Positions 1 to 45,878 of a DNA stretch of 45,878 nt are shown piece after piece (the first letter of the stretch is position 1; every line of letters starts with the position of its first letter). The notes under the pieces were generated by a model. The model saw only the letters and a program-made list of their open reading frames with translations, was not told the DNA's origin and did not search any database. Position numbers and translations under genes: made by a program. Origin of the DNA: Magnetovibrio sp. (GTDB lineage Bacteria > Pseudomonadota > Alphaproteobacteria > Rhodospirillales > Magnetovibrionaceae); NCBI GenBank assembly GCA_026196495.1, contig JAPHSY010000071.1:1-45878 (forward strand), given 5' to 3'.

Positions 1-2525
1 TCCGTTTCCGCCGTTGCAATGTTCAACGTAATCAAGCTGTCTTCATCACCCGAAGCCGCTTGCGCCGTCAACGTCGGCATGTCCGCATCCGGTGACACAG
101 ACACCGAACCCGTCACTGCGTCACTGGTGGTCGAAGCCGTGCCGTCCGTCGCCGTCGCAGAAATGCCAAGATCAAACGTGCCGGAGTAATCCAAAGGCGG
201 CGTCATCGTCAGCGTTAATGTACCGTCCTGCAGAGCGTCCAGATCGTCGCCTTTAATGATCCACTCACCCGTCGGCTCATCATTTTCATCAAGCTGTTGC
301 TCACCCATGGACAGGGTTGCGCCATCCGGAACGTCCGTGATCGTCACTTTGGTGATCGCATCACTCGCATCCGTGGTTTGCGCGCCAACGGTCAAGTTCA
401 CCGTGCCATCTTCGTTGCCGGAACCCGTGATCGAAACCGTTGGGGCTCCAGCTTCCGGAGAAACATTGATCACCAAGTTTTGCGAAGCTGTCGCCGTGTC
501 AGATGGCAGACCCGATGCACTATCCGTAACGAGAGTAACAACATCCAACTCAATGGCACCACTGAAGCCGGCTGCAGGACTCAGTTCAAGATCGCTTAAC
601 TGATCAGGCGTTAACGTGATTGACCATTTACCATCCGCACCAACAGTCACATTATCAGATCCAGCCGAAATGGTGACATCATCAACGGACAAGCTTGCAT
701 CACCAGGAATGCCCGAGATCGTTACGGACGTGACGACTTCAGAACCATCATTTTTATCCGTGACGCCCTCATCGACTTTTGCTTGCTCACCCGTGCCTGC
801 AGTGATGTTCAGAGTGATCGGATTGTCTTCAAGGGCTGTGCCTGCCGTAACTGTCAACGTCGGCGCATCCGCATCTGGATTAACCGTGACAACACCCGTG
901 ACAGGAACAGAAGTCGCACTCGCAGAGCCATCAACAGCCGTCGCGGTAACAGACAATGTAAACTCACCCGCATAATCCGTGGGAGGCGTCATGGTGAGAC
1001 CGGTCAACTGAGCTTCAGACAATGTCCAAGAACCGTTACCATTATCCGTACCTGCACTTAAGCTTGCGCCTTCAGGAACGCCACTAATCACGACACTGTC
1101 AATCGAGTCACCGCCCGTTGCGGTGACCGAAATATTGATGGCAACATCACCATCTTCGGTACCTTGACCGCTGATGGAAACGGTTGGGGCCGTGGCTACA
1201 TCTGGTTCGGGTGTATTATCTTCAGGCTTATCATCAGGTTCAGGATCATCATCACCACCACCAGTTGAACTTGACTGCGCAACCTCTATTACATATGTCT
1301 CAGCAACTTCATCGATAATATCCGTAACACTTGGAAAATCATCAATATTTTCGCTCACAAGCTCACCACCAGCAGCGGTTTCGAATTCATCTAAGTCAGT
1401 ATCACCAACAACATCAAAGTCGGCCAAACCGCCCGCATCAATTTCTTCTACGACTTCAGTTGAGGCGTCATCATCGCTGGCTTTGTCAAAGTCCGCTAGG
1501 CCTTCGTCACTCCCACCACCATCACCACCAGCAGCGGTATCAAAGTTATTAAAATCTTGTTCGTCTTGTTTGGTATTCCCCTGCAAGCCAAAGTCATTAA
1601 CGTTGTCATGACGCAGCGGCAAGTGACGCAGAGCACTAGAGAAAGAATTAATCATCTCCTGCGTTTCAATAACGATGGATTCCGTCGGTGCGGCAAATAA
1701 GCTGCCCACCGCAGTGAATTCATTGGCACCGTTCAACACAGTTACGCCGGAGTTGTTCATAACCACAACTTCACCAACGAAACCGTCAGCTTCTTCCATC
1801 AACACAACGTCAAGGTTTTGGCCGTCAGAGATATCCAAGCCCACCTGGGTACCGCGGATACCAATGGTTGCCACAGGCGTGTTCAACGTCATCGCATCGG
1901 GGTCTGTCTTTGCCACTTGGCCGGACACGAAGGTGAACACACCTTGCATCACGGACATAGATACAGAACCTTCTTGGGTGCCGGGGTCATATACCATTTC
2001 GTCCAGCACCATGCGCCCGTCTTCGGCCATGGAGAACGTGGTTTCATCCGCCAAAATCACGCCGATGGCACCATCGACACCGGTTTCGAGAATGTCACCT
2101 TGATAAACCGGGTCACCGGCTTGCAATTCAACGCGCGTACCATCAGCGCGAATTACAGTGACTGTTCCTTCAGCTTTATCGACCGTACCAATGGGTTGCT
2201 CAGCAACGCCTTCCGCACCAGCCTGGGCTACCATACCGGCGGTGGGAGAACCTGCTAAGTGAGCCGCCAAATCAGCGGGGACTTCGGCACCTTGTTCGGA
2301 TTGCAAATCAGGTTGTGGATCAACAGAGAAGAAATCCTTCACCACAACTTCAGTACCATCGGGCCAGGTCAAAATCAGGTCAGGACCATCCGTAGCGTAA
2401 TCCGCCGTCGCAGGATTAAGCCCATCAGGCATAATCAGCGTATCGCTGGACGATGCTTCCAGCGCGATGACCTCGCCTTGTGGTGAGCCCGTAAGTGAAC
2501 CATTGTTGAAATCATTGGTAGCCAT
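1..2525 (-). CDS. Giant FecR-headed Ig-like repeat surface/secreted protein, C-terminus cut by window edge
   Basis: An open frame of about 841 codons runs leftward off the window without a stop. The start is the ATG at 2523-2525, preceded by a GGAAGG ribosome site. A hydrophilic N-terminal region (about residues 1-100) has no signal peptide. A FecR-like beta domain follows at about 115-210, with GTVTVIRADG, a VYQGDILET stretch and the NTPVATIGIRGT signature. An acidic linker with repeated ADFD-type motifs leads into Ig/cadherin-like repeats. At least four repeat units, each opening AP-T-(V/L) and closing near PDA(D/G), are visible. I saw no cysteine in the translated part. This architecture is typical of alphaproteobacterial giant exoproteins exported by type I secretion, whose C-terminal secretion signal would lie outside the window. 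An adhesin or biofilm role is inference. No secretion genes are visible nearby. Confidence 0.85.
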   Translation of the reverse strand, partial: MATNDFNNGSLTGSPQGEVIALEASSSDTLIMPDGLNPATADYATDGPDLILTWPDGTEVVVKDFFSVDPQPDLQSEQGAEVPADLAAHLAGSPTAGMVAQAGAEGVAEQPIGTVDKAEGTVTVIRADGTRVELQAGDPVYQGDILETGVDGAIGVILADETTFSMAEDGRMVLDEMVYDPGTQEGSVSMSVMQGVFTFVSGQVAKTDPDAMTLNTPVATIGIRGTQVGLDISDGQNLDVVLMEEADGFVGEVVVMNNSGVTVLNGANEFTAVGSLFAAPTESIVIETQEMINSFSSALRHLPLRHDNVNDFGLQGNTKQDEQDFNNFDTAAGGDGGGSDEGLADFDKASDDDASTEVVEEIDAGGLADFDVVGDTDLDEFETAAGGELVSENIDDFPSVTDIIDEVAETYVIEVAQSSSTGGGDDDPEPDDKPEDNTPEPDVATAPTVSISGQGTEDGDVAINISVTATGGDSIDSVVISGVPEGASLSAGTDNGNGSWTLSEAQLTGLTMTPPTDYAGEFTLSVTATAVDGSASATSVPVTGVVTVNPDADAPTLTVTAGTALEDNPITLNITAGTGEQAKVDEGVTDKNDGSEVVTSVTISGIPGDASLSVDDVTISAGSDNVTVGADGKWSITLTPDQLSDLELSPAAGFSGAIELDVVTLVTDSASGLPSDTATASQNLVINVSPEAGAPTVSITGSGNEDGTVNLTVGAQTTDASDAITKVTITDVPDGATLSMGEQQLDENDEPTGEWIIKGDDLDALQDGTLTLTMTPPLDYSGTFDLGISATATDGTASTTSDAVTGSVSVSPDADMPTLTAQAASGDEDSLITLNIATAET

Positions 2526-2893
2526 GATTTTAAACCTTCCGAAGAAACACGAAATGCCGCCCAAAAACTGAAACCGATACATCGATCCTGGTTTGGTCAG
2601 CAGCAATAAAGAACGAAAAAGTGTTGATGTTCTAGGTAAAGAGGATATCTCCGAGGGAGACAGAACGTCAATAAATGGGCTATTTTGCGGTCATTTAAGA
2701 AAACCTATTGATCTTGGCAACACACTCCCGAGCCACCCGAATCAAAAACCCTTGCCAACAAAGGCGTTACGCCATGATCAATGAATAATCCTTGAGGAAA
2801 CAAATCGCCTCGGTCCGGGCCGTTTTGTGACAATGCCCAAAACATCAAGAAAATATAGAGTTCATTGTAATCCATTGATTTAAAATAAAAAAT
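2526..2893. other. Intergenic region upstream of the giant FecR-type gene
   Basis: This 368-bp gap separates two minus-strand genes. It holds the likely promoter of the FecR-headed gene (see 2642-2671) and an AT-only inverted repeat at 2881-2901 (TAAAATAAA, three bases, TTTATTTTA). That repeat overlaps the stop codon of the protease gene and could be a weak transcript end. A 63-codon plus-strand frame inside has no coding-like features and is not called. Confidence 0.5.
2642..2671 (-). promoter_or_regulatory. Candidate sigma70-type promoter for the FecR-headed gene
   Basis: On the minus strand, TTGACG (2671-2666) and TATCCT (2647-2642) are separated by 18 bp. This would give a leader of about 110 nt to the ATG at 2525. 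The match is by eye and the -10 element is only moderate. Confidence 0.3.
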
Positions 2894-4423
2894 TTATTTT
2901 AAGGATTGAACAGACACTTTGGTGCCAATACTGCTGAGAAACGCTCCAACAGAGCCCGCCTGCAAATAAGCCAGAGCACAACCAAGCTCAAAGTCCTTAC
3001 CTTCTTTGCCTGCTTTCGGACACTCTTCACGATCAATTGAGGCCAAAGCCGGTCTCTCTTCTTTCGAATCTGCATTCAAAGCACCGGGTAAATCTGATTC
3101 GCGGCGAACGATTGGTGCGCCCTCATCATCTTTATCATGTTGCTCTTCCATCTCAACAGGTCGATTGAGGACAATGTCAGGTGACACGCCTTGGGCCTGG
3201 ATGGTGTATCCAGCAGGCGCATAATAACGCGCCGTCGTAAGCTTCAACGCCCCTTCCAGGGGCAATGGCTGAATGGTTTGCACGGAGCCCTTACCAAAAG
3301 ATCGACGCCCCATGACCACCGCACGGCGATGATCTTTCAACGCACTTGCGACAATTTCTGAAGCAGAAGCCGAACCCTCATTGATCAGCACCACGATGGG
3401 CACACCATCTGCCAAATCACCTTGGTGAGCCTTAAATGTACGATTATCCTCTGAATTGCGTTCACGGACAGACACAATTACGCCTTTGTCTAGGAAGCTA
3501 TCAGAAACATATAAGGACTGATCCAGTAATCCACCGGGGTTGTTACGTAAATCAAGTACCACACCTTGAAGCTGAGAACCGCCTTTCGCTTCAATTTCAT
3601 CAAATGCATTTTCCAGTTTTGAAAAAACCTTTTCAGTAAAACTGGCGACACGGACATAGGCAATATTACCCTCCATGTGCCAACGCACAGAACGAATTTC
3701 TATGATTGCCCGAACAACTCTAACGTCAAAGTCCGCGACCCTTTTGCGCTCTATCGTCAGTACAATTGGATCGCCGGGGCGACCGCGCATTAACTTCACC
3801 GCATCGCTGAGAGTCATATCACCTACGGGATCACCATCGAGTTTGACAATCCGATCTCCGGCTTGAAGCCCCGCACGATAAGCAGGCGTTCCTTCAATGG
3901 GGGAGACAATCTTAATCGCTCCCTTTTCCATGGTGACCTCAATCCCCAAACCACCAAACTCACCACTGGTCATAACCCGACTTTCGCGCAGTTCTTCGGG
4001 ATTGAGATAACTCGAATGCGGGTCCAAGGAAGCCATCATCGCATCCAATCCCGTTTCCACAAACTCACGTGGCTCGACACTGCCGGGCCTATAATTTTGT
4101 TCTTCAATGCCCTTCAGCGCTGCATCAATCAATGCAGCGCCATCCGTCTCGACAACATAATTGGCCCGCACATGACTAAAGGCATCACGGAAATGATTGC
4201 GTTGACGTAGATTGTTAGGATTGTTGGTGTAGGTATCGAAAGCAACGTAGACACGCTCCAGCTGCTTTTCACTGGCTGGATCAAGACTCGACATTGACCC
4301 AAAAACACGCACCACCTGGTCAATGGCAACACGCCCTTCAGAGCAAGCACTGAGGGTTTGCAACAGGCCAAAAGCCAATGCCCCGCCAAAGACGAAGGCT
4401 GTTAACTGGGTTACTCGGTTCAT
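2894..4423 (-). CDS. ctpA: S41-family C-terminal processing protease (CtpA type), possible lipoprotein
   Basis: The 509-residue protein cleaves substrates near their C-termini in the periplasm. Its N-terminus is a hydrophobic signal sequence ending LSAC at residues 24-27, which fits a lipobox, so it may be lipidated and membrane-anchored. A PDZ domain spans about 155-235 (GGLGIEV, AGLQAGD). The S41 protease domain follows, with DLRNNPGG near 291-298, the catalytic serine in NEGSASASEI (about S353) and the catalytic lysine in SFGKGSVQ (about K378). The 25-residue serine-lysine spacing matches the family. The C-terminus beyond about 430 is charged and lower in complexity. The start ATG overlaps the stop of the upstream DHH gene (ATGA), which suggests translational coupling. 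The usual partner EnvC/divisome or LPS context is not present. Confidence 0.92.
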   Translation of the reverse strand: MNRVTQLTAFVFGGALAFGLLQTLSACSEGRVAIDQVVRVFGSMSSLDPASEKQLERVYVAFDTYTNNPNNLRQRNHFRDAFSHVRANYVVETDGAALIDAALKGIEEQNYRPGSVEPREFVETGLDAMMASLDPHSSYLNPEELRESRVMTSGEFGGLGIEVTMEKGAIKIVSPIEGTPAYRAGLQAGDRIVKLDGDPVGDMTLSDAVKLMRGRPGDPIVLTIERKRVADFDVRVVRAIIEIRSVRWHMEGNIAYVRVASFTEKVFSKLENAFDEIEAKGGSQLQGVVLDLRNNPGGLLDQSLYVSDSFLDKGVIVSVRERNSEDNRTFKAHQGDLADGVPIVVLINEGSASASEIVASALKDHRRAVVMGRRSFGKGSVQTIQPLPLEGALKLTTARYYAPAGYTIQAQGVSPDIVLNRPVEMEEQHDKDDEGAPIVRRESDLPGALNADSKEERPALASIDREECPKAGKEGKDFELGCALAYLQAGSVGAFLSSIGTKVSVQSLK

Positions 4424-5355
4424 CCGTCGGCAGTGATCTGGGTGATCAATTCGCCCTGAACACGCGCTGATTCGTCATTGTCGATCTGACATGTACCGGC
4501 ATTTTCATGGCCACCGCCGCCATATTTCAGCATCAGTTCGCCAATGTTGGTATTGGAACTACGATTGAGGATTGATTTTCCCACCGCAAACACAGTGTTG
4601 AGCTTATTCAATCCCCATATTGCATGGATCGAAATATTGGTATCGGGATACATGGCATAAATCATAAAACGGTTGGTCGCAAAGATGGTTTCTTCCTCGC
4701 GTAAATCCAATACCAACAGATTATCATGCACCGTCGAGCAACGCTCAATCTGTTCTTTTGCCTTTACGGCATGTTCCATATAAAGGTCGGTCCGCTCTTT
4801 TACGTCCGGCAACTGCAAAATTTCCTCGATGGTGTGATCGCGGCAATAATCGATCAATTCCATCATTAATTGGTAGTTGGAAATTCGAAAATCTTTAAAA
4901 CGCCCCAAGCCAGTACGCGAATCCATAATGTAGTTCAACAACACCCAACCTTCGGGATTGAGAATTTCATCTTCAGAAAATTGAGCACTGTCTGCTTTAT
5001 CAACAGCGTCCATCATTTCCGTTGAGATATGTTTGAATTCAACTTTACCGCCATAATAATCATAAACCACACGTGCCGCTGACGGGGCTTCCGGATCAAT
5101 GACGTGGTTGGGCGGATTGTCCTCCAAGCGGATCATCTCACTGGCGTGGTGATCAAACGCAATATGGACGCCTGGAACATACGGTAAGTTGGTGGTGATA
5201 TCATTTTCAGAAATAAGGATGGTGCCATCCTGCATGTCTTTGGGATGAACGAACTTAATATCGTCGATCAGATCCATTTCTTTGAGCAATACAGCACAGA
5301 CCAAACCATCAAAGTCACTGCGCGTTACCAAACGAAATTTTTTGTGGTCGCTCAT
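4420..5355 (-). CDS. DHH-family phosphoesterase (exopolyphosphatase-like)
   Basis: About 311 residues. The N-terminus has RSDFDG, a DHH-domain metal-binding motif, followed by FDHH at about 68-71 and a DKADSAQF segment. The C-terminal DHHA1-type substrate domain carries GGGGHENAGT. The family hydrolyses phosphodiester or phosphoanhydride bonds in small nucleotides, short RNAs or polyphosphate using Mn2+; the exact substrate cannot be read from sequence. The ATG at 5353-5355 is preferred over the TTG just upstream because GGAAGAG sits at a proper distance from it. The last codons overlap the ctpA start, so the two genes are likely co-transcribed. Confidence 0.85.
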   Translation of the reverse strand: MSDHKKFRLVTRSDFDGLVCAVLLKEMDLIDDIKFVHPKDMQDGTILISENDITTNLPYVPGVHIAFDHHASEMIRLEDNPPNHVIDPEAPSAARVVYDYYGGKVEFKHISTEMMDAVDKADSAQFSEDEILNPEGWVLLNYIMDSRTGLGRFKDFRISNYQLMMELIDYCRDHTIEEILQLPDVKERTDLYMEHAVKAKEQIERCSTVHDNLLVLDLREEETIFATNRFMIYAMYPDTNISIHAIWGLNKLNTVFAVGKSILNRSSNTNIGELMLKYGGGGHENAGTCQIDNDESARVQGELITQITADG

Positions 5356-5837
5356 CAAGCTCTTCCCTTAACTGACGTTATCACCTCAAAAGCAGGCCGA
5401 CACTAGATATCCCCAATGACATCAGGCCTTATTTTATATAGGTAAACGAAAAGCGATTCGTAAACCTGATTTGCATTCTATCGGAATTCATTCAACATTC
5501 ACAAGGCGTTCTTCGTGTTTTCCATACGAATTAAATAATCAACGCAGTTTGTTACCATCCCTAGTCCCCAGCACAATTCGTAACATTTACGTAATTTGTA
5601 GTATAGAAGTTGTTAACAATATTACCCTATCTTGAGTAGGGGTGTTTCTTGTTGTCCTGTCAAAATTGCATTGTATTAAGTGGCAACTTAGAAACCTGGG
5701 TGAACATAGACGGGCACTTAACAATAAGTATTCTCATAACAATTTCATCTTGGTCTAAATCAAAGCGTGCATTGTGACTCACTGTCATAGTGTGCGATCA
5801 ATATTAGGAAAGCTGAATATTCAGCTGGAGATATACC
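5356..5837. other. Divergent intergenic region between DHH gene and chemoreceptor
   Basis: This 482-bp AT-rich gap lies between a minus-strand and a plus-strand gene, so it should hold both promoters. I could not pick a convincing -35/-10 pair. A small dyad, CCCTA (5625-5629) with TAGGG (5637-5641), and the 16-bp palindrome at 5811-5826 are the only clear structures. No credible small gene is visible. Confidence 0.4.
5811..5826 (+). promoter_or_regulatory. Perfect 16-bp palindrome abutting the chemoreceptor ribosome site
   Basis: AGCTGAATATTCAGCT reads the same on both strands and ends one base before the GGAG at 5827-5830. In DNA it could be an operator for a dimeric regulator. In RNA it could form a 6-bp stem with an AUAU loop next to the ribosome site. 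Either use is inference. Confidence 0.45.
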
Positions 5838-7886
5838 GTGTTAGCAAATATGAAAATTGGGTCTCGTATTATATTGGCTCTTTTGCTGCCAATTGTCGGG
5901 CTATTATTTTTTTCAGCCTCTTCGATTTGGGAAAAACACTTAGTGTTTTCCGAAATGGAGTCACTACAAGAATTAGCTGACATTGCTCCCGCTTTCAGTG
6001 GTGTCGTTCACGAGTTACAAAAAGAACGTGGCACATCTGCAGTGTTTATTGGTTCCAAGGGTAAAAAATTCGCCGATCAACTTCCTGTACAGCATACAGA
6101 CACCAATACGGCAATGGACACACTCAGTTCAGCACTCCGTACGTTTGATGCAAAAGGATTTGGTTCTGAACTAAATAGCAAAGTTGAAACAGCGCTCACG
6201 GCGCTTGATGAACTTGAAAGCAAGCGTTCTGGAATTAAAAGCCTAAAACTAACCGTTCCGCAAATGGCCAAGTACTACACAGGTACCATCGCCAAGATCC
6301 TATCTATCGTTGAACAGATGGCCGTGATCAGTACCAATGCTCACGTCACCAAAACCATCACCGCCTACACCAGTTTCTTGCAAGCCAAAGAACGTGCAGG
6401 TCAAGAACGTGCAATGGGTGGTGCAGGCTTTGGTGCAGGTAAATTTGCGCCCAATATTTATCGCCGTCTAATCGAACTGATTGCTGAACAAAACGTATTG
6501 CTGTCTCAATTTAATATTTACGGTACGGATATACAACGCGAAGCTCTGACAACTACCGTTCAAGGCAAGGATGTTGATGAAGTAAACCGCATGCGCAAAA
6601 TTGCGGTTGATAGTCAGTATACAGGCTCTACAGAGGGCGTTGAGGGCCCCTATTGGTTCAAAACCATCACCAGCAAAATCGATAAACTAAAAAAAGTTGA
6701 AGACGTCATCTCTGACGAACTGAAACAACAAACAGCAGCCATCCAAAGCGATGCCCGTGTCTCATTCTTCCTGTTCTTGATCGCGACAGGTGTTCTTTTG
6801 GTGGTTACAACTGTTTTGGTTACCGTCATCGTCAAAGGCATAACCCGCCCGGTCTTGAGCCTCACCGAGGTCATGGGGACTTTGGCCAATGGGGATACGA
6901 CTGTTCATGTTTCTGGCACCGACCGTGGCGACGAAATTGGTTCCATGAGCCAAGCCGTTGAAGTGTTCAAAGAGAATATGATCAACAATCTTGAAATGGC
7001 GGCTGCTCAAGAAAAAGAAAACGAGATTAAAGAGCAAAAACGCATTGCCATGGAAAATCTGGCTCATAACTTCGAAACCAACGTAACCAGTGTTCTGACC
7101 CAAGTGAACCAAGCATCGAATTCCATGCAGTCCACCGCGGAAAGCATGGCTGCTACAGCAGAGGAAACTTCCAAGCAATCCACCGTGGTTGCCGCTGCGG
7201 CTGAGGAAGCTTCGACCAACGTTCAAACGGTGGCTTCTGCGGCGGAAGAACTGACCAGTTCAATTTCTGAAATCTCTCGCCAAGTTTCACAATCAACCCA
7301 GATTGCCGGAACAGCCGTGGTCGAAGTTGATGGTGCGAATGATAAAGTCCAAGGCCTGGCCGAAGCGGCCAACAAAATTGGTGAGGTTGTCGCATTAATT
7401 ACGGACATTGCCGACCAAACCAATCTGCTGGCCTTGAACGCCACCATTGAGGCTGCACGCGCTGGCGAAGCCGGTAAAGGCTTTGCCGTTGTAGCCTCAG
7501 AAGTGAAAAACCTTGCCAATCAAACGGCGAAAGCAACCGAAGAAATTTCCAATCAGATCGGCGGCATCCAAGGGGCCACCCAAGACGCTGTTCATGCCAT
7601 CGGTTCTATAGGTGGTGTTATCAACGAGCTGAACGAGATTGCCTCTGCCATTGCAGCCGCCGTTGAAGAACAAGGTGCTGCAACACAAGAAATTGCCCGC
7701 AATGTAGAGCAAGCCTCAGCAGGTACCAGCGAAGTGACGCAAAACATTGAAGGCGTCAACGTTGCCGCTGGCGATACCGGCCAAGCTGCAGAAATGGTGC
7801 TCACTGCCGTGAATACGCTGAGTGGCGAATCAGAAAAGCTCAGCCATCAGGTGCAAGACTTCTTGCAGGGCTTGAACAAAGTCTAA
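5838..7886 (+). CDS. Methyl-accepting chemotaxis protein with NIT sensory domain
   Basis: A 682-residue chemoreceptor. TM1 is at about 10-30. The periplasmic sensor (about 35-305) has the NIT-domain hallmarks HELQKERGTSAVFIG and KERAGQERAMGGAGF; the NIT fold is associated with nitrate/nitrite sensing. TM2 is at about 308-332, followed by a HAMP domain (about 333-385) and a signalling coiled-coil domain. The highly conserved kinase-contact tip includes DIADQTNLLALNATIEAARA and GKGFAVVASEVKNLA. There is no C-terminal receptor pentapeptide. The GTG at 5838 is chosen because GGAG lies 7 nt upstream; the ATG at 5850 is 19 nt from it. It acts in the inner membrane with CheA/CheW, whose genes are not in this window. 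The gene ends 12 bp before the convergent ctaA, with no hairpin between. Confidence 0.95.
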   Translation: MLANMKIGSRIILALLLPIVGLLFFSASSIWEKHLVFSEMESLQELADIAPAFSGVVHELQKERGTSAVFIGSKGKKFADQLPVQHTDTNTAMDTLSSALRTFDAKGFGSELNSKVETALTALDELESKRSGIKSLKLTVPQMAKYYTGTIAKILSIVEQMAVISTNAHVTKTITAYTSFLQAKERAGQERAMGGAGFGAGKFAPNIYRRLIELIAEQNVLLSQFNIYGTDIQREALTTTVQGKDVDEVNRMRKIAVDSQYTGSTEGVEGPYWFKTITSKIDKLKKVEDVISDELKQQTAAIQSDARVSFFLFLIATGVLLVVTTVLVTVIVKGITRPVLSLTEVMGTLANGDTTVHVSGTDRGDEIGSMSQAVEVFKENMINNLEMAAAQEKENEIKEQKRIAMENLAHNFETNVTSVLTQVNQASNSMQSTAESMAATAEETSKQSTVVAAAAEEASTNVQTVASAAEELTSSISEISRQVSQSTQIAGTAVVEVDGANDKVQGLAEAANKIGEVVALITDIADQTNLLALNATIEAARAGEAGKGFAVVASEVKNLANQTAKATEEISNQIGGIQGATQDAVHAIGSIGGVINELNEIASAIAAAVEEQGAATQEIARNVEQASAGTSEVTQNIEGVNVAAGDTGQAAEMVLTAVNTLSGESEKLSHQVQDFLQGLNKV

Positions 7887-7898
7887 CCAGTTGTGATG

Positions 7899-8996
7899 TT
7901 ATGAACTGTGCATGGTCCCATGAATATTTTGGGGCATGCGCAGTTCATGCACCACCCACAAACTCAATGAAAACAAAACAACGGCTCCCAGCTGATGCAA
8001 GCTAGCCAGCGCAATCGGCACGACCAATAACAAGGTCGAAATACCAAGGCTCACCTGCAGCAATGCCATTAAGCCAAAGATTTGGATAGCACGGCGGGTG
8101 CGTGGTGCTAAGTGCTTGTCCACTGATTTCATCCAAAATACCAATATCAATACAATTGTGAGTTCCGCCAAAGTGCGATGATCAAACTGCACTGTGGTGA
8201 TGTCTTCAAACGGGGCCAACCAAACGGGACTATAATCGAACAATCCGCCGGGGATGATCTCACCGTCCATTAACGGGAAAGTGTTGTAGGCAAAGCCTGC
8301 ATCCAACCCAGCTACAAAGCCGCCTGACATCGCCGTCACAAAAATCAGCACCATCAACCAAAACGCCCAACGGTTTAAACTTGCAGAATCTTGATGATGT
8401 TCATCATAGGGTTTGGGTTTCAACAAGCTCATCGCCACCCAGATTAGGGCGCCGATGATGACCACGGCCAAACCAAAGTGTGCCGTCAAACGGTATTGAC
8501 TAACATCCGGACGATCAACTAGGCCGCTCATAACCATGAACCAGCCCATAACACCTTGACTGGCGCCGAGGACCAACAAGCCCAAAAACTTCCAGAACAA
8601 ACCTTCGGACACGCGAACCCAACGCATCACCAAAAACGTCGCAAACGGTATGAAGAACACCAAGCCGATCAAGCGGCCCCATACCCGGTGAATGAATTCC
8701 AGCCAAAAAATACCTTTAAAGCCTTCCACCGTCATATCGGCGTTGACTTTCATGAATTCTGGGAATTGACGATATTTTTCAAACAAGATTGCCCAGTCTT
8801 GTTCGTTCAGGGGTGGTATCCAACCTGTAAAGACCTTCCATTCCACCATAGACAAGCCCGAATGTGTCAATCGCGTGAGCCCGCCAAGGGCCACCATCAC
8901 CAACACCATGCCAGCCACAGTCAAAAGCCAGCCCGCCATCCAATTGGCGCGACGTTGATCCATTTGTGCACGATCTGGTAACTGAACCTGGCTCAC
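7899..8996 (-). CDS. ctaA: Heme A synthase (Cox15/CtaA)
   Basis: About 365 residues with roughly eight hydrophobic helices. The family oxidises the C8 methyl of heme O to a formyl group, giving heme A for aa3-type cytochrome c oxidase. Visible family marks are GGLTRLTHSGLSMVEWK near the N-terminus, the long insert before HRVWGRLIG, QGVMGWFMV, and the late FDHRTLA and LHQLGA histidine segments. The GTG at 8996 is preferred because GGGAGAGG lies 7 nt upstream of it. An in-frame ATG at 9020 has no ribosome site. The gene stands alone; oxidase subunit genes are not in the window. Confidence 0.93.
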   Translation of the reverse strand: MSQVQLPDRAQMDQRRANWMAGWLLTVAGMVLVMVALGGLTRLTHSGLSMVEWKVFTGWIPPLNEQDWAILFEKYRQFPEFMKVNADMTVEGFKGIFWLEFIHRVWGRLIGLVFFIPFATFLVMRWVRVSEGLFWKFLGLLVLGASQGVMGWFMVMSGLVDRPDVSQYRLTAHFGLAVVIIGALIWVAMSLLKPKPYDEHHQDSASLNRWAFWLMVLIFVTAMSGGFVAGLDAGFAYNTFPLMDGEIIPGGLFDYSPVWLAPFEDITTVQFDHRTLAELTIVLILVFWMKSVDKHLAPRTRRAIQIFGLMALLQVSLGISTLLLVVPIALASLHQLGAVVLFSLSLWVVHELRMPQNIHGTMHSS

Positions 8997-9123
8997 GAAG
9001 CCTCTCCCATTTATAGACATTCAAGCCGGATGGTTATACGGCAGGGTTCGGAGTGTGGCAATCACAGGCATTCCCCGCATTGACGCAGGTTAAGAAGCGA
9101 GCATGTTGTGATGAAAGCCTCAA

Positions 9124-9342
9124 TTAAGCTGGCGTATTGTCTTTCGCCCACTTGCCGATTAATTCCGCCATATGTGCAGCGGTTTCGTAATCCAGCTCTA
9201 AATCAGTGAAACGTTTGCCCTCTTTAATACGAATGCGCAGCATTTTAAAGCCGCCTTCATAAGTGGCATCGGATATGGTCAGCTCTTTATTCCAGGGCGC
9301 GTTAACAATTTCGATATCGGTAAGGGATTCGTGGTTGGGCAT
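9124..9342 (-). CDS. Small conserved-looking protein of unknown function (72 aa)
   Basis: A soluble 72-residue protein without cysteine, signal peptide or membrane segment. The core GGFKMLRIRIKEGKRFTDLEL looks like a beta strand pair followed by an amphipathic helix (AAHMAELIGKWAK). AGAAGG precedes the ATG by 8 nt. It begins 21 bp after the stop of the TauD-like dioxygenase on the same strand, so the two are probably one transcript. I do not recognise the family and assign no function. The good ribosome site and neighbouring gene make it a real gene rather than a chance frame. Confidence 0.7.
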   Translation of the reverse strand: MPNHESLTDIEIVNAPWNKELTISDATYEGGFKMLRIRIKEGKRFTDLELDYETAAHMAELIGKWAKDNTPA

Positions 9343-9363
9343 AGGAGTTGCCTTCTTTCATGC

Positions 9364-10371
9364 TTATATCAGGGTCGCGGTATCCGCGACGCGTTCTAGA
9401 TAACGTGCCCGCAGCATCATACGCAATGCATCATCTTCGCTGCCGTCTTCAAACTTGGTACGGGTATGCAGCACATTGTTACAGATCAAACCTTGCCCTG
9501 GTTCCATACGATGGCGGAAAATATAGGGTTCACCCGGGCCGCCGTCTTCCAAAAGCTTCGACATAAAATCAACACCACGTTGCGTACCTTCGTCTTCTGC
9601 CCAGATAATATTCCGCTTGCGCGCGGTGTAGCGCATGTAAAGCGAGCCATCAATTTTATTGAGTGAGAATACAGGTCCTGTAACATCGCCACGGTTCACT
9701 GCATCGTCCATATCGTTACCGGGGATTGTCATAGCACGATCACCGCAAAAGCCCGCAACCATGTCTGGATCTTGTTCGCGCATCAATAAATAAGCCATTT
9801 CCGGGTCAAACAGTGCGTTTTCACCACCTTTGCCGCCAGCTTGTCTGACACAATGCAAAATCATGCCACGAATACGTCGTGCTGTCGTGTTGTAGTAACC
9901 GTCCGTATGCCAGCTTATGGCGCGGCTGGTGTAAGGAATATACATCTTACGTCCCTGCTCCAGACGCTCTTCACCTGCAGCGACATGTAAAGGTGTGATG
10001 GCATCTTCATCCGCGTAAGGATTCTGATCCAAATGATCCAATCCGAAATGATGGCCGAATGCCTGTACGGACTCTTTTGATTGTTCCACATCCGCAATAG
10101 CTGGCCCTACATAAATAGCCATACCCGCACGACGGACACGATCGCGAATCGCCTTAAGCTCAGAACTTGTTGGATTTTTGGTATCTTTGACCTCAACAAC
10201 CAATTCATTAGCGGTTTGCGGGAAATTGGCTAATTTTGCATCCCGCCAACGCAAATAACCATCTGAATTATTCAATGAAAACAAGCTATTAACATTATCT
10301 TCTAATTTAAGTGACATCGCGTTTTGTAAAAACTCTTGATGTTGGTGAGGTTCAGCATACATATGGCTCAT
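9364..10371 (-). CDS. TauD/TfdA-family Fe(II)/2-oxoglutarate dioxygenase
   Basis: A 335-residue non-heme iron oxygenase. The iron triad is readable: H155 and D157 in SWHTDGYYN and the distal H302 in NNVLHTRTKF. A following arginine in ALRMMLRARYL would bind 2-oxoglutarate. The family hydroxylates small substrates such as taurine, sulfonates, 2,4-D or gamma-butyrobetaine. The substrate here is unknown, and no tauABC transport genes accompany it. AGGAAG lies 8 nt before the ATG. It is divergent from the dsr operon across a 466-bp gap and probably co-transcribed with the 72-residue gene downstream. Its position beside a sulfur-oxidation locus makes a sulfonate substrate attractive, but that is only inference. 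Confidence 0.88.
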   Translation of the reverse strand: MSHMYAEPHQHQEFLQNAMSLKLEDNVNSLFSLNNSDGYLRWRDAKLANFPQTANELVVEVKDTKNPTSSELKAIRDRVRRAGMAIYVGPAIADVEQSKESVQAFGHHFGLDHLDQNPYADEDAITPLHVAAGEERLEQGRKMYIPYTSRAISWHTDGYYNTTARRIRGMILHCVRQAGGKGGENALFDPEMAYLLMREQDPDMVAGFCGDRAMTIPGNDMDDAVNRGDVTGPVFSLNKIDGSLYMRYTARKRNIIWAEDEGTQRGVDFMSKLLEDGGPGEPYIFRHRMEPGQGLICNNVLHTRTKFEDGSEDDALRMMLRARYLERVADTATLI

Positions 10372-10519
10372 CCACGGCTTCCTACACGTTTTTTATTATT
10401 TTCAATTTCATCAGCACACTATAGCTTAAAATACCGCTTTTTAACAGTTCTATAACGTAATTCTAATCTATTGAAATATAATAAAAAGCAAGAATTGGTG
10501 CAATGCAGCACATTTCGTG

Positions 10520-10548
10520 TTGGACATATTAGATTGACGTAATATAAA
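10520..10548 (+). promoter_or_regulatory. Candidate promoter of the dsr operon
   Basis: TTGGAC (10520-10525) and TATAAA (10543-10548) are exactly 17 bp apart. The -10 is close to sigma70 consensus and the -35 is weaker, as is common for activated promoters. Transcription would start near 10555. Confidence 0.35.
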
Positions 10549-10758
10549 ATCTGGCCAAAATAAGAACCAGACGCATGGCAACATGCACACGCACATACAG
10601 GCGTATAACTGTGTGGCGTGAATAACGAAATTAACAGGCAGTGGCTGTAAAGGGATCATCCCTACTAGCTCAACCGCTAACAGACACGTCCTGATGTGTC
10701 TCGAGAGGCACACAGTTTTTTGGCTGGCAATCCAGCTAGAAACGGGGGGACCTCGTAA

Positions 10759-10791
10759 GCTCCTGGTGGTTCAGGAGCGGGGACCTTTTTT
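10759..10791 (+). terminator. Terminator-like hairpin in the dsrA leader (possible attenuator)
   Basis: GCTCCTG (10759-10765) pairs perfectly with CAGGAGC (10772-10778) across a 6-nt loop, followed by GGGGACC and a T6 run at 10786-10791. It lies only 47 nt before the dsrA start codon, so it would stop transcription entering the operon unless bypassed. Confidence 0.55.
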
Positions 10792-10837
10792 GTGTCCTTT
10801 TGGGAAAGAATGAACTCTGCGGAGGTAATGAATACAA

Positions 10838-12091
10838 ATGTCGACAAAAAAACCAGACACTCCTCTACTTGACCAGCTCGAAGACGGCCCGTGGCCGAGC
10901 TTTGTCACAGGCCTTAAACGCCTTGCTAACGATGAGGGCAAACAATACGCCCCCGTCATGAAAAGCTTGCTTGGTCAACTTGAGCACTCATACGAAACCC
11001 GTAAGGGCTATTGGAAAGGCGGCACCGTTGGTGTTCGTGGTTATGGCGCTGGCGTCATCCCTCGCTTCTCCGAAGTTGCTGACAAGTTCGATGAGAGCAA
11101 AGAATTTCACACCATCCGTATTATGCCGCCTGCTGGCTTCCATTACGACACGGGCACCTTGCGCCAGATGTGTGACATCTGGGAAAAATACGGTTCTGGC
11201 CTTATCTGTGCACACGGTCAATCTGGTGACATCATGTTCCAAGGTTGCTCCTCCGACAACGTTCAGCCTTGCTTTGACGAGCTCAACGAATTGGGCTTTG
11301 ACATGGGTGGCGCTGGTGCTGGTGTGCGGACCTCCATGAGCTGTGTTGGCGCAGCACGTTGTGAACAATCATGTTACGACGAAGCCCGCGCAATGCGCGA
11401 AGTCGTCAACAACATGCTGGACGACATGCACCGCCCGAGCTTGCCTTACAAATTTAAAACCAAGTTCTCTGGCTGCCCGAACGATTGCACGAACGCTGTT
11501 CACCGTGCTGACTTCGCAGTTATCGGTACCTGGGCTGACGATATCAAAGTCAACCAAGACGAAATCAAAGCCAAAGTTGCAGAACTGGGCCGCAAAGGTT
11601 TCAACGATCAAGTTGTTAACATGTGCCCGACCCGTGCATTGTCTTTGAACGATGACGACACCTTGGACATCGACAATGAAAGCTGTGTGCGTTGCATGCA
11701 CTGCATCAACGTTTGCACCAAAGCCCTGTCACCTGGTGACAAGCGCGGTGTTTCCATCCTCGTCGGTGGTAAGCGTACGCTGAAAATCGGTGACTTGATG
11801 GGTACTGTGATCGTTCCGTTCCACAAAATGGATGACGACGACGATTACGAATGGCTCGTTGAACTGACTGAAGAAGTTCTCGAATTCTTCGCTGAAAACG
11901 CTCTCGAGCACGAGCGTGTAGGTGAAATGATCGAACGTATCGGTCTGATGAACTTCCTCGACGGCCTCGAAATCGAAGTAGATCCGAACATGATCAGCCA
12001 TCCGCGTACCAGCTCTTACATCCGTATGGATACCTGGGACGAAGAAGTTGAGAAGTGGAATGCCCGTAAGGGTTCTGCGGCTGCTGAATAA
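10838..12091 (+). CDS. dsrA: Dissimilatory sulfite reductase alpha subunit, reverse type
   Basis: A 417-residue subunit of the cytoplasmic siroheme enzyme that, in sulfur oxidisers, oxidises DsrC-bound sulfur to sulfite. The coupled siroheme/[4Fe-4S] ligands are visible as C169-x5-C175 (CVGAARC) and C213-x3-C217 (SGCPNDC). An inserted ferredoxin domain follows, with C263 and C283-x2-C-x2-C-x3-C293. GGAGGT lies 11 nt before the ATG. The gene heads a long operon, and the presence of dsrEFH and dsrL downstream indicates oxidative function. Expression is probably controlled through the structured leader. The 88-94 nt gap to dsrB holds a hairpin. Confidence 0.98.
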   Translation: MSTKKPDTPLLDQLEDGPWPSFVTGLKRLANDEGKQYAPVMKSLLGQLEHSYETRKGYWKGGTVGVRGYGAGVIPRFSEVADKFDESKEFHTIRIMPPAGFHYDTGTLRQMCDIWEKYGSGLICAHGQSGDIMFQGCSSDNVQPCFDELNELGFDMGGAGAGVRTSMSCVGAARCEQSCYDEARAMREVVNNMLDDMHRPSLPYKFKTKFSGCPNDCTNAVHRADFAVIGTWADDIKVNQDEIKAKVAELGRKGFNDQVVNMCPTRALSLNDDDTLDIDNESCVRCMHCINVCTKALSPGDKRGVSILVGGKRTLKIGDLMGTVIVPFHKMDDDDDYEWLVELTEEVLEFFAENALEHERVGEMIERIGLMNFLDGLEIEVDPNMISHPRTSSYIRMDTWDEEVEKWNARKGSAAAE

Positions 12092-12120
12092 GCCGCTCTC
12101 ACGGATCATTGGTAACAAAC

Positions 12121-12153
12121 CCCGCTGGGCTGCTTAACCGGCATCCCGGCGGG
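12121..12153 (+). other. Intercistronic hairpin dsrA-dsrB
   Basis: CCCGCTGGG (12121-12129) pairs with CCCGGCGGG (12145-12153) with one G-U pair. There is no T run after it, so mRNA stabilisation or processing is more likely than termination. Confidence 0.5.
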
Positions 12154-12185
12154 CGTCGAAAGACAAAAGAATTTGGAGAATGAAT

Positions 12186-13268
12186 ATGAGTGAGGGACAA
12201 GAAGCCCCGCGTATGCCAGAAGAGAGCGGTGTTCCAGATGCAATGGACTACATGCACCCGCTTCTGAAAAAGAGCTATGGTAACTGGGATTGGCATGACC
12301 GTCCTCGTCCGGGTGTTCTGCATCACGTTGCTAAAGACGGCAACGAAGTTTGGACCGTAAAAGCTGGTACGTCTCGTCAAATGGACGTCTACACCATCCG
12401 TAAGCTGTGTGACATTGCCGACGAAATGGCAGGCGGTCACGTTCGCTTCACCAGCCGTTCCAACATCGAATACATGGTCGACAACGCTGCTGCAGTTGAT
12501 CCGCTGATCGAGCGCCTGGAAGGCGAAGGCTTCCCAGTCGGTGGTACGGGTAACTCAGTGTCGATGATTTCGCACACCCAAGGTTGGTTGCACTGTGACA
12601 TTCCAGGTACGGACGCATCCGGCGTTGTGAAATCTCTGATGGATCGAATTCACGGCGAATTCACAGTCGAAGAAATGCCGAACCGTGTGAAGATCACGAC
12701 CTCTTGCTGCCAAATTAACTGTGGTGGTCAAGGCGACATCGCGATCAACATTCAGCACACCAAGCCACCGATCATCAACCACGATCTGGTGTCCAACATG
12801 TGCGAACGTCCGGCTGTTGTTGCACGTTGCCCGGTTGCGGCTATTCGCCCTGCCCTGGTTAACGGCAAGCCGACTTTGGAAGTTGACGAAAAGAAATGTG
12901 TTTGCTGTGGTGCGTGCTTCCCGCCGTGCCCACCGATGCAAATCAACGACCCAGAAAACTCTAAAATTGCTATCTGGGTTGGTGGCAAGCACTCTTCTAC
13001 GCGTACCAAACCTTCCTTCCACAAACTTGTGGCTGCAGGCATCCCGAACAACGCACCGCGTTGGCCGGAAGCTGGGGATATCGTTATGAAAATCCTCGCT
13101 GCTTATAAAGAAGGCGGTCGTCCTTGGGAACGCATGAGCGAATGGATCGATCGTATCGGTTGGCCGAAGTTCTTCGAAGTAACTGGCTTGCCGTTCACCA
13201 AATTCCACGTTGATGATTGGCGTGGTGCACGTAGTTCGCTTAACGCTTCTACGCACCTCCATCTCTAA
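12186..13268 (+). CDS. dsrB: Dissimilatory sulfite reductase beta subunit
   Basis: About 360 residues; it pairs with DsrA in the alpha2beta2 enzyme. Cofactor ligands are visible in GWLHCD (about C137) and TTSCCQINCGG (about C174, C175 and C179). The ferredoxin insert has CVCCGACFPPCPP near 238-248. The ATG at 12186 is chosen because GGAG (12175-12178) is 7 nt upstream. The in-frame ATG at 12180 is only 1 nt from that site and cannot use it. The gene is followed by a very stable UUCG-looped hairpin before dsrE. Confidence 0.98.
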   Translation: MSEGQEAPRMPEESGVPDAMDYMHPLLKKSYGNWDWHDRPRPGVLHHVAKDGNEVWTVKAGTSRQMDVYTIRKLCDIADEMAGGHVRFTSRSNIEYMVDNAAAVDPLIERLEGEGFPVGGTGNSVSMISHTQGWLHCDIPGTDASGVVKSLMDRIHGEFTVEEMPNRVKITTSCCQINCGGQGDIAINIQHTKPPIINHDLVSNMCERPAVVARCPVAAIRPALVNGKPTLEVDEKKCVCCGACFPPCPPMQINDPENSKIAIWVGGKHSSTRTKPSFHKLVAAGIPNNAPRWPEAGDIVMKILAAYKEGGRPWERMSEWIDRIGWPKFFEVTGLPFTKFHVDDWRGARSSLNASTHLHL

Positions 13269-13280
13269 GGGATACGGTAT

Positions 13281-13317
13281 TTCTTGTGGGGGTGGTTTCG
13301 ACCACCCCCTCGAAGAA
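13281..13317 (+). other. UUCG-tetraloop hairpin between dsrB and dsrE
   Basis: GGGGGTGGT (13288-13296), loop TTCG, ACCACCCCC (13301-13309) is a perfect 9-bp stem. It is extended by TTCTT/AAGAA (13281-13285 with 13313-13317) across a small internal loop. There is no T run. It probably protects the upstream dsrAB message from 3' exonucleases. Confidence 0.6.
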
Positions 13318-13333
13318 CTAAGGATTTGTTTTT

Positions 13334-13693
13334 ATGAAATTCGGTATTTTAATTAACGAAGGACCCTTCACGCACCAGGCGTCCGATACGGCTTATCATT
13401 TCACCAAAGCTGCGTTGGAAAAAGGCCATGATGTGCCGCGCGTGTTCTTCTATTACGACGGTGTTAATAACGCCAACAAGCTTTCAGAGCCGCAAGCAGA
13501 TGACCGTAACTTGGTCAAATTGTGGGGCGATCTGGCCGCAGAAAAGAACGTTGATCTGGTGGTATGTGTTGCTGCTGGTATGCGTCGCGGTATTAAAGAC
13601 GAAAACTTAGCCGACGGCTTCCGCATTTCTGGCCTGGGCCAGTTGGTTGAAGCCGGCATGGGCTGTGATCGTCTCATGATGTTTGGAGATTGA
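13334..13693 (+). CDS. dsrE: Sulfurtransferase subunit DsrE
   Basis: A 119-residue subunit of the DsrE2F2H2 sulfur-relay hexamer, which passes persulfide sulfur to DsrC. The active cysteine is C78 in LVVCVAAGMRRG, matching the essential DsrE cysteine of sulfur oxidisers. It is homologous to the tRNA-thiolation protein TusD but sits among dsr genes, which marks the oxidative pathway. The gap to dsrF is 4 nt. Confidence 0.97.
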   Translation: MKFGILINEGPFTHQASDTAYHFTKAALEKGHDVPRVFFYYDGVNNANKLSEPQADDRNLVKLWGDLAAEKNVDLVVCVAAGMRRGIKDENLADGFRISGLGQLVEAGMGCDRLMMFGD

Positions 13694-13697
13694 TCCC

Positions 13698-14120
13698 ATG
13701 GCTGAATATGAATTCGATACTGAAGGCGTAAAAAAGACCTTCACCTTCATGAACCGCAAGGCGCCTTACGGTACTGTCTACGCTCTCGAAGTGCTGGAAA
13801 CGGTTCTGATCTCTGCAGCGTTCGAACAGCACGCCAACATCGTTTTTGCTGACGATGGCGTCTATCAGCTCAAAGCTGGTCACGACACTGCTGACATCGG
13901 CATGAAAAACTTCTCGCCCACCTTTGGCATCATCGAAATGGAAAAAGAAGATGCTGATGAGGACGAAGATATTGATATGAACTGGCGCATCATCGTTGAA
14001 AAAGAATCTATGGAAGCCCGTGGGTTGACCGAAGATGATTTCAAAGTCGACGTTGAAGTGATCGCCGCAGCAGAACTGGCCGACATCATTGACGCATCCG
14101 ATTGCGTCATCGGTGGCTAA
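13698..14120 (+). CDS. dsrF: Sulfurtransferase subunit DsrF
   Basis: A 140-residue partner of DsrE and DsrH, related to TusC. Recognised by the KAPYGT-YALE-LE region near the N-terminus, by length and by its place between dsrE and dsrH. An acidic run (about residues 83-97) lies near the middle. The ATG at 13698 follows the dsrE stop by 4 nt, with TTGGAG 9 nt upstream. An upstream TTG reading would overlap dsrE and is unnecessary. Confidence 0.95.
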   Translation: MAEYEFDTEGVKKTFTFMNRKAPYGTVYALEVLETVLISAAFEQHANIVFADDGVYQLKAGHDTADIGMKNFSPTFGIIEMEKEDADEDEDIDMNWRIIVEKESMEARGLTEDDFKVDVEVIAAAELADIIDASDCVIGG

Positions 14121-14137
14121 CGAAGGGATACAGAAAC

Positions 14138-14440
14138 ATGCTTCATACTGTGAACAAATCACCCTTCGAACGTAACTCTCTGGACACTTGCTTGCGTTTG
14201 TCCAAAGAAGGTTCAGCTATTTTGCTGATCGAAGACGGTGTAATTGCCGCCATTAAGGGCACGGCTGAATCATCAAAAATTGAAGGCGCTGTGGCTAACC
14301 GCCCCGTCTATGTATTGGGTCCGGACGTAAAAGCTCGTGGCCTTACCGAAGATCAAGTTATCGATGGCGTAAAAGTCGTAGATTATGATGGCTTCGTGGA
14401 CCTCGCTGAGGAACACGGCGCGCATAACGCTTGGCTCTAA
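14138..14440 (+). CDS. dsrH: Sulfurtransferase subunit DsrH
   Basis: A 100-residue subunit, TusB-like, completing the DsrEFH complex. The conserved cysteine is C18 in LDTCLRL. The tail DLAEEHGAHNAWL is typical of the family. The ATG at 14138 with AAGGGA upstream is chosen over a TTG at 14102 that lies inside dsrF. Confidence 0.95.
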   Translation: MLHTVNKSPFERNSLDTCLRLSKEGSAILLIEDGVIAAIKGTAESSKIEGAVANRPVYVLGPDVKARGLTEDQVIDGVKVVDYDGFVDLAEEHGAHNAWL

Positions 14441-14456
14441 GGTCAACACAATCCGC

Positions 14457-14492
14457 CCCGCTGGTGGGGCTTACACCAAGCCCACTAGCGGG
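14457..14492 (+). other. Intercistronic hairpin dsrH-dsrC
   Basis: CCCGCTGGTGGG (14457-14468) pairs with CCCACTAGCGGG (14481-14492), 12 bp with one G-U, loop of 12 nt. It is not followed by a T run. It may insulate or stabilise the dsrC message. Confidence 0.55.
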
Positions 14493-14546
14493 CGTTACTT
14501 TCCAAATCTATCCCCCAGGAGATTTGGCTAAATAGGAGACTAAACA

Positions 14547-14882
14547 ATGGGTGCATATTCCGTAAACGGTACCGACTTCGAGCACGACGAAGAAGGCTAT
14601 ATCCTCGACGTCAACAACTGGAACGAAGACTTGGCTAAAGTCATCGCCGACGAAGAAGGTCTGGACATGACCGATGAGCACTGGGAAGTGGTTTCTTTCC
14701 TGCGCGAATACTACAACGAATACCAAATCGCTCCGGCTGTTCGTGTTCTGGTTAAAGCCGTGAAGAAAAAATTTGGCAAAGACAAAGGTTCTAACAAATA
14801 CTTGTACGAACTTTTCCCTTACGGTCCTGCTAAACAGGCTTGTAAGGTTGCTGGTCTGCCGAAGCCCACGGGCTGCGTCTAA
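14547..14882 (+). CDS. dsrC: Sulfur carrier protein DsrC
   Basis: A 111-residue sulfur carrier whose C-terminal arm shuttles sulfur between DsrEFH, DsrAB and the DsrMK(JOP) complex. Both redox cysteines are present, C99 in KQACKVAG and the penultimate C110 in PTGCV, so this is a true DsrC rather than a single-cysteine TusE-like paralogue. A TAGGAG ribosome site lies about 8 nt before the ATG. A hairpin precedes the gene and a strong terminator follows it, which would favour abundant DsrC relative to the membrane complex. Confidence 0.98.
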   Translation: MGAYSVNGTDFEHDEEGYILDVNNWNEDLAKVIADEEGLDMTDEHWEVVSFLREYYNEYQIAPAVRVLVKAVKKKFGKDKGSNKYLYELFPYGPAKQACKVAGLPKPTGCV

Positions 14883-14890
14883 GACGTTTT

Positions 14891-14943
14891 GACCTTCGGG
14901 GGGCGGATTATTTCACCGCCCCCCGGAAGTCATCTGTTTTTTT
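14891..14943 (+). terminator. Strong terminator after dsrC
   Basis: GGGGGGCGG pairs perfectly with CCGCCCCCC. Flanking bases 14891-14897 extend the stem to about 16 bp with one mismatch (14891-14930). A T7 run follows at 14937-14943. It lies 8 nt after the dsrC stop and 150 nt before dsrM. Confidence 0.75.
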
Positions 14944-15092
14944 AAAGACTTATTTTTACAAGACAGCACGGGCAATTACGCCTGAACGCTATGGGACTAT
15001 CCAAAGCACGGCCCAAAGCAGAACGCTGTTTAACTGAAGACCGTATTTGTTTTGCACTTTTGCTGACTTTTGACTTTGAGGACTGATACGTA

Positions 15093-15833
15093 ATGTCGAC
15101 CCTGTCGGTGATCTACGCTCTACTCTTCTACGCGGCAGCCGCACTTATGGTGTTGGGCTTGGTGTTTCGCATTAAAACATATGCATCAACACCTACACCG
15201 TTGAAGATCCCTTTAATGCCGGCTCCGCTGACGAAGTCTGGCGCTGCCTTCCGCGTGTTTAAGGAAGTTGCGTTTTTCGAAAGCTTGTTCAAATCCAATC
15301 GCTGGATTTGGATTTTTGCCGTGTTGTTCCACGCTGGTCTGGCTTTGGCCTTGGCACGTCACGTGCGCTACTTCCAAGCTGATGTATGGATGGTGATTAA
15401 ATTGATCCAACCGTTCGGTATCTATGGTGGCCTAGCTATGGTCGCTGGCTTGTTAGGCCTGTGGGGACGTCGTATTGTTCAAGAACGTATTCGCTACATC
15501 TCCGGTCCCTCTGACCATCTGATGTTGGCTTTGTTGGTAGTGATCGGCGTTTCCGGTCTTAATATGAAATTTTTGGCGCACACCGACATCGTTCAAGTCA
15601 AAGCTTTCTTCCTTGGTTTGATGCGTTTCAATATTCAAGAGCTGCCGACCGACGGTCCTTTGCTGATCCACTTGGGTGCTGTTGTACTCCTGATGATCGT
15701 CTTCCCGTTCAGCAAGTTGTTGCATGTTCCGGGTGTTTTCTTTAGCCCGTCGCGCAATCAAGTTGATGATGCACGTGATAAACGCCACTTGGCACCGTGG
15801 GCTGCGCCCATGGATGCTGACCGTGAAGCCTGA
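15093..15833 (+). CDS. dsrM: DsrM, heme b membrane subunit of the DsrMKJOP complex
   Basis: A 246-residue integral membrane protein of the NarI-like type with about five helices. Histidines in the membrane segments (for example FHAGLAL and RHVRYF) are suitable for b-type hemes. It exchanges electrons between the quinone pool and DsrK. GAGGA precedes the ATG. It opens the second half of the operon, downstream of the dsrC terminator, so it may rely on read-through or its own promoter in 14944-15092. DsrK follows 11 nt later. Confidence 0.95.
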   Translation: MSTLSVIYALLFYAAAALMVLGLVFRIKTYASTPTPLKIPLMPAPLTKSGAAFRVFKEVAFFESLFKSNRWIWIFAVLFHAGLALALARHVRYFQADVWMVIKLIQPFGIYGGLAMVAGLLGLWGRRIVQERIRYISGPSDHLMLALLVVIGVSGLNMKFLAHTDIVQVKAFFLGLMRFNIQELPTDGPLLIHLGAVVLLMIVFPFSKLLHVPGVFFSPSRNQVDDARDKRHLAPWAAPMDADREA

Positions 15834-15844
15834 GGAGTTTGATC

Positions 15845-17341
15845 GTGGCTGACCAAAAATTTGAAACCCCAGCGTTACGCGAGTTCAGAGAAAATCCCGC
15901 CATCCAAAAAGACTCGATGGCTCACTCTCAACCGTTTATCGCCAAACCTGAACATAATGAGCCTTTGGGCTTTCCGGGCGAACTCGTCGATAACTGGGAA
16001 GAAAAAGCCGTTGCCAAATTGGGTGACTTGCTGGAAAAGAACCGTGCCCTGCGTGTGTACTTGGACAGCTGCGTCAAATGCGGTGCCTGCACCGATAAGT
16101 GCCATTACTTCTTAGGCACCGGTGATCCCAAAAACATGCCGGTCGCACGTCAAGATTTGCTGCGTTCACTCTATCGTCGTCACTTCACCTTGGCTGGTAA
16201 AATTGCACCAGGCCTGGTTGGCGCGAAAGACATGGACAAGGAAATGCTGGACGACTGGTACAAGTATTTCCACCAGTGTTCACAGTGCCGTCGTTGTTCA
16301 GTGTTCTGCCCTTATGGCATCGACACCGCTGAAATCTCCATGGCTGCACGCGATATCATGGACCACATCGGTGTTGGTCAAAAATACTCCAACGAAATTT
16401 TGGCCAAGGTTCACGTCATCGGCAACAACTTGGGTCTGCCTGAGCCTGCTCTGGCTGATACCCTGGAAGGTCTTGAAGAAGACGTGCTGGAAGATGATGA
16501 AGTGGAAGTTAAATTCCCACTTGATCAACACGGTGCCGATGTATTGTTGGTCACCCCATCGGCTGACTTCTTTGCTGAGCCTCACGTGGATGGTTTGATT
16601 GGCTACGCCAAAGTCTTCCACCAAGCTGGTATCAACTGGACTTTGTCGTCTCAAGCTTCTGAAGCTGCAAACTTCGCCATGTTCATTGGTTCTTACGAAC
16701 AAATGCACAAAGTTGCCAACCGCATCCGCAAAGCTGCGTTGGATCTGGGCGTTAAGCGTATCGTCTTCGGTGAATGTGGTCACGCTTGGCGCGTCGCCTA
16801 TTCGTTCTTGAACACCTTGGCTGGTCCTTGGGACTTCTTGGATCCGAACTATCCGGTTCCCCAACACATTCTGGAAGTGACCCATGGTTTGATTAAGTCA
16901 GGTGGCATTGTTCTCGACGCGGAAGCGAACGATGACAAGGTTTTGACATTCCATGACAGCTGCAACGTAGCCCGCGCATCGCGCATGGGTGACATGGAAG
17001 GCGGTCAATTTATCATCCCACGCGAAGTCATCAAGGCATCGTGTAACAACTACGTCGACATGGATCCGCAAACGATCCACGAAAAGACCTTCTGCTGCGG
17101 TGGCGGCGGTGGTCTGCTGACCGACGATTTGATGGAGCTGCGTGTTAAAGGTGCGCTTCCACGTATGGAAGCCTTACAGGACGTGGTTGATAATCACGGC
17201 GTCACACACTTGGCTGCAATTTGCGCCATCTGTAAGAGCCAATTCAGCAAGGTGATGCCATATTACGGTTTCTCCATGGATATGATTGTAAGCGTGCATC
17301 AACTGGTCGGTGAAGCGATTCAGTTGGGCGCTAAGGAATAA
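15845..17341 (+). CDS. dsrK: DsrK, HdrD-like iron-sulfur subunit
   Basis: About 498 residues. Two ferredoxin-type motifs are visible: CVKCGACTDKC (about 76-86) and CSQCRRCSVFC (about 145-155). Two CCG-type motifs follow, HDSCN near 377 and FCCGGGGG near 417, expected to bind the special cubane seen in HdrB/HdrD-like proteins. It is thought to react with the DsrC trisulfide/disulfide on the cytoplasmic side. The GTG at 15845 is chosen with GGAG 7 nt upstream; a TTG at 15839 lies too close to that site. It is tightly coupled to dsrM. Confidence 0.96.
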   Translation: MADQKFETPALREFRENPAIQKDSMAHSQPFIAKPEHNEPLGFPGELVDNWEEKAVAKLGDLLEKNRALRVYLDSCVKCGACTDKCHYFLGTGDPKNMPVARQDLLRSLYRRHFTLAGKIAPGLVGAKDMDKEMLDDWYKYFHQCSQCRRCSVFCPYGIDTAEISMAARDIMDHIGVGQKYSNEILAKVHVIGNNLGLPEPALADTLEGLEEDVLEDDEVEVKFPLDQHGADVLLVTPSADFFAEPHVDGLIGYAKVFHQAGINWTLSSQASEAANFAMFIGSYEQMHKVANRIRKAALDLGVKRIVFGECGHAWRVAYSFLNTLAGPWDFLDPNYPVPQHILEVTHGLIKSGGIVLDAEANDDKVLTFHDSCNVARASRMGDMEGGQFIIPREVIKASCNNYVDMDPQTIHEKTFCCGGGGGLLTDDLMELRVKGALPRMEALQDVVDNHGVTHLAAICAICKSQFSKVMPYYGFSMDMIVSVHQLVGEAIQLGAKE

Positions 17342-17436
17342 ACAAGTGGGCAAGACGGGATTACCCGCCGCCTCCTGAAAAAGACAGGGCAATTCACAGA
17401 GGGGCAAAAGCCCCCTTGCGAGGAAGGAAGAAAAAA

Positions 17437-19377
17437 ATGAATGCGGATCAGGCTTTAAATTGGACCCGTTATGAAGAGGGTGATCAAGTATACGACGACT
17501 TGCAGGAAAAGATTTTCCAGGCGGGTTGGTCTTATAAGTGCCCGACGTACGTACACCGCACACCACCATGCCAAGGTTCTTGCCCGTCTGGCCACGACAT
17601 CCGTGGTTGGTTGGCGATTGCACGCGGCATGGACAAGTCTCCGGTTGAAGGCCAACCTTGGCAAGAATATGCGTTCGAACGCATGGTCGAAGCCAACCCC
17701 TTCCCTGCCGTTATGGGTCGCGTTTGCCCCGCACCTTGTGAAGATGGCTGTAACCGCAACGAGGTCGATGATCAAGTTGGCATCAACGGTGTTGAACAAT
17801 ACGTCGGTGATTACGCCGTCGAAAATAAATTGAGTCTGCCAAAACCAGAAGCAGATACCGGCAAGAAAATTGCCGTCATCGGTGGTGGCCCAGGTGGCCT
17901 TTCCGCTGCATGGCAAATGCGCCGCAAAGGTCACAGCGTCACGGTTTTTGAAAAGCAAGAAAAACTCGGCGGTATGATGGCTTACGGTATCCCAGGCTAT
18001 CGCGTACCGCGAGACACTTTGGATGCTGAAATTGGGCGTATCTTGGACACTGGCGTTGAAGCCAAAACCGGTGTTGTAATTGGTAAAGATATCACCGTTG
18101 AACAACTTGAAGCCGACTACGATGCCATCTTCTGGGCCGTTGGCGCACAGAAAGGTCGCGGCTTGTTCTTGGACAGCTGGGAAGGCACCGAGAACTGCAT
18201 CAGCGGTGTCGCTTTCTTGGAAGCCTTTAACCAAGGTCGTTTGCACTACACCACCAAGAAAGTGGTTGTCGTCGGCGGTGGTGATACCTCTATCGACGTT
18301 GCATCTGTTGCGCGTCGCTTGGGCCACATCTCCACCATGGCAGAAAAGGATCGCCCTGAATCCATCGTCCTGGGCCACACGGCACACGATGTTGCTTCTG
18401 CGGCTCAACGTGAAGGCGTTGAATCCGTCCTGACTTCCTTGTTCCCGCTGGATGAAATGACCGCTTCCGAGCGTGAGCGTGAAGACGCAACCCGCGAAGG
18501 TGTGGAAATCAAAGGCGGCGTAATGCCGGTGGATATCGTCAAAGACGAAAATGGTCGCGCTACTGCACTGCGTATGTGCGAATGCACCATGGACGGCATG
18601 ACCCCGGTTCCGGTTGAAGGCACCGAATTCGATATCGAATGCGACCTAATCGTTTCTGCAATCGGTCAAATGGGTGACTTGGCTAATGGCCTTGAAAGTC
18701 TAGATAACGGCAAAGGCTTCATCGACACCAACAACATTTACCAAGTGAAGGGCAAAGATAAGCACTTCGCTGGTGGCGATATCATTCGTCCACACCTGTT
18801 GACCACGGCGATCGGCCACGGCTCTATCGCAGCGGAAAGCATGGATCATATGTTGGCAGGCACACCTGACGAACGCCGTCCGAAAGTTGATGCACACCAC
18901 TTCAGCCTGTTGGAAGAACTCTCCGCGCGTGGCCATAACCCGTCTGAGTATTCCATGGAACCTGTCCGTGGCACAGATTCTGACACATTTGCAATCCACA
19001 ACTACGAAGATCGTGCCAGCTCTCAAATCATCCCGCACGAAGACCTGTTCTTGGGCCACTACACCCATGATCCTGTTCAAAAACGTGCTGAAAAACACAT
19101 TGGTGCCGAAGAAGTTCTGGGTAACTTTGAAGAACGTCTGGTTGCGTTTAACGAAGAACAAGCTCAGCACGAAGGCGAACGTTGCATGAGCTGCGGCATG
19201 TGCTTCGAGTGTGACAACTGTGTCATTTTCTGTCCGCAAGATGCTGTATTCCGCGTCAAGCGCGACGAAAAGACCGTTGGGCGCTATGTTGCCACCGATT
19301 ATGCCAAGTGCATCGGTTGCCATGTCTGCCGCGATGTGTGCCCGACTGGCTACATCCAAATGGGTCTCGGTGAGTAA
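17437..19377 (+). CDS. dsrL: DsrL, FAD-dependent NAD(P)H oxidoreductase
   Basis: About 646 residues, related to the glutamate synthase small subunit. It has an N-terminal cysteine-rich segment (CQGSCPSGHDIRGWL and CPAPCEDGCNRNEVD), an FAD site IGGGPGGLSAAW, an NAD(P) site VVVGGGDTSIDVAS and an AIGQMGD turn. The C-terminus carries ferredoxin motifs: CMSCGMCFECDNCVIFCP and CIGCHVCRDVCP. In sulfur oxidisers it takes electrons from DsrAB and reduces NAD(P)+. The ATG at 17437 with AGGAAGG upstream is preferred over an upstream TTG at 17416. The 95-nt gap from dsrK has two small hairpins (CGGG-ATTA-CCCG and GGGGC-AAAA-GCCCC). Confidence 0.97.
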   Translation: MNADQALNWTRYEEGDQVYDDLQEKIFQAGWSYKCPTYVHRTPPCQGSCPSGHDIRGWLAIARGMDKSPVEGQPWQEYAFERMVEANPFPAVMGRVCPAPCEDGCNRNEVDDQVGINGVEQYVGDYAVENKLSLPKPEADTGKKIAVIGGGPGGLSAAWQMRRKGHSVTVFEKQEKLGGMMAYGIPGYRVPRDTLDAEIGRILDTGVEAKTGVVIGKDITVEQLEADYDAIFWAVGAQKGRGLFLDSWEGTENCISGVAFLEAFNQGRLHYTTKKVVVVGGGDTSIDVASVARRLGHISTMAEKDRPESIVLGHTAHDVASAAQREGVESVLTSLFPLDEMTASEREREDATREGVEIKGGVMPVDIVKDENGRATALRMCECTMDGMTPVPVEGTEFDIECDLIVSAIGQMGDLANGLESLDNGKGFIDTNNIYQVKGKDKHFAGGDIIRPHLLTTAIGHGSIAAESMDHMLAGTPDERRPKVDAHHFSLLEELSARGHNPSEYSMEPVRGTDSDTFAIHNYEDRASSQIIPHEDLFLGHYTHDPVQKRAEKHIGAEEVLGNFEERLVAFNEEQAQHEGERCMSCGMCFECDNCVIFCPQDAVFRVKRDEKTVGRYVATDYAKCIGCHVCRDVCPTGYIQMGLGE

Positions 19378-19413
19378 TCGGACTGATTGACTAGACTTAA
19401 GGAGGAACGTCGA

Positions 19414-19899
19414 ATGCGTTCGGCCTCTCGAATTCTGAGCCTCACAGTATTGGGGTTTGCTCTTCTCGCCATTGGACTGGGGATATCTTCCCCGGCCCAG
19501 GCTGGCGATGTGCCGCTGCCAAATCCGGCAAAAGCATTTAAGGGCGAACAATGTGTTGAACCCAATGACGTGATGCGCCGTAACCATTTTGAGTTTCTCA
19601 AACATCAGCGTGACGAAACGCTGCGCGAAGGGATCCGCGGTCAGAAGTACAGCTTGAATGACTGTGTTGATTGCCATGCTGTGAAGTCTCCGGACGTTGC
19701 AGGTGGCAAGGTGCGCACCCTCAAGCCCTTCTGCAAGGAATGCCACGATTACGCAGCCGTTTCGATTGATTGCTTTGCCTGCCACACGGGTGCTGCGGTA
19801 CCCGGTATCGGCAAGCAATCAGCCTTACCCAGTAATCACGACGTTACAAACGCGATTGCTGCCCTGGAAAAACACCTGGGGAAAGGCGCTGACCAATGA
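19414..19899 (+). CDS. dsrJ: DsrJ, periplasmic triheme cytochrome c
   Basis: A 161-residue protein. A signal sequence ends SSPAQA at residue 30 and may stay as an anchor. There are exactly three CxxCH heme sites: CVDCH (84-88), CKECH (107-111) and CFACH (120-124). C47 in GEQCVEP corresponds to the unusual cysteine heme ligand known for DsrJ. An AAGGAGG site precedes the ATG at 19414, so a TTG at 19387 is unnecessary. The stop overlaps the dsrO start (ATGA). Confidence 0.96.
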   Translation: MRSASRILSLTVLGFALLAIGLGISSPAQAGDVPLPNPAKAFKGEQCVEPNDVMRRNHFEFLKHQRDETLREGIRGQKYSLNDCVDCHAVKSPDVAGGKVRTLKPFCKECHDYAAVSIDCFACHTGAAVPGIGKQSALPSNHDVTNAIAALEKHLGKGADQ

Positions 19900-20645
19900 C
19901 GGATAAATCTATGAACAGTGTAGACAAAGCTCGTCGTAACTTGCTCAAAGGTGGCGCTGCAGCCGCAGTTGTGACCTTGGCACCGGGTGTAACCTTACAA
20001 ACGGTACAAGCAGCGGTAACCGGTCCGGCGACCAGTGCAAAACGTTGGGGCATGTTGGTTGATGCCAACGCACCTGAAGGTGTGTGGGACCTTGCGGTTG
20101 AAGCCTGCAAAGCCGAACAAGGCTGGGGCAAAACCGAAAACGTGAACCAAGCAACCGACCCGCAGTGGATCCGCAAAGTTTCGATCAAAGACCCGAAAAC
20201 GGGCGCCAAGGCAACCCTTCCGGTTATGTGCCAACACTGTGCCAAGCCACCGTGCGTTGATGTATGCCCCACAGGCGCATCCATGAAGCGCGCAGACGGT
20301 ATTGTCTTGGTCGACAAACACATCTGTATCGGCTGCCGCTTCTGCATGATGGCTTGCCCTTATTCTTGCCGTTCATTCGTACACGAAGATGTGCGCGGTC
20401 AAAAACCACATATGCCACGTGGCAAAGGCACCGTCGAAGCATGTACCATGTGTGTGCATCGCGTTGACAAAGGTCAAAAGCCTGCTTGTGTTGATGCCGT
20501 GAACGCTGCTGGTTCAAACGCCATCATCTTTGGTGATCTGAACGATCCAAATTCTGATATTGCCCGCGCAGTCTCTAAATTCGTGACCCAGCGCATCCGC
20601 TCTGACCTCGGTGTCGAGCCTGGCATCCATTACCGGGGGATTTAA
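19896..20645 (+). CDS. dsrO: DsrO, periplasmic Tat-exported ferredoxin subunit
   Basis: A 249-residue iron-sulfur protein. The Tat signal KARRNLLKGG has the twin arginines and is followed by a hydrophobic stretch ending near TVQA. Cysteine groups suitable for several [4Fe-4S] clusters follow: CQHCAKPPCVDVCP, CIGCRFCMMACPYSC and CTMCVHR with a later CVD. It acts with DsrJ and DsrP at the periplasmic face. It overlaps dsrJ by 4 nt, and dsrP starts 5 nt after its stop. Confidence 0.96.
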   Translation: MTDKSMNSVDKARRNLLKGGAAAAVVTLAPGVTLQTVQAAVTGPATSAKRWGMLVDANAPEGVWDLAVEACKAEQGWGKTENVNQATDPQWIRKVSIKDPKTGAKATLPVMCQHCAKPPCVDVCPTGASMKRADGIVLVDKHICIGCRFCMMACPYSCRSFVHEDVRGQKPHMPRGKGTVEACTMCVHRVDKGQKPACVDAVNAAGSNAIIFGDLNDPNSDIARAVSKFVTQRIRSDLGVEPGIHYRGI

Positions 20646-20650
20646 GGACT

Positions 20651-21868
20651 ATGGCTGCTGATACCACCGTATACAAAGAAATCGAAGGCAAAGGCGGAGA
20701 TTACTTTTCGCTGATTGGCTGGCTGGGTGTAATGATCTTGGCTGCGCTTTATGCCGTTTACAATATGGAACACCATGGCCATGTGGTCACAGGAATGACC
20801 AACGCCGTTGTTTGGGGAACCCCCCACGTGCTGGCAATCTTCTTGATTGTTGCAGCTTCCGGTGCCTTGAACGTGGCTTCCATCTCATCCGTCTTTGGCC
20901 GCACCCACTACAAGCCCTTGTCGCGTATTTCCGCGCTGACAGCCGTGGCTTTGCTGGCTGGTGGCCTGATGGTGTTGGTGCTTGATCTGGGCCGGCCCGA
21001 TCGTTTGATTGTGGCCATGACCTACTACAACTTCAAATCCATCTTTGCTTGGAACATCATTCTCTATAACGGCTTCTTCGTAATCGTTTTGGCCTATCTG
21101 TGGATGATGATGGAACGCCGCATGAACCCGCATTCCAAGAAAATTGGTATGATGGCCTTTCTCTGGCGTTTGATCCTAACCACTGGTACTGGCTCAATCT
21201 TCGGTTTCCTTGTAGCCCGTCCTGGTTATGACGCTGCTATCATGGCACCGCTGTTTATCGCCATGTCGTTCGCATTTGGTTTGGCATTCTTCATCATTAT
21301 GATCAGTGTCAGCTACAAAGCATCTGACCGTCCGCTAGGTGATTTCATCCTGTTCAAAATGCGCAATCTTTTGGGTGTGTTTATTGCCGCAGTTCTGTAC
21401 TTTACAGCCGTGCAACACCTAACCAATCTGTATGCTGCTGAACACGCTGGCATCGAAGCTTTTATCCTATGGGATGGCGGCATCTACACTTTCTTGTTCT
21501 GGGTCGTACAGATCGGCCTCGGCAGCTTGATCCCGTTGGCAATCTTGTTTAACCCGGCATCAGGACGTTCCTGCCAAGGCATTATGACAGCCGCAGGTTT
21601 GGTCATCATCGGTGGCATTGCTCAACTCTATGTCATCATCATTGGTGGACAAGCGTTCCCACTACAACTCTTCCCTGGCATGGAAGTATCTTCCAGCTTC
21701 TTCGATGGTGCAGTGCATTCGTATGCACCAAGCCACTGGGAAGTCATGCTTGGTTTGGGTGGCATCGCCGCTGCGATCTTGATCATTGTGATTGCTGTGA
21801 AATACCTGCCTTTGCTGCCGACCAGCTTATCTGATGCAAAAATTGACCCGCATCACAAAGTAAAATAA
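20651..21868 (+). CDS. dsrP: DsrP, NrfD-family quinone-interacting membrane subunit
   Basis: A 405-residue protein with about ten hydrophobic helices of the NrfD/PsrC type, completing DsrMKJOP. Family marks include the LVLDLGRPDRL segment and the FNPASGRS region. It is expected to exchange electrons with quinones and DsrO. AAGGA overlaps the dsrO stop at a short spacing, consistent with coupling. A terminator follows. Confidence 0.95.
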   Translation: MAADTTVYKEIEGKGGDYFSLIGWLGVMILAALYAVYNMEHHGHVVTGMTNAVVWGTPHVLAIFLIVAASGALNVASISSVFGRTHYKPLSRISALTAVALLAGGLMVLVLDLGRPDRLIVAMTYYNFKSIFAWNIILYNGFFVIVLAYLWMMMERRMNPHSKKIGMMAFLWRLILTTGTGSIFGFLVARPGYDAAIMAPLFIAMSFAFGLAFFIIMISVSYKASDRPLGDFILFKMRNLLGVFIAAVLYFTAVQHLTNLYAAEHAGIEAFILWDGGIYTFLFWVVQIGLGSLIPLAILFNPASGRSCQGIMTAAGLVIIGGIAQLYVIIIGGQAFPLQLFPGMEVSSSFFDGAVHSYAPSHWEVMLGLGGIAAAILIIVIAVKYLPLLPTSLSDAKIDPHHKVK

Positions 21869-21886
21869 GGCTTAGGTCAGAATACC

Positions 21887-21960
21887 AACCGTTCTTCTCG
21901 GGGGAGGAGTGAACGGTTCATCGGGGGGGCTCCAAGCTTTACGCTTGGGCCCCTTCTTTG
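21887..21960 (+). terminator. Terminator region after dsrP
   Basis: Two hairpins in tandem. AACCGTTC (21887-21894) pairs with GAACGGTT (21911-21918). Then GGGGC-T-CCAAGC (21926-21937) pairs with GCTTGGGCCCC (21943-21953) with one bulge, followed by a T-rich stretch (TTCTTTGATTT). It separates dsrA-P from the siroheme gene group. Confidence 0.65.
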
Positions 21961-22055
21961 ATTTCAAGGGCTATTTTGATCTATTTTCACCCTTGGGTTT
22001 TGCACACAAACAGGGGTATTGTTCCCCTAACTTAAGTAACTGGATTGATTGACAC

Positions 22056-23060
22056 ATGAGCACAGAACACCCCTTCGCCCAATTCATCCGCATCATTGGT
22101 CGTGGCCCCAATCTGTCACGCCCCCTGGATGAAGAAGAAATGTATGAAGCCGCACAAATGATTGCACGCGGCGATGTCGAGCCCCTGCAACTGGGTGCTT
22201 TCTTGTGCATTTTGCGGGTTCGGACCGAAGTTCCGGGCGAAGGCGCTGGATTTGTACGTGCCATGCGTGACAGTTACAAAGCCCCTGAAGGTGCCCCAAC
22301 CGTCGATCTTGACTGGGCAACCTATTCCGGTAAAAAGCGCCAGTTGCCCTGGTATTTGCTGTCAGCATTCCTGCTGGCCCAAAACGGCATCACCATTTGT
22401 ATGCAAGGCACAGAAGGCCACACCGATGATCGCTTGTTTTCCAGCGATGCTTTGAGCCAACTGGGTGTGAAATTGGCAGGTTCCATGGAGGAAGCCGCCG
22501 AACAGATTAAGGCCACCAACTTTGCTTATCTGCCACTGCGTAACTTTATGCCCCGTCTTCAGGAAATTATCGAACTGAAGCCGATCTTGGGGGTACGTTC
22601 CCCGGTCAACACCTTTGCACGCATGCTTAACCCGTTTAACGCCGCCCATGAGTTGCAAACCGTGTTCCACCCCAACTATCGCGATGTCCACCGTGACACC
22701 GCACAATTACTGGGACAAAAACACATGGCCGTATTTAAAGGCGAAGGTGGTGAGGCTGAACGCCGTCCGCACAAACCTGTCATGGTCCAATACCTCCACG
22801 ATGGCCAAAAATCTGAAGAAATGTGGCCCGCACTGGTGAGTGAAGATGCATTCTACAAAGACGACAATCTGGATGTCGCACGTCTGCCCAAAATTTGGAA
22901 TGGTGAAGCAAGCGATGAATACGGTGAAGCTGCCATCATCGGTACTGCTGCCTATGTTTTGCGCCTGATGGGACGCGCCAATAGCCCAGAAGAAGCCATA
23001 GAACAAGCCACCAAAATGTGGAACACTCGCAACCGCGCCGAACTGATCAAAGCGGCTTAA
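22056..23060 (+). CDS. TrpD2-like (YbiB-type) glycosyltransferase-fold protein
   Basis: A 334-residue protein with the fold of anthranilate phosphoribosyltransferase. The helical N-domain has LDEEEMYEAAQMIARGDVEP and LGAFLCILRVR; the larger domain has PILGVRSPVNTFARMLNPF. The GTGGD and KHG signatures needed for phosphoribosyl pyrophosphate in TrpD are not present; TYSGKKRQLP takes the first place, as in TrpD2/YbiB proteins. It therefore probably does not make tryptophan. TrpD2 proteins are known mainly as nucleic-acid binders of unclear role. It sits directly upstream of dsrN (22-nt gap) in the siroheme group, so a role linked to siroheme or Dsr biogenesis is possible but unproven. No strong ribosome site was seen. 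Confidence 0.8.
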   Translation: MSTEHPFAQFIRIIGRGPNLSRPLDEEEMYEAAQMIARGDVEPLQLGAFLCILRVRTEVPGEGAGFVRAMRDSYKAPEGAPTVDLDWATYSGKKRQLPWYLLSAFLLAQNGITICMQGTEGHTDDRLFSSDALSQLGVKLAGSMEEAAEQIKATNFAYLPLRNFMPRLQEIIELKPILGVRSPVNTFARMLNPFNAAHELQTVFHPNYRDVHRDTAQLLGQKHMAVFKGEGGEAERRPHKPVMVQYLHDGQKSEEMWPALVSEDAFYKDDNLDVARLPKIWNGEASDEYGEAAIIGTAAYVLRLMGRANSPEEAIEQATKMWNTRNRAELIKAA

Positions 23061-23082
23061 CAGAGACTGAGACCTTCCCCCC

Positions 23083-24507
23083 ATGGGCCATATTCTTCTT
23101 TCTGCGACACACAAATCTTCGGGTAAGACCATGGTCACCACGGGTTTGACCCGGGCGCTGAAATTACGCGGGAAAAAGGTTCAAACCTTTAAAAAGGGTC
23201 CCGACTATATCGATCCCAAATGGCTGTCAGAAGCCGCAGGTCAACCTTGTTACAACCTTGATTTCCACACACAATCTAATGATGAAATCATAGACCTATT
23301 TGCTGAAAAATCATCAGGATCTGATATTTCAATCATTGAAGGCAACAAAGGTCTTCACGATGGTGTCGATGTCGAAGGATCCAATTCCAACGCTGCATTG
23401 GCAAAAATGTTGGGGGCTCCGGTTATATTAATTATTGATACCGTGGGGATCACCCGCGGCATTGCACCATTGTTGTTGGGCTACCAGGCATTTGACCCCG
23501 ATATCAACATCGCAGGCGTCATTTTGAACAAAGTCATGGGACCACGCCATGAAGAAAAGCTCATTGCTGCGGTCAAACGCTACACCGACATCGAAGTGTT
23601 GGGTTGTGTCCGTCGCAATGCCCGTTTGGGTGTGGACGAGCGTCACATCGGCCTGATCCCCAGCAACGAACACCCAACGGCTCGCACCCGCATCGAAACC
23701 TTAGCTGAACAAATCGCTGAACAAGTGGACCTGGACCGTATCGAAGCCATTGCCAATAGTGTCCCTGCTGCACATAGGGTTTCCCAGTCAAAACCACAAG
23801 AGCGTGTACGTCCAGATGTACGCATTGCCATCGCCAAAGACCCTGCATTTGGCTTTTATTATGCCGATGACCTGGAATCTCTGAAACAAGCCGGGGCTCA
23901 GTTGGTTTACTTCAACGCAATTAATGACGTCTATCTCCCGACTTGTGATGGACTGTTTTTAGGCGGTGGTTTTCCAGAAACTCAGATGAAGGCGTTGGAA
24001 GCCAATAAAACCCTACGAGCACGTATCAGGGCCGCAATCGAAGCCGGTCTACCGACCTATGCCGAATGTGGTGGCTTGATGTATCTGTCGCGTTCCATTT
24101 CCTGGCATGAAGACACTCATATGATGGCTGGTGTCATACCGGCGGATGCGACCATGCATCCCCGTCCACAAGGGCGCGGTTATGTCCATTTGTTCCCGTC
24201 TGACAACCACCCCTGGAAAATAACGGATCAATCGTGCACATTTGAAGGTGATTTCATTCCTGCACACGAATTTCATCATTCCCGCCTTGATAATATCGAA
24301 GGCGACCTCACATTTGCTTTTGATGTGAAGCGTGGCCAAGGTGTCAACGGGACTCAGGATGGTATCGTCATACACAACATGGTGGCGAACTATGCCCATT
24401 TACGCTCGACCAGCAAATGTCGTTGGGCCGAAGCCTTCACCGCCTTTGTGCGCGAACATAAACAAGCGCGAAATGGCGCACCTTCCCCAGCACAAATTGC
24501 TGGCTAG
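23083..24507 (+). CDS. dsrN: DsrN, siroheme amidase (cobyrinate a,c-diamide synthase-like)
   Basis: A 474-residue glutamine-dependent amidotransferase homologous to CbiA/CobB. The N-terminal ATP-binding domain has THKSSGKTMVTTGLTRAL and KKGPDYIDP. The C-terminal glutaminase-like domain has the nucleophile cysteine in YAECGGLMYLS and a late histidine in EFHHS. In sulfur oxidisers DsrN converts siroheme to the siroheme amide of DsrAB. Placement beside dsr and siroheme genes, with no other cobalamin genes, supports DsrN over CbiA. Confidence 0.92.
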   Translation: MGHILLSATHKSSGKTMVTTGLTRALKLRGKKVQTFKKGPDYIDPKWLSEAAGQPCYNLDFHTQSNDEIIDLFAEKSSGSDISIIEGNKGLHDGVDVEGSNSNAALAKMLGAPVILIIDTVGITRGIAPLLLGYQAFDPDINIAGVILNKVMGPRHEEKLIAAVKRYTDIEVLGCVRRNARLGVDERHIGLIPSNEHPTARTRIETLAEQIAEQVDLDRIEAIANSVPAAHRVSQSKPQERVRPDVRIAIAKDPAFGFYYADDLESLKQAGAQLVYFNAINDVYLPTCDGLFLGGGFPETQMKALEANKTLRARIRAAIEAGLPTYAECGGLMYLSRSISWHEDTHMMAGVIPADATMHPRPQGRGYVHLFPSDNHPWKITDQSCTFEGDFIPAHEFHHSRLDNIEGDLTFAFDVKRGQGVNGTQDGIVIHNMVANYAHLRSTSKCRWAEAFTAFVREHKQARNGAPSPAQIAG

Positions 24508-24540
24508 GAAGCTTAAGAACAAGAATTTGAGGATACGACT

Positions 24541-25359
24541 TTGACCAACTCACTGCTGAATAACGATAACGTCAGCGTATTTATTATCGGAGCAGGTCCG
24601 GGCGATCCCGGCTTGTTAACGCTTAAGGCTGCTGAATGCCTGAAAATAGCCGATGTGGTTGTCTATGACCGTCTGGTATCCGACGAAATTTTAGCCATGG
24701 TCAATCCAAACGCTGAAAAGATTTTTGCGGGCAAGGCTGCACGCGATCACTTTATGCCTCAAGATGAGATCAATCAAACTTTGGTCGACTTGGCGCGCCT
24801 GGATAAAACTGTTGTTCGCCTAAAAGGTGGCGATCCGTTTATTTTCGGTCGCGGCAGCGAAGAAGCCATGTTTTTGGCTGAACACGATATCGACTTTGAA
24901 ATTGTCCCCGGCATTACCGCCTCAGCTGGTTGTGGAGCCTATGCAGGAATCCCGCTCACCCATCGTGGTTATGTAACAGGTGTCCGCTTTGTCACCGGAC
25001 ATTGCCAAGCAGGGCAACACCTGGATCTCAATTGGAAAAGCTTGGCCGATCCCAAAACCACATTGGTGATCTACATGGGCCTCATTAATATCCAGAAAAT
25101 TTCAGATGAACTGATCAAGGCTGGGTTGCCCGCAGATACCCCTGCTGCTGGAATTGAACGTGGCACCACGCCGGATCAACGCACCATCACCACGACTTTG
25201 GAAAATCTGCCCCAGTGTATTGAACGCGCAGAACTGAAAGCGCCATCTTTGTTGATCATCGGTAAAGTGGTCGAGCTGTCAAAAACCATTGCATGGCATA
25301 CCCATGCTCATGAATGCATGTTGGATGATATAGAGGATAACGCATCAAATAATGGCTGA
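24541..25359 (+). CDS. cobA: Uroporphyrinogen-III C-methyltransferase (SUMT)
   Basis: A 272-residue enzyme that makes precorrin-2 from uroporphyrinogen III with two S-adenosylmethionine. Motifs: GAGPGDPGLLTLKA, VVYDRLVS, RLKGGDPFIFGRGSEE, VPGITASAG and a late GKVVEL. It lacks the CysG dehydrogenase/chelatase domain. The start is TTG at 24541, with GAGGAT about 8 nt upstream; no better ATG exists near the N-terminus. Its last codons overlap the following chelatase-like gene by 8 nt, so the two are co-translated. It supplies siroheme for DsrAB. Confidence 0.93.
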   Translation: MTNSLLNNDNVSVFIIGAGPGDPGLLTLKAAECLKIADVVVYDRLVSDEILAMVNPNAEKIFAGKAARDHFMPQDEINQTLVDLARLDKTVVRLKGGDPFIFGRGSEEAMFLAEHDIDFEIVPGITASAGCGAYAGIPLTHRGYVTGVRFVTGHCQAGQHLDLNWKSLADPKTTLVIYMGLINIQKISDELIKAGLPADTPAAGIERGTTPDQRTITTTLENLPQCIERAELKAPSLLIIGKVVELSKTIAWHTHAHECMLDDIEDNASNNG

Positions 25360-26200
25360 TGATACTTCCGCCTTTTTGGATTTCAGTGCTGCAAGTTTAC
25401 TGATTACGGCACATGGCTCACCCAGCACCACAGGGGGGCGAACGTCATCACGCAAACATGCACAAACCATTAAAAACCTCAGGGTTTTTGAAGATGTTCA
25501 GGCAGGTTTTCTAACCGAAAAACCATTTGTCGATGGTGTTTTGGATTCCATGACCTCACCTGAAGTCTATGTTCTGCCCAACTTGGTCTGTGCGGGCTAT
25601 ATCTCAACCCATAAGTTGCCACAGGCTTTAGGCCTCACTGGTGACGTAACGGAACGCATTGGCCCAAATGGTCATCAACGCATTATCTTATGTAAGCCCG
25701 TGGGAACAGACCCTGGCGTGGTTAAAGTTTTTGCTAGCCGCATTCTGACCACCATGCGCGCATTACAAATTGAACAAGATGACTGCGCCATTATTGTCAT
25801 AGGTCATGGATCACAAAAAAGCCGAGCATCCTTCAACTCCACCACACAGTTATCCCAAGATATTGCCAAGCATGGCATCATGGCACCAATTCAAACCGCC
25901 TTTTTAGAAGAGCCAACCCTCATAGCCGACTGGCGCCAACTCACTGATGCCAAAACCGTGGTATTCGCCCCATATTTAATATCCGACGGCTATCACGGAT
26001 CAGATGAAATTCCCCGTGACATTGGTTTTGATCCAAAGTCCACTGAGTTCCAAGAACGTCTAGAACAAGTCCTACCCAATGAAGTTGAAGTAGATGGGCG
26101 ACGTTTGGTTTACTTACCACCTTTGGGCGATGCGCCTGAAATGGCAGAGTTGATGCTCAATCGCGTGCGCACAGCTCAATCCACTTTGGCAGCGCGCTGA
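25352..26200 (+). CDS. Two-domain CbiX/SirB-type chelatase
   Basis: A 282-residue protein with two tandem CbiX-like halves. Each half opens with a histidine motif, ITAHGSP near residue 20 and VIGHGSQ near 150. Each also has a later metal-type histidine, GYISTHKLP in the first and GYHGSDEIPRD in the second. The family inserts Fe2+ or Co2+ into sirohydrochlorin. With the SUMT and dsrN just upstream, the likely job is Fe2+ insertion for siroheme. No precorrin-2 dehydrogenase is encoded here, so that step must be elsewhere or done by this protein. The 3' end overlaps the convergent EamA gene by 25 bp. Confidence 0.85.
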   Translation: MADDTSAFLDFSAASLLITAHGSPSTTGGRTSSRKHAQTIKNLRVFEDVQAGFLTEKPFVDGVLDSMTSPEVYVLPNLVCAGYISTHKLPQALGLTGDVTERIGPNGHQRIILCKPVGTDPGVVKVFASRILTTMRALQIEQDDCAIIVIGHGSQKSRASFNSTTQLSQDIAKHGIMAPIQTAFLEEPTLIADWRQLTDAKTVVFAPYLISDGYHGSDEIPRDIGFDPKSTEFQERLEQVLPNEVEVDGRRLVYLPPLGDAPEMAELMLNRVRTAQSTLAAR

Positions 26201-27108
26201 AACAGCCGTAGCACTCGTCCATCAATCACCAACAGTCCGATAGCAATCAGTCCCATCCCCACCATAGCATCGCGATCTAAGCTTTCACCCAACACCGTCA
26301 CGCCTAAGATAATGGCACTGACCGGAACCAACAGCGTCACCAACAACACATTGGTGGCACCGGCTGTGGCGAGGATACGAAAATATAGGATATAGGCTAA
26401 GGCTGACGATAGAACCGCCAACCCCAGCAGTGCAGCCCACTCTTCAAGACCTGGCATTGGCAGCCGCCAAGGCATTTCAACCCACAACGCCACCGGGGCC
26501 AGCATCAATGTTGATGCCGTCACCTGTCCTGTAGCCGTATGCATCGGCTTCACACCTAAGGTGCGAAAGCGGCGGCCATAAACGCCTGCAAAAGCATAAG
26601 AGAGAGCCGCCCCCAAGATTGCCACCTGTGCCCATACGTTGGTGCCCAGGTTTTGCAACAAATCCGGCCCAATCATCACTGCAACCCCCGCAAATCCTGC
26701 CAGTACACCGACAATTCGGGCCGTACTGAAGCGTTCATCACTGGTCATATAGTGCGCCACCACCACAGTAAATATTGGTGTTGTGGCATTTAGAATAGAT
26801 GCGAGGCCCGAGGCAATATGACTTTGCCCCCACACAATTAGGGTAAAGGGCACCACGTTGTTTAAGAAGCCCATAACCAAGAATGCACGCCACACACGAG
26901 CATCACTCTTAATCAGATCACCTTGCACCATCAACACCAAATGCAAAACGGCAGCAGCAATACCAACCCGAAGCACAACGATGGTTAGGGGCGGCAAATG
27001 ATCAACCAAAACACCAACAAAAAAAAACGACCCACCCCACAAAATGGACAAGGTGATGAGCATGATCCATTCAAAGGTATTCATGGATGTATTGATGGTG
27101 GAATTCAT
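26176..27108 (-). CDS. EamA-family (DMT) membrane transporter
   Basis: A 310-residue protein with about ten helices in two EamA repeats. The first starts LSILWGGSFFFVG and the second starts near GAALSYAFAGVYGRRF. LASILNATTPIFTVV and LSSALAYILYF are family-typical. Such proteins export small metabolites or amino acids; the substrate is not readable. AGGAG lies 7 nt before the ATG. It is convergent with and overlaps the chelatase gene, with no terminator between. Confidence 0.88.
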   Translation of the reverse strand: MNSTINTSMNTFEWIMLITLSILWGGSFFFVGVLVDHLPPLTIVVLRVGIAAAVLHLVLMVQGDLIKSDARVWRAFLVMGFLNNVVPFTLIVWGQSHIASGLASILNATTPIFTVVVAHYMTSDERFSTARIVGVLAGFAGVAVMIGPDLLQNLGTNVWAQVAILGAALSYAFAGVYGRRFRTLGVKPMHTATGQVTASTLMLAPVALWVEMPWRLPMPGLEEWAALLGLAVLSSALAYILYFRILATAGATNVLLVTLLVPVSAIILGVTVLGESLDRDAMVGMGLIAIGLLVIDGRVLRLFQRAAKVD

Positions 27109-27180
27109 ATCTGTGCTCCTGGTGCCTTTATCTTAGGCTAACGATCCACACATATGGGTGCATTCCGGTTCTTGCGCGCT

Positions 27181-27222
27181 AAAAAAATAAAAAAGGGGGC
27201 GGAAACCTAAGGTTTCCGCCCC
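27181..27222 (-). terminator. Intrinsic terminator of the giant coiled-coil gene
   Basis: GGGGCGGAAACC (27196-27207) and GGTTTCCGCCCC (27211-27222) form a perfect 12-bp stem with a 3-nt loop. The A-rich run at 27181-27194 becomes a T run after the stem on the minus strand. It lies 57 nt beyond the stop of the minus-strand gene at 27279. Confidence 0.8.
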
Positions 27223-27227
27223 AAGAT

Positions 27228-27248
27228 GGGTCCCCTGACTTGGGACCC
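27228..27248. other. Second hairpin before the terminator
   Basis: GGGTCCC (27228-27234) and GGGACCC (27242-27248) pair perfectly across 7 nt. It sits between the coiled-coil gene stop and its terminator, perhaps as a 3' stabiliser. Confidence 0.5.
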
Positions 27249-27278
27249 TCCCCCGAAAAAGCTTAAACAAATACGTAA

Positions 27279-30200
27279 TTATATGTCGCGACCAAGCGCC
27301 TTGGAGAGGATCATATACAATTTTCCCATGTCAGACGACAAAAAAGTATTCTCTAATACACCATCATGGTCACGTTCACGTGCTTTTTCCATCATAGAGT
27401 TAAACTCACTGACATAGCGCCCCACATATTCGCGAAATTCACCATCCTGTTGATGAACATTCTTGATTGCCGCCAACGTGTTCTTTTCTTTGAAGCCCAG
27501 CATTTTGCGCACAAAAATGCCTTTTTCACCTTTGTTGAACCGGCGCCAGTCGTCTTCAGAAATGGGGACTTCAACAATTCGCGCCAAATCAACCGCAAGC
27601 GACTGCAATTTTTCAGTGATAAATGCCGAACGACGCATGAAGTCTTCGACGTGTGCGCGGTCCAAAGTGGAATCCAAGCTTTGATTGAGGTTTTGGGCAT
27701 GATGCACAGCCGCCATCAAATCACGCGTCCCCTTGTCGACCTTGGCACCGACATGTTCCAATTCACGCGACACAGTTTGGGATGCCTCGGTCAAATCCTG
27801 AACACGTTCACGCAAGGTTTGATCCCATGCCACGATGCGGGTTAGAGATTCTTCCGTAACACTGGCCACAGTCATGCTTTGTTTTTCCAAAGCATTGCCC
27901 AACAAGTCGGCACCTTTTTCAGCCCGTTCATACATACGATTTAAATCGTTCAACTGACCACGTGCACGTTCATGGGTCATATTCATGGTATCGGAAACCA
28001 TTTCTACATCACGGATACTGTCTTTGGTCTGACGTTCCACTTGCTCCAAGAACGTGCGGATAGATGCCATACTTTCATCCGTTAGATGTTCAATCCCACG
28101 CGCCTGATTATCAAATACAGTACTGACATGGCTCATTTTCGCCATGGCTTCATCTGTGCTTGTCACAACGTCACGGCTTTGATTGCGCAGGGTATTGCCT
28201 ACATCTTCGAGTTTTGTCGTCGCCTGTGTTGAAGCCGCATTCAGCTCATTGAGTTGTTGGCGTAAGGTCTCACCGGCACCATCCAAATTACGCACGGTGA
28301 TGTCGGAGACACGCGACATATCCCCGGCGGAGCGTTGAATCAGATCGCTAACCCGCTCTAACTCACCCGCAGCCCGCTCAGAGGCCGCCCCCAGGTCAGA
28401 GGTCTGATGATGGAACGCATTGGTCACCAAGTCGATAAGCTTGGCCGCTTTATCAACCGATTGATTGACGCCATGTACTTCTTCATTCAAACGCGCACCA
28501 ACTTCACCAAGTTTCCCAGCTGCCCGGTCCGATGCTTCCATCAAGCCACCCGCTTGGCGGTGCATATCTTCGGAAAACGTACGGATATGGTCGGATGCAC
28601 GCGTGTAGGACTGGGTCATGTCTTCGGTACGGCGAGACAACAAACCACCCAAATCTTCCAAGCGATCCCCGGCGCGATCCAACGCGGTATCCAAATCACT
28701 CGTATGACGCCGGAAAGTTTCCGATATCCCTTCCATGCGATCACCCGCTTGATGCGTGGTACGCGATGCTTCTTCAGCGCGTTCCGTAATGCGGCGTGCC
28801 ACCCCATCCAAACTACGTTCAGCACTTTCTATCCGTTGTGAAACAACACGCTCTCCATCCACCAAAGCATCGGTAACATTGCGCACACGACCAACGGCAT
28901 CGTCACTCACAGTTTGCAAACTGAAAGCACTTTCTTTCAGCTTTTCACCGGTATCTAACAAGCGATTGGTGGCTTGGGTGCCCAAATCATCAAGTTCACG
29001 GGTATGCTCTTTGATGGTATCACCCATAACATCAATACGTTCAGCAGCTTGCTTTGAAGCATCCGTCAAACCAGCCGTCTGACGATGCAAAGCATCCGAT
29101 ACCAACGAAATCAAACGTGCTGCACGGTCGGATGCAGACCCCACATCGCGTGAACGTTCCAACAATGCTGCTGTGGCTTTATCAACATTTTCAACTGCCG
29201 ATGAAGTCACGCGTTCAACACTTTCGGTAGAACCACCCAAGGTTTCACTTACGGTTTCCAAACGAGTTGTCGCTTCATCGGAACTGGACATCAGATCATT
29301 TAAGCTTTGGCGGACAGCATCCCCCAGTTCACGCAAACGATTTTCTGCACGATCTGAAACATCTTCCATTTGTTCCGTACGGTCATTTAAGTTTTCAGAG
29401 GCAGACATCACCAATTTGCCTGTGCGAGCCGCAACAAAAATCATCTGTTCAGTTTGTTTTTGCAGCTCATCACCAGCATCATTTAACTTATCGGCTGCAT
29501 GATCTGTGATGGTTTCCAACAGATGCGCGCGTTCTTGTACTGTTTCGCCCAAGTCATTTAATTTTGTTACGGTGTCATTGGAAGTTGCTTTTACATCTTG
29601 TAAGTGTTCTCGGAATTGATCCGTGGTTTTCGCGGTCTTTTGAGATGACTCGTTGATAGCATCAATACCTTCCTTAATTGAGCGTGTTGCACCAGCAATG
29701 GATTGCGCACTATTTTGTGCACTGGAAGAAATACGTTTGGCCCCCTCTTCCATAATACGGGTCGCTTCTGAAAGCGCGGCTTGCGCTTGTGATGATTTGC
29801 CATCCAATTCGGTCGAACTGTCTTGCAGTCGTTCAGTCACACTCGCAATACCCTCAATGCCGGTAAGGGTTGCGGACTTAATATTCTCAGATTGAATTTT
29901 TAATGTATCGGCTGCATCTTGGAGACGGCGTTCGCTATCTTCACCTGTTTGCACCAGTTCGTCTGCACGCGATTGCAGCGCCTTGCCAACTGTTTCAACC
30001 TGATCCAAAGCCTTGGCAGAAATGTGGCTTAAATCCATCGAAGTCTTGCGCAACAGTTCACGAACCTGACCAGATTGCTCTGCGGTGCTATCGGCTGTGG
30101 TAGCCATTGTTTTCGCTTCAGTCTGGAACGCCTCACCAGCCGCTTTCATACGCAAAGCAACCAAGTCAGAAGCCGCGACCAATTCATGCGCATGTTCACC

Positions 30201-31400
30201 CATGGTTTCAGACATGGACTTAATACGTGAACTGACATTATCGGCCGTTTGATTCAGGGCTGTAGTTTGACGTTCCAAATGGCCTTCAACTTCACCCGCA
30301 TGGGCAGCCGCATCCAATGCAGCACGTTCCAAGTCGGCCTGCTGACGACGCAAGGTTTCACCAATGCGGTCAGTTTGCGCTTCCATGCGGTCACCACGTG
30401 CGCCCAACTCAGCCCCTGCGCCGGAAATCAATTCAGAACCAACCTCCATGCGCTTTAACGCATCTTCGGTGGCTGAGTTCATTTTGCTAATGCGCTCATT
30501 CAATATTTCACCAACAGATTCAGCCCGCGCAGACGTCTCTGCGGAAATACGCATCATCTCTTCACTGCGTTGATGAAAAGTATCAGCCACTTCCAAGGCA
30601 TGGCGCGATCCGGTATCGGAAACATCTGCCAAATCTTGAACACGGCGTTCCAAAACTTCGACCAAATCTTCGGCACGGGTACTGGCCCGATCTGTCGCAG
30701 TGGCAATTTCATGACCACGACGATGAAGCACATCGCTAACGCTTTGGGCGCGATCTTCAGCTTTTTCAGACACCACACGTAATTCTTCAGTTTCACGTGA
30801 CAAGGCTTCCGCTACCGCACGTGCACGCAAATCTGCGTCTTCTGAAACACGAGACAGTTCCAGGGTACGTTCGCGCACTTGCGTCGTAATCGCCTCAGCC
30901 CGATTATAGGCTTCATCCGATGCCTTGGTTAGGTCACGAGCCTGAGAACGCAAGCTGTCGGTAATTTCTTTGACCCGGCTTTCAGAACGATCCGTTGGAT
31001 ACGTCAATTGACGAATTTGCCAACGCAACTGTCCTGTTTCACTGCGCAAGCTGTGGCCACGTTCAAACAACGCAATCACCATCCACAACAATGCGATTGG
31101 GGTGAAAATACCTGCTGCCAAACCACCAAGTTCATGGGGCAGCAATTCAAACAAGAGATCCCACCCCACATAGGTGGAAATGTAGTCGTTTGTGACCCAA
31201 AGCCAGCCCACCGTAAGCATGGCACCAAAGCCCGTCGCCAGCTTGTAGCGAAGGTAGAACGGTTCTGACCACTCATCATATTGCTGAGGCGTCGGTTGCG
31301 CCTCTTCGGGCATTGCGATCTGGTCTTCTCCATCCAAAAGAAGATCATGCCGAGGTGCATTTTGGTCTGTGTTGTTTTGGTTCTCAGAACCCGTAACCAT
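27279..31400 (-). CDS. Giant membrane-anchored coiled-coil protein with about 45 exact 25-residue repeats
   Basis: About 1373 residues. The N-terminus (1-50) is polar. Two transmembrane helices follow at about 55-77 and 90-113, so both ends should be cytoplasmic. From about 130 to 1250 the chain is one uninterrupted array of 25-residue units; only one unit is short (21). In each unit L occupies position 4, S/T-D/E positions 8-9, A 11, R 14, V/I 18, L 22 and R/Q/E often 25. The core pattern 4-3-4-3-4-3-4 equals two heptads plus a hendecad. A globular C-terminus (about 124 residues, with WRRFNKGEKGIFVRKMLGF and LGRDI at the end) has no motif I know. The topology recalls the polarity factor TipN, but identity is not claimed. 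GGAAG lies 4 nt before the ATG at 31400; a GTG at 31403 abuts it. The gene is monocistronic, with its own promoter and terminator. Confidence 0.85.
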   Translation of the reverse strand: MVTGSENQNNTDQNAPRHDLLLDGEDQIAMPEEAQPTPQQYDEWSEPFYLRYKLATGFGAMLTVGWLWVTNDYISTYVGWDLLFELLPHELGGLAAGIFTPIALLWMVIALFERGHSLRSETGQLRWQIRQLTYPTDRSESRVKEITDSLRSQARDLTKASDEAYNRAEAITTQVRERTLELSRVSEDADLRARAVAEALSRETEELRVVSEKAEDRAQSVSDVLHRRGHEIATATDRASTRAEDLVEVLERRVQDLADVSDTGSRHALEVADTFHQRSEEMMRISAETSARAESVGEILNERISKMNSATEDALKRMEVGSELISGAGAELGARGDRMEAQTDRIGETLRRQQADLERAALDAAAHAGEVEGHLERQTTALNQTADNVSSRIKSMSETMGEHAHELVAASDLVALRMKAAGEAFQTEAKTMATTADSTAEQSGQVRELLRKTSMDLSHISAKALDQVETVGKALQSRADELVQTGEDSERRLQDAADTLKIQSENIKSATLTGIEGIASVTERLQDSSTELDGKSSQAQAALSEATRIMEEGAKRISSSAQNSAQSIAGATRSIKEGIDAINESSQKTAKTTDQFREHLQDVKATSNDTVTKLNDLGETVQERAHLLETITDHAADKLNDAGDELQKQTEQMIFVAARTGKLVMSASENLNDRTEQMEDVSDRAENRLRELGDAVRQSLNDLMSSSDEATTRLETVSETLGGSTESVERVTSSAVENVDKATAALLERSRDVGSASDRAARLISLVSDALHRQTAGLTDASKQAAERIDVMGDTIKEHTRELDDLGTQATNRLLDTGEKLKESAFSLQTVSDDAVGRVRNVTDALVDGERVVSQRIESAERSLDGVARRITERAEEASRTTHQAGDRMEGISETFRRHTSDLDTALDRAGDRLEDLGGLLSRRTEDMTQSYTRASDHIRTFSEDMHRQAGGLMEASDRAAGKLGEVGARLNEEVHGVNQSVDKAAKLIDLVTNAFHHQTSDLGAASERAAGELERVSDLIQRSAGDMSRVSDITVRNLDGAGETLRQQLNELNAASTQATTKLEDVGNTLRNQSRDVVTSTDEAMAKMSHVSTVFDNQARGIEHLTDESMASIRTFLEQVERQTKDSIRDVEMVSDTMNMTHERARGQLNDLNRMYERAEKGADLLGNALEKQSMTVASVTEESLTRIVAWDQTLRERVQDLTEASQTVSRELEHVGAKVDKGTRDLMAAVHHAQNLNQSLDSTLDRAHVEDFMRRSAFITEKLQSLAVDLARIVEVPISEDDWRRFNKGEKGIFVRKMLGFKEKNTLAAIKNVHQQDGEFREYVGRYVSEFNSMMEKARERDHDGVLENTFLSSDMGKLYMILSKALGRDI
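27654..31016 (-). repeat. Array of about 45 degenerate 75-bp (25-codon) units within the coiled-coil gene
   Basis: Reading the protein in blocks of 25 from the unit that begins IRQLTYPTDR keeps the same register through about 45 units, with a single 4-residue deletion in the unit beginning KATSNDTV. Units differ strongly in sequence, so this is an old array, not a recent tandem expansion. Confidence 0.85.
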
Positions 31401-31451
31401 CACTCTTCCGTCCAGGCTAAGGCTATTTTAGCCTATTTTTCATTGGCAGAG

Positions 31452-31480
31452 ATCATACACCCCCTATATGGGGCGGTAAA
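31452..31480 (-). promoter_or_regulatory. Promoter of the coiled-coil gene with a dyad in the spacer
   Basis: On the minus strand TTTACC (31480-31475) and TATGAT (31457-31452) are 17 bp apart. Inside the spacer lies CCCC-ATATA-GGGG, a dyad that could be an operator. Start near 31445 gives a 45-nt leader that contains the hairpin AGGCTA-TTT-TAGCCT (31420-31434). Confidence 0.5.
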
Positions 31481-31515
31481 TAGCCGTTACGCACTACATG
31501 TTGTGGAAAAGTCAG

Positions 31516-31559
31516 CAAAAAGCCCCAGAGAACACAGCGAATGTGCACAACTGGGGCTT
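31516..31559 (-). terminator. Terminator of the TSUP exporter gene
   Basis: AAGCCCCAG (31520-31528) pairs perfectly with CTGGGGCTT (31551-31559). On the minus strand the stem is followed by a short T run (A run at 31517-31521). It begins 24 nt after the stop at 31583. The 22-nt loop is long. Confidence 0.6.
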
Positions 31560-31582
31560 AAGCTTGTGGATAACCTATAGGC

Positions 31583-32677
31583 CTAGGCTGGAGACGTAGC
31601 CTCCGCTGCTGCTTTAGCTTGAGCCTCTGCCTTAGCATGTCGGTCTTCAGCCATACCCTTAATCAAGGCGACGGCAATGGACACGGCCCCCGTCAACAAA
31701 GCCAAAGCGAGCGTTGCAAAGCTGAGGTTCGTCAACCATGTGCTGGTGGTCGGGGCCAAAGCTGCAATCCAGCCCATGTCGGACAAGTACACCGGAACTT
31801 TGAAGAAACGGCTAACCAACACAATCAACATGATGGTGCCCATGATGAACTTAACCACCCAGTCTTTCACATAGGTGGTACCGATAGCACCGATCTGAAC
31901 ACCAAAGAGCGAACCAGCCAGGATAATCATTGCCAAGCGGATGTCGACAAAGCCGTCCCAGGCGTAAAGCATGGAACCGCCAGCACCCATAACGAAGGCC
32001 ACAACCAATTCAGTTGCCGTTGCCATAATGGCCGGAACACCAAGAACATAGATCATGGCCGGAACACCAATAAAACCGCCAACCGCGATAGATGCTGCCA
32101 GCAAGCCCGTAGCAAAGCCCAAGGGCGCAATGAATAGAACGGAAATTTCCTTATCGATGGATTTGAAGTACATCATCGTGCCGGGAATGCGTACCGTATA
32201 AACCCACCTAGCAAGCTTAGTAACCTTATGACCAGCATTTTCACTGCCTTCTTCACGACGCCCCTTCATGGCATCGCGCATCACAAAGCCACCAACAACG
32301 GCTAACACCACCACAAAGATGGCGGAGACATAAAGGTTGGTTCCGGTATCACCAAAGGCATCACGAATATCGGTCATAAAGCCTTTGCCGACAATCACGC
32401 CGGCTTCGGCAAATACCCCCATAACAACACCCAGCTTAACGTCAACCTGGCCGAATTTGGCGCGTTTAATGGAACCCACCAAAGCTTTGGGGAATTTGTG
32501 AGCCATGTTGCTGGCCACTGCAACAATCGCCGGAGCACCCAGGCTCATCATTGCAGGCGTCAAAACAAATGCGCCGCCAGAGCCGATAAAGCCGCTGACC
32601 ATGCCGCCGATAAAGCCGACCAAGAACAAGAGAATGACGATCCCAGGAGTGAGGTCGAGAAAGGTAATGGCTTCCAT
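31583..32677 (-). CDS. TSUP-family (TauE/SafE) exporter, probably for sulfite or sulfonates
   Basis: A 364-residue protein with about eight to nine helices. It has the two TSUP half-repeats: GFIGGMVSGFIGSGGAFVLTP near the N-terminus and GLLAASIAVGGFIGVPAMIY in the second half. TauE/SafE relatives export sulfite, sulfoacetate or similar sulfur anions. With a complete rDsr pathway 10 kb away producing sulfite, sulfite export is a reasonable inference but not shown. AAGGAG lies 9 nt before the ATG, just after a hairpin (GCCCC-N8-GGGGC, 32694-32711). It is the last gene of a three-gene minus-strand group under a divergent LysR. Confidence 0.88.
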   Translation of the reverse strand: MEAITFLDLTPGIVILLFLVGFIGGMVSGFIGSGGAFVLTPAMMSLGAPAIVAVASNMAHKFPKALVGSIKRAKFGQVDVKLGVVMGVFAEAGVIVGKGFMTDIRDAFGDTGTNLYVSAIFVVVLAVVGGFVMRDAMKGRREEGSENAGHKVTKLARWVYTVRIPGTMMYFKSIDKEISVLFIAPLGFATGLLAASIAVGGFIGVPAMIYVLGVPAIMATATELVVAFVMGAGGSMLYAWDGFVDIRLAMIILAGSLFGVQIGAIGTTYVKDWVVKFIMGTIMLIVLVSRFFKVPVYLSDMGWIAALAPTTSTWLTNLSFATLALALLTGAVSIAVALIKGMAEDRHAKAEAQAKAAAEATSPA

Positions 32678-32767
32678 GAGGGAAACTCCTTAAGCCCCCT
32701 TCAAACGGGGCCATTTTTATTGTTGTTATCCACTGAGAGGGGGGAGGAACCTCAGATTTTTGAGACG

Positions 32768-33649
32768 TTAACCACCACGTACAATCAGCACAGGGCTGTT
32801 GGTTTGGTTGATCACGCGTTCAGCCTTAGAGCCAAACAGCATACGACCAATCCCTGTACGTCCAAAATTGCCCAAAACAATCAAGCCAGCTTTGCGGTCA
32901 TTGGCCACATCGACGATGGTATCGTCAGCTGCGCCTTCTTCGACAATGCCACGCGCTTGAACGCCTTGGCCTTCCAAGAAGGACAATACGCGGTCAACAA
33001 TGGGCTGGGCTTCATTTTGGCGACGCTCAGAATGAACCGGAACTTTCACTGACAAAACAAACAATGGAACACCACCTGTTTTGGCCAATTCACCTGCTGT
33101 CACAGCAGCCATATCGCTAAAGCGTGAGCCGTCAGTCGCAATCAAGATGGACTGCCAAACATTGGCCGTTTCAGGAACCACCAAGACAGAACATGACGCA
33201 TATCCAATTACCTTGGCCGTTGCATCACCCAACAGCATGCGTGCCAAACCGCGACGGCCCTTGCGGCCCATCACAATCACGTCTGCTTGAATGTCTTTGG
33301 CTGTATCAACAATCACTTCGTACGGATCATTGCCCGAACGCACATGACCTTTGCATTCCACGCCGTGTTCTTTGGCTGTTGCCGTAATGCGTTCGATAAC
33401 CGCATCGGTTTCACGCGCCGCTTCGATATCGTTGGGCTTGCCCATCCAGCCTGCTTCACCCGGTGTCGAGATCGCCGATAGGATGTTCAAAACAGCACCG
33501 TGCTCTTTACAAACCTGGACTGCGATCCGTTCTGCACCTGCACTCCATTCAGAGCCATCAGTTGCGAGCATAACATTTTCGAAGCGCCCAATAGGCGACA
33601 GTTGAGGTGCCAATGCCTCATCCCCCTGTGTAGTCATCACCGAGGTCAT
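32768..33649 (-). CDS. Double universal stress protein (two UspA domains)
   Basis: A 293-residue cytoplasmic protein with two Usp domains. Each begins with an ATDGS strand-turn (NVMLATDGSEWS and SILIATDGSRFS) and ends with an ATP-type G-x2-G-x9-G loop (VMGRKGRRGLARMLLGDA and VLGNFGRTGIGRMLFGS). Both nucleotide loops look intact. It starts 4 nt after the stop of the small membrane gene, so it is co-transcribed with it and with the TSUP exporter. It may sense energy state for this transport group, which is inference. Confidence 0.9.
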   Translation of the reverse strand: MTSVMTTQGDEALAPQLSPIGRFENVMLATDGSEWSAGAERIAVQVCKEHGAVLNILSAISTPGEAGWMGKPNDIEAARETDAVIERITATAKEHGVECKGHVRSGNDPYEVIVDTAKDIQADVIVMGRKGRRGLARMLLGDATAKVIGYASCSVLVVPETANVWQSILIATDGSRFSDMAAVTAGELAKTGGVPLFVLSVKVPVHSERRQNEAQPIVDRVLSFLEGQGVQARGIVEEGAADDTIVDVANDRKAGLIVLGNFGRTGIGRMLFGSKAERVINQTNSPVLIVRGG

Positions 33650-33653
33650 ACTA

Positions 33654-33974
33654 TCACCGCTTCGCTTTCAAACCCAAGGCTTCCCAGAAACGATCTGTGA
33701 AAATGCCGTGGACGATGGAAAATACAAACGCCAAACCGATGGGGAGCAAGAAATACGTGCGATCACCTTGGTTGGTCATTTCACCTACATGACGTATGTC
33801 AGCATTAAAATAGTACAAAGCGTAGTAAAGCATCCCGCTCAACAGACCAAAACCGATGGCGGATTTGGCTTGGGGACGCAGCATCAGCAAGTTACGCAGA
33901 CGCCACTTGCGGCGTTTCGAGGTGTCGTCAGAGATGGCAGCGCCATCAATATGCGTGACCATTGTTTCGGTCAT
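33654..33974 (-). CDS. Small two-TM membrane protein of unknown function
   Basis: A 106-residue protein. A basic segment (SKRRKWRLRNLL) is followed by one helix at about 38-56 and a second near 74-92, with a short loop between. I do not recognise the family. TAGGAG precedes the ATG by about 7 nt. It is the first gene of the group with the Usp and TSUP genes and is divergent from lysR, so it may be an accessory to the exporter. Confidence 0.7.
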   Translation of the reverse strand: MTETMVTHIDGAAISDDTSKRRKWRLRNLLMLRPQAKSAIGFGLLSGMLYYALYYFNADIRHVGEMTNQGDRTYFLLPIGLAFVFSIVHGIFTDRFWEALGLKAKR

Positions 33975-34013
33975 CCTTTGCTCCTACAATCTATTTTGCG
34001 TTGCAATATATTC

Positions 34014-34028
34014 ATTCCAAAGTGGAAT
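34014..34028. promoter_or_regulatory. LysR-type box 1, ATTCC-N5-GGAAT
   Basis: ATTCC-AAAGT-GGAAT is a perfect dyad of the T-N11-A form used by LysR regulators. It lies 40 bp upstream of the small membrane gene (minus strand), beside a possible -10 (TATATT on the minus strand, 34010-34005). A further dyad, CTTAG-N7-CTAAG, follows at 34031-34047. Confidence 0.55.
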
Positions 34029-34150
34029 TTCTTAGTCGTACGCTAAGATGACAAGGATATTGCCCAGAAATCGAAACGATCTGTTGAGCCTTGGAACCCT
34101 TGGAAATAGCGCAATAAAATTTTGTCGGAGTATCTGTGTAAAATCTTTGC

Positions 34151-34179
34151 TTTGCTAATGCTTTATTTTTATCTAATAT
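34151..34179 (+). promoter_or_regulatory. Candidate lysR promoter giving a leaderless transcript
   Basis: TTTGCT (34151-34156) and TAATAT (34174-34179) are 17 bp apart. A start 7 bp after the -10 falls on the A of the lysR ATG at 34186. No ribosome site is present upstream of that ATG, which fits a leaderless mRNA. Confidence 0.35.
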
Positions 34180-34192
34180 TCCTAAATGGAAT
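34178..34192. promoter_or_regulatory. LysR-type box 2, ATTCC-N5-GGAAT, overlapping the lysR start
   Basis: ATTCC-TAAAT-GGAAT has the same half-sites and spacing as box 1, 164 bp away. It covers the likely -10 edge and the ATG of lysR, a position suited to autorepression. Confidence 0.55.
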
Positions 34193-35091
34193 ATAAAAAT
34201 CTCCCGGATATTCGTGGATGGGCTGCTTTGCGCGCCGTGGTGGAAAAAGGAAGTGTGTCTGCAGCCGCTCATACGTTAAACGTCGGCCAGCCTGCCGTCA
34301 CCAAACGCATCAGCACCTTGGAAGACAGCTATGGCTTAACCTTGATCGAGCGCTCCGGCGGGCGTATGCGTCTGACTGAGGCAGGCGAAAAAGTCTATTT
34401 ATTAGCTGTACAGACACTGGACCGGCAGTTGTCCTTGCGCCAAGAACTGGCCGACCTAGCACAAGGTAGGACCACGCTGCACTTAGATGTCACCATCGCC
34501 ATCGGCGAGCACTTTTTACCGAAACTATTGCTCAGGTTTGCAGAATTGCACCCCGATTACCGAATCAATTCACGTTTGGTCTATGGTCGCCAGAGCGAAA
34601 ACAGCCTTGCACGCGGCCTGACAGACCTTGCCCTATTGGAACGCCCACCCGAACATCCTGACCTGATGGTACAAAAATGGATGGATGATGAACTGTTGTT
34701 GGTATGTGGTCCCGACCACCCCCTGGTAGAGGAAGACATGATCCCCATTCCGATGCTGCTGGACCTGACCTATGTTTTGCGCGAACCTGGATCATCATCC
34801 CGTTTGGACCTAGATGAGGCCCTAGAACGCATTGGCATTCATAGATTGGATGTTGCCCTTGAGGTCGGCGCAACAGATGCCCTGGTAGATGTTTTGGTCC
34901 CCGGCCAGCATGTCAGCTTCTTGCCGCGATTTGCCGTGGAACAACACATTCAATCGGGACGGCTTCATCACATCAAAGTCACAAATTTTCGCATCATGCG
35001 AACTCTGTGGATCGCACGCCACCGCGGTAACATCGACCATCCCGTGGCAGATGCCCTCATTTCCGTCATTCGTGCAGAAATGCCGACTTAA
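34186..35091 (+). CDS. LysR-family transcriptional regulator
   Basis: A 301-residue regulator. The winged helix-turn-helix at about 10-68 reads GSVSAAAHTLNVGQPAVTKRIS followed by LIERSGGRMRLTEAG. The effector-binding domain starts near 98 (LDVTIAIGEHFLPKLL). Its divergent position from the small TM-Usp-TSUP group and the two matching dyads in the shared gap make that group and itself the likely targets. The effector may be a sulfur anion, which is inference. The stop codon overlaps the convergent SDR stop by 4 bp. Confidence 0.92.
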   Translation: MEYKNLPDIRGWAALRAVVEKGSVSAAAHTLNVGQPAVTKRISTLEDSYGLTLIERSGGRMRLTEAGEKVYLLAVQTLDRQLSLRQELADLAQGRTTLHLDVTIAIGEHFLPKLLLRFAELHPDYRINSRLVYGRQSENSLARGLTDLALLERPPEHPDLMVQKWMDDELLLVCGPDHPLVEEDMIPIPMLLDLTYVLREPGSSSRLDLDEALERIGIHRLDVALEVGATDALVDVLVPGQHVSFLPRFAVEQHIQSGRLHHIKVTNFRIMRTLWIARHRGNIDHPVADALISVIRAEMPT

Positions 35092-35828
35092 TACATATGT
35101 TGACCACCAGTGACCCAGATTTCAGTCCCAGTGACATAGTTGCTGTCATCCGAACAAAGATAATAGATCGTGCTGGCGACATCACGCGGCGCCCCCATGC
35201 GATCCAATGGAATGCGGGGAATAAGGGCTTCATATTCCGGCTGGATCATTGACGTTTCAATTTCACCTGGTGCCACAGCATTGACCCGCACATCCAAAGC
35301 CGCAAACTCCCCAGCCATTTCACGAGTCATGGCGCTGAGGGCAGCTTTTGAAATGGAATAGGCTGAACCTGCAAATGGATGGATGTAGTGCCCGGCAATA
35401 GAGGTGATGTTAACAATTGCACCTTTGGCATTGTGAAGCGCAGAAGCAAATCCGCGCGACAAGCGCAGGCTGGCGAAAAAATTAATCTCAAAAACTTCCC
35501 GCCATGCATCTAAATCACCGTTCAAACACCCCAAACGTTCCTTAAAAGGTGTTTTGGGTGAGAGCCCTGCGTTATTCACCAAGGCATTGAGCGGACGACC
35601 TTCTAAGACCTTAGAGGCTTGTTGGATAAAAGCTTGGACACTGTCGGCATCGGCTAAATCCGTTGGAATGTGGGCAAGCCAATTGTCATTGTCCACAAAT
35701 TCAGCAGGCACATCGCCGCGTGCACAGGTGATCACCTGCCAGCCGCGTTCCAAAAACAATTGTGCCGTGGCAAAGCCAATGCCACGTGATGCACCTGTGA
35801 TGATGACTGTTTTAATATCCTCGTTCAT
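35088..35828 (-). CDS. Short-chain dehydrogenase/reductase
   Basis: A 246-residue classical SDR. The cofactor loop is TGASRGIGFA, followed by NNAG (NALVNNAGLS), the catalytic serine region NITSIAG, and Y-x3-K in SAYSISKAA. The PG-type segment NAVAPGEIET follows, and GTEIWVTGGQ ends the chain. The CAR motif after the second strand suggests NADP(H) preference. The substrate is unknown. It is convergent with lysR and has no operon partner. Confidence 0.9.
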   Translation of the reverse strand: MNEDIKTVIITGASRGIGFATAQLFLERGWQVITCARGDVPAEFVDNDNWLAHIPTDLADADSVQAFIQQASKVLEGRPLNALVNNAGLSPKTPFKERLGCLNGDLDAWREVFEINFFASLRLSRGFASALHNAKGAIVNITSIAGHYIHPFAGSAYSISKAALSAMTREMAGEFAALDVRVNAVAPGEIETSMIQPEYEALIPRIPLDRMGAPRDVASTIYYLCSDDSNYVTGTEIWVTGGQHMY

Positions 35829-35873
35829 ACTGTGACGTTAATTCAATCCAACCCGGGTTTCCAGTGTGTTGAT

Positions 35874-36461
35874 ATGTGTGGACGTTTTGAAGTTGCCAAA
35901 GCCAACAAAAAGCTCAAAAAACGCTTTGGGTTAAAGCTTGTGCCGCCGTCGCCGCAGGGCACGGAAATGCGCCCCACCGACCGGATTCTCACCATTGATA
36001 GCGAAAGTGGAAATGTCCGTGGACGCCTGCTGGGATGGGGGCTCAAAGTCGATTGGGACACGCGCCCCCTGATCAATGCCCGTGCCGAAAGCTTAAGCGA
36101 AAAACCAACCTTTCGCGCCCTCCTCAACCGTCGCTGCTTGGTACCAGCTACCGCCTACTTTGAATGGCAACGTCCAAAAGGTGGGCCAAAACAAAAAATG
36201 CGTATTCACCCCAACGACCAATGCCTATTCGCCATGGCCGGGTTGATCGGCACAGATGGCGACAGCGTTACCATTATCACCTGCCCACCCTCGCCAAGTA
36301 TTGCGAACATTCACGATCGCATGCCCGTTATTCTGCACCCTGAAGACGAAGCCGCTTGGATTGCACCGGATGTGCCATTTTCAGACATGGCACCTAAATT
36401 GATTTCCTATGCTTTACAATTGAGTGCCGATAATGTCGATAAAAGCCCTGCCTTGCTTTGA
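35874..36461 (+). CDS. SRAP-domain protein (YedK/HMCES family)
   Basis: A 195-residue protein. Family members crosslink to abasic sites in single-stranded DNA through the amino-terminal cysteine. The start must be the ATG at 35874, because this exposes Cys2 (MCGRFE) after methionine removal. The other active residues are in place: N68 (INAR), E97 (AYFEW) and H147 (NIHDRMPVIL). A longer in-frame GTG start at 35832 would bury the cysteine. It acts in DNA damage tolerance. No LexA box was recognised upstream. Confidence 0.9.
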   Translation: MCGRFEVAKANKKLKKRFGLKLVPPSPQGTEMRPTDRILTIDSESGNVRGRLLGWGLKVDWDTRPLINARAESLSEKPTFRALLNRRCLVPATAYFEWQRPKGGPKQKMRIHPNDQCLFAMAGLIGTDGDSVTIITCPPSPSIANIHDRMPVILHPEDEAAWIAPDVPFSDMAPKLISYALQLSADNVDKSPALL

Positions 36462-36565
36462 AATTCCATAATCTTTCGAGTTTGGTTGAATCTCTCAGTG
36501 CCTTTACGATCAAGACAGGTCATAATCCCCTCAAAATAGAAACCCGATTGCAAAAGAGAGATTTC

Positions 36566-37297
36566 ATGAAACATCTTCTTATTGCCACCCTGACCACCAG
36601 CGCCTTGCTTATGTCGGTTCAGGCCCAGGCCCAATATACGGGACAACCTTCCTATGGTTACGGCTACAGCCCAAGCCAAAACACGCAACGTTATGTTCCA
36701 AATAACAACCGCTTCAATTCTCAACGCTATGCACCACAACGTGCATACAGGCAGCAACATAACTATGCACCGCAACGCCCCAGCGTAGATTTTAAGGGTT
36801 TGCCGGATCCGGCCATTAATGTGAAGTATACCGTTGATGCCTTTCGCAAATTTATCGCCCAAGCACGCCAAACCGGAATTGATCCGACAACAGCTGTGGA
36901 TATCATCGCTGATGAAATTGCTGACGACATCGACTTCACGACCATGACCCAAATGGCCCTGGGGCGTTTGGCTCGTCGTATGTCACCGCAAAAGCGGGCA
37001 GAAGCTCTAAACATGCTGAAAAATAATTTCACATCAAAGTTGGTGGAACTGGCAGGCGACAACATCAACACCCAATTCCAAGTCGGCAACACTCGCATCG
37101 GTACCAGTCAAGGCGAGTTAATGGTTCCATTGATGTTGAAACGCGGCACAGGTCAGCCCATTACTGTTAATTTGCGGTTCTACAAGGCTGGTGATAAATG
37201 GAAAGTATTTGATGCCGAAGCAAGTGGTCAAAGCGTTGTAATGTTTTACCGAAACTACTTTGCCCGCCAATTTCGTCCCAACTATGGCCCAGGCTAA
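36566..37297 (+). CDS. MlaC/Ttg2D-like periplasmic phospholipid-binding protein
   Basis: About 243 residues. A signal peptide (KHLLIATLTTSALLMSVQAQA) is followed by a linker of about 50 residues rich in Q, N, Y, P and R. The MlaC-like domain starts near 95: AFRKFIAQAR, a helical middle with RRMSPQKRAEAL, and strands with GDKWKVFDAEASGQSVV. MlaC carries phospholipids between outer- and inner-membrane Mla complexes, but no mlaABDEF genes are here, so it is an orphan. The ATG at 36566 with an AAGAGAG upstream is chosen because it begins the signal peptide. A longer frame from 36458 would overlap the SRAP stop. Confidence 0.8.
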   Translation: MKHLLIATLTTSALLMSVQAQAQYTGQPSYGYGYSPSQNTQRYVPNNNRFNSQRYAPQRAYRQQHNYAPQRPSVDFKGLPDPAINVKYTVDAFRKFIAQARQTGIDPTTAVDIIADEIADDIDFTTMTQMALGRLARRMSPQKRAEALNMLKNNFTSKLVELAGDNINTQFQVGNTRIGTSQGELMVPLMLKRGTGQPITVNLRFYKAGDKWKVFDAEASGQSVVMFYRNYFARQFRPNYGPG

Positions 37298-37306
37298 AAT
37301 AAGGCC

Positions 37307-38179
37307 TTAGTGACTGAACAAAACAGGGATTGTTGCCAGCTCCATTAAGGAGCTGGTAACACCACCCAAGACAGCTTGCATCAAGCGTGAATGAGAATAA
37401 GCACCACACACCAACATATCAACTTCAGCATTGGTGGCTTGATCCAGTAGCGTCATACCGATCCCTTCAGGGCCAGCATCGAACTTAATCACCTTTGGCG
37501 TAATACCGCGCCACCCCAAATATGCCGCCAGTTCATCCCCTGCAGCCGAGTAGGTCTTTTCACTCACACACGTGAATATGTTAACTTGGTAGGCTTGCTC
37601 CAAAATAGGTATAGCCGCTTGTACGGCACGGGCTGATTCTGCGGTGCCGTTCCAAGCAATGCCTACAATGCGCCCCATTTCTTTTGGCTCCGCTTTGGGG
37701 GGAAGTGCCAAAACGGGTCGTCCACACTCAAACAAAGCAGCTTCAAGGCTTAATGAACGCATTGGCGAACTGTCTTCAGTCGGACGTGACATGATGATCA
37801 AATCAGCCAATCGGCCATGCCAAGCCAAAAGCTCGTCTTCACGGCCAACAAATTCAATCCACGCAGCCGTTTCTGAATCTTCACCGGGACTGGGCTGTGT
37901 AACAACAGGAATTGAGCGATTAAAGCATTGACGCTCAAAAACTGTTTTCAATTCTTCGGCATGGGCCACACTCTCTTTATCGGCAGAGGTGATCATCTCT
38001 TCGACCATGTCACCGGACAAGCCTTCGCCAAACAACGGCACGGCATCACGTGCATCGGCACGAACATGCATAACATTTACATGAGCATTAAATGTTCGCG
38101 CCAACTCAAATGCGTTGCTCAAGATGCTGTTATTATCCGATGCCCCATCCAAGGGAACCAAAATGGTACGAATTGACAC
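37307..38179 (-). CDS. Second double universal stress protein
   Basis: A 290-residue protein with two Usp-like halves. The first begins ILVPLDGASDNN but lacks a recognisable G-x2-G nucleotide loop (MSRPTEDSS at that place). The second begins GIAWNGTAESARA and carries a GAYSHSRLMQAVLGG loop near the end. Nucleotide binding may therefore be limited to the second half. The start is GTG at 38179 with GGGAGG 5-6 nt upstream. It is convergent with the MlaC-like gene (9-bp gap) and follows the phosphotransferase-kinase gene by 71 bp on the same strand. Confidence 0.88.
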   Translation of the reverse strand: MSIRTILVPLDGASDNNSILSNAFELARTFNAHVNVMHVRADARDAVPLFGEGLSGDMVEEMITSADKESVAHAEELKTVFERQCFNRSIPVVTQPSPGEDSETAAWIEFVGREDELLAWHGRLADLIIMSRPTEDSSPMRSLSLEAALFECGRPVLALPPKAEPKEMGRIVGIAWNGTAESARAVQAAIPILEQAYQVNIFTCVSEKTYSAAGDELAAYLGWRGITPKVIKFDAGPEGIGMTLLDQATNAEVDMLVCGAYSHSRLMQAVLGGVTSSLMELATIPVLFSH

Positions 38180-38250
38180 GTGGACCTCCCTGTAAACTTC
38201 ACTAACCTATGATGGACCCGATATGACGAAAGATAAACAGAGAATGAGAC

Positions 38251-39789
38251 TTACAGGCCTAAAATCTTAAGTGCTTGAGCATCTGTCTCTGTGCACGAAG
38301 CGGATGAATCGATCTTATGCCAATCCATTTCACCCAAATCATAATCCAACTGCATCCGCACCACCGCCGCATCGGCATCAGATGGGTTGTTCACACGTTT
38401 TGAGACACGTTCTTGCATAATTTCGGGGGAGGCCTCCAGCCAGAAACCATCAAATGGCACACCACAATCAGCAGCCACCCGGGCAATGGCTTCACGTTCA
38501 TGAGGTTTGGAAAACACACAATCAGCAATTACAGAATGCCCCGTTTCCAAGGCCTCATGGGCCATGTCATAAACCGCCTGATAAGTCTGTTCTGACATTA
38601 GGGGGGTATAGCTTTCCGGCGGCAATTTATCCAAGGGATGAACCCCTGCAATGCGTTTGCGCAAAACGTCACTGCGCACCACACGGGCACCGGGTGCGGC
38701 ACCAATATGTTGGGCTAAGTCTCGCCCCATACGTGACTTACCACTGCCAGACAATCCACCCACGGCAATCAGGCGAGGTTCGGGTATAACGAGATAATTG
38801 AGCGCCATATCTAAATACGATTTGGCTTCTTCCCCTTGGGCTATTTTGAAAGCTTCATCATCAACACTTTGTGCAGCCGCACAAGCCACAAAAGACCGCA
38901 CAGCGGCACGCACACTTAAGAACAATGGCAAGACACTAAGACCTGCGGCTTCCCCCATAATATCAAGATATCGGTTCATCGTAACGTTGGCCAACGTACG
39001 CAATCCGCGATGGTCCAAATCCATCAGCAAGAAAGCCAGATCATAAAGCACATCAATGGTGGAAAACGCTTCGTTAAATTCGATACAATCGAACAGAACG
39101 GGCTCGCCATCTTCTAAGAAGATGTTACGCAGATGCATGTCACCGTGACAGTGACGCACAAATCCGTTCAAACGTCGGCTCTGCAACAATTGGCCATGAT
39201 GGTTTGCGACATCGAGAGAATGATCGGTTAGTTCCCGCACTTGCACCATGTCCAAAATACCTTGAGCATTTTCTGCAAACGCTTTGGCATTGCTTTCAAT
39301 GGTGAGCGCTATTCCGGTACGCCCACCACCGTCTTCGCGGGCCTGTGCTGCAGCGTGGAAGCTTGCGATCTTATCGGCTAGATGCTCCATCAAGTGGCGA
39401 TCAAGCTTGCCCTCTTCAGCCAAACGATCAAACAGGGTGCCTTCATCAAAACGCGCCATTTCTATGACCCAATCAACCATTTTCCCTGGTTCATTGAGAT
39501 GTAGTTTACCATCATCGCCCCGGGTAATGGGCAAGACTCCCCGATATAAGTTTGGGGCTGTGCGACGATTGAGTTTGACTTCAGCCTTACAATTTTTCAA
39601 ACGCTTGTCGCAATCGGAATAGTCCAAAAATGGATATTCGACAGCGCGCTTTAACTTGAATACGCGGGTCTTGCCGATAAACACTTCGGAAGCATGAGTG
39701 GTGGAACGCCCAACGATTTCTGTACCATCCCCAAATACCGTTGGATCGGACAACAATTGGACTTGTTCAGACTGGTCTTCTTTAATCAT
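38251..39789 (-). CDS. Fusion of aminoglycoside-phosphotransferase-like and P-loop kinase domains
   Basis: A 512-residue protein. The N-terminal part (about 25-330) has a phosphotransferase-like fold with HCHGDMHLRNIF (catalytic loop) and LFDCIEFNE (metal site). The C-terminal part (about 345-512) is a P-loop kinase with Walker A GGLSGSGKSRMGRDLA and a DCVFSKPHERE region. This fused form is known as an uncharacterised family; no substrate is established and antibiotic resistance should not be assumed from the name. No clear ribosome site. The downstream neighbour is the second double Usp. Confidence 0.85.
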   Translation of the reverse strand: MIKEDQSEQVQLLSDPTVFGDGTEIVGRSTTHASEVFIGKTRVFKLKRAVEYPFLDYSDCDKRLKNCKAEVKLNRRTAPNLYRGVLPITRGDDGKLHLNEPGKMVDWVIEMARFDEGTLFDRLAEEGKLDRHLMEHLADKIASFHAAAQAREDGGGRTGIALTIESNAKAFAENAQGILDMVQVRELTDHSLDVANHHGQLLQSRRLNGFVRHCHGDMHLRNIFLEDGEPVLFDCIEFNEAFSTIDVLYDLAFLLMDLDHRGLRTLANVTMNRYLDIMGEAAGLSVLPLFLSVRAAVRSFVACAAAQSVDDEAFKIAQGEEAKSYLDMALNYLVIPEPRLIAVGGLSGSGKSRMGRDLAQHIGAAPGARVVRSDVLRKRIAGVHPLDKLPPESYTPLMSEQTYQAVYDMAHEALETGHSVIADCVFSKPHEREAIARVAADCGVPFDGFWLEASPEIMQERVSKRVNNPSDADAAVVRMQLDYDLGEMDWHKIDSSASCTETDAQALKILGL

Positions 39790-39836
39790 GAGATCAGAAT
39801 AATCCGCTTACCCATAAAGGAAAGGGCGCAAAGGTT

Positions 39837-41081
39837 TTATACAGCTGCGAGTTCTTTATGAGGAGCTTCGCGCACGGGTAAGTTGACCAAAGCCGAAAAC
39901 GCTCCAACACCAACCCCAACCCACCACACAATTTCGTAAGACCCGTAAGCATCATACATGACACCACCTAGCCATACGCCCAGGAACGAGCCCAATTGGT
40001 GAGAGAAAAACACAATACCGTAAAGCGTGCCCATATAGCGCAGACCATAAATATGTGCGATCAAACCTGACGTCAACGGCACCGTTGCCAACCACAAAGC
40101 CCCCATAGATGCTGAGAACACTATAACTGTCGTCGGGGTCATGGGCATCACAATAAAGGCCGCTGCGGCTATGGTGCGTCCGGTATAAATCAAAGCCAGC
40201 AAGTATTTTTTGGAATAATGTTTGCCCAATGCCCCAGCGGCAACAGTTCCAATAATGTTAGCCGCCCCAATGATAGCAATAGAAAACGCCCCCAGTGTAG
40301 AAGTGCTCTCAATTCCAAGTTCACGAATCAAGCTGCCGTCAGGAATGGCTGCACACATTTCCGTAACGAATGCTGGAAAATGAGCTGTGACAAATGCCAG
40401 TTGGTATCCACACGAAAAGAACCCTAAGAAAATCATGATGTAGCTGGGATCACGTACAGCTTTGCCCAACACCTCGCCCATGCTTTGTTGAAGTTCTGCC
40501 TTGGACACAGGTTGTTGCTTGCCCATCATCGGCAAGACCATCAACACCGCAATGATTGCCGCAGCAAAAATCAAAAAGACCGACGACCATGGCATAACTT
40601 GGAGTAAGCCTTCGGCCACAGGTGGGCCAATAATTTGACCCGCAGAGCCCGCCGCTGTGGCGATACCCAATGCCAAAGAACGGTGTTCATCAGAAGCTGC
40701 ACGTCCAACCACAGCCAAGATCACGCCAAAGCCCGTACCCGCAATGCCAAAACCAACTAGGATTTCATAGAAGTTGTGTTCCATTGGCGTGACGGCATAA
40801 CTCGACAACACCAATCCCAATGCATACACAACCGCACCTAAAATGATGGCCCGTTTATCGCCAAACTTTTCTGCCATGGCCGCAAACAAAGGTTGACCAA
40901 TTCCCCAGGCCAAATTCTGGATTGCAATGGCCATAGAAAACTCAGAACGCAACCATCCAAACTGATCCGCAATGGGAATTTGAAACACCCCGAAGCTGGC
41001 ACGGATGGCAAACCCCATCATCAAGATAAGGCAGCCTGCAATTAAAACCGGAGTGAATATCGAGGAGCTTTGATTATTCAT
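39837..41081 (-). CDS. Major facilitator superfamily transporter
   Basis: About 414 residues with twelve hydrophobic segments. The MFS loop motif after helix 2 is AEKFGDKRAIILG. LGIATAAGSAGQIIGPP lies in the middle and YGIVFFSHQLGSFLGVWLGG near the end. It resembles the oxalate/formate-antiporter-like branch, but the substrate is not assigned. The ATG at 41081 is chosen because it precedes MNNQSSS and the first helix. An ATG at 41102 is also in frame, and neither has a good ribosome site. Confidence 0.85.
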   Translation of the reverse strand: MNNQSSSIFTPVLIAGCLILMMGFAIRASFGVFQIPIADQFGWLRSEFSMAIAIQNLAWGIGQPLFAAMAEKFGDKRAIILGAVVYALGLVLSSYAVTPMEHNFYEILVGFGIAGTGFGVILAVVGRAASDEHRSLALGIATAAGSAGQIIGPPVAEGLLQVMPWSSVFLIFAAAIIAVLMVLPMMGKQQPVSKAELQQSMGEVLGKAVRDPSYIMIFLGFFSCGYQLAFVTAHFPAFVTEMCAAIPDGSLIRELGIESTSTLGAFSIAIIGAANIIGTVAAGALGKHYSKKYLLALIYTGRTIAAAAFIVMPMTPTTVIVFSASMGALWLATVPLTSGLIAHIYGLRYMGTLYGIVFFSHQLGSFLGVWLGGVMYDAYGSYEIVWWVGVGVGAFSALVNLPVREAPHKELAAV

Positions 41082-41343
41082 ATGACCAACATGGGGGCAC
41101 ATATGGAATGAGTCAAAAGAAAAGCTCTTTTTTAGGCCTCAGCAGGTCTACCAAAAAGCATCACTTCGAAACACCAGAAAATTTCACAGTAGTGATCAAC
41201 ACAGGGAATATCTTAAGGTTTTTGTCGAAGGATATGCTTGATCGTGGAGCATACAAAAATATCATAATACATTTTAAACTTGATACCACTCACCTGTCCC
41301 GCAAAACTAAAATTAGCGTCAGCACATTTAAACAGGCCCCCCA

Positions 41344-41883
41344 ATGTACCCGAACACAAGCGACTACACCGCGGTTAACAAACCAACCTATTTCTTGATT
41401 GATGCAGATGATAAAATCATCGAGACCTCAAACAATTGGAAAAAATTTGCTGTTGCAAATGATGGCGAGCATCTTACCGATGTATTAGACACCAAAATTT
41501 GGCAGCACTTATGCGACCCTGGAATGCGTCTTTTGTACACAGCCTTGTTTCAAGAAATCCGATTTGGGCCAGAACACAGCATTTCTTTTGTGTACCACTG
41601 TGACGGACCGAATACACAGAGACTTTACCGAATGTTGGTTGAACGCCAATCTGCTGGACAACTCCTTTTTACAAATTTCCTTTTAAAGAGTGCCCCCAAT
41701 ACGCAAGCGCTGTACCAAAGATATTTATCAAGCCACCGCCGCATTAAAGTCTGCCCACATTGCATGAGGTTGAAAATCGACGGCGAGTGGATGAACATCA
41801 TCGAAGCACTGGCTGGTGTGGAAATTATGAAAGACAACTATTTCTTCATCTTCGAATCCTCCAACTGCGGCCAGGCGCAATAA
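41344..41883 (+). CDS. PAS-like sensor protein with C-terminal CxxC motif (copy 1)
   Basis: A 179-residue soluble protein. The N-terminal part reads like a PAS-type fold: YFLIDADDKIIETSNNWKKFA, GEHLTD, then SFVYHCDGPNTQRLYRM. A metal-type cysteine pair C137-PH-C140 follows, with GEWMNIIEAL, and a further C175 near the end. The C-x2-C plus tryptophan arrangement resembles the tail of some PAS-containing kinases, but there is no kinase or output domain. It is a paralogue of the convergent gene at 42032-42640. Ligand and partner are unknown. A terminator follows within 5 nt. Confidence 0.75.
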   Translation: MYPNTSDYTAVNKPTYFLIDADDKIIETSNNWKKFAVANDGEHLTDVLDTKIWQHLCDPGMRLLYTALFQEIRFGPEHSISFVYHCDGPNTQRLYRMLVERQSAGQLLFTNFLLKSAPNTQALYQRYLSSHRRIKVCPHCMRLKIDGEWMNIIEALAGVEIMKDNYFFIFESSNCGQAQ

Positions 41884-41885
41884 AA

Positions 41886-41914
41886 AAGCCGCCCTCAGGC
41901 AGCTTCTCTTTTTT
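41886..41914 (+). terminator. Terminator between the convergent PAS-like genes
   Basis: AAGCCGCC (41886-41893), loop CTCA, GGCAGCTT (41898-41905), 8 bp with one mismatch, followed by CTCTTTTTT. An A run precedes it, so it could also work for the opposite strand. Confidence 0.6.
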
Positions 41915-42031
41915 CATTTAGAACACTTAGTGTATTGCCATATCACACAAGGTCACAAACATGCCTACCCATGCTTTCCCTCAAAGGGGGAGGCAAACGG
42001 TGAACTGAATATTTAGCTTCAAAGAACAGAA

Positions 42032-42640
42032 TTAACGACAAGTACATTTTGACGGTTTGAACTTGAAGTACAAATTTTCCTTCATGATTTCGAATGCGGT
42101 CAGCGCTTCGCTGACATCCACCCACATATCATCTACAAAAAGTTTGAAACAACTCTGACATATTTTGATTTGATGTTCAGACGACATATAGATGTCGTAA
42201 GCGGCATGCGTGTTTTCACGTGATCCTTCAAGCAGGCTGGTAAAACGCAAAACATCGTTGGGCAAAAGCTCAATAATCATCCGATACAATCTTTGCCGAT
42301 CAGGGCCATCACAACGATACAAAAATGATGTATTCCGTGTTTGCTTGTTACGGATTTCATTTATAAGCCCGTAATAAAAAAACTTGGTCCCAAGGTCCTG
42401 GATATGATCCCAGAGGCTATCCCCAGCCGCTTCTGAAAGGTGCTCACCTTGATTATTCACAGCAAACTCACACCACCCACCATCAGTCGACGTAATCATA
42501 TTGTCTGCGTCAATGGTAAATATAACTGGTGATTCATAGCCTGGAGATTCGAAATTTGGAGAGTCAATATCTAACACATTAATTCTTCTTAAGCCCATGA
42601 TAAATATGAATACTTTTACATATAGCAAGTTAATACTCAT
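42032..42640 (-). CDS. PAS-like sensor protein with C-terminal CxxC motif (copy 2)
   Basis: A 202-residue paralogue of the gene at 41344-41883. Matching blocks are FTIDADNMITSTDGGWCEFA, GEHLSE, SFLYRCDGPDRQRLYRM, C161-QS-C164 followed by DMWVDVSEAL, and FEIMKENLYF. It ends with a further cysteine pair, C199 and C201. The first 14-20 residues are hydrophobic and unlike copy 1; the start may instead be the ATG at 42598 (MGLRRINV). No strong ribosome site at either. Function is unknown. The cysteines suggest bound metal or redox sensing. Confidence 0.75.
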   Translation of the reverse strand: MSINLLYVKVFIFIMGLRRINVLDIDSPNFESPGYESPVIFTIDADNMITSTDGGWCEFAVNNQGEHLSEAAGDSLWDHIQDLGTKFFYYGLINEIRNKQTRNTSFLYRCDGPDRQRLYRMIIELLPNDVLRFTSLLEGSRENTHAAYDIYMSSEHQIKICQSCFKLFVDDMWVDVSEALTAFEIMKENLYFKFKPSKCTCR

Positions 42641-42778
42641 ACCAAAATCACATAAATGTGAATGCGACGGAAGGTCATGGTGAAGGTATCTTCAATCCAC
42701 AAGCAAAAGATTTGTCATCACGGATCGTTGCTTTCAGCAAATCACAAAGCTGCCCGAATACAGCTTTATGACTCAGCT

Positions 42779-45700
42779 TTAATGCGTTTCCATTTCTCGC
42801 CCGTCATCACGCAACACCACATAGATTGCTGGGATTACCAACAACGTCAATGCCGTTGAGCTCGCCAAACCAAACACCATAGAAATGGCAAGGCCTTGAA
42901 AGATCGGGTCAGCCAAAATAAATGCTGAACCGATCATCGCTGCCACAGCCGTCAAGAAAATCGGTTTAAAGCGGATGGTGCCAGCTTCGATCAACACGTC
43001 ACGCATCGGTTTGCCGGACGTTTGACGTTGTTTGATAAAGTCCACCAACAAGATCGAGTTGCGCACGATGATACCCGCCAACGCAATAAAGCCAATCATG
43101 GATGTGGCAGAGAACGGCGCATTGAAAATCCAATGCCCGAACATGATACCAATCAGTGTTAGCGGAACGGGGGTCAAAATCACCAACGGCAGTTTGAAGC
43201 TACCAAACTGGCCGACCACCAACAAATAAATGCCGATCAGCGCAAACACAAACGCCAGCCCCATATCACGGAACGTGACATAGGTGACTTCCCATTCACC
43301 ATCCCAAAGGACCGTGATGTTGCTTTCGTCTTTCGGTTGGCCGTGATAGCCAATGGTTGGTACACCTTGTTCGCCCCACTCCATCGCAGCCAATTGATCT
43401 TCAACTGCAAACATTCCGTAGATGGGGGCTTCAAATTCCCCCGCCAATTCACCCGTTACCAACACCGCAAAGTGTCCATCGCGACGGAACAGAGGATAAG
43501 ATGACTGTTCGTGCACCACACGCACCACATCACCCAACTCCACCACGCGACCACTATCCCCGGCAGGACCAGGAGCAGGCACAGGTGTGGACAATATCCG
43601 TTCCGACATGCTCAAGCCTTCTTTCGGCAAGCGGATGGCGATCTCAATTGGATTCACCCCTTCGCCACGTTGGGAATAGCCAACCGATTTACCACCAACA
43701 ATGGCTTGGATGGTGTCGTAGAGATCAGATTCTTGAACACCGTGGAATTCCAGATTCTCTTGATCGATTTCCAAGCGAATACGCTGCGCCGGATTGCCTG
43801 AGCTATCATCAACATCGGATACAAAATCAACAGCCTCAAACGCCGTGCGAACTTTGATTGCTGCTGCACGACGGGCTTCGGGGTTGGGGCCGTAAACTTC
43901 GGCCATCAAGGTTGCCATCACGGGCGGACCAGGCGGAACCTCGACCACTTTCACGGATGCCCCCGGTGGCACATCTAGACCTTCTAACAACGCACGAATA
44001 TTCAATGCCACATCATGACTTTGGCGGTCACGATCATGTTTTGCAGCCAAGTTGATTTGCAATTCACCTTGCCATGGCTCTGATCGCAAATAATAGTGAC
44101 GCACCAAACCATTGAAGTTGAAAGGCATCGCCGTGCCCACATAGGCCTGCATGGTGGTCAGCTCTTCCACATCTTTGATGCGTTCTGAAATATCCAGCAA
44201 CACCCGCTCGGTCGCTTCCAGGCTGGAGCCTTCGGGCAAGTCCACCACAATTTGCAGTTCCGACTTATTGTCAAACGGTAGTAACTTCACCGTCACATCT
44301 TTGGTGGCAAACAACAGAGTTGAAGCCACCGTGGCGATGCCAGTGACCACCAACAAAGAAATCGAATTCTTTCGCCCACGCAAAAGTTTGGTGGCAATAC
44401 GTTTGTAAAAATTACCAAGAACACCCGGACCATGTGGATCCTCATGCGCATCATTAGCTTCGCCTTCGGCAAAGTCCGTTTTGTTATCCACAATCGCCGT
44501 TTCAGGTATGCGCCCTTTCCAGCACGTGATCTTGCACAGCAACCACGGCGTGATGATCATGGCCACAAAGAATGAAAATACCATCGCTGCTGATGCATTG
44601 GCGGGAATGGGGCTCATATACGGGCCCATCAAGCCTGATACAAACATCATCGGCAGCAATGCTGCAACAATGGTTAGGGTCGCAATAATGGTAGGGTTGC
44701 CAACTTCAGCCACGGCTTCGATGGTGGCTTGCATGGGGCTACGGCCATCTTTCATGTTCCAATGGCGAACGATGTTTTCCACAACGACGATGGCATCATC
44801 GACCAAAATACCAATAGAAAAAATCAATGCGAACAAGCTGACACGGTTGATCGTAAAGTCCATCATCCACGCAGCAAACATCGTCATCAAAATCGTGGTG
44901 GGCACGACAACCATCACCACGATACCTTCGCGCCAACCCAAGGCCCAACCGACCAACAACACAATGGAAATGGTGGCGAGCCCCAAATGGAACATCAGCT
45001 CGTCAGATTTTTCCAATGCCGTTTCGCCATAGTTTCGAGTCACAGTGGCGTCAACATCATTGGGCAGCAAAGAACCTTTGACCTTGTCTAAGCGCTGCAT
45101 GATTTCATCGGCAACCACAACCGCGTTGGCACCTTTGCGTTTGGCAATGGCTAGGGTCACAGCAGGTTTAGCTTCACCACCATTTTCCATATGCCAAACA
45201 CGATGTTCTTCGGGCTTTGCACCAACAACCACATTGGCAACATCTTTGACATAAACCGGGCGACCATCGCGTGCCGTGATCATCAACAAGCCGACATCGG
45301 GCATACCCGTCAATGTCTGACCCGCCATAACGCTCAAAGCCTGCCCACCTTCGCGCACCTGTCCAACTTTGAACGAACGGTTCGCACTTTCAACTTTACC
45401 GATGAGCTGCTGCAACGTCACACCATATAGCGATAAGCGTTCCGGGTCCGGTTCAACACGGATTTGATCTGCACGTCCGCCGACAATAAAGGTCAAGCCG
45501 ACATCTTCGACTTTGACCAATTCATGCATCAGTTCTTCAGCAACGTTATATAGGGCATTGTCATTCCAACGTTCGGCTTGGGTTCCCGCAGGCGCCAAGG
45601 TAATGGTGACAATGGGCACATCGTTGATGCCGCGGCCAATGATCAGCGGATCGGGGATACCGATGGGAATATGCGAGATGTTGGCGCGAATTTCATCATG

Positions 45701-45878
45701 GACACGCAAGATGGCAACATCTTCATCCGTGCCCACATCAAAGCGTGCCGTGACCATCACGCGGTCATCTTCGGTCATGGAGTAAACATGTTCGACATTG
45801 TTCACACCATTGACGATATCTTCCAGTGGCTTGGTCACCAGCTCCACCACATCGGCAGCTTTAAGACCATTGGCGTCA
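42779..45878 (-). CDS. RND efflux pump inner-membrane subunit (AcrB-like), N-terminus cut by window edge
   Basis: The frame is open to the right edge, giving about 1033 visible codons. The earliest visible residues (ANGLKAADVVELVTKPLE) match the region after the first helix, so about 60 residues are missing. Family marks are VELVTKPLEDIVNGVNNV, the proton-relay aspartates in SIGILVDDAIVVVENIVRH, and the second-half helices ending in LAGIIVRNSILLVDFIKQR. A linker of about 35 acidic residues lies between the halves. It would work with a membrane-fusion protein, presumably encoded beyond the right edge, and an outer-membrane channel. Substrate class is not clear. A GTG at 45850 is not a real start because coding sequence continues upstream of it. 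Confidence 0.93.
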   Translation of the reverse strand, partial: DANGLKAADVVELVTKPLEDIVNGVNNVEHVYSMTEDDRVMVTARFDVGTDEDVAILRVHDEIRANISHIPIGIPDPLIIGRGINDVPIVTITLAPAGTQAERWNDNALYNVAEELMHELVKVEDVGLTFIVGGRADQIRVEPDPERLSLYGVTLQQLIGKVESANRSFKVGQVREGGQALSVMAGQTLTGMPDVGLLMITARDGRPVYVKDVANVVVGAKPEEHRVWHMENGGEAKPAVTLAIAKRKGANAVVVADEIMQRLDKVKGSLLPNDVDATVTRNYGETALEKSDELMFHLGLATISIVLLVGWALGWREGIVVMVVVPTTILMTMFAAWMMDFTINRVSLFALIFSIGILVDDAIVVVENIVRHWNMKDGRSPMQATIEAVAEVGNPTIIATLTIVAALLPMMFVSGLMGPYMSPIPANASAAMVFSFFVAMIITPWLLCKITCWKGRIPETAIVDNKTDFAEGEANDAHEDPHGPGVLGNFYKRIATKLLRGRKNSISLLVVTGIATVASTLLFATKDVTVKLLPFDNKSELQIVVDLPEGSSLEATERVLLDISERIKDVEELTTMQAYVGTAMPFNFNGLVRHYYLRSEPWQGELQINLAAKHDRDRQSHDVALNIRALLEGLDVPPGASVKVVEVPPGPPVMATLMAEVYGPNPEARRAAAIKVRTAFEAVDFVSDVDDSSGNPAQRIRLEIDQENLEFHGVQESDLYDTIQAIVGGKSVGYSQRGEGVNPIEIAIRLPKEGLSMSERILSTPVPAPGPAGDSGRVVELGDVVRVVHEQSSYPLFRRDGHFAVLVTGELAGEFEAPIYGMFAVEDQLAAMEWGEQGVPTIGYHGQPKDESNITVLWDGEWEVTYVTFRDMGLAFVFALIGIYLLVVGQFGSFKLPLVILTPVPLTLIGIMFGHWIFNAPFSATSMIGFIALAGIIVRNSILLVDFIKQRQTSGKPMRDVLIEAGTIRFKPIFLTAVAAMIGSAFILADPIFQGLAISMVFGLASSTALTLLVIPAIYVVLRDDGREMETH

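What the first reader, a model, noticed from the sequence alone, without database searches (positions are those of the whole stretch)
27279..31400. A 1.37-kilo-residue protein built from about 45 copies of an exact 25-residue coiled-coil unit
Seen directly: from about residue 130 to 1250 the chain stays in a 25-residue register, with one 4-residue deletion in the whole array. Key residues recur at L4, S8, D9, A11, R14, V18 and L22. Core spacing 4-3-4-3-4-3-4 is two heptads plus a hendecad, which would give a nearly straight, weakly supercoiled rod. If fully helical the rod would be roughly 165 nm (about 1120 residues at 0.15 nm). Two N-terminal TM helices anchor it, and an unrecognised 124-residue domain caps the far end. 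Such length and regularity suggest a ruler, tether or filament scaffold in the cytoplasm. TipN (two TMs plus coiled coil, polarity) is the nearest analogue I can name, by topology only.
Basis: partly seen in the sequence, partly recalled or inferred. Interest (0 to 1): 0.8.

Follow-up and report, generated by a model that had tools for sequence, protein, structure and literature searches.

The report
Fixed-length polar scaffold rod, TipN/GPR kin
This gene encodes a membrane-anchored protein whose very long, very regular helical rod belongs with a family of bacterial cell-pole scaffolds (GPR, RgsE, probably TipN), and in many related species the rod has kept the same length to the residue while its sequence changed greatly.

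Summary
The 1374-aa ORF (27279-31403, minus) has a 25-residue register over residues 136-1250, one 4-residue skip near residue 593 and no proline from 137 to 1279. Membership rests on two end modules, a membrane hairpin and a C-terminal domain of about 124 aa without a Pfam, NCBIfam or PDB family. Distant Rhodospirillales homologues of RgsE, and GPR-TipN similarity, are already in print. Not found in print: the 25-residue register, the fixed length and its quanta. Rod length is exactly 1115 in 21 of 35 measured clade members (window included), gap-free down to 22% identity; the other 14 differ by -1, +7, +11, +22, +44, +55, +121, +196, +563, +588 or +784. The 196-residue step (8x25-4) is a skip-bearing module amplified in three families. 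SMC arms in the same genomes are even more length-constant, so this shows a strict coiled-coil constraint, not a proven ruler. Most likely it is an inner-membrane-anchored spacer of about 165 nm that scaffolds polar or envelope machinery; its role in this order is untested.

The parts
27279..31403 (-). CDS of the rod protein, 1374 aa, GTG start; one match in its genome
31062..31241 (-). N-terminal membrane hairpin (TM1 about residues 55-75, TM2 about 92-114; limits approximate)
   Evidence: alignment of 40 rows (three invariant columns); hydropathy (TM2 clear, TM1 weak); model (pLDDT 72.0, pTM 0.27, two-row alignment)
27654..30998 (-). Rod, residues 136-1250 (1115 aa): 25-residue register, hydrophobic period 25/7, no proline after residue 136
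30786..30968 (-). Conserved island near the membrane, residues 146-206
   Evidence: 25-residue windows 182-206 (0.672) and 146-170 (0.629) against a rod median of 0.368
29514..30101 (-). Approximate single-copy equivalent (about residues 435-630) of the 196-residue module amplified in relatives; boundaries uncertain
   Evidence: mapped from L033 by eye
29574..29678 (-). The only register skip (4 residues), placed at residue 593; segment shown is residues 576-610
29079..29153 (-). Conserved island in mid-rod, residues 751-775 (SRDVGSASDRAARLISLVSDALHRQ): candidate binding site
   Evidence: mean pairwise identity 0.659
27282..27653 (-). C-terminal domain, residues 1251-1374: mostly helical in the model, no described family, hallmark of the family
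   Evidence: 43 rows, 64% mean column identity; distribution; model (pLDDT 76.6, pTM 0.55, two-row alignment); (no family)

Best explanation
The protein is the GPR/RgsE/TipN-family scaffold of this Magnetovibrio-like alphaproteobacterium. Shown by sequence: a membrane hairpin, an uninterrupted 1115-residue 25-register coiled-coil-type rod, and a conserved C-terminal domain. Inferred: two or more chains form a parallel, weakly supercoiled rod about 165 nm long. The hairpin anchors it in the inner membrane. The islands at residues 146-206 and 751-775 and the C-terminal domain bind partners such as polar, Tol-Pal, chromosome-partition or wall-synthesis proteins. The rod holds these sites at fixed spacing and rotational phase. 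Because phase, and to some degree length, are under selection, the rod tolerates mostly phase-preserving changes: heptads, hendecads and 196-residue modules.
For: Both ends are shared with proteins of the published GPR layout: hairpin, PF01442-type helical rod, Pro-rich stretch, C-domain (L212-L215, L217; PF01442 scanned for L212 and L214). Both ends are also found in 821-1179-aa proteins of the Caulobacter-like family f82. Genomes with the C-domain mostly have one match. GPR and RgsE are membrane-anchored, cytoplasmic and at the growing pole; GPR lacking its last 10 aa does not restore normal shape and GPR lacking 221 aa complements worst (PMC8262873, parts 1-4 of 6; PMC7327166, passages). 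Rod length is exactly 1115 in 21 of 35 distinct clade members, window included, with no gap in any of 210 pairs and identity down to 0.218. The 4-residue skip is at the corresponding place in 22 of 22 clade members scanned. 1115 is found on both sides of the clade's deepest fork. Skip-bearing 196-aa modules were amplified.
Against: I found no localisation, interaction or phenotype for a member of this order. The gene has no constant neighbour. MreB is present in this genome and nearly all relatives, so a growth-pole role like GPR's is not implied. PF01442, a described feature of GPR, is absent here. 14 of 35 clade members do not have rod length 1115, and families f34, f60, f86, f88, f97, f133, f135 and f139 vary. 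SMC arms have fewer indels than this rod in the same pairs. One paper says that most alphaproteobacterial genomes do not encode TipN (PMC5182065, passage), and another describes the C-termini of GPR and TipN as disordered (PMC13170164, passage), unlike the helical C-domain modelled here. Oligomer state and orientation are untested.
Confidence: 0.57

Rival explanations
1. The length is fixed only because a continuous coiled coil cannot absorb indels (phase constraint); absolute length carries no function, and the protein is a generic membrane-tethered scaffold.
For: SMC arms in the same genomes show 0 gaps in 17 of 17 usable pairs, against 12 of 17 for this rod. Small departures are heptad or hendecad sizes (+7, +11, +22). 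L033 and L034 carry rods 53% and 70% longer. In GPR, deleting about 20 aa of predicted coiled coil in A-IV-4 gave the most severe interference (PMC8262873).
Against: Whole 25-residue units could be gained or lost in phase, yet 21 of 35 rods keep exactly 1115 at median pairwise identity 0.335. Other families mostly keep their own constant among the members that I measured: 786 in 4 of 4, 870 in 4 of 5, 698 in 3 of 3. The similar small deletion in GPR A-IV-1 still complemented well (PMC8262873).
Confidence: 0.42
2. The rod is a self-associating filament (like a myosin rod or intermediate filament): 25-residue units let neighbouring rods bind with regular staggers, and the 196-residue module sets a larger stagger.
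For: Regular repeats with a positive-charge component at 12.4 residues, close to 25/2. The 196-residue module was amplified repeatedly. GPR forms a ring read as a hexamer (PMC8262873).
Against: No charge-stagger calculation was done. GPR shows ring foci rather than filaments, and its paired foci form without the last 332 aa (PMC8262873).
Confidence: 0.2
3. An apolipoprotein-like lipid-binding protein whose helices fold back on each other, as proposed for GPR.
For: The published view of GPR rests on PF01442 (PMC8262873, part 4). Relatives L127, L212 and L214 match PF01442 at 1.7e-41, 4.2e-51 and 3.7e-73; L033 and L083 give sub-threshold matches near 2e-4.
Against: The window protein has no PF01442 match at E<=1, no proline over 1143 residues to make turns, and an unbroken register apart from one 4-residue skip.
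Confidence: 0.08

Closest known systems
GPR, growth pole ring protein (Agrobacterium tumefaciens Atu1348, 2115 aa; PMC8262873)
   Same: Two N-terminal TM, very long helical cytoplasmic rod, essential C-terminus; proteins of this layout in families f88, f175 and f179 match both end profiles.
   Different: GPR-type rods that I scanned have 11/22/44-residue periods and PF01442, plus a Pro-rich linker before the C-domain. The window rod has a 25-residue register, no PF01442 and no linker. The GPR sequence itself was not available to compare.
RgsE (Sinorhizobium meliloti SMc00190, 2089 aa; PMC7327166)
   Same: 42% identical to GPR, membrane-anchored and cytoplasmic; its authors report more distant homologues in Emcibacterales and Rhodospirillales, which appears to cover this protein's kind.
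   Different: Acts in unipolar growth of an order where MreB is mostly missing (PMC7327166, passage). The window's genome and nearly all its relatives have MreB.
TipN (Caulobacter crescentus, 882 aa; PMC13170164 and PMC9178275, passages)
   Same: Two N-terminal TM and a large C-terminal coiled coil; proteins of that size in the Caulobacter-like family f82 match both end profiles.
   Different: Shorter rod, weaker 25-residue periodicity and diverged C-domain in f82. The TipN sequence itself was not available to compare.
SMC coiled-coil arms (PMC5344682, abstract)
   Same: Length-constrained coiled coil that works only in periodic length regimes; indel-free in the same genomes.
   Different: Arm of an ATPase with no homology seen; SMC arm segments score negative on the 25-residue profile.

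Membership tests
GPR/RgsE | N-terminal TM hairpin module | tested here: met
   GPR-layout proteins L212-L215 and L217 match the hairpin profile at E 6e-13 to 4e-19 (E-values for a small set of ORFs)
GPR/RgsE | C-terminal domain at the extreme C-terminus | tested here: met
   Same five proteins, C-domain E 2e-18 to 2e-40 (small set of ORFs); 43-row alignment
GPR/RgsE | PF01442 apolipoprotein-type rod | tested here: not met
   Window: no PF01442 at E<=1; L212 4.2e-51, L214 3.7e-73
GPR/RgsE | Pro-rich linker before the C-domain | tested here: not met
   Window has no proline from residue 137 to 1279; L212-L215 and L217 have 12-19 Pro in their densest 110-residue bin near the C-domain
GPR/RgsE | Growth-pole ring and requirement for polar growth | not testable with these tools
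   Needs imaging and genetics
TipN | Large C-terminal coiled coil | tested here: met
   TipN description from PMC9178275, passage
TipN | Two N-terminal TM helices | tested here: inconclusive
   TM2 clear, TM1 below my hydropathy threshold though helical in a weak model
TipN | Sequence homology to TipN itself | tested here: inconclusive
   20 loci, chosen from 40 f82 genomes because they had matches, all encode 821-1179-aa proteins matching both ends; f82 is labelled Caulobacter-like by HfaD only; no TipN sequence was available
TipN | New-pole localisation, ParA and TipF binding | not testable with these tools
   A PopZ-family protein is present in the genome; nothing else tested
Apolipoprotein PF01442 | Profile match over curated cut-off | tested here: not met
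SMC / MCE / ZorA (weak NCBIfam hits) | Score over curated cut-off | tested here: not met
   47.8 of 567.35 bits, 50.8 of 140.5, 23.1 of 190

The most novel reading that the evidence does not exclude
Alphaproteobacterial pole scaffolds of the TipN/GPR/RgsE family are true molecular rulers. Many lineages have a set rod length (about 165 nm here) that fixes the distance between the membrane and the C-terminal docking domain, and length evolves in quanta, including a skip-bearing 196-residue (about 29 nm) module amplified more than once. The Rhizobiales GPR rod would then be an extended rod rather than a folded apolipoprotein.
Probability: 0.25. Interest if true: 0.8.

Novelty: new variant of a known kind. 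Interest (0 to 1): 0.5.

Why it matters
How GPR and TipN build a pole from hundreds to thousands of helical residues is unknown, and the GPR authors assume that the chain folds up. The 25-residue, proline-free rod and its fixed length in many relatives give a sharp model, an extended phase-locked spacer, that can be tested by removing or adding whole units. The undescribed C-terminal domain gives a simple marker for the family across Alphaproteobacteria and a defined target for partner searches. If length is functional, this would be a bacterial counterpart of spacer coiled coils and of tuned SMC arms.

Tried and rejected
Generic Pfam and NCBIfam hits to the rod (DUF948, IFT57, SMC, MCE, ZorA and others) were all below curated cut-offs. 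PDB sequence hits at E<=0.01 were two designed helical proteins near 0.002. CcfM, the Magnetospirillum curvature coiled coil, was considered because the one named close relative is Magnetovibrio blakemorei; only one passage about it was seen (PMC9512821), no sequence was available, and it was not tested. A link to magnetosomes was dropped because the protein is spread through the order; magnetosome genes were not searched. L127 (2115 aa, the published GPR length) was first taken for GPR itself and rejected: it has no proline between 155 and 2022, while GPR has a Pro-rich region at 1890-2000. A claim that freedom from indels is unusual was withdrawn after the SMC control. A constant neighbour was sought and not found. 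A viral-contig scan with the C-domain gave no relative. A Foldseek search of the C-domain model gave nothing at E<=0.001.

Rows dropped before counts; nine rows without both ends (L021, L028, L030, two ORFs of L036, L043, L047, L048, L049) and two small paralogues (L050, L051) whose C-domain alignments are spurious; L031 equals L004 in every measured value and was counted once; five divergent members (L032, L041, L042, L044, L045; rods 654-911) are outside the 35-member clade. G043 was dropped because the longest ORF in its SMC locus was not SMC; the SMC arm limits (175-490, 670-1000) were my approximation; 22 of the 35 clade members were scanned; in L240 and L241 the centre was the longest ORF and not the target, so 14 of 16 loci are properly centred.
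Full report
Observation. The ORF at 27279-31403 on the minus strand encodes 1374 aa and gives the only match in its own genome. A 25-residue period is beyond doubt: autocorrelation z is 14 to 22 at lags 25 to 150 against a shuffle maximum of 4.0, and bulky hydrophobics recur every 3.57 = 25/7 residues. A profile trained on residues 606-1250 of 11 relatives (one of the same family, ten of other families) scores the window's residues 136-580 at +292 bits with no register break, against a best of -176 for 200 shuffles and -94 for 200 heptad-block shuffles; two SMC arm segments score negative. The only register break over residues 136-1250 is a 4-residue skip at about residue 593. In the second half the bulky hydrophobics sit at unit positions 4, 15, 18 and 22 (occupancy 0.92, 0.92, 0.73, 0.96), with mostly small residues at S8 and A11. 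There is no proline from 137 to 1279. With 3.60 to 3.64 residues per helix turn, a 25/7 core implies a left-handed supercoil of 28-68 nm pitch, against 14-19 nm for heptads (arithmetic).

Relatives in the order. 52 of 60 genomes, the window's own included, have a match, 35 of 39 among the good-quality ones. The one named relative is Magnetovibrio blakemorei MV-1, 74% identical; its measured values equal those of G004 in the window's genus. I measured the distance between the membrane module and the C-domain. Among 35 distinct full-length members of one supported clade (100/99), 21, the window included, have exactly 1115 residues. In a MAFFT alignment of these 21 with L025, no pair of the 21 has a gap in the rod (210 pairs); rod identity goes down to 0.218, median 0.335. 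The other 14 differ by -1 (1), +7 (1), +11 (2), +22 (3), +44 (1), +55 (1), +121 (1), +196 (1), +563 (1), +588 (1) and +784 (1). On the tree, drawn with a midpoint root, 1115 lies on both sides of the clade's deepest fork, so it is most simply ancestral, and the departures fall on about ten separate branches; several of these forks are weakly supported.

The skip and the 196-residue module. I scanned 22 of the 35 clade members; 22 of 22 have the 4-residue skip at the corresponding place (592-642 in their own numbering); several have further jumps, mostly near the rod ends or in the length variants. The five divergent members lack it there. Skips lie 196 residues apart at 594, 790, 986 and 1182 in L033 and at 602, 798, 994, 1190 and 1386 in L034; L035 has two skips placed 199 apart; L038 has skips at 599, 758, 955 and 1171. 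Identity at lag 196 is 0.64 overall in L033 and L034 (single 50-residue windows up to 0.96), 0.26 in L035 (0.3-0.46 within the block) and 0.33 in L038, where lag 392 gives 0.34. So a module of 8 x 25 - 4 residues that contains the skip was tandemly amplified in families f11, f9 and f23. The nearest relatives on the tree (f15 for f11; L015 and others for L035) include rods of 1115, which argues for separate events in f11 and f9; L038 sits on an unresolved branch.

Control. In the same genomes I aligned SMC, a known length-constrained coiled coil, with arm limits set by me. In 17 usable pairs with the window's species the SMC arms have no gap in 17 of 17, at identity 0.42-0.89; the rod has no gap in 12 of the same 17. 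So the rod is less length-constant than SMC arms, and lack of indels is not special to it. What differs is that the rod diverges faster (0.23-0.36 in the nine most distant pairs, against 0.42-0.51 for SMC arms) and still often keeps its length. Burmann and colleagues report that the Smc arm works only in periodic length regimes (PMC5344682, abstract and section list seen).

Wider family. A profile of the C-domain (43 rows) finds 153 of 387 genomes in the class, mostly one match each, and 126 of 396 in a phylum-wide draw; every matching genome listed is of the same class. How many genomes of other classes were in that draw is not stated, so absence elsewhere is only indicative. Rod length from the end of the N-profile (1076 on this scale for the window) among the members that I fetched and measured is 786 in 4 of 4 (f119), 698 in 3 of 3 (f62), 712 in 2 of 2 (f43), 870 in 4 of 5 (f108; the fifth 816), 797 in 4 of 5 (f64; the fifth 796), 1106 in 4 of 5 (f89; the fifth 1102), 1048 in 3 of 4 (f67; the fourth 1110) and 534 in 2 of 3 (f163; the third 538). 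It varies in f34, f60, f86, f97, f133 and f135 and in f88 and f139; the four f86 lengths 1623, 1645, 1667 and 1799 differ by multiples of 22. Not every matching genome was fetched. Twenty-five or its multiples is the top lag in most of the families measured; f86 favours 69 and 11, f60 favours 47, and f88, f175 and f179 favour 11/22/44.

Identity of the family. Proteins from f88, f175 and f179 (L212-L215, L217) have the published GPR layout: hairpin, 11/22/44-residue rod, Pro-rich stretch, C-domain. L212 and L214 match PF01442 at 4.2e-51 and 3.7e-73. For GPR the paper gives 2115 aa, two N-terminal TM, a Pro-rich region at 1890-2000, abnormal shape when the last 10 aa are missing, and the weakest complementation when 221 aa are missing; the longer deletion of 332 aa kept more function than the 221-aa one but did not restore normal shape (PMC8262873, parts 1-4 of 6 read). 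RgsE (2089 aa) is 42% identical to GPR, cytoplasmic and membrane-anchored, and gives two-hybrid signals with TolQ and RgsA and a weaker one with RgsS. Its authors report more distant homologues in Emcibacterales and Rhodospirillales and suggest a different role there (PMC7327166, passages). The window protein appears to be one of that kind. Family f82 is marked Caulobacter-like because HfaD passes its cut-off only in two f82 genomes of 387 and in the control C. vibrioides; seven other genomes (f33, f95, f133) have matches below the cut-off. In f82, 26 of 40 genomes have a C-domain match at E<=10 and 23 of 40 a hairpin match at E<=1. In 20 loci chosen because they had such matches, all 20 proteins (821-1179 aa) match both end profiles after the profiles were widened to 105 and 95 segments (E-values are for a small set of ORFs). 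TipN is 882 aa (PMC13170164, passage) and has two N-terminal TM and a large coiled coil (PMC9178275, passage); GPR is described as similar to TipN in one paper (PMC8546619, passage) and as analogous in another, which calls the N- and C-termini of both disordered (PMC13170164). A further paper says that most alphaproteobacterial genomes do not encode TipN (PMC5182065, passage). I could not fetch the TipN, GPR or RgsE sequences, so TipN membership is probable and not proven.

C-domain and hairpin. The C-domain has no Pfam or NCBIfam family in 43 members scanned (best chance-level matches 0.0048 and 0.0058), no convincing PDB sequence match (best E 0.0092 to designed proteins) and no fold match at E<=0.001. 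A two-row AlphaFold model gives one long helix running from the rod into a helical domain (best model pLDDT 76.6, pTM 0.55; the five models average 46 to 77). The N-terminal model shows helices for the hairpin and one continuous helix after it (pLDDT 72.0, pTM 0.27). Both are single-chain and weakly informed.

Conserved islands. Within the rod the most conserved 25-residue windows are 182-206, 751-775 and 146-170 (0.672, 0.659, 0.629 against a median of 0.368). These and the C-domain are the best candidates for partner binding.

Context. Neighbours are a TauE-type exporter, Usp proteins, EamA and a CbiX protein, with cobalamin-type genes further downstream. Among 16 compared loci, 14 of them properly centred, no neighbour is constant: downstream convergent cobalamin-type genes recur, and an SDR gene is present in 8 of 16 (7 of 14). 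A PopZ-family protein is present in the genome. MreB is present in the window's genome; of 60 genomes (own included) 55 have a match below 1e-100, two more have partial matches at 1.8e-86 and 2.4e-71, and three (G038, G044, G049) have only weak matches that may be Hsp70-like (the Hsp70 reading is recalled). The role therefore need not be polar growth as in Rhizobiales.

Mechanism. I think it most likely (0.57) that this is an inner-membrane-anchored polar or envelope scaffold whose extended rod spaces binding sites at fixed distance and phase. Shown: end modules, register, skip, proline-free rod, length pattern. Inferred: oligomer state, extended shape, polar location, partners. A pure phase constraint without a length function is the main rival (0.42) and overlaps with it. 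In GPR, deletion of about 20 aa of predicted coiled coil in A-IV-4 gave the most severe interference, as a phase-locked rod might predict, but the similar deletion in A-IV-1 complemented well (PMC8262873). The GPR authors infer folding because foci are 50 nm and give 600 nm for an extended 1700-residue helical part; at 0.15 nm per residue a helix of that length is 255 nm (my arithmetic).

Novelty. The family is known and distant homologues in this order are in print. My searches did not show a description of the 25-residue register, the fixed length or the 196-residue module. The 2019 GPR paper could not be read and subscription papers on TipN are not held, so this is not a proof of absence.

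Noticed in passing
L047-L051 (G020, G005, G033, G007, G035): Small 307-351-aa proteins share the membrane hairpin module with this family but not the C-domain, so the hairpin seems to be reused with other, shorter tails.
   Followed up: partly
family f49 genomes (e.g. G269, G763, G790): Short open frames of about 330-480 aa carry a weak, partial match to the C-terminal domain and have little room for a rod, as if the C-domain also works without the spacer.
   Followed up: no
L094 (G178) and L216 (G134): Family members with a strong 29-residue period (L094: z 10.4 at 29, 8.5 at 58; L216: z 12.3 at 29) instead of 25.
   Followed up: no
L180 (G456): f82 family member (1179 aa) with a strong 22-residue period (z 11.8) in a family where periods are otherwise weak.
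   Followed up: no
window 35088-35828 (-) and relatives: An SDR-type oxidoreductase gene lies near the rod gene in 7 of 14 properly centred loci and directly upstream on the same strand in L236 and L238; possible chance synteny.
   Followed up: partly
window 38251-39789 (-): A 512-aa protein that combines an APH-type phosphotransferase region (residues 108-282) with a P-loop kinase region of AAA_33/Zeta_toxin type (337-482).
   Followed up: no
window 15839-21868 (+): Genes for iron-sulphur (Fer4), pyridine-nucleotide oxidoreductase and NrfD-type membrane proteins lie close together, possibly one redox complex; the genes between 19387 and 20645 were not scanned.
   Followed up: no
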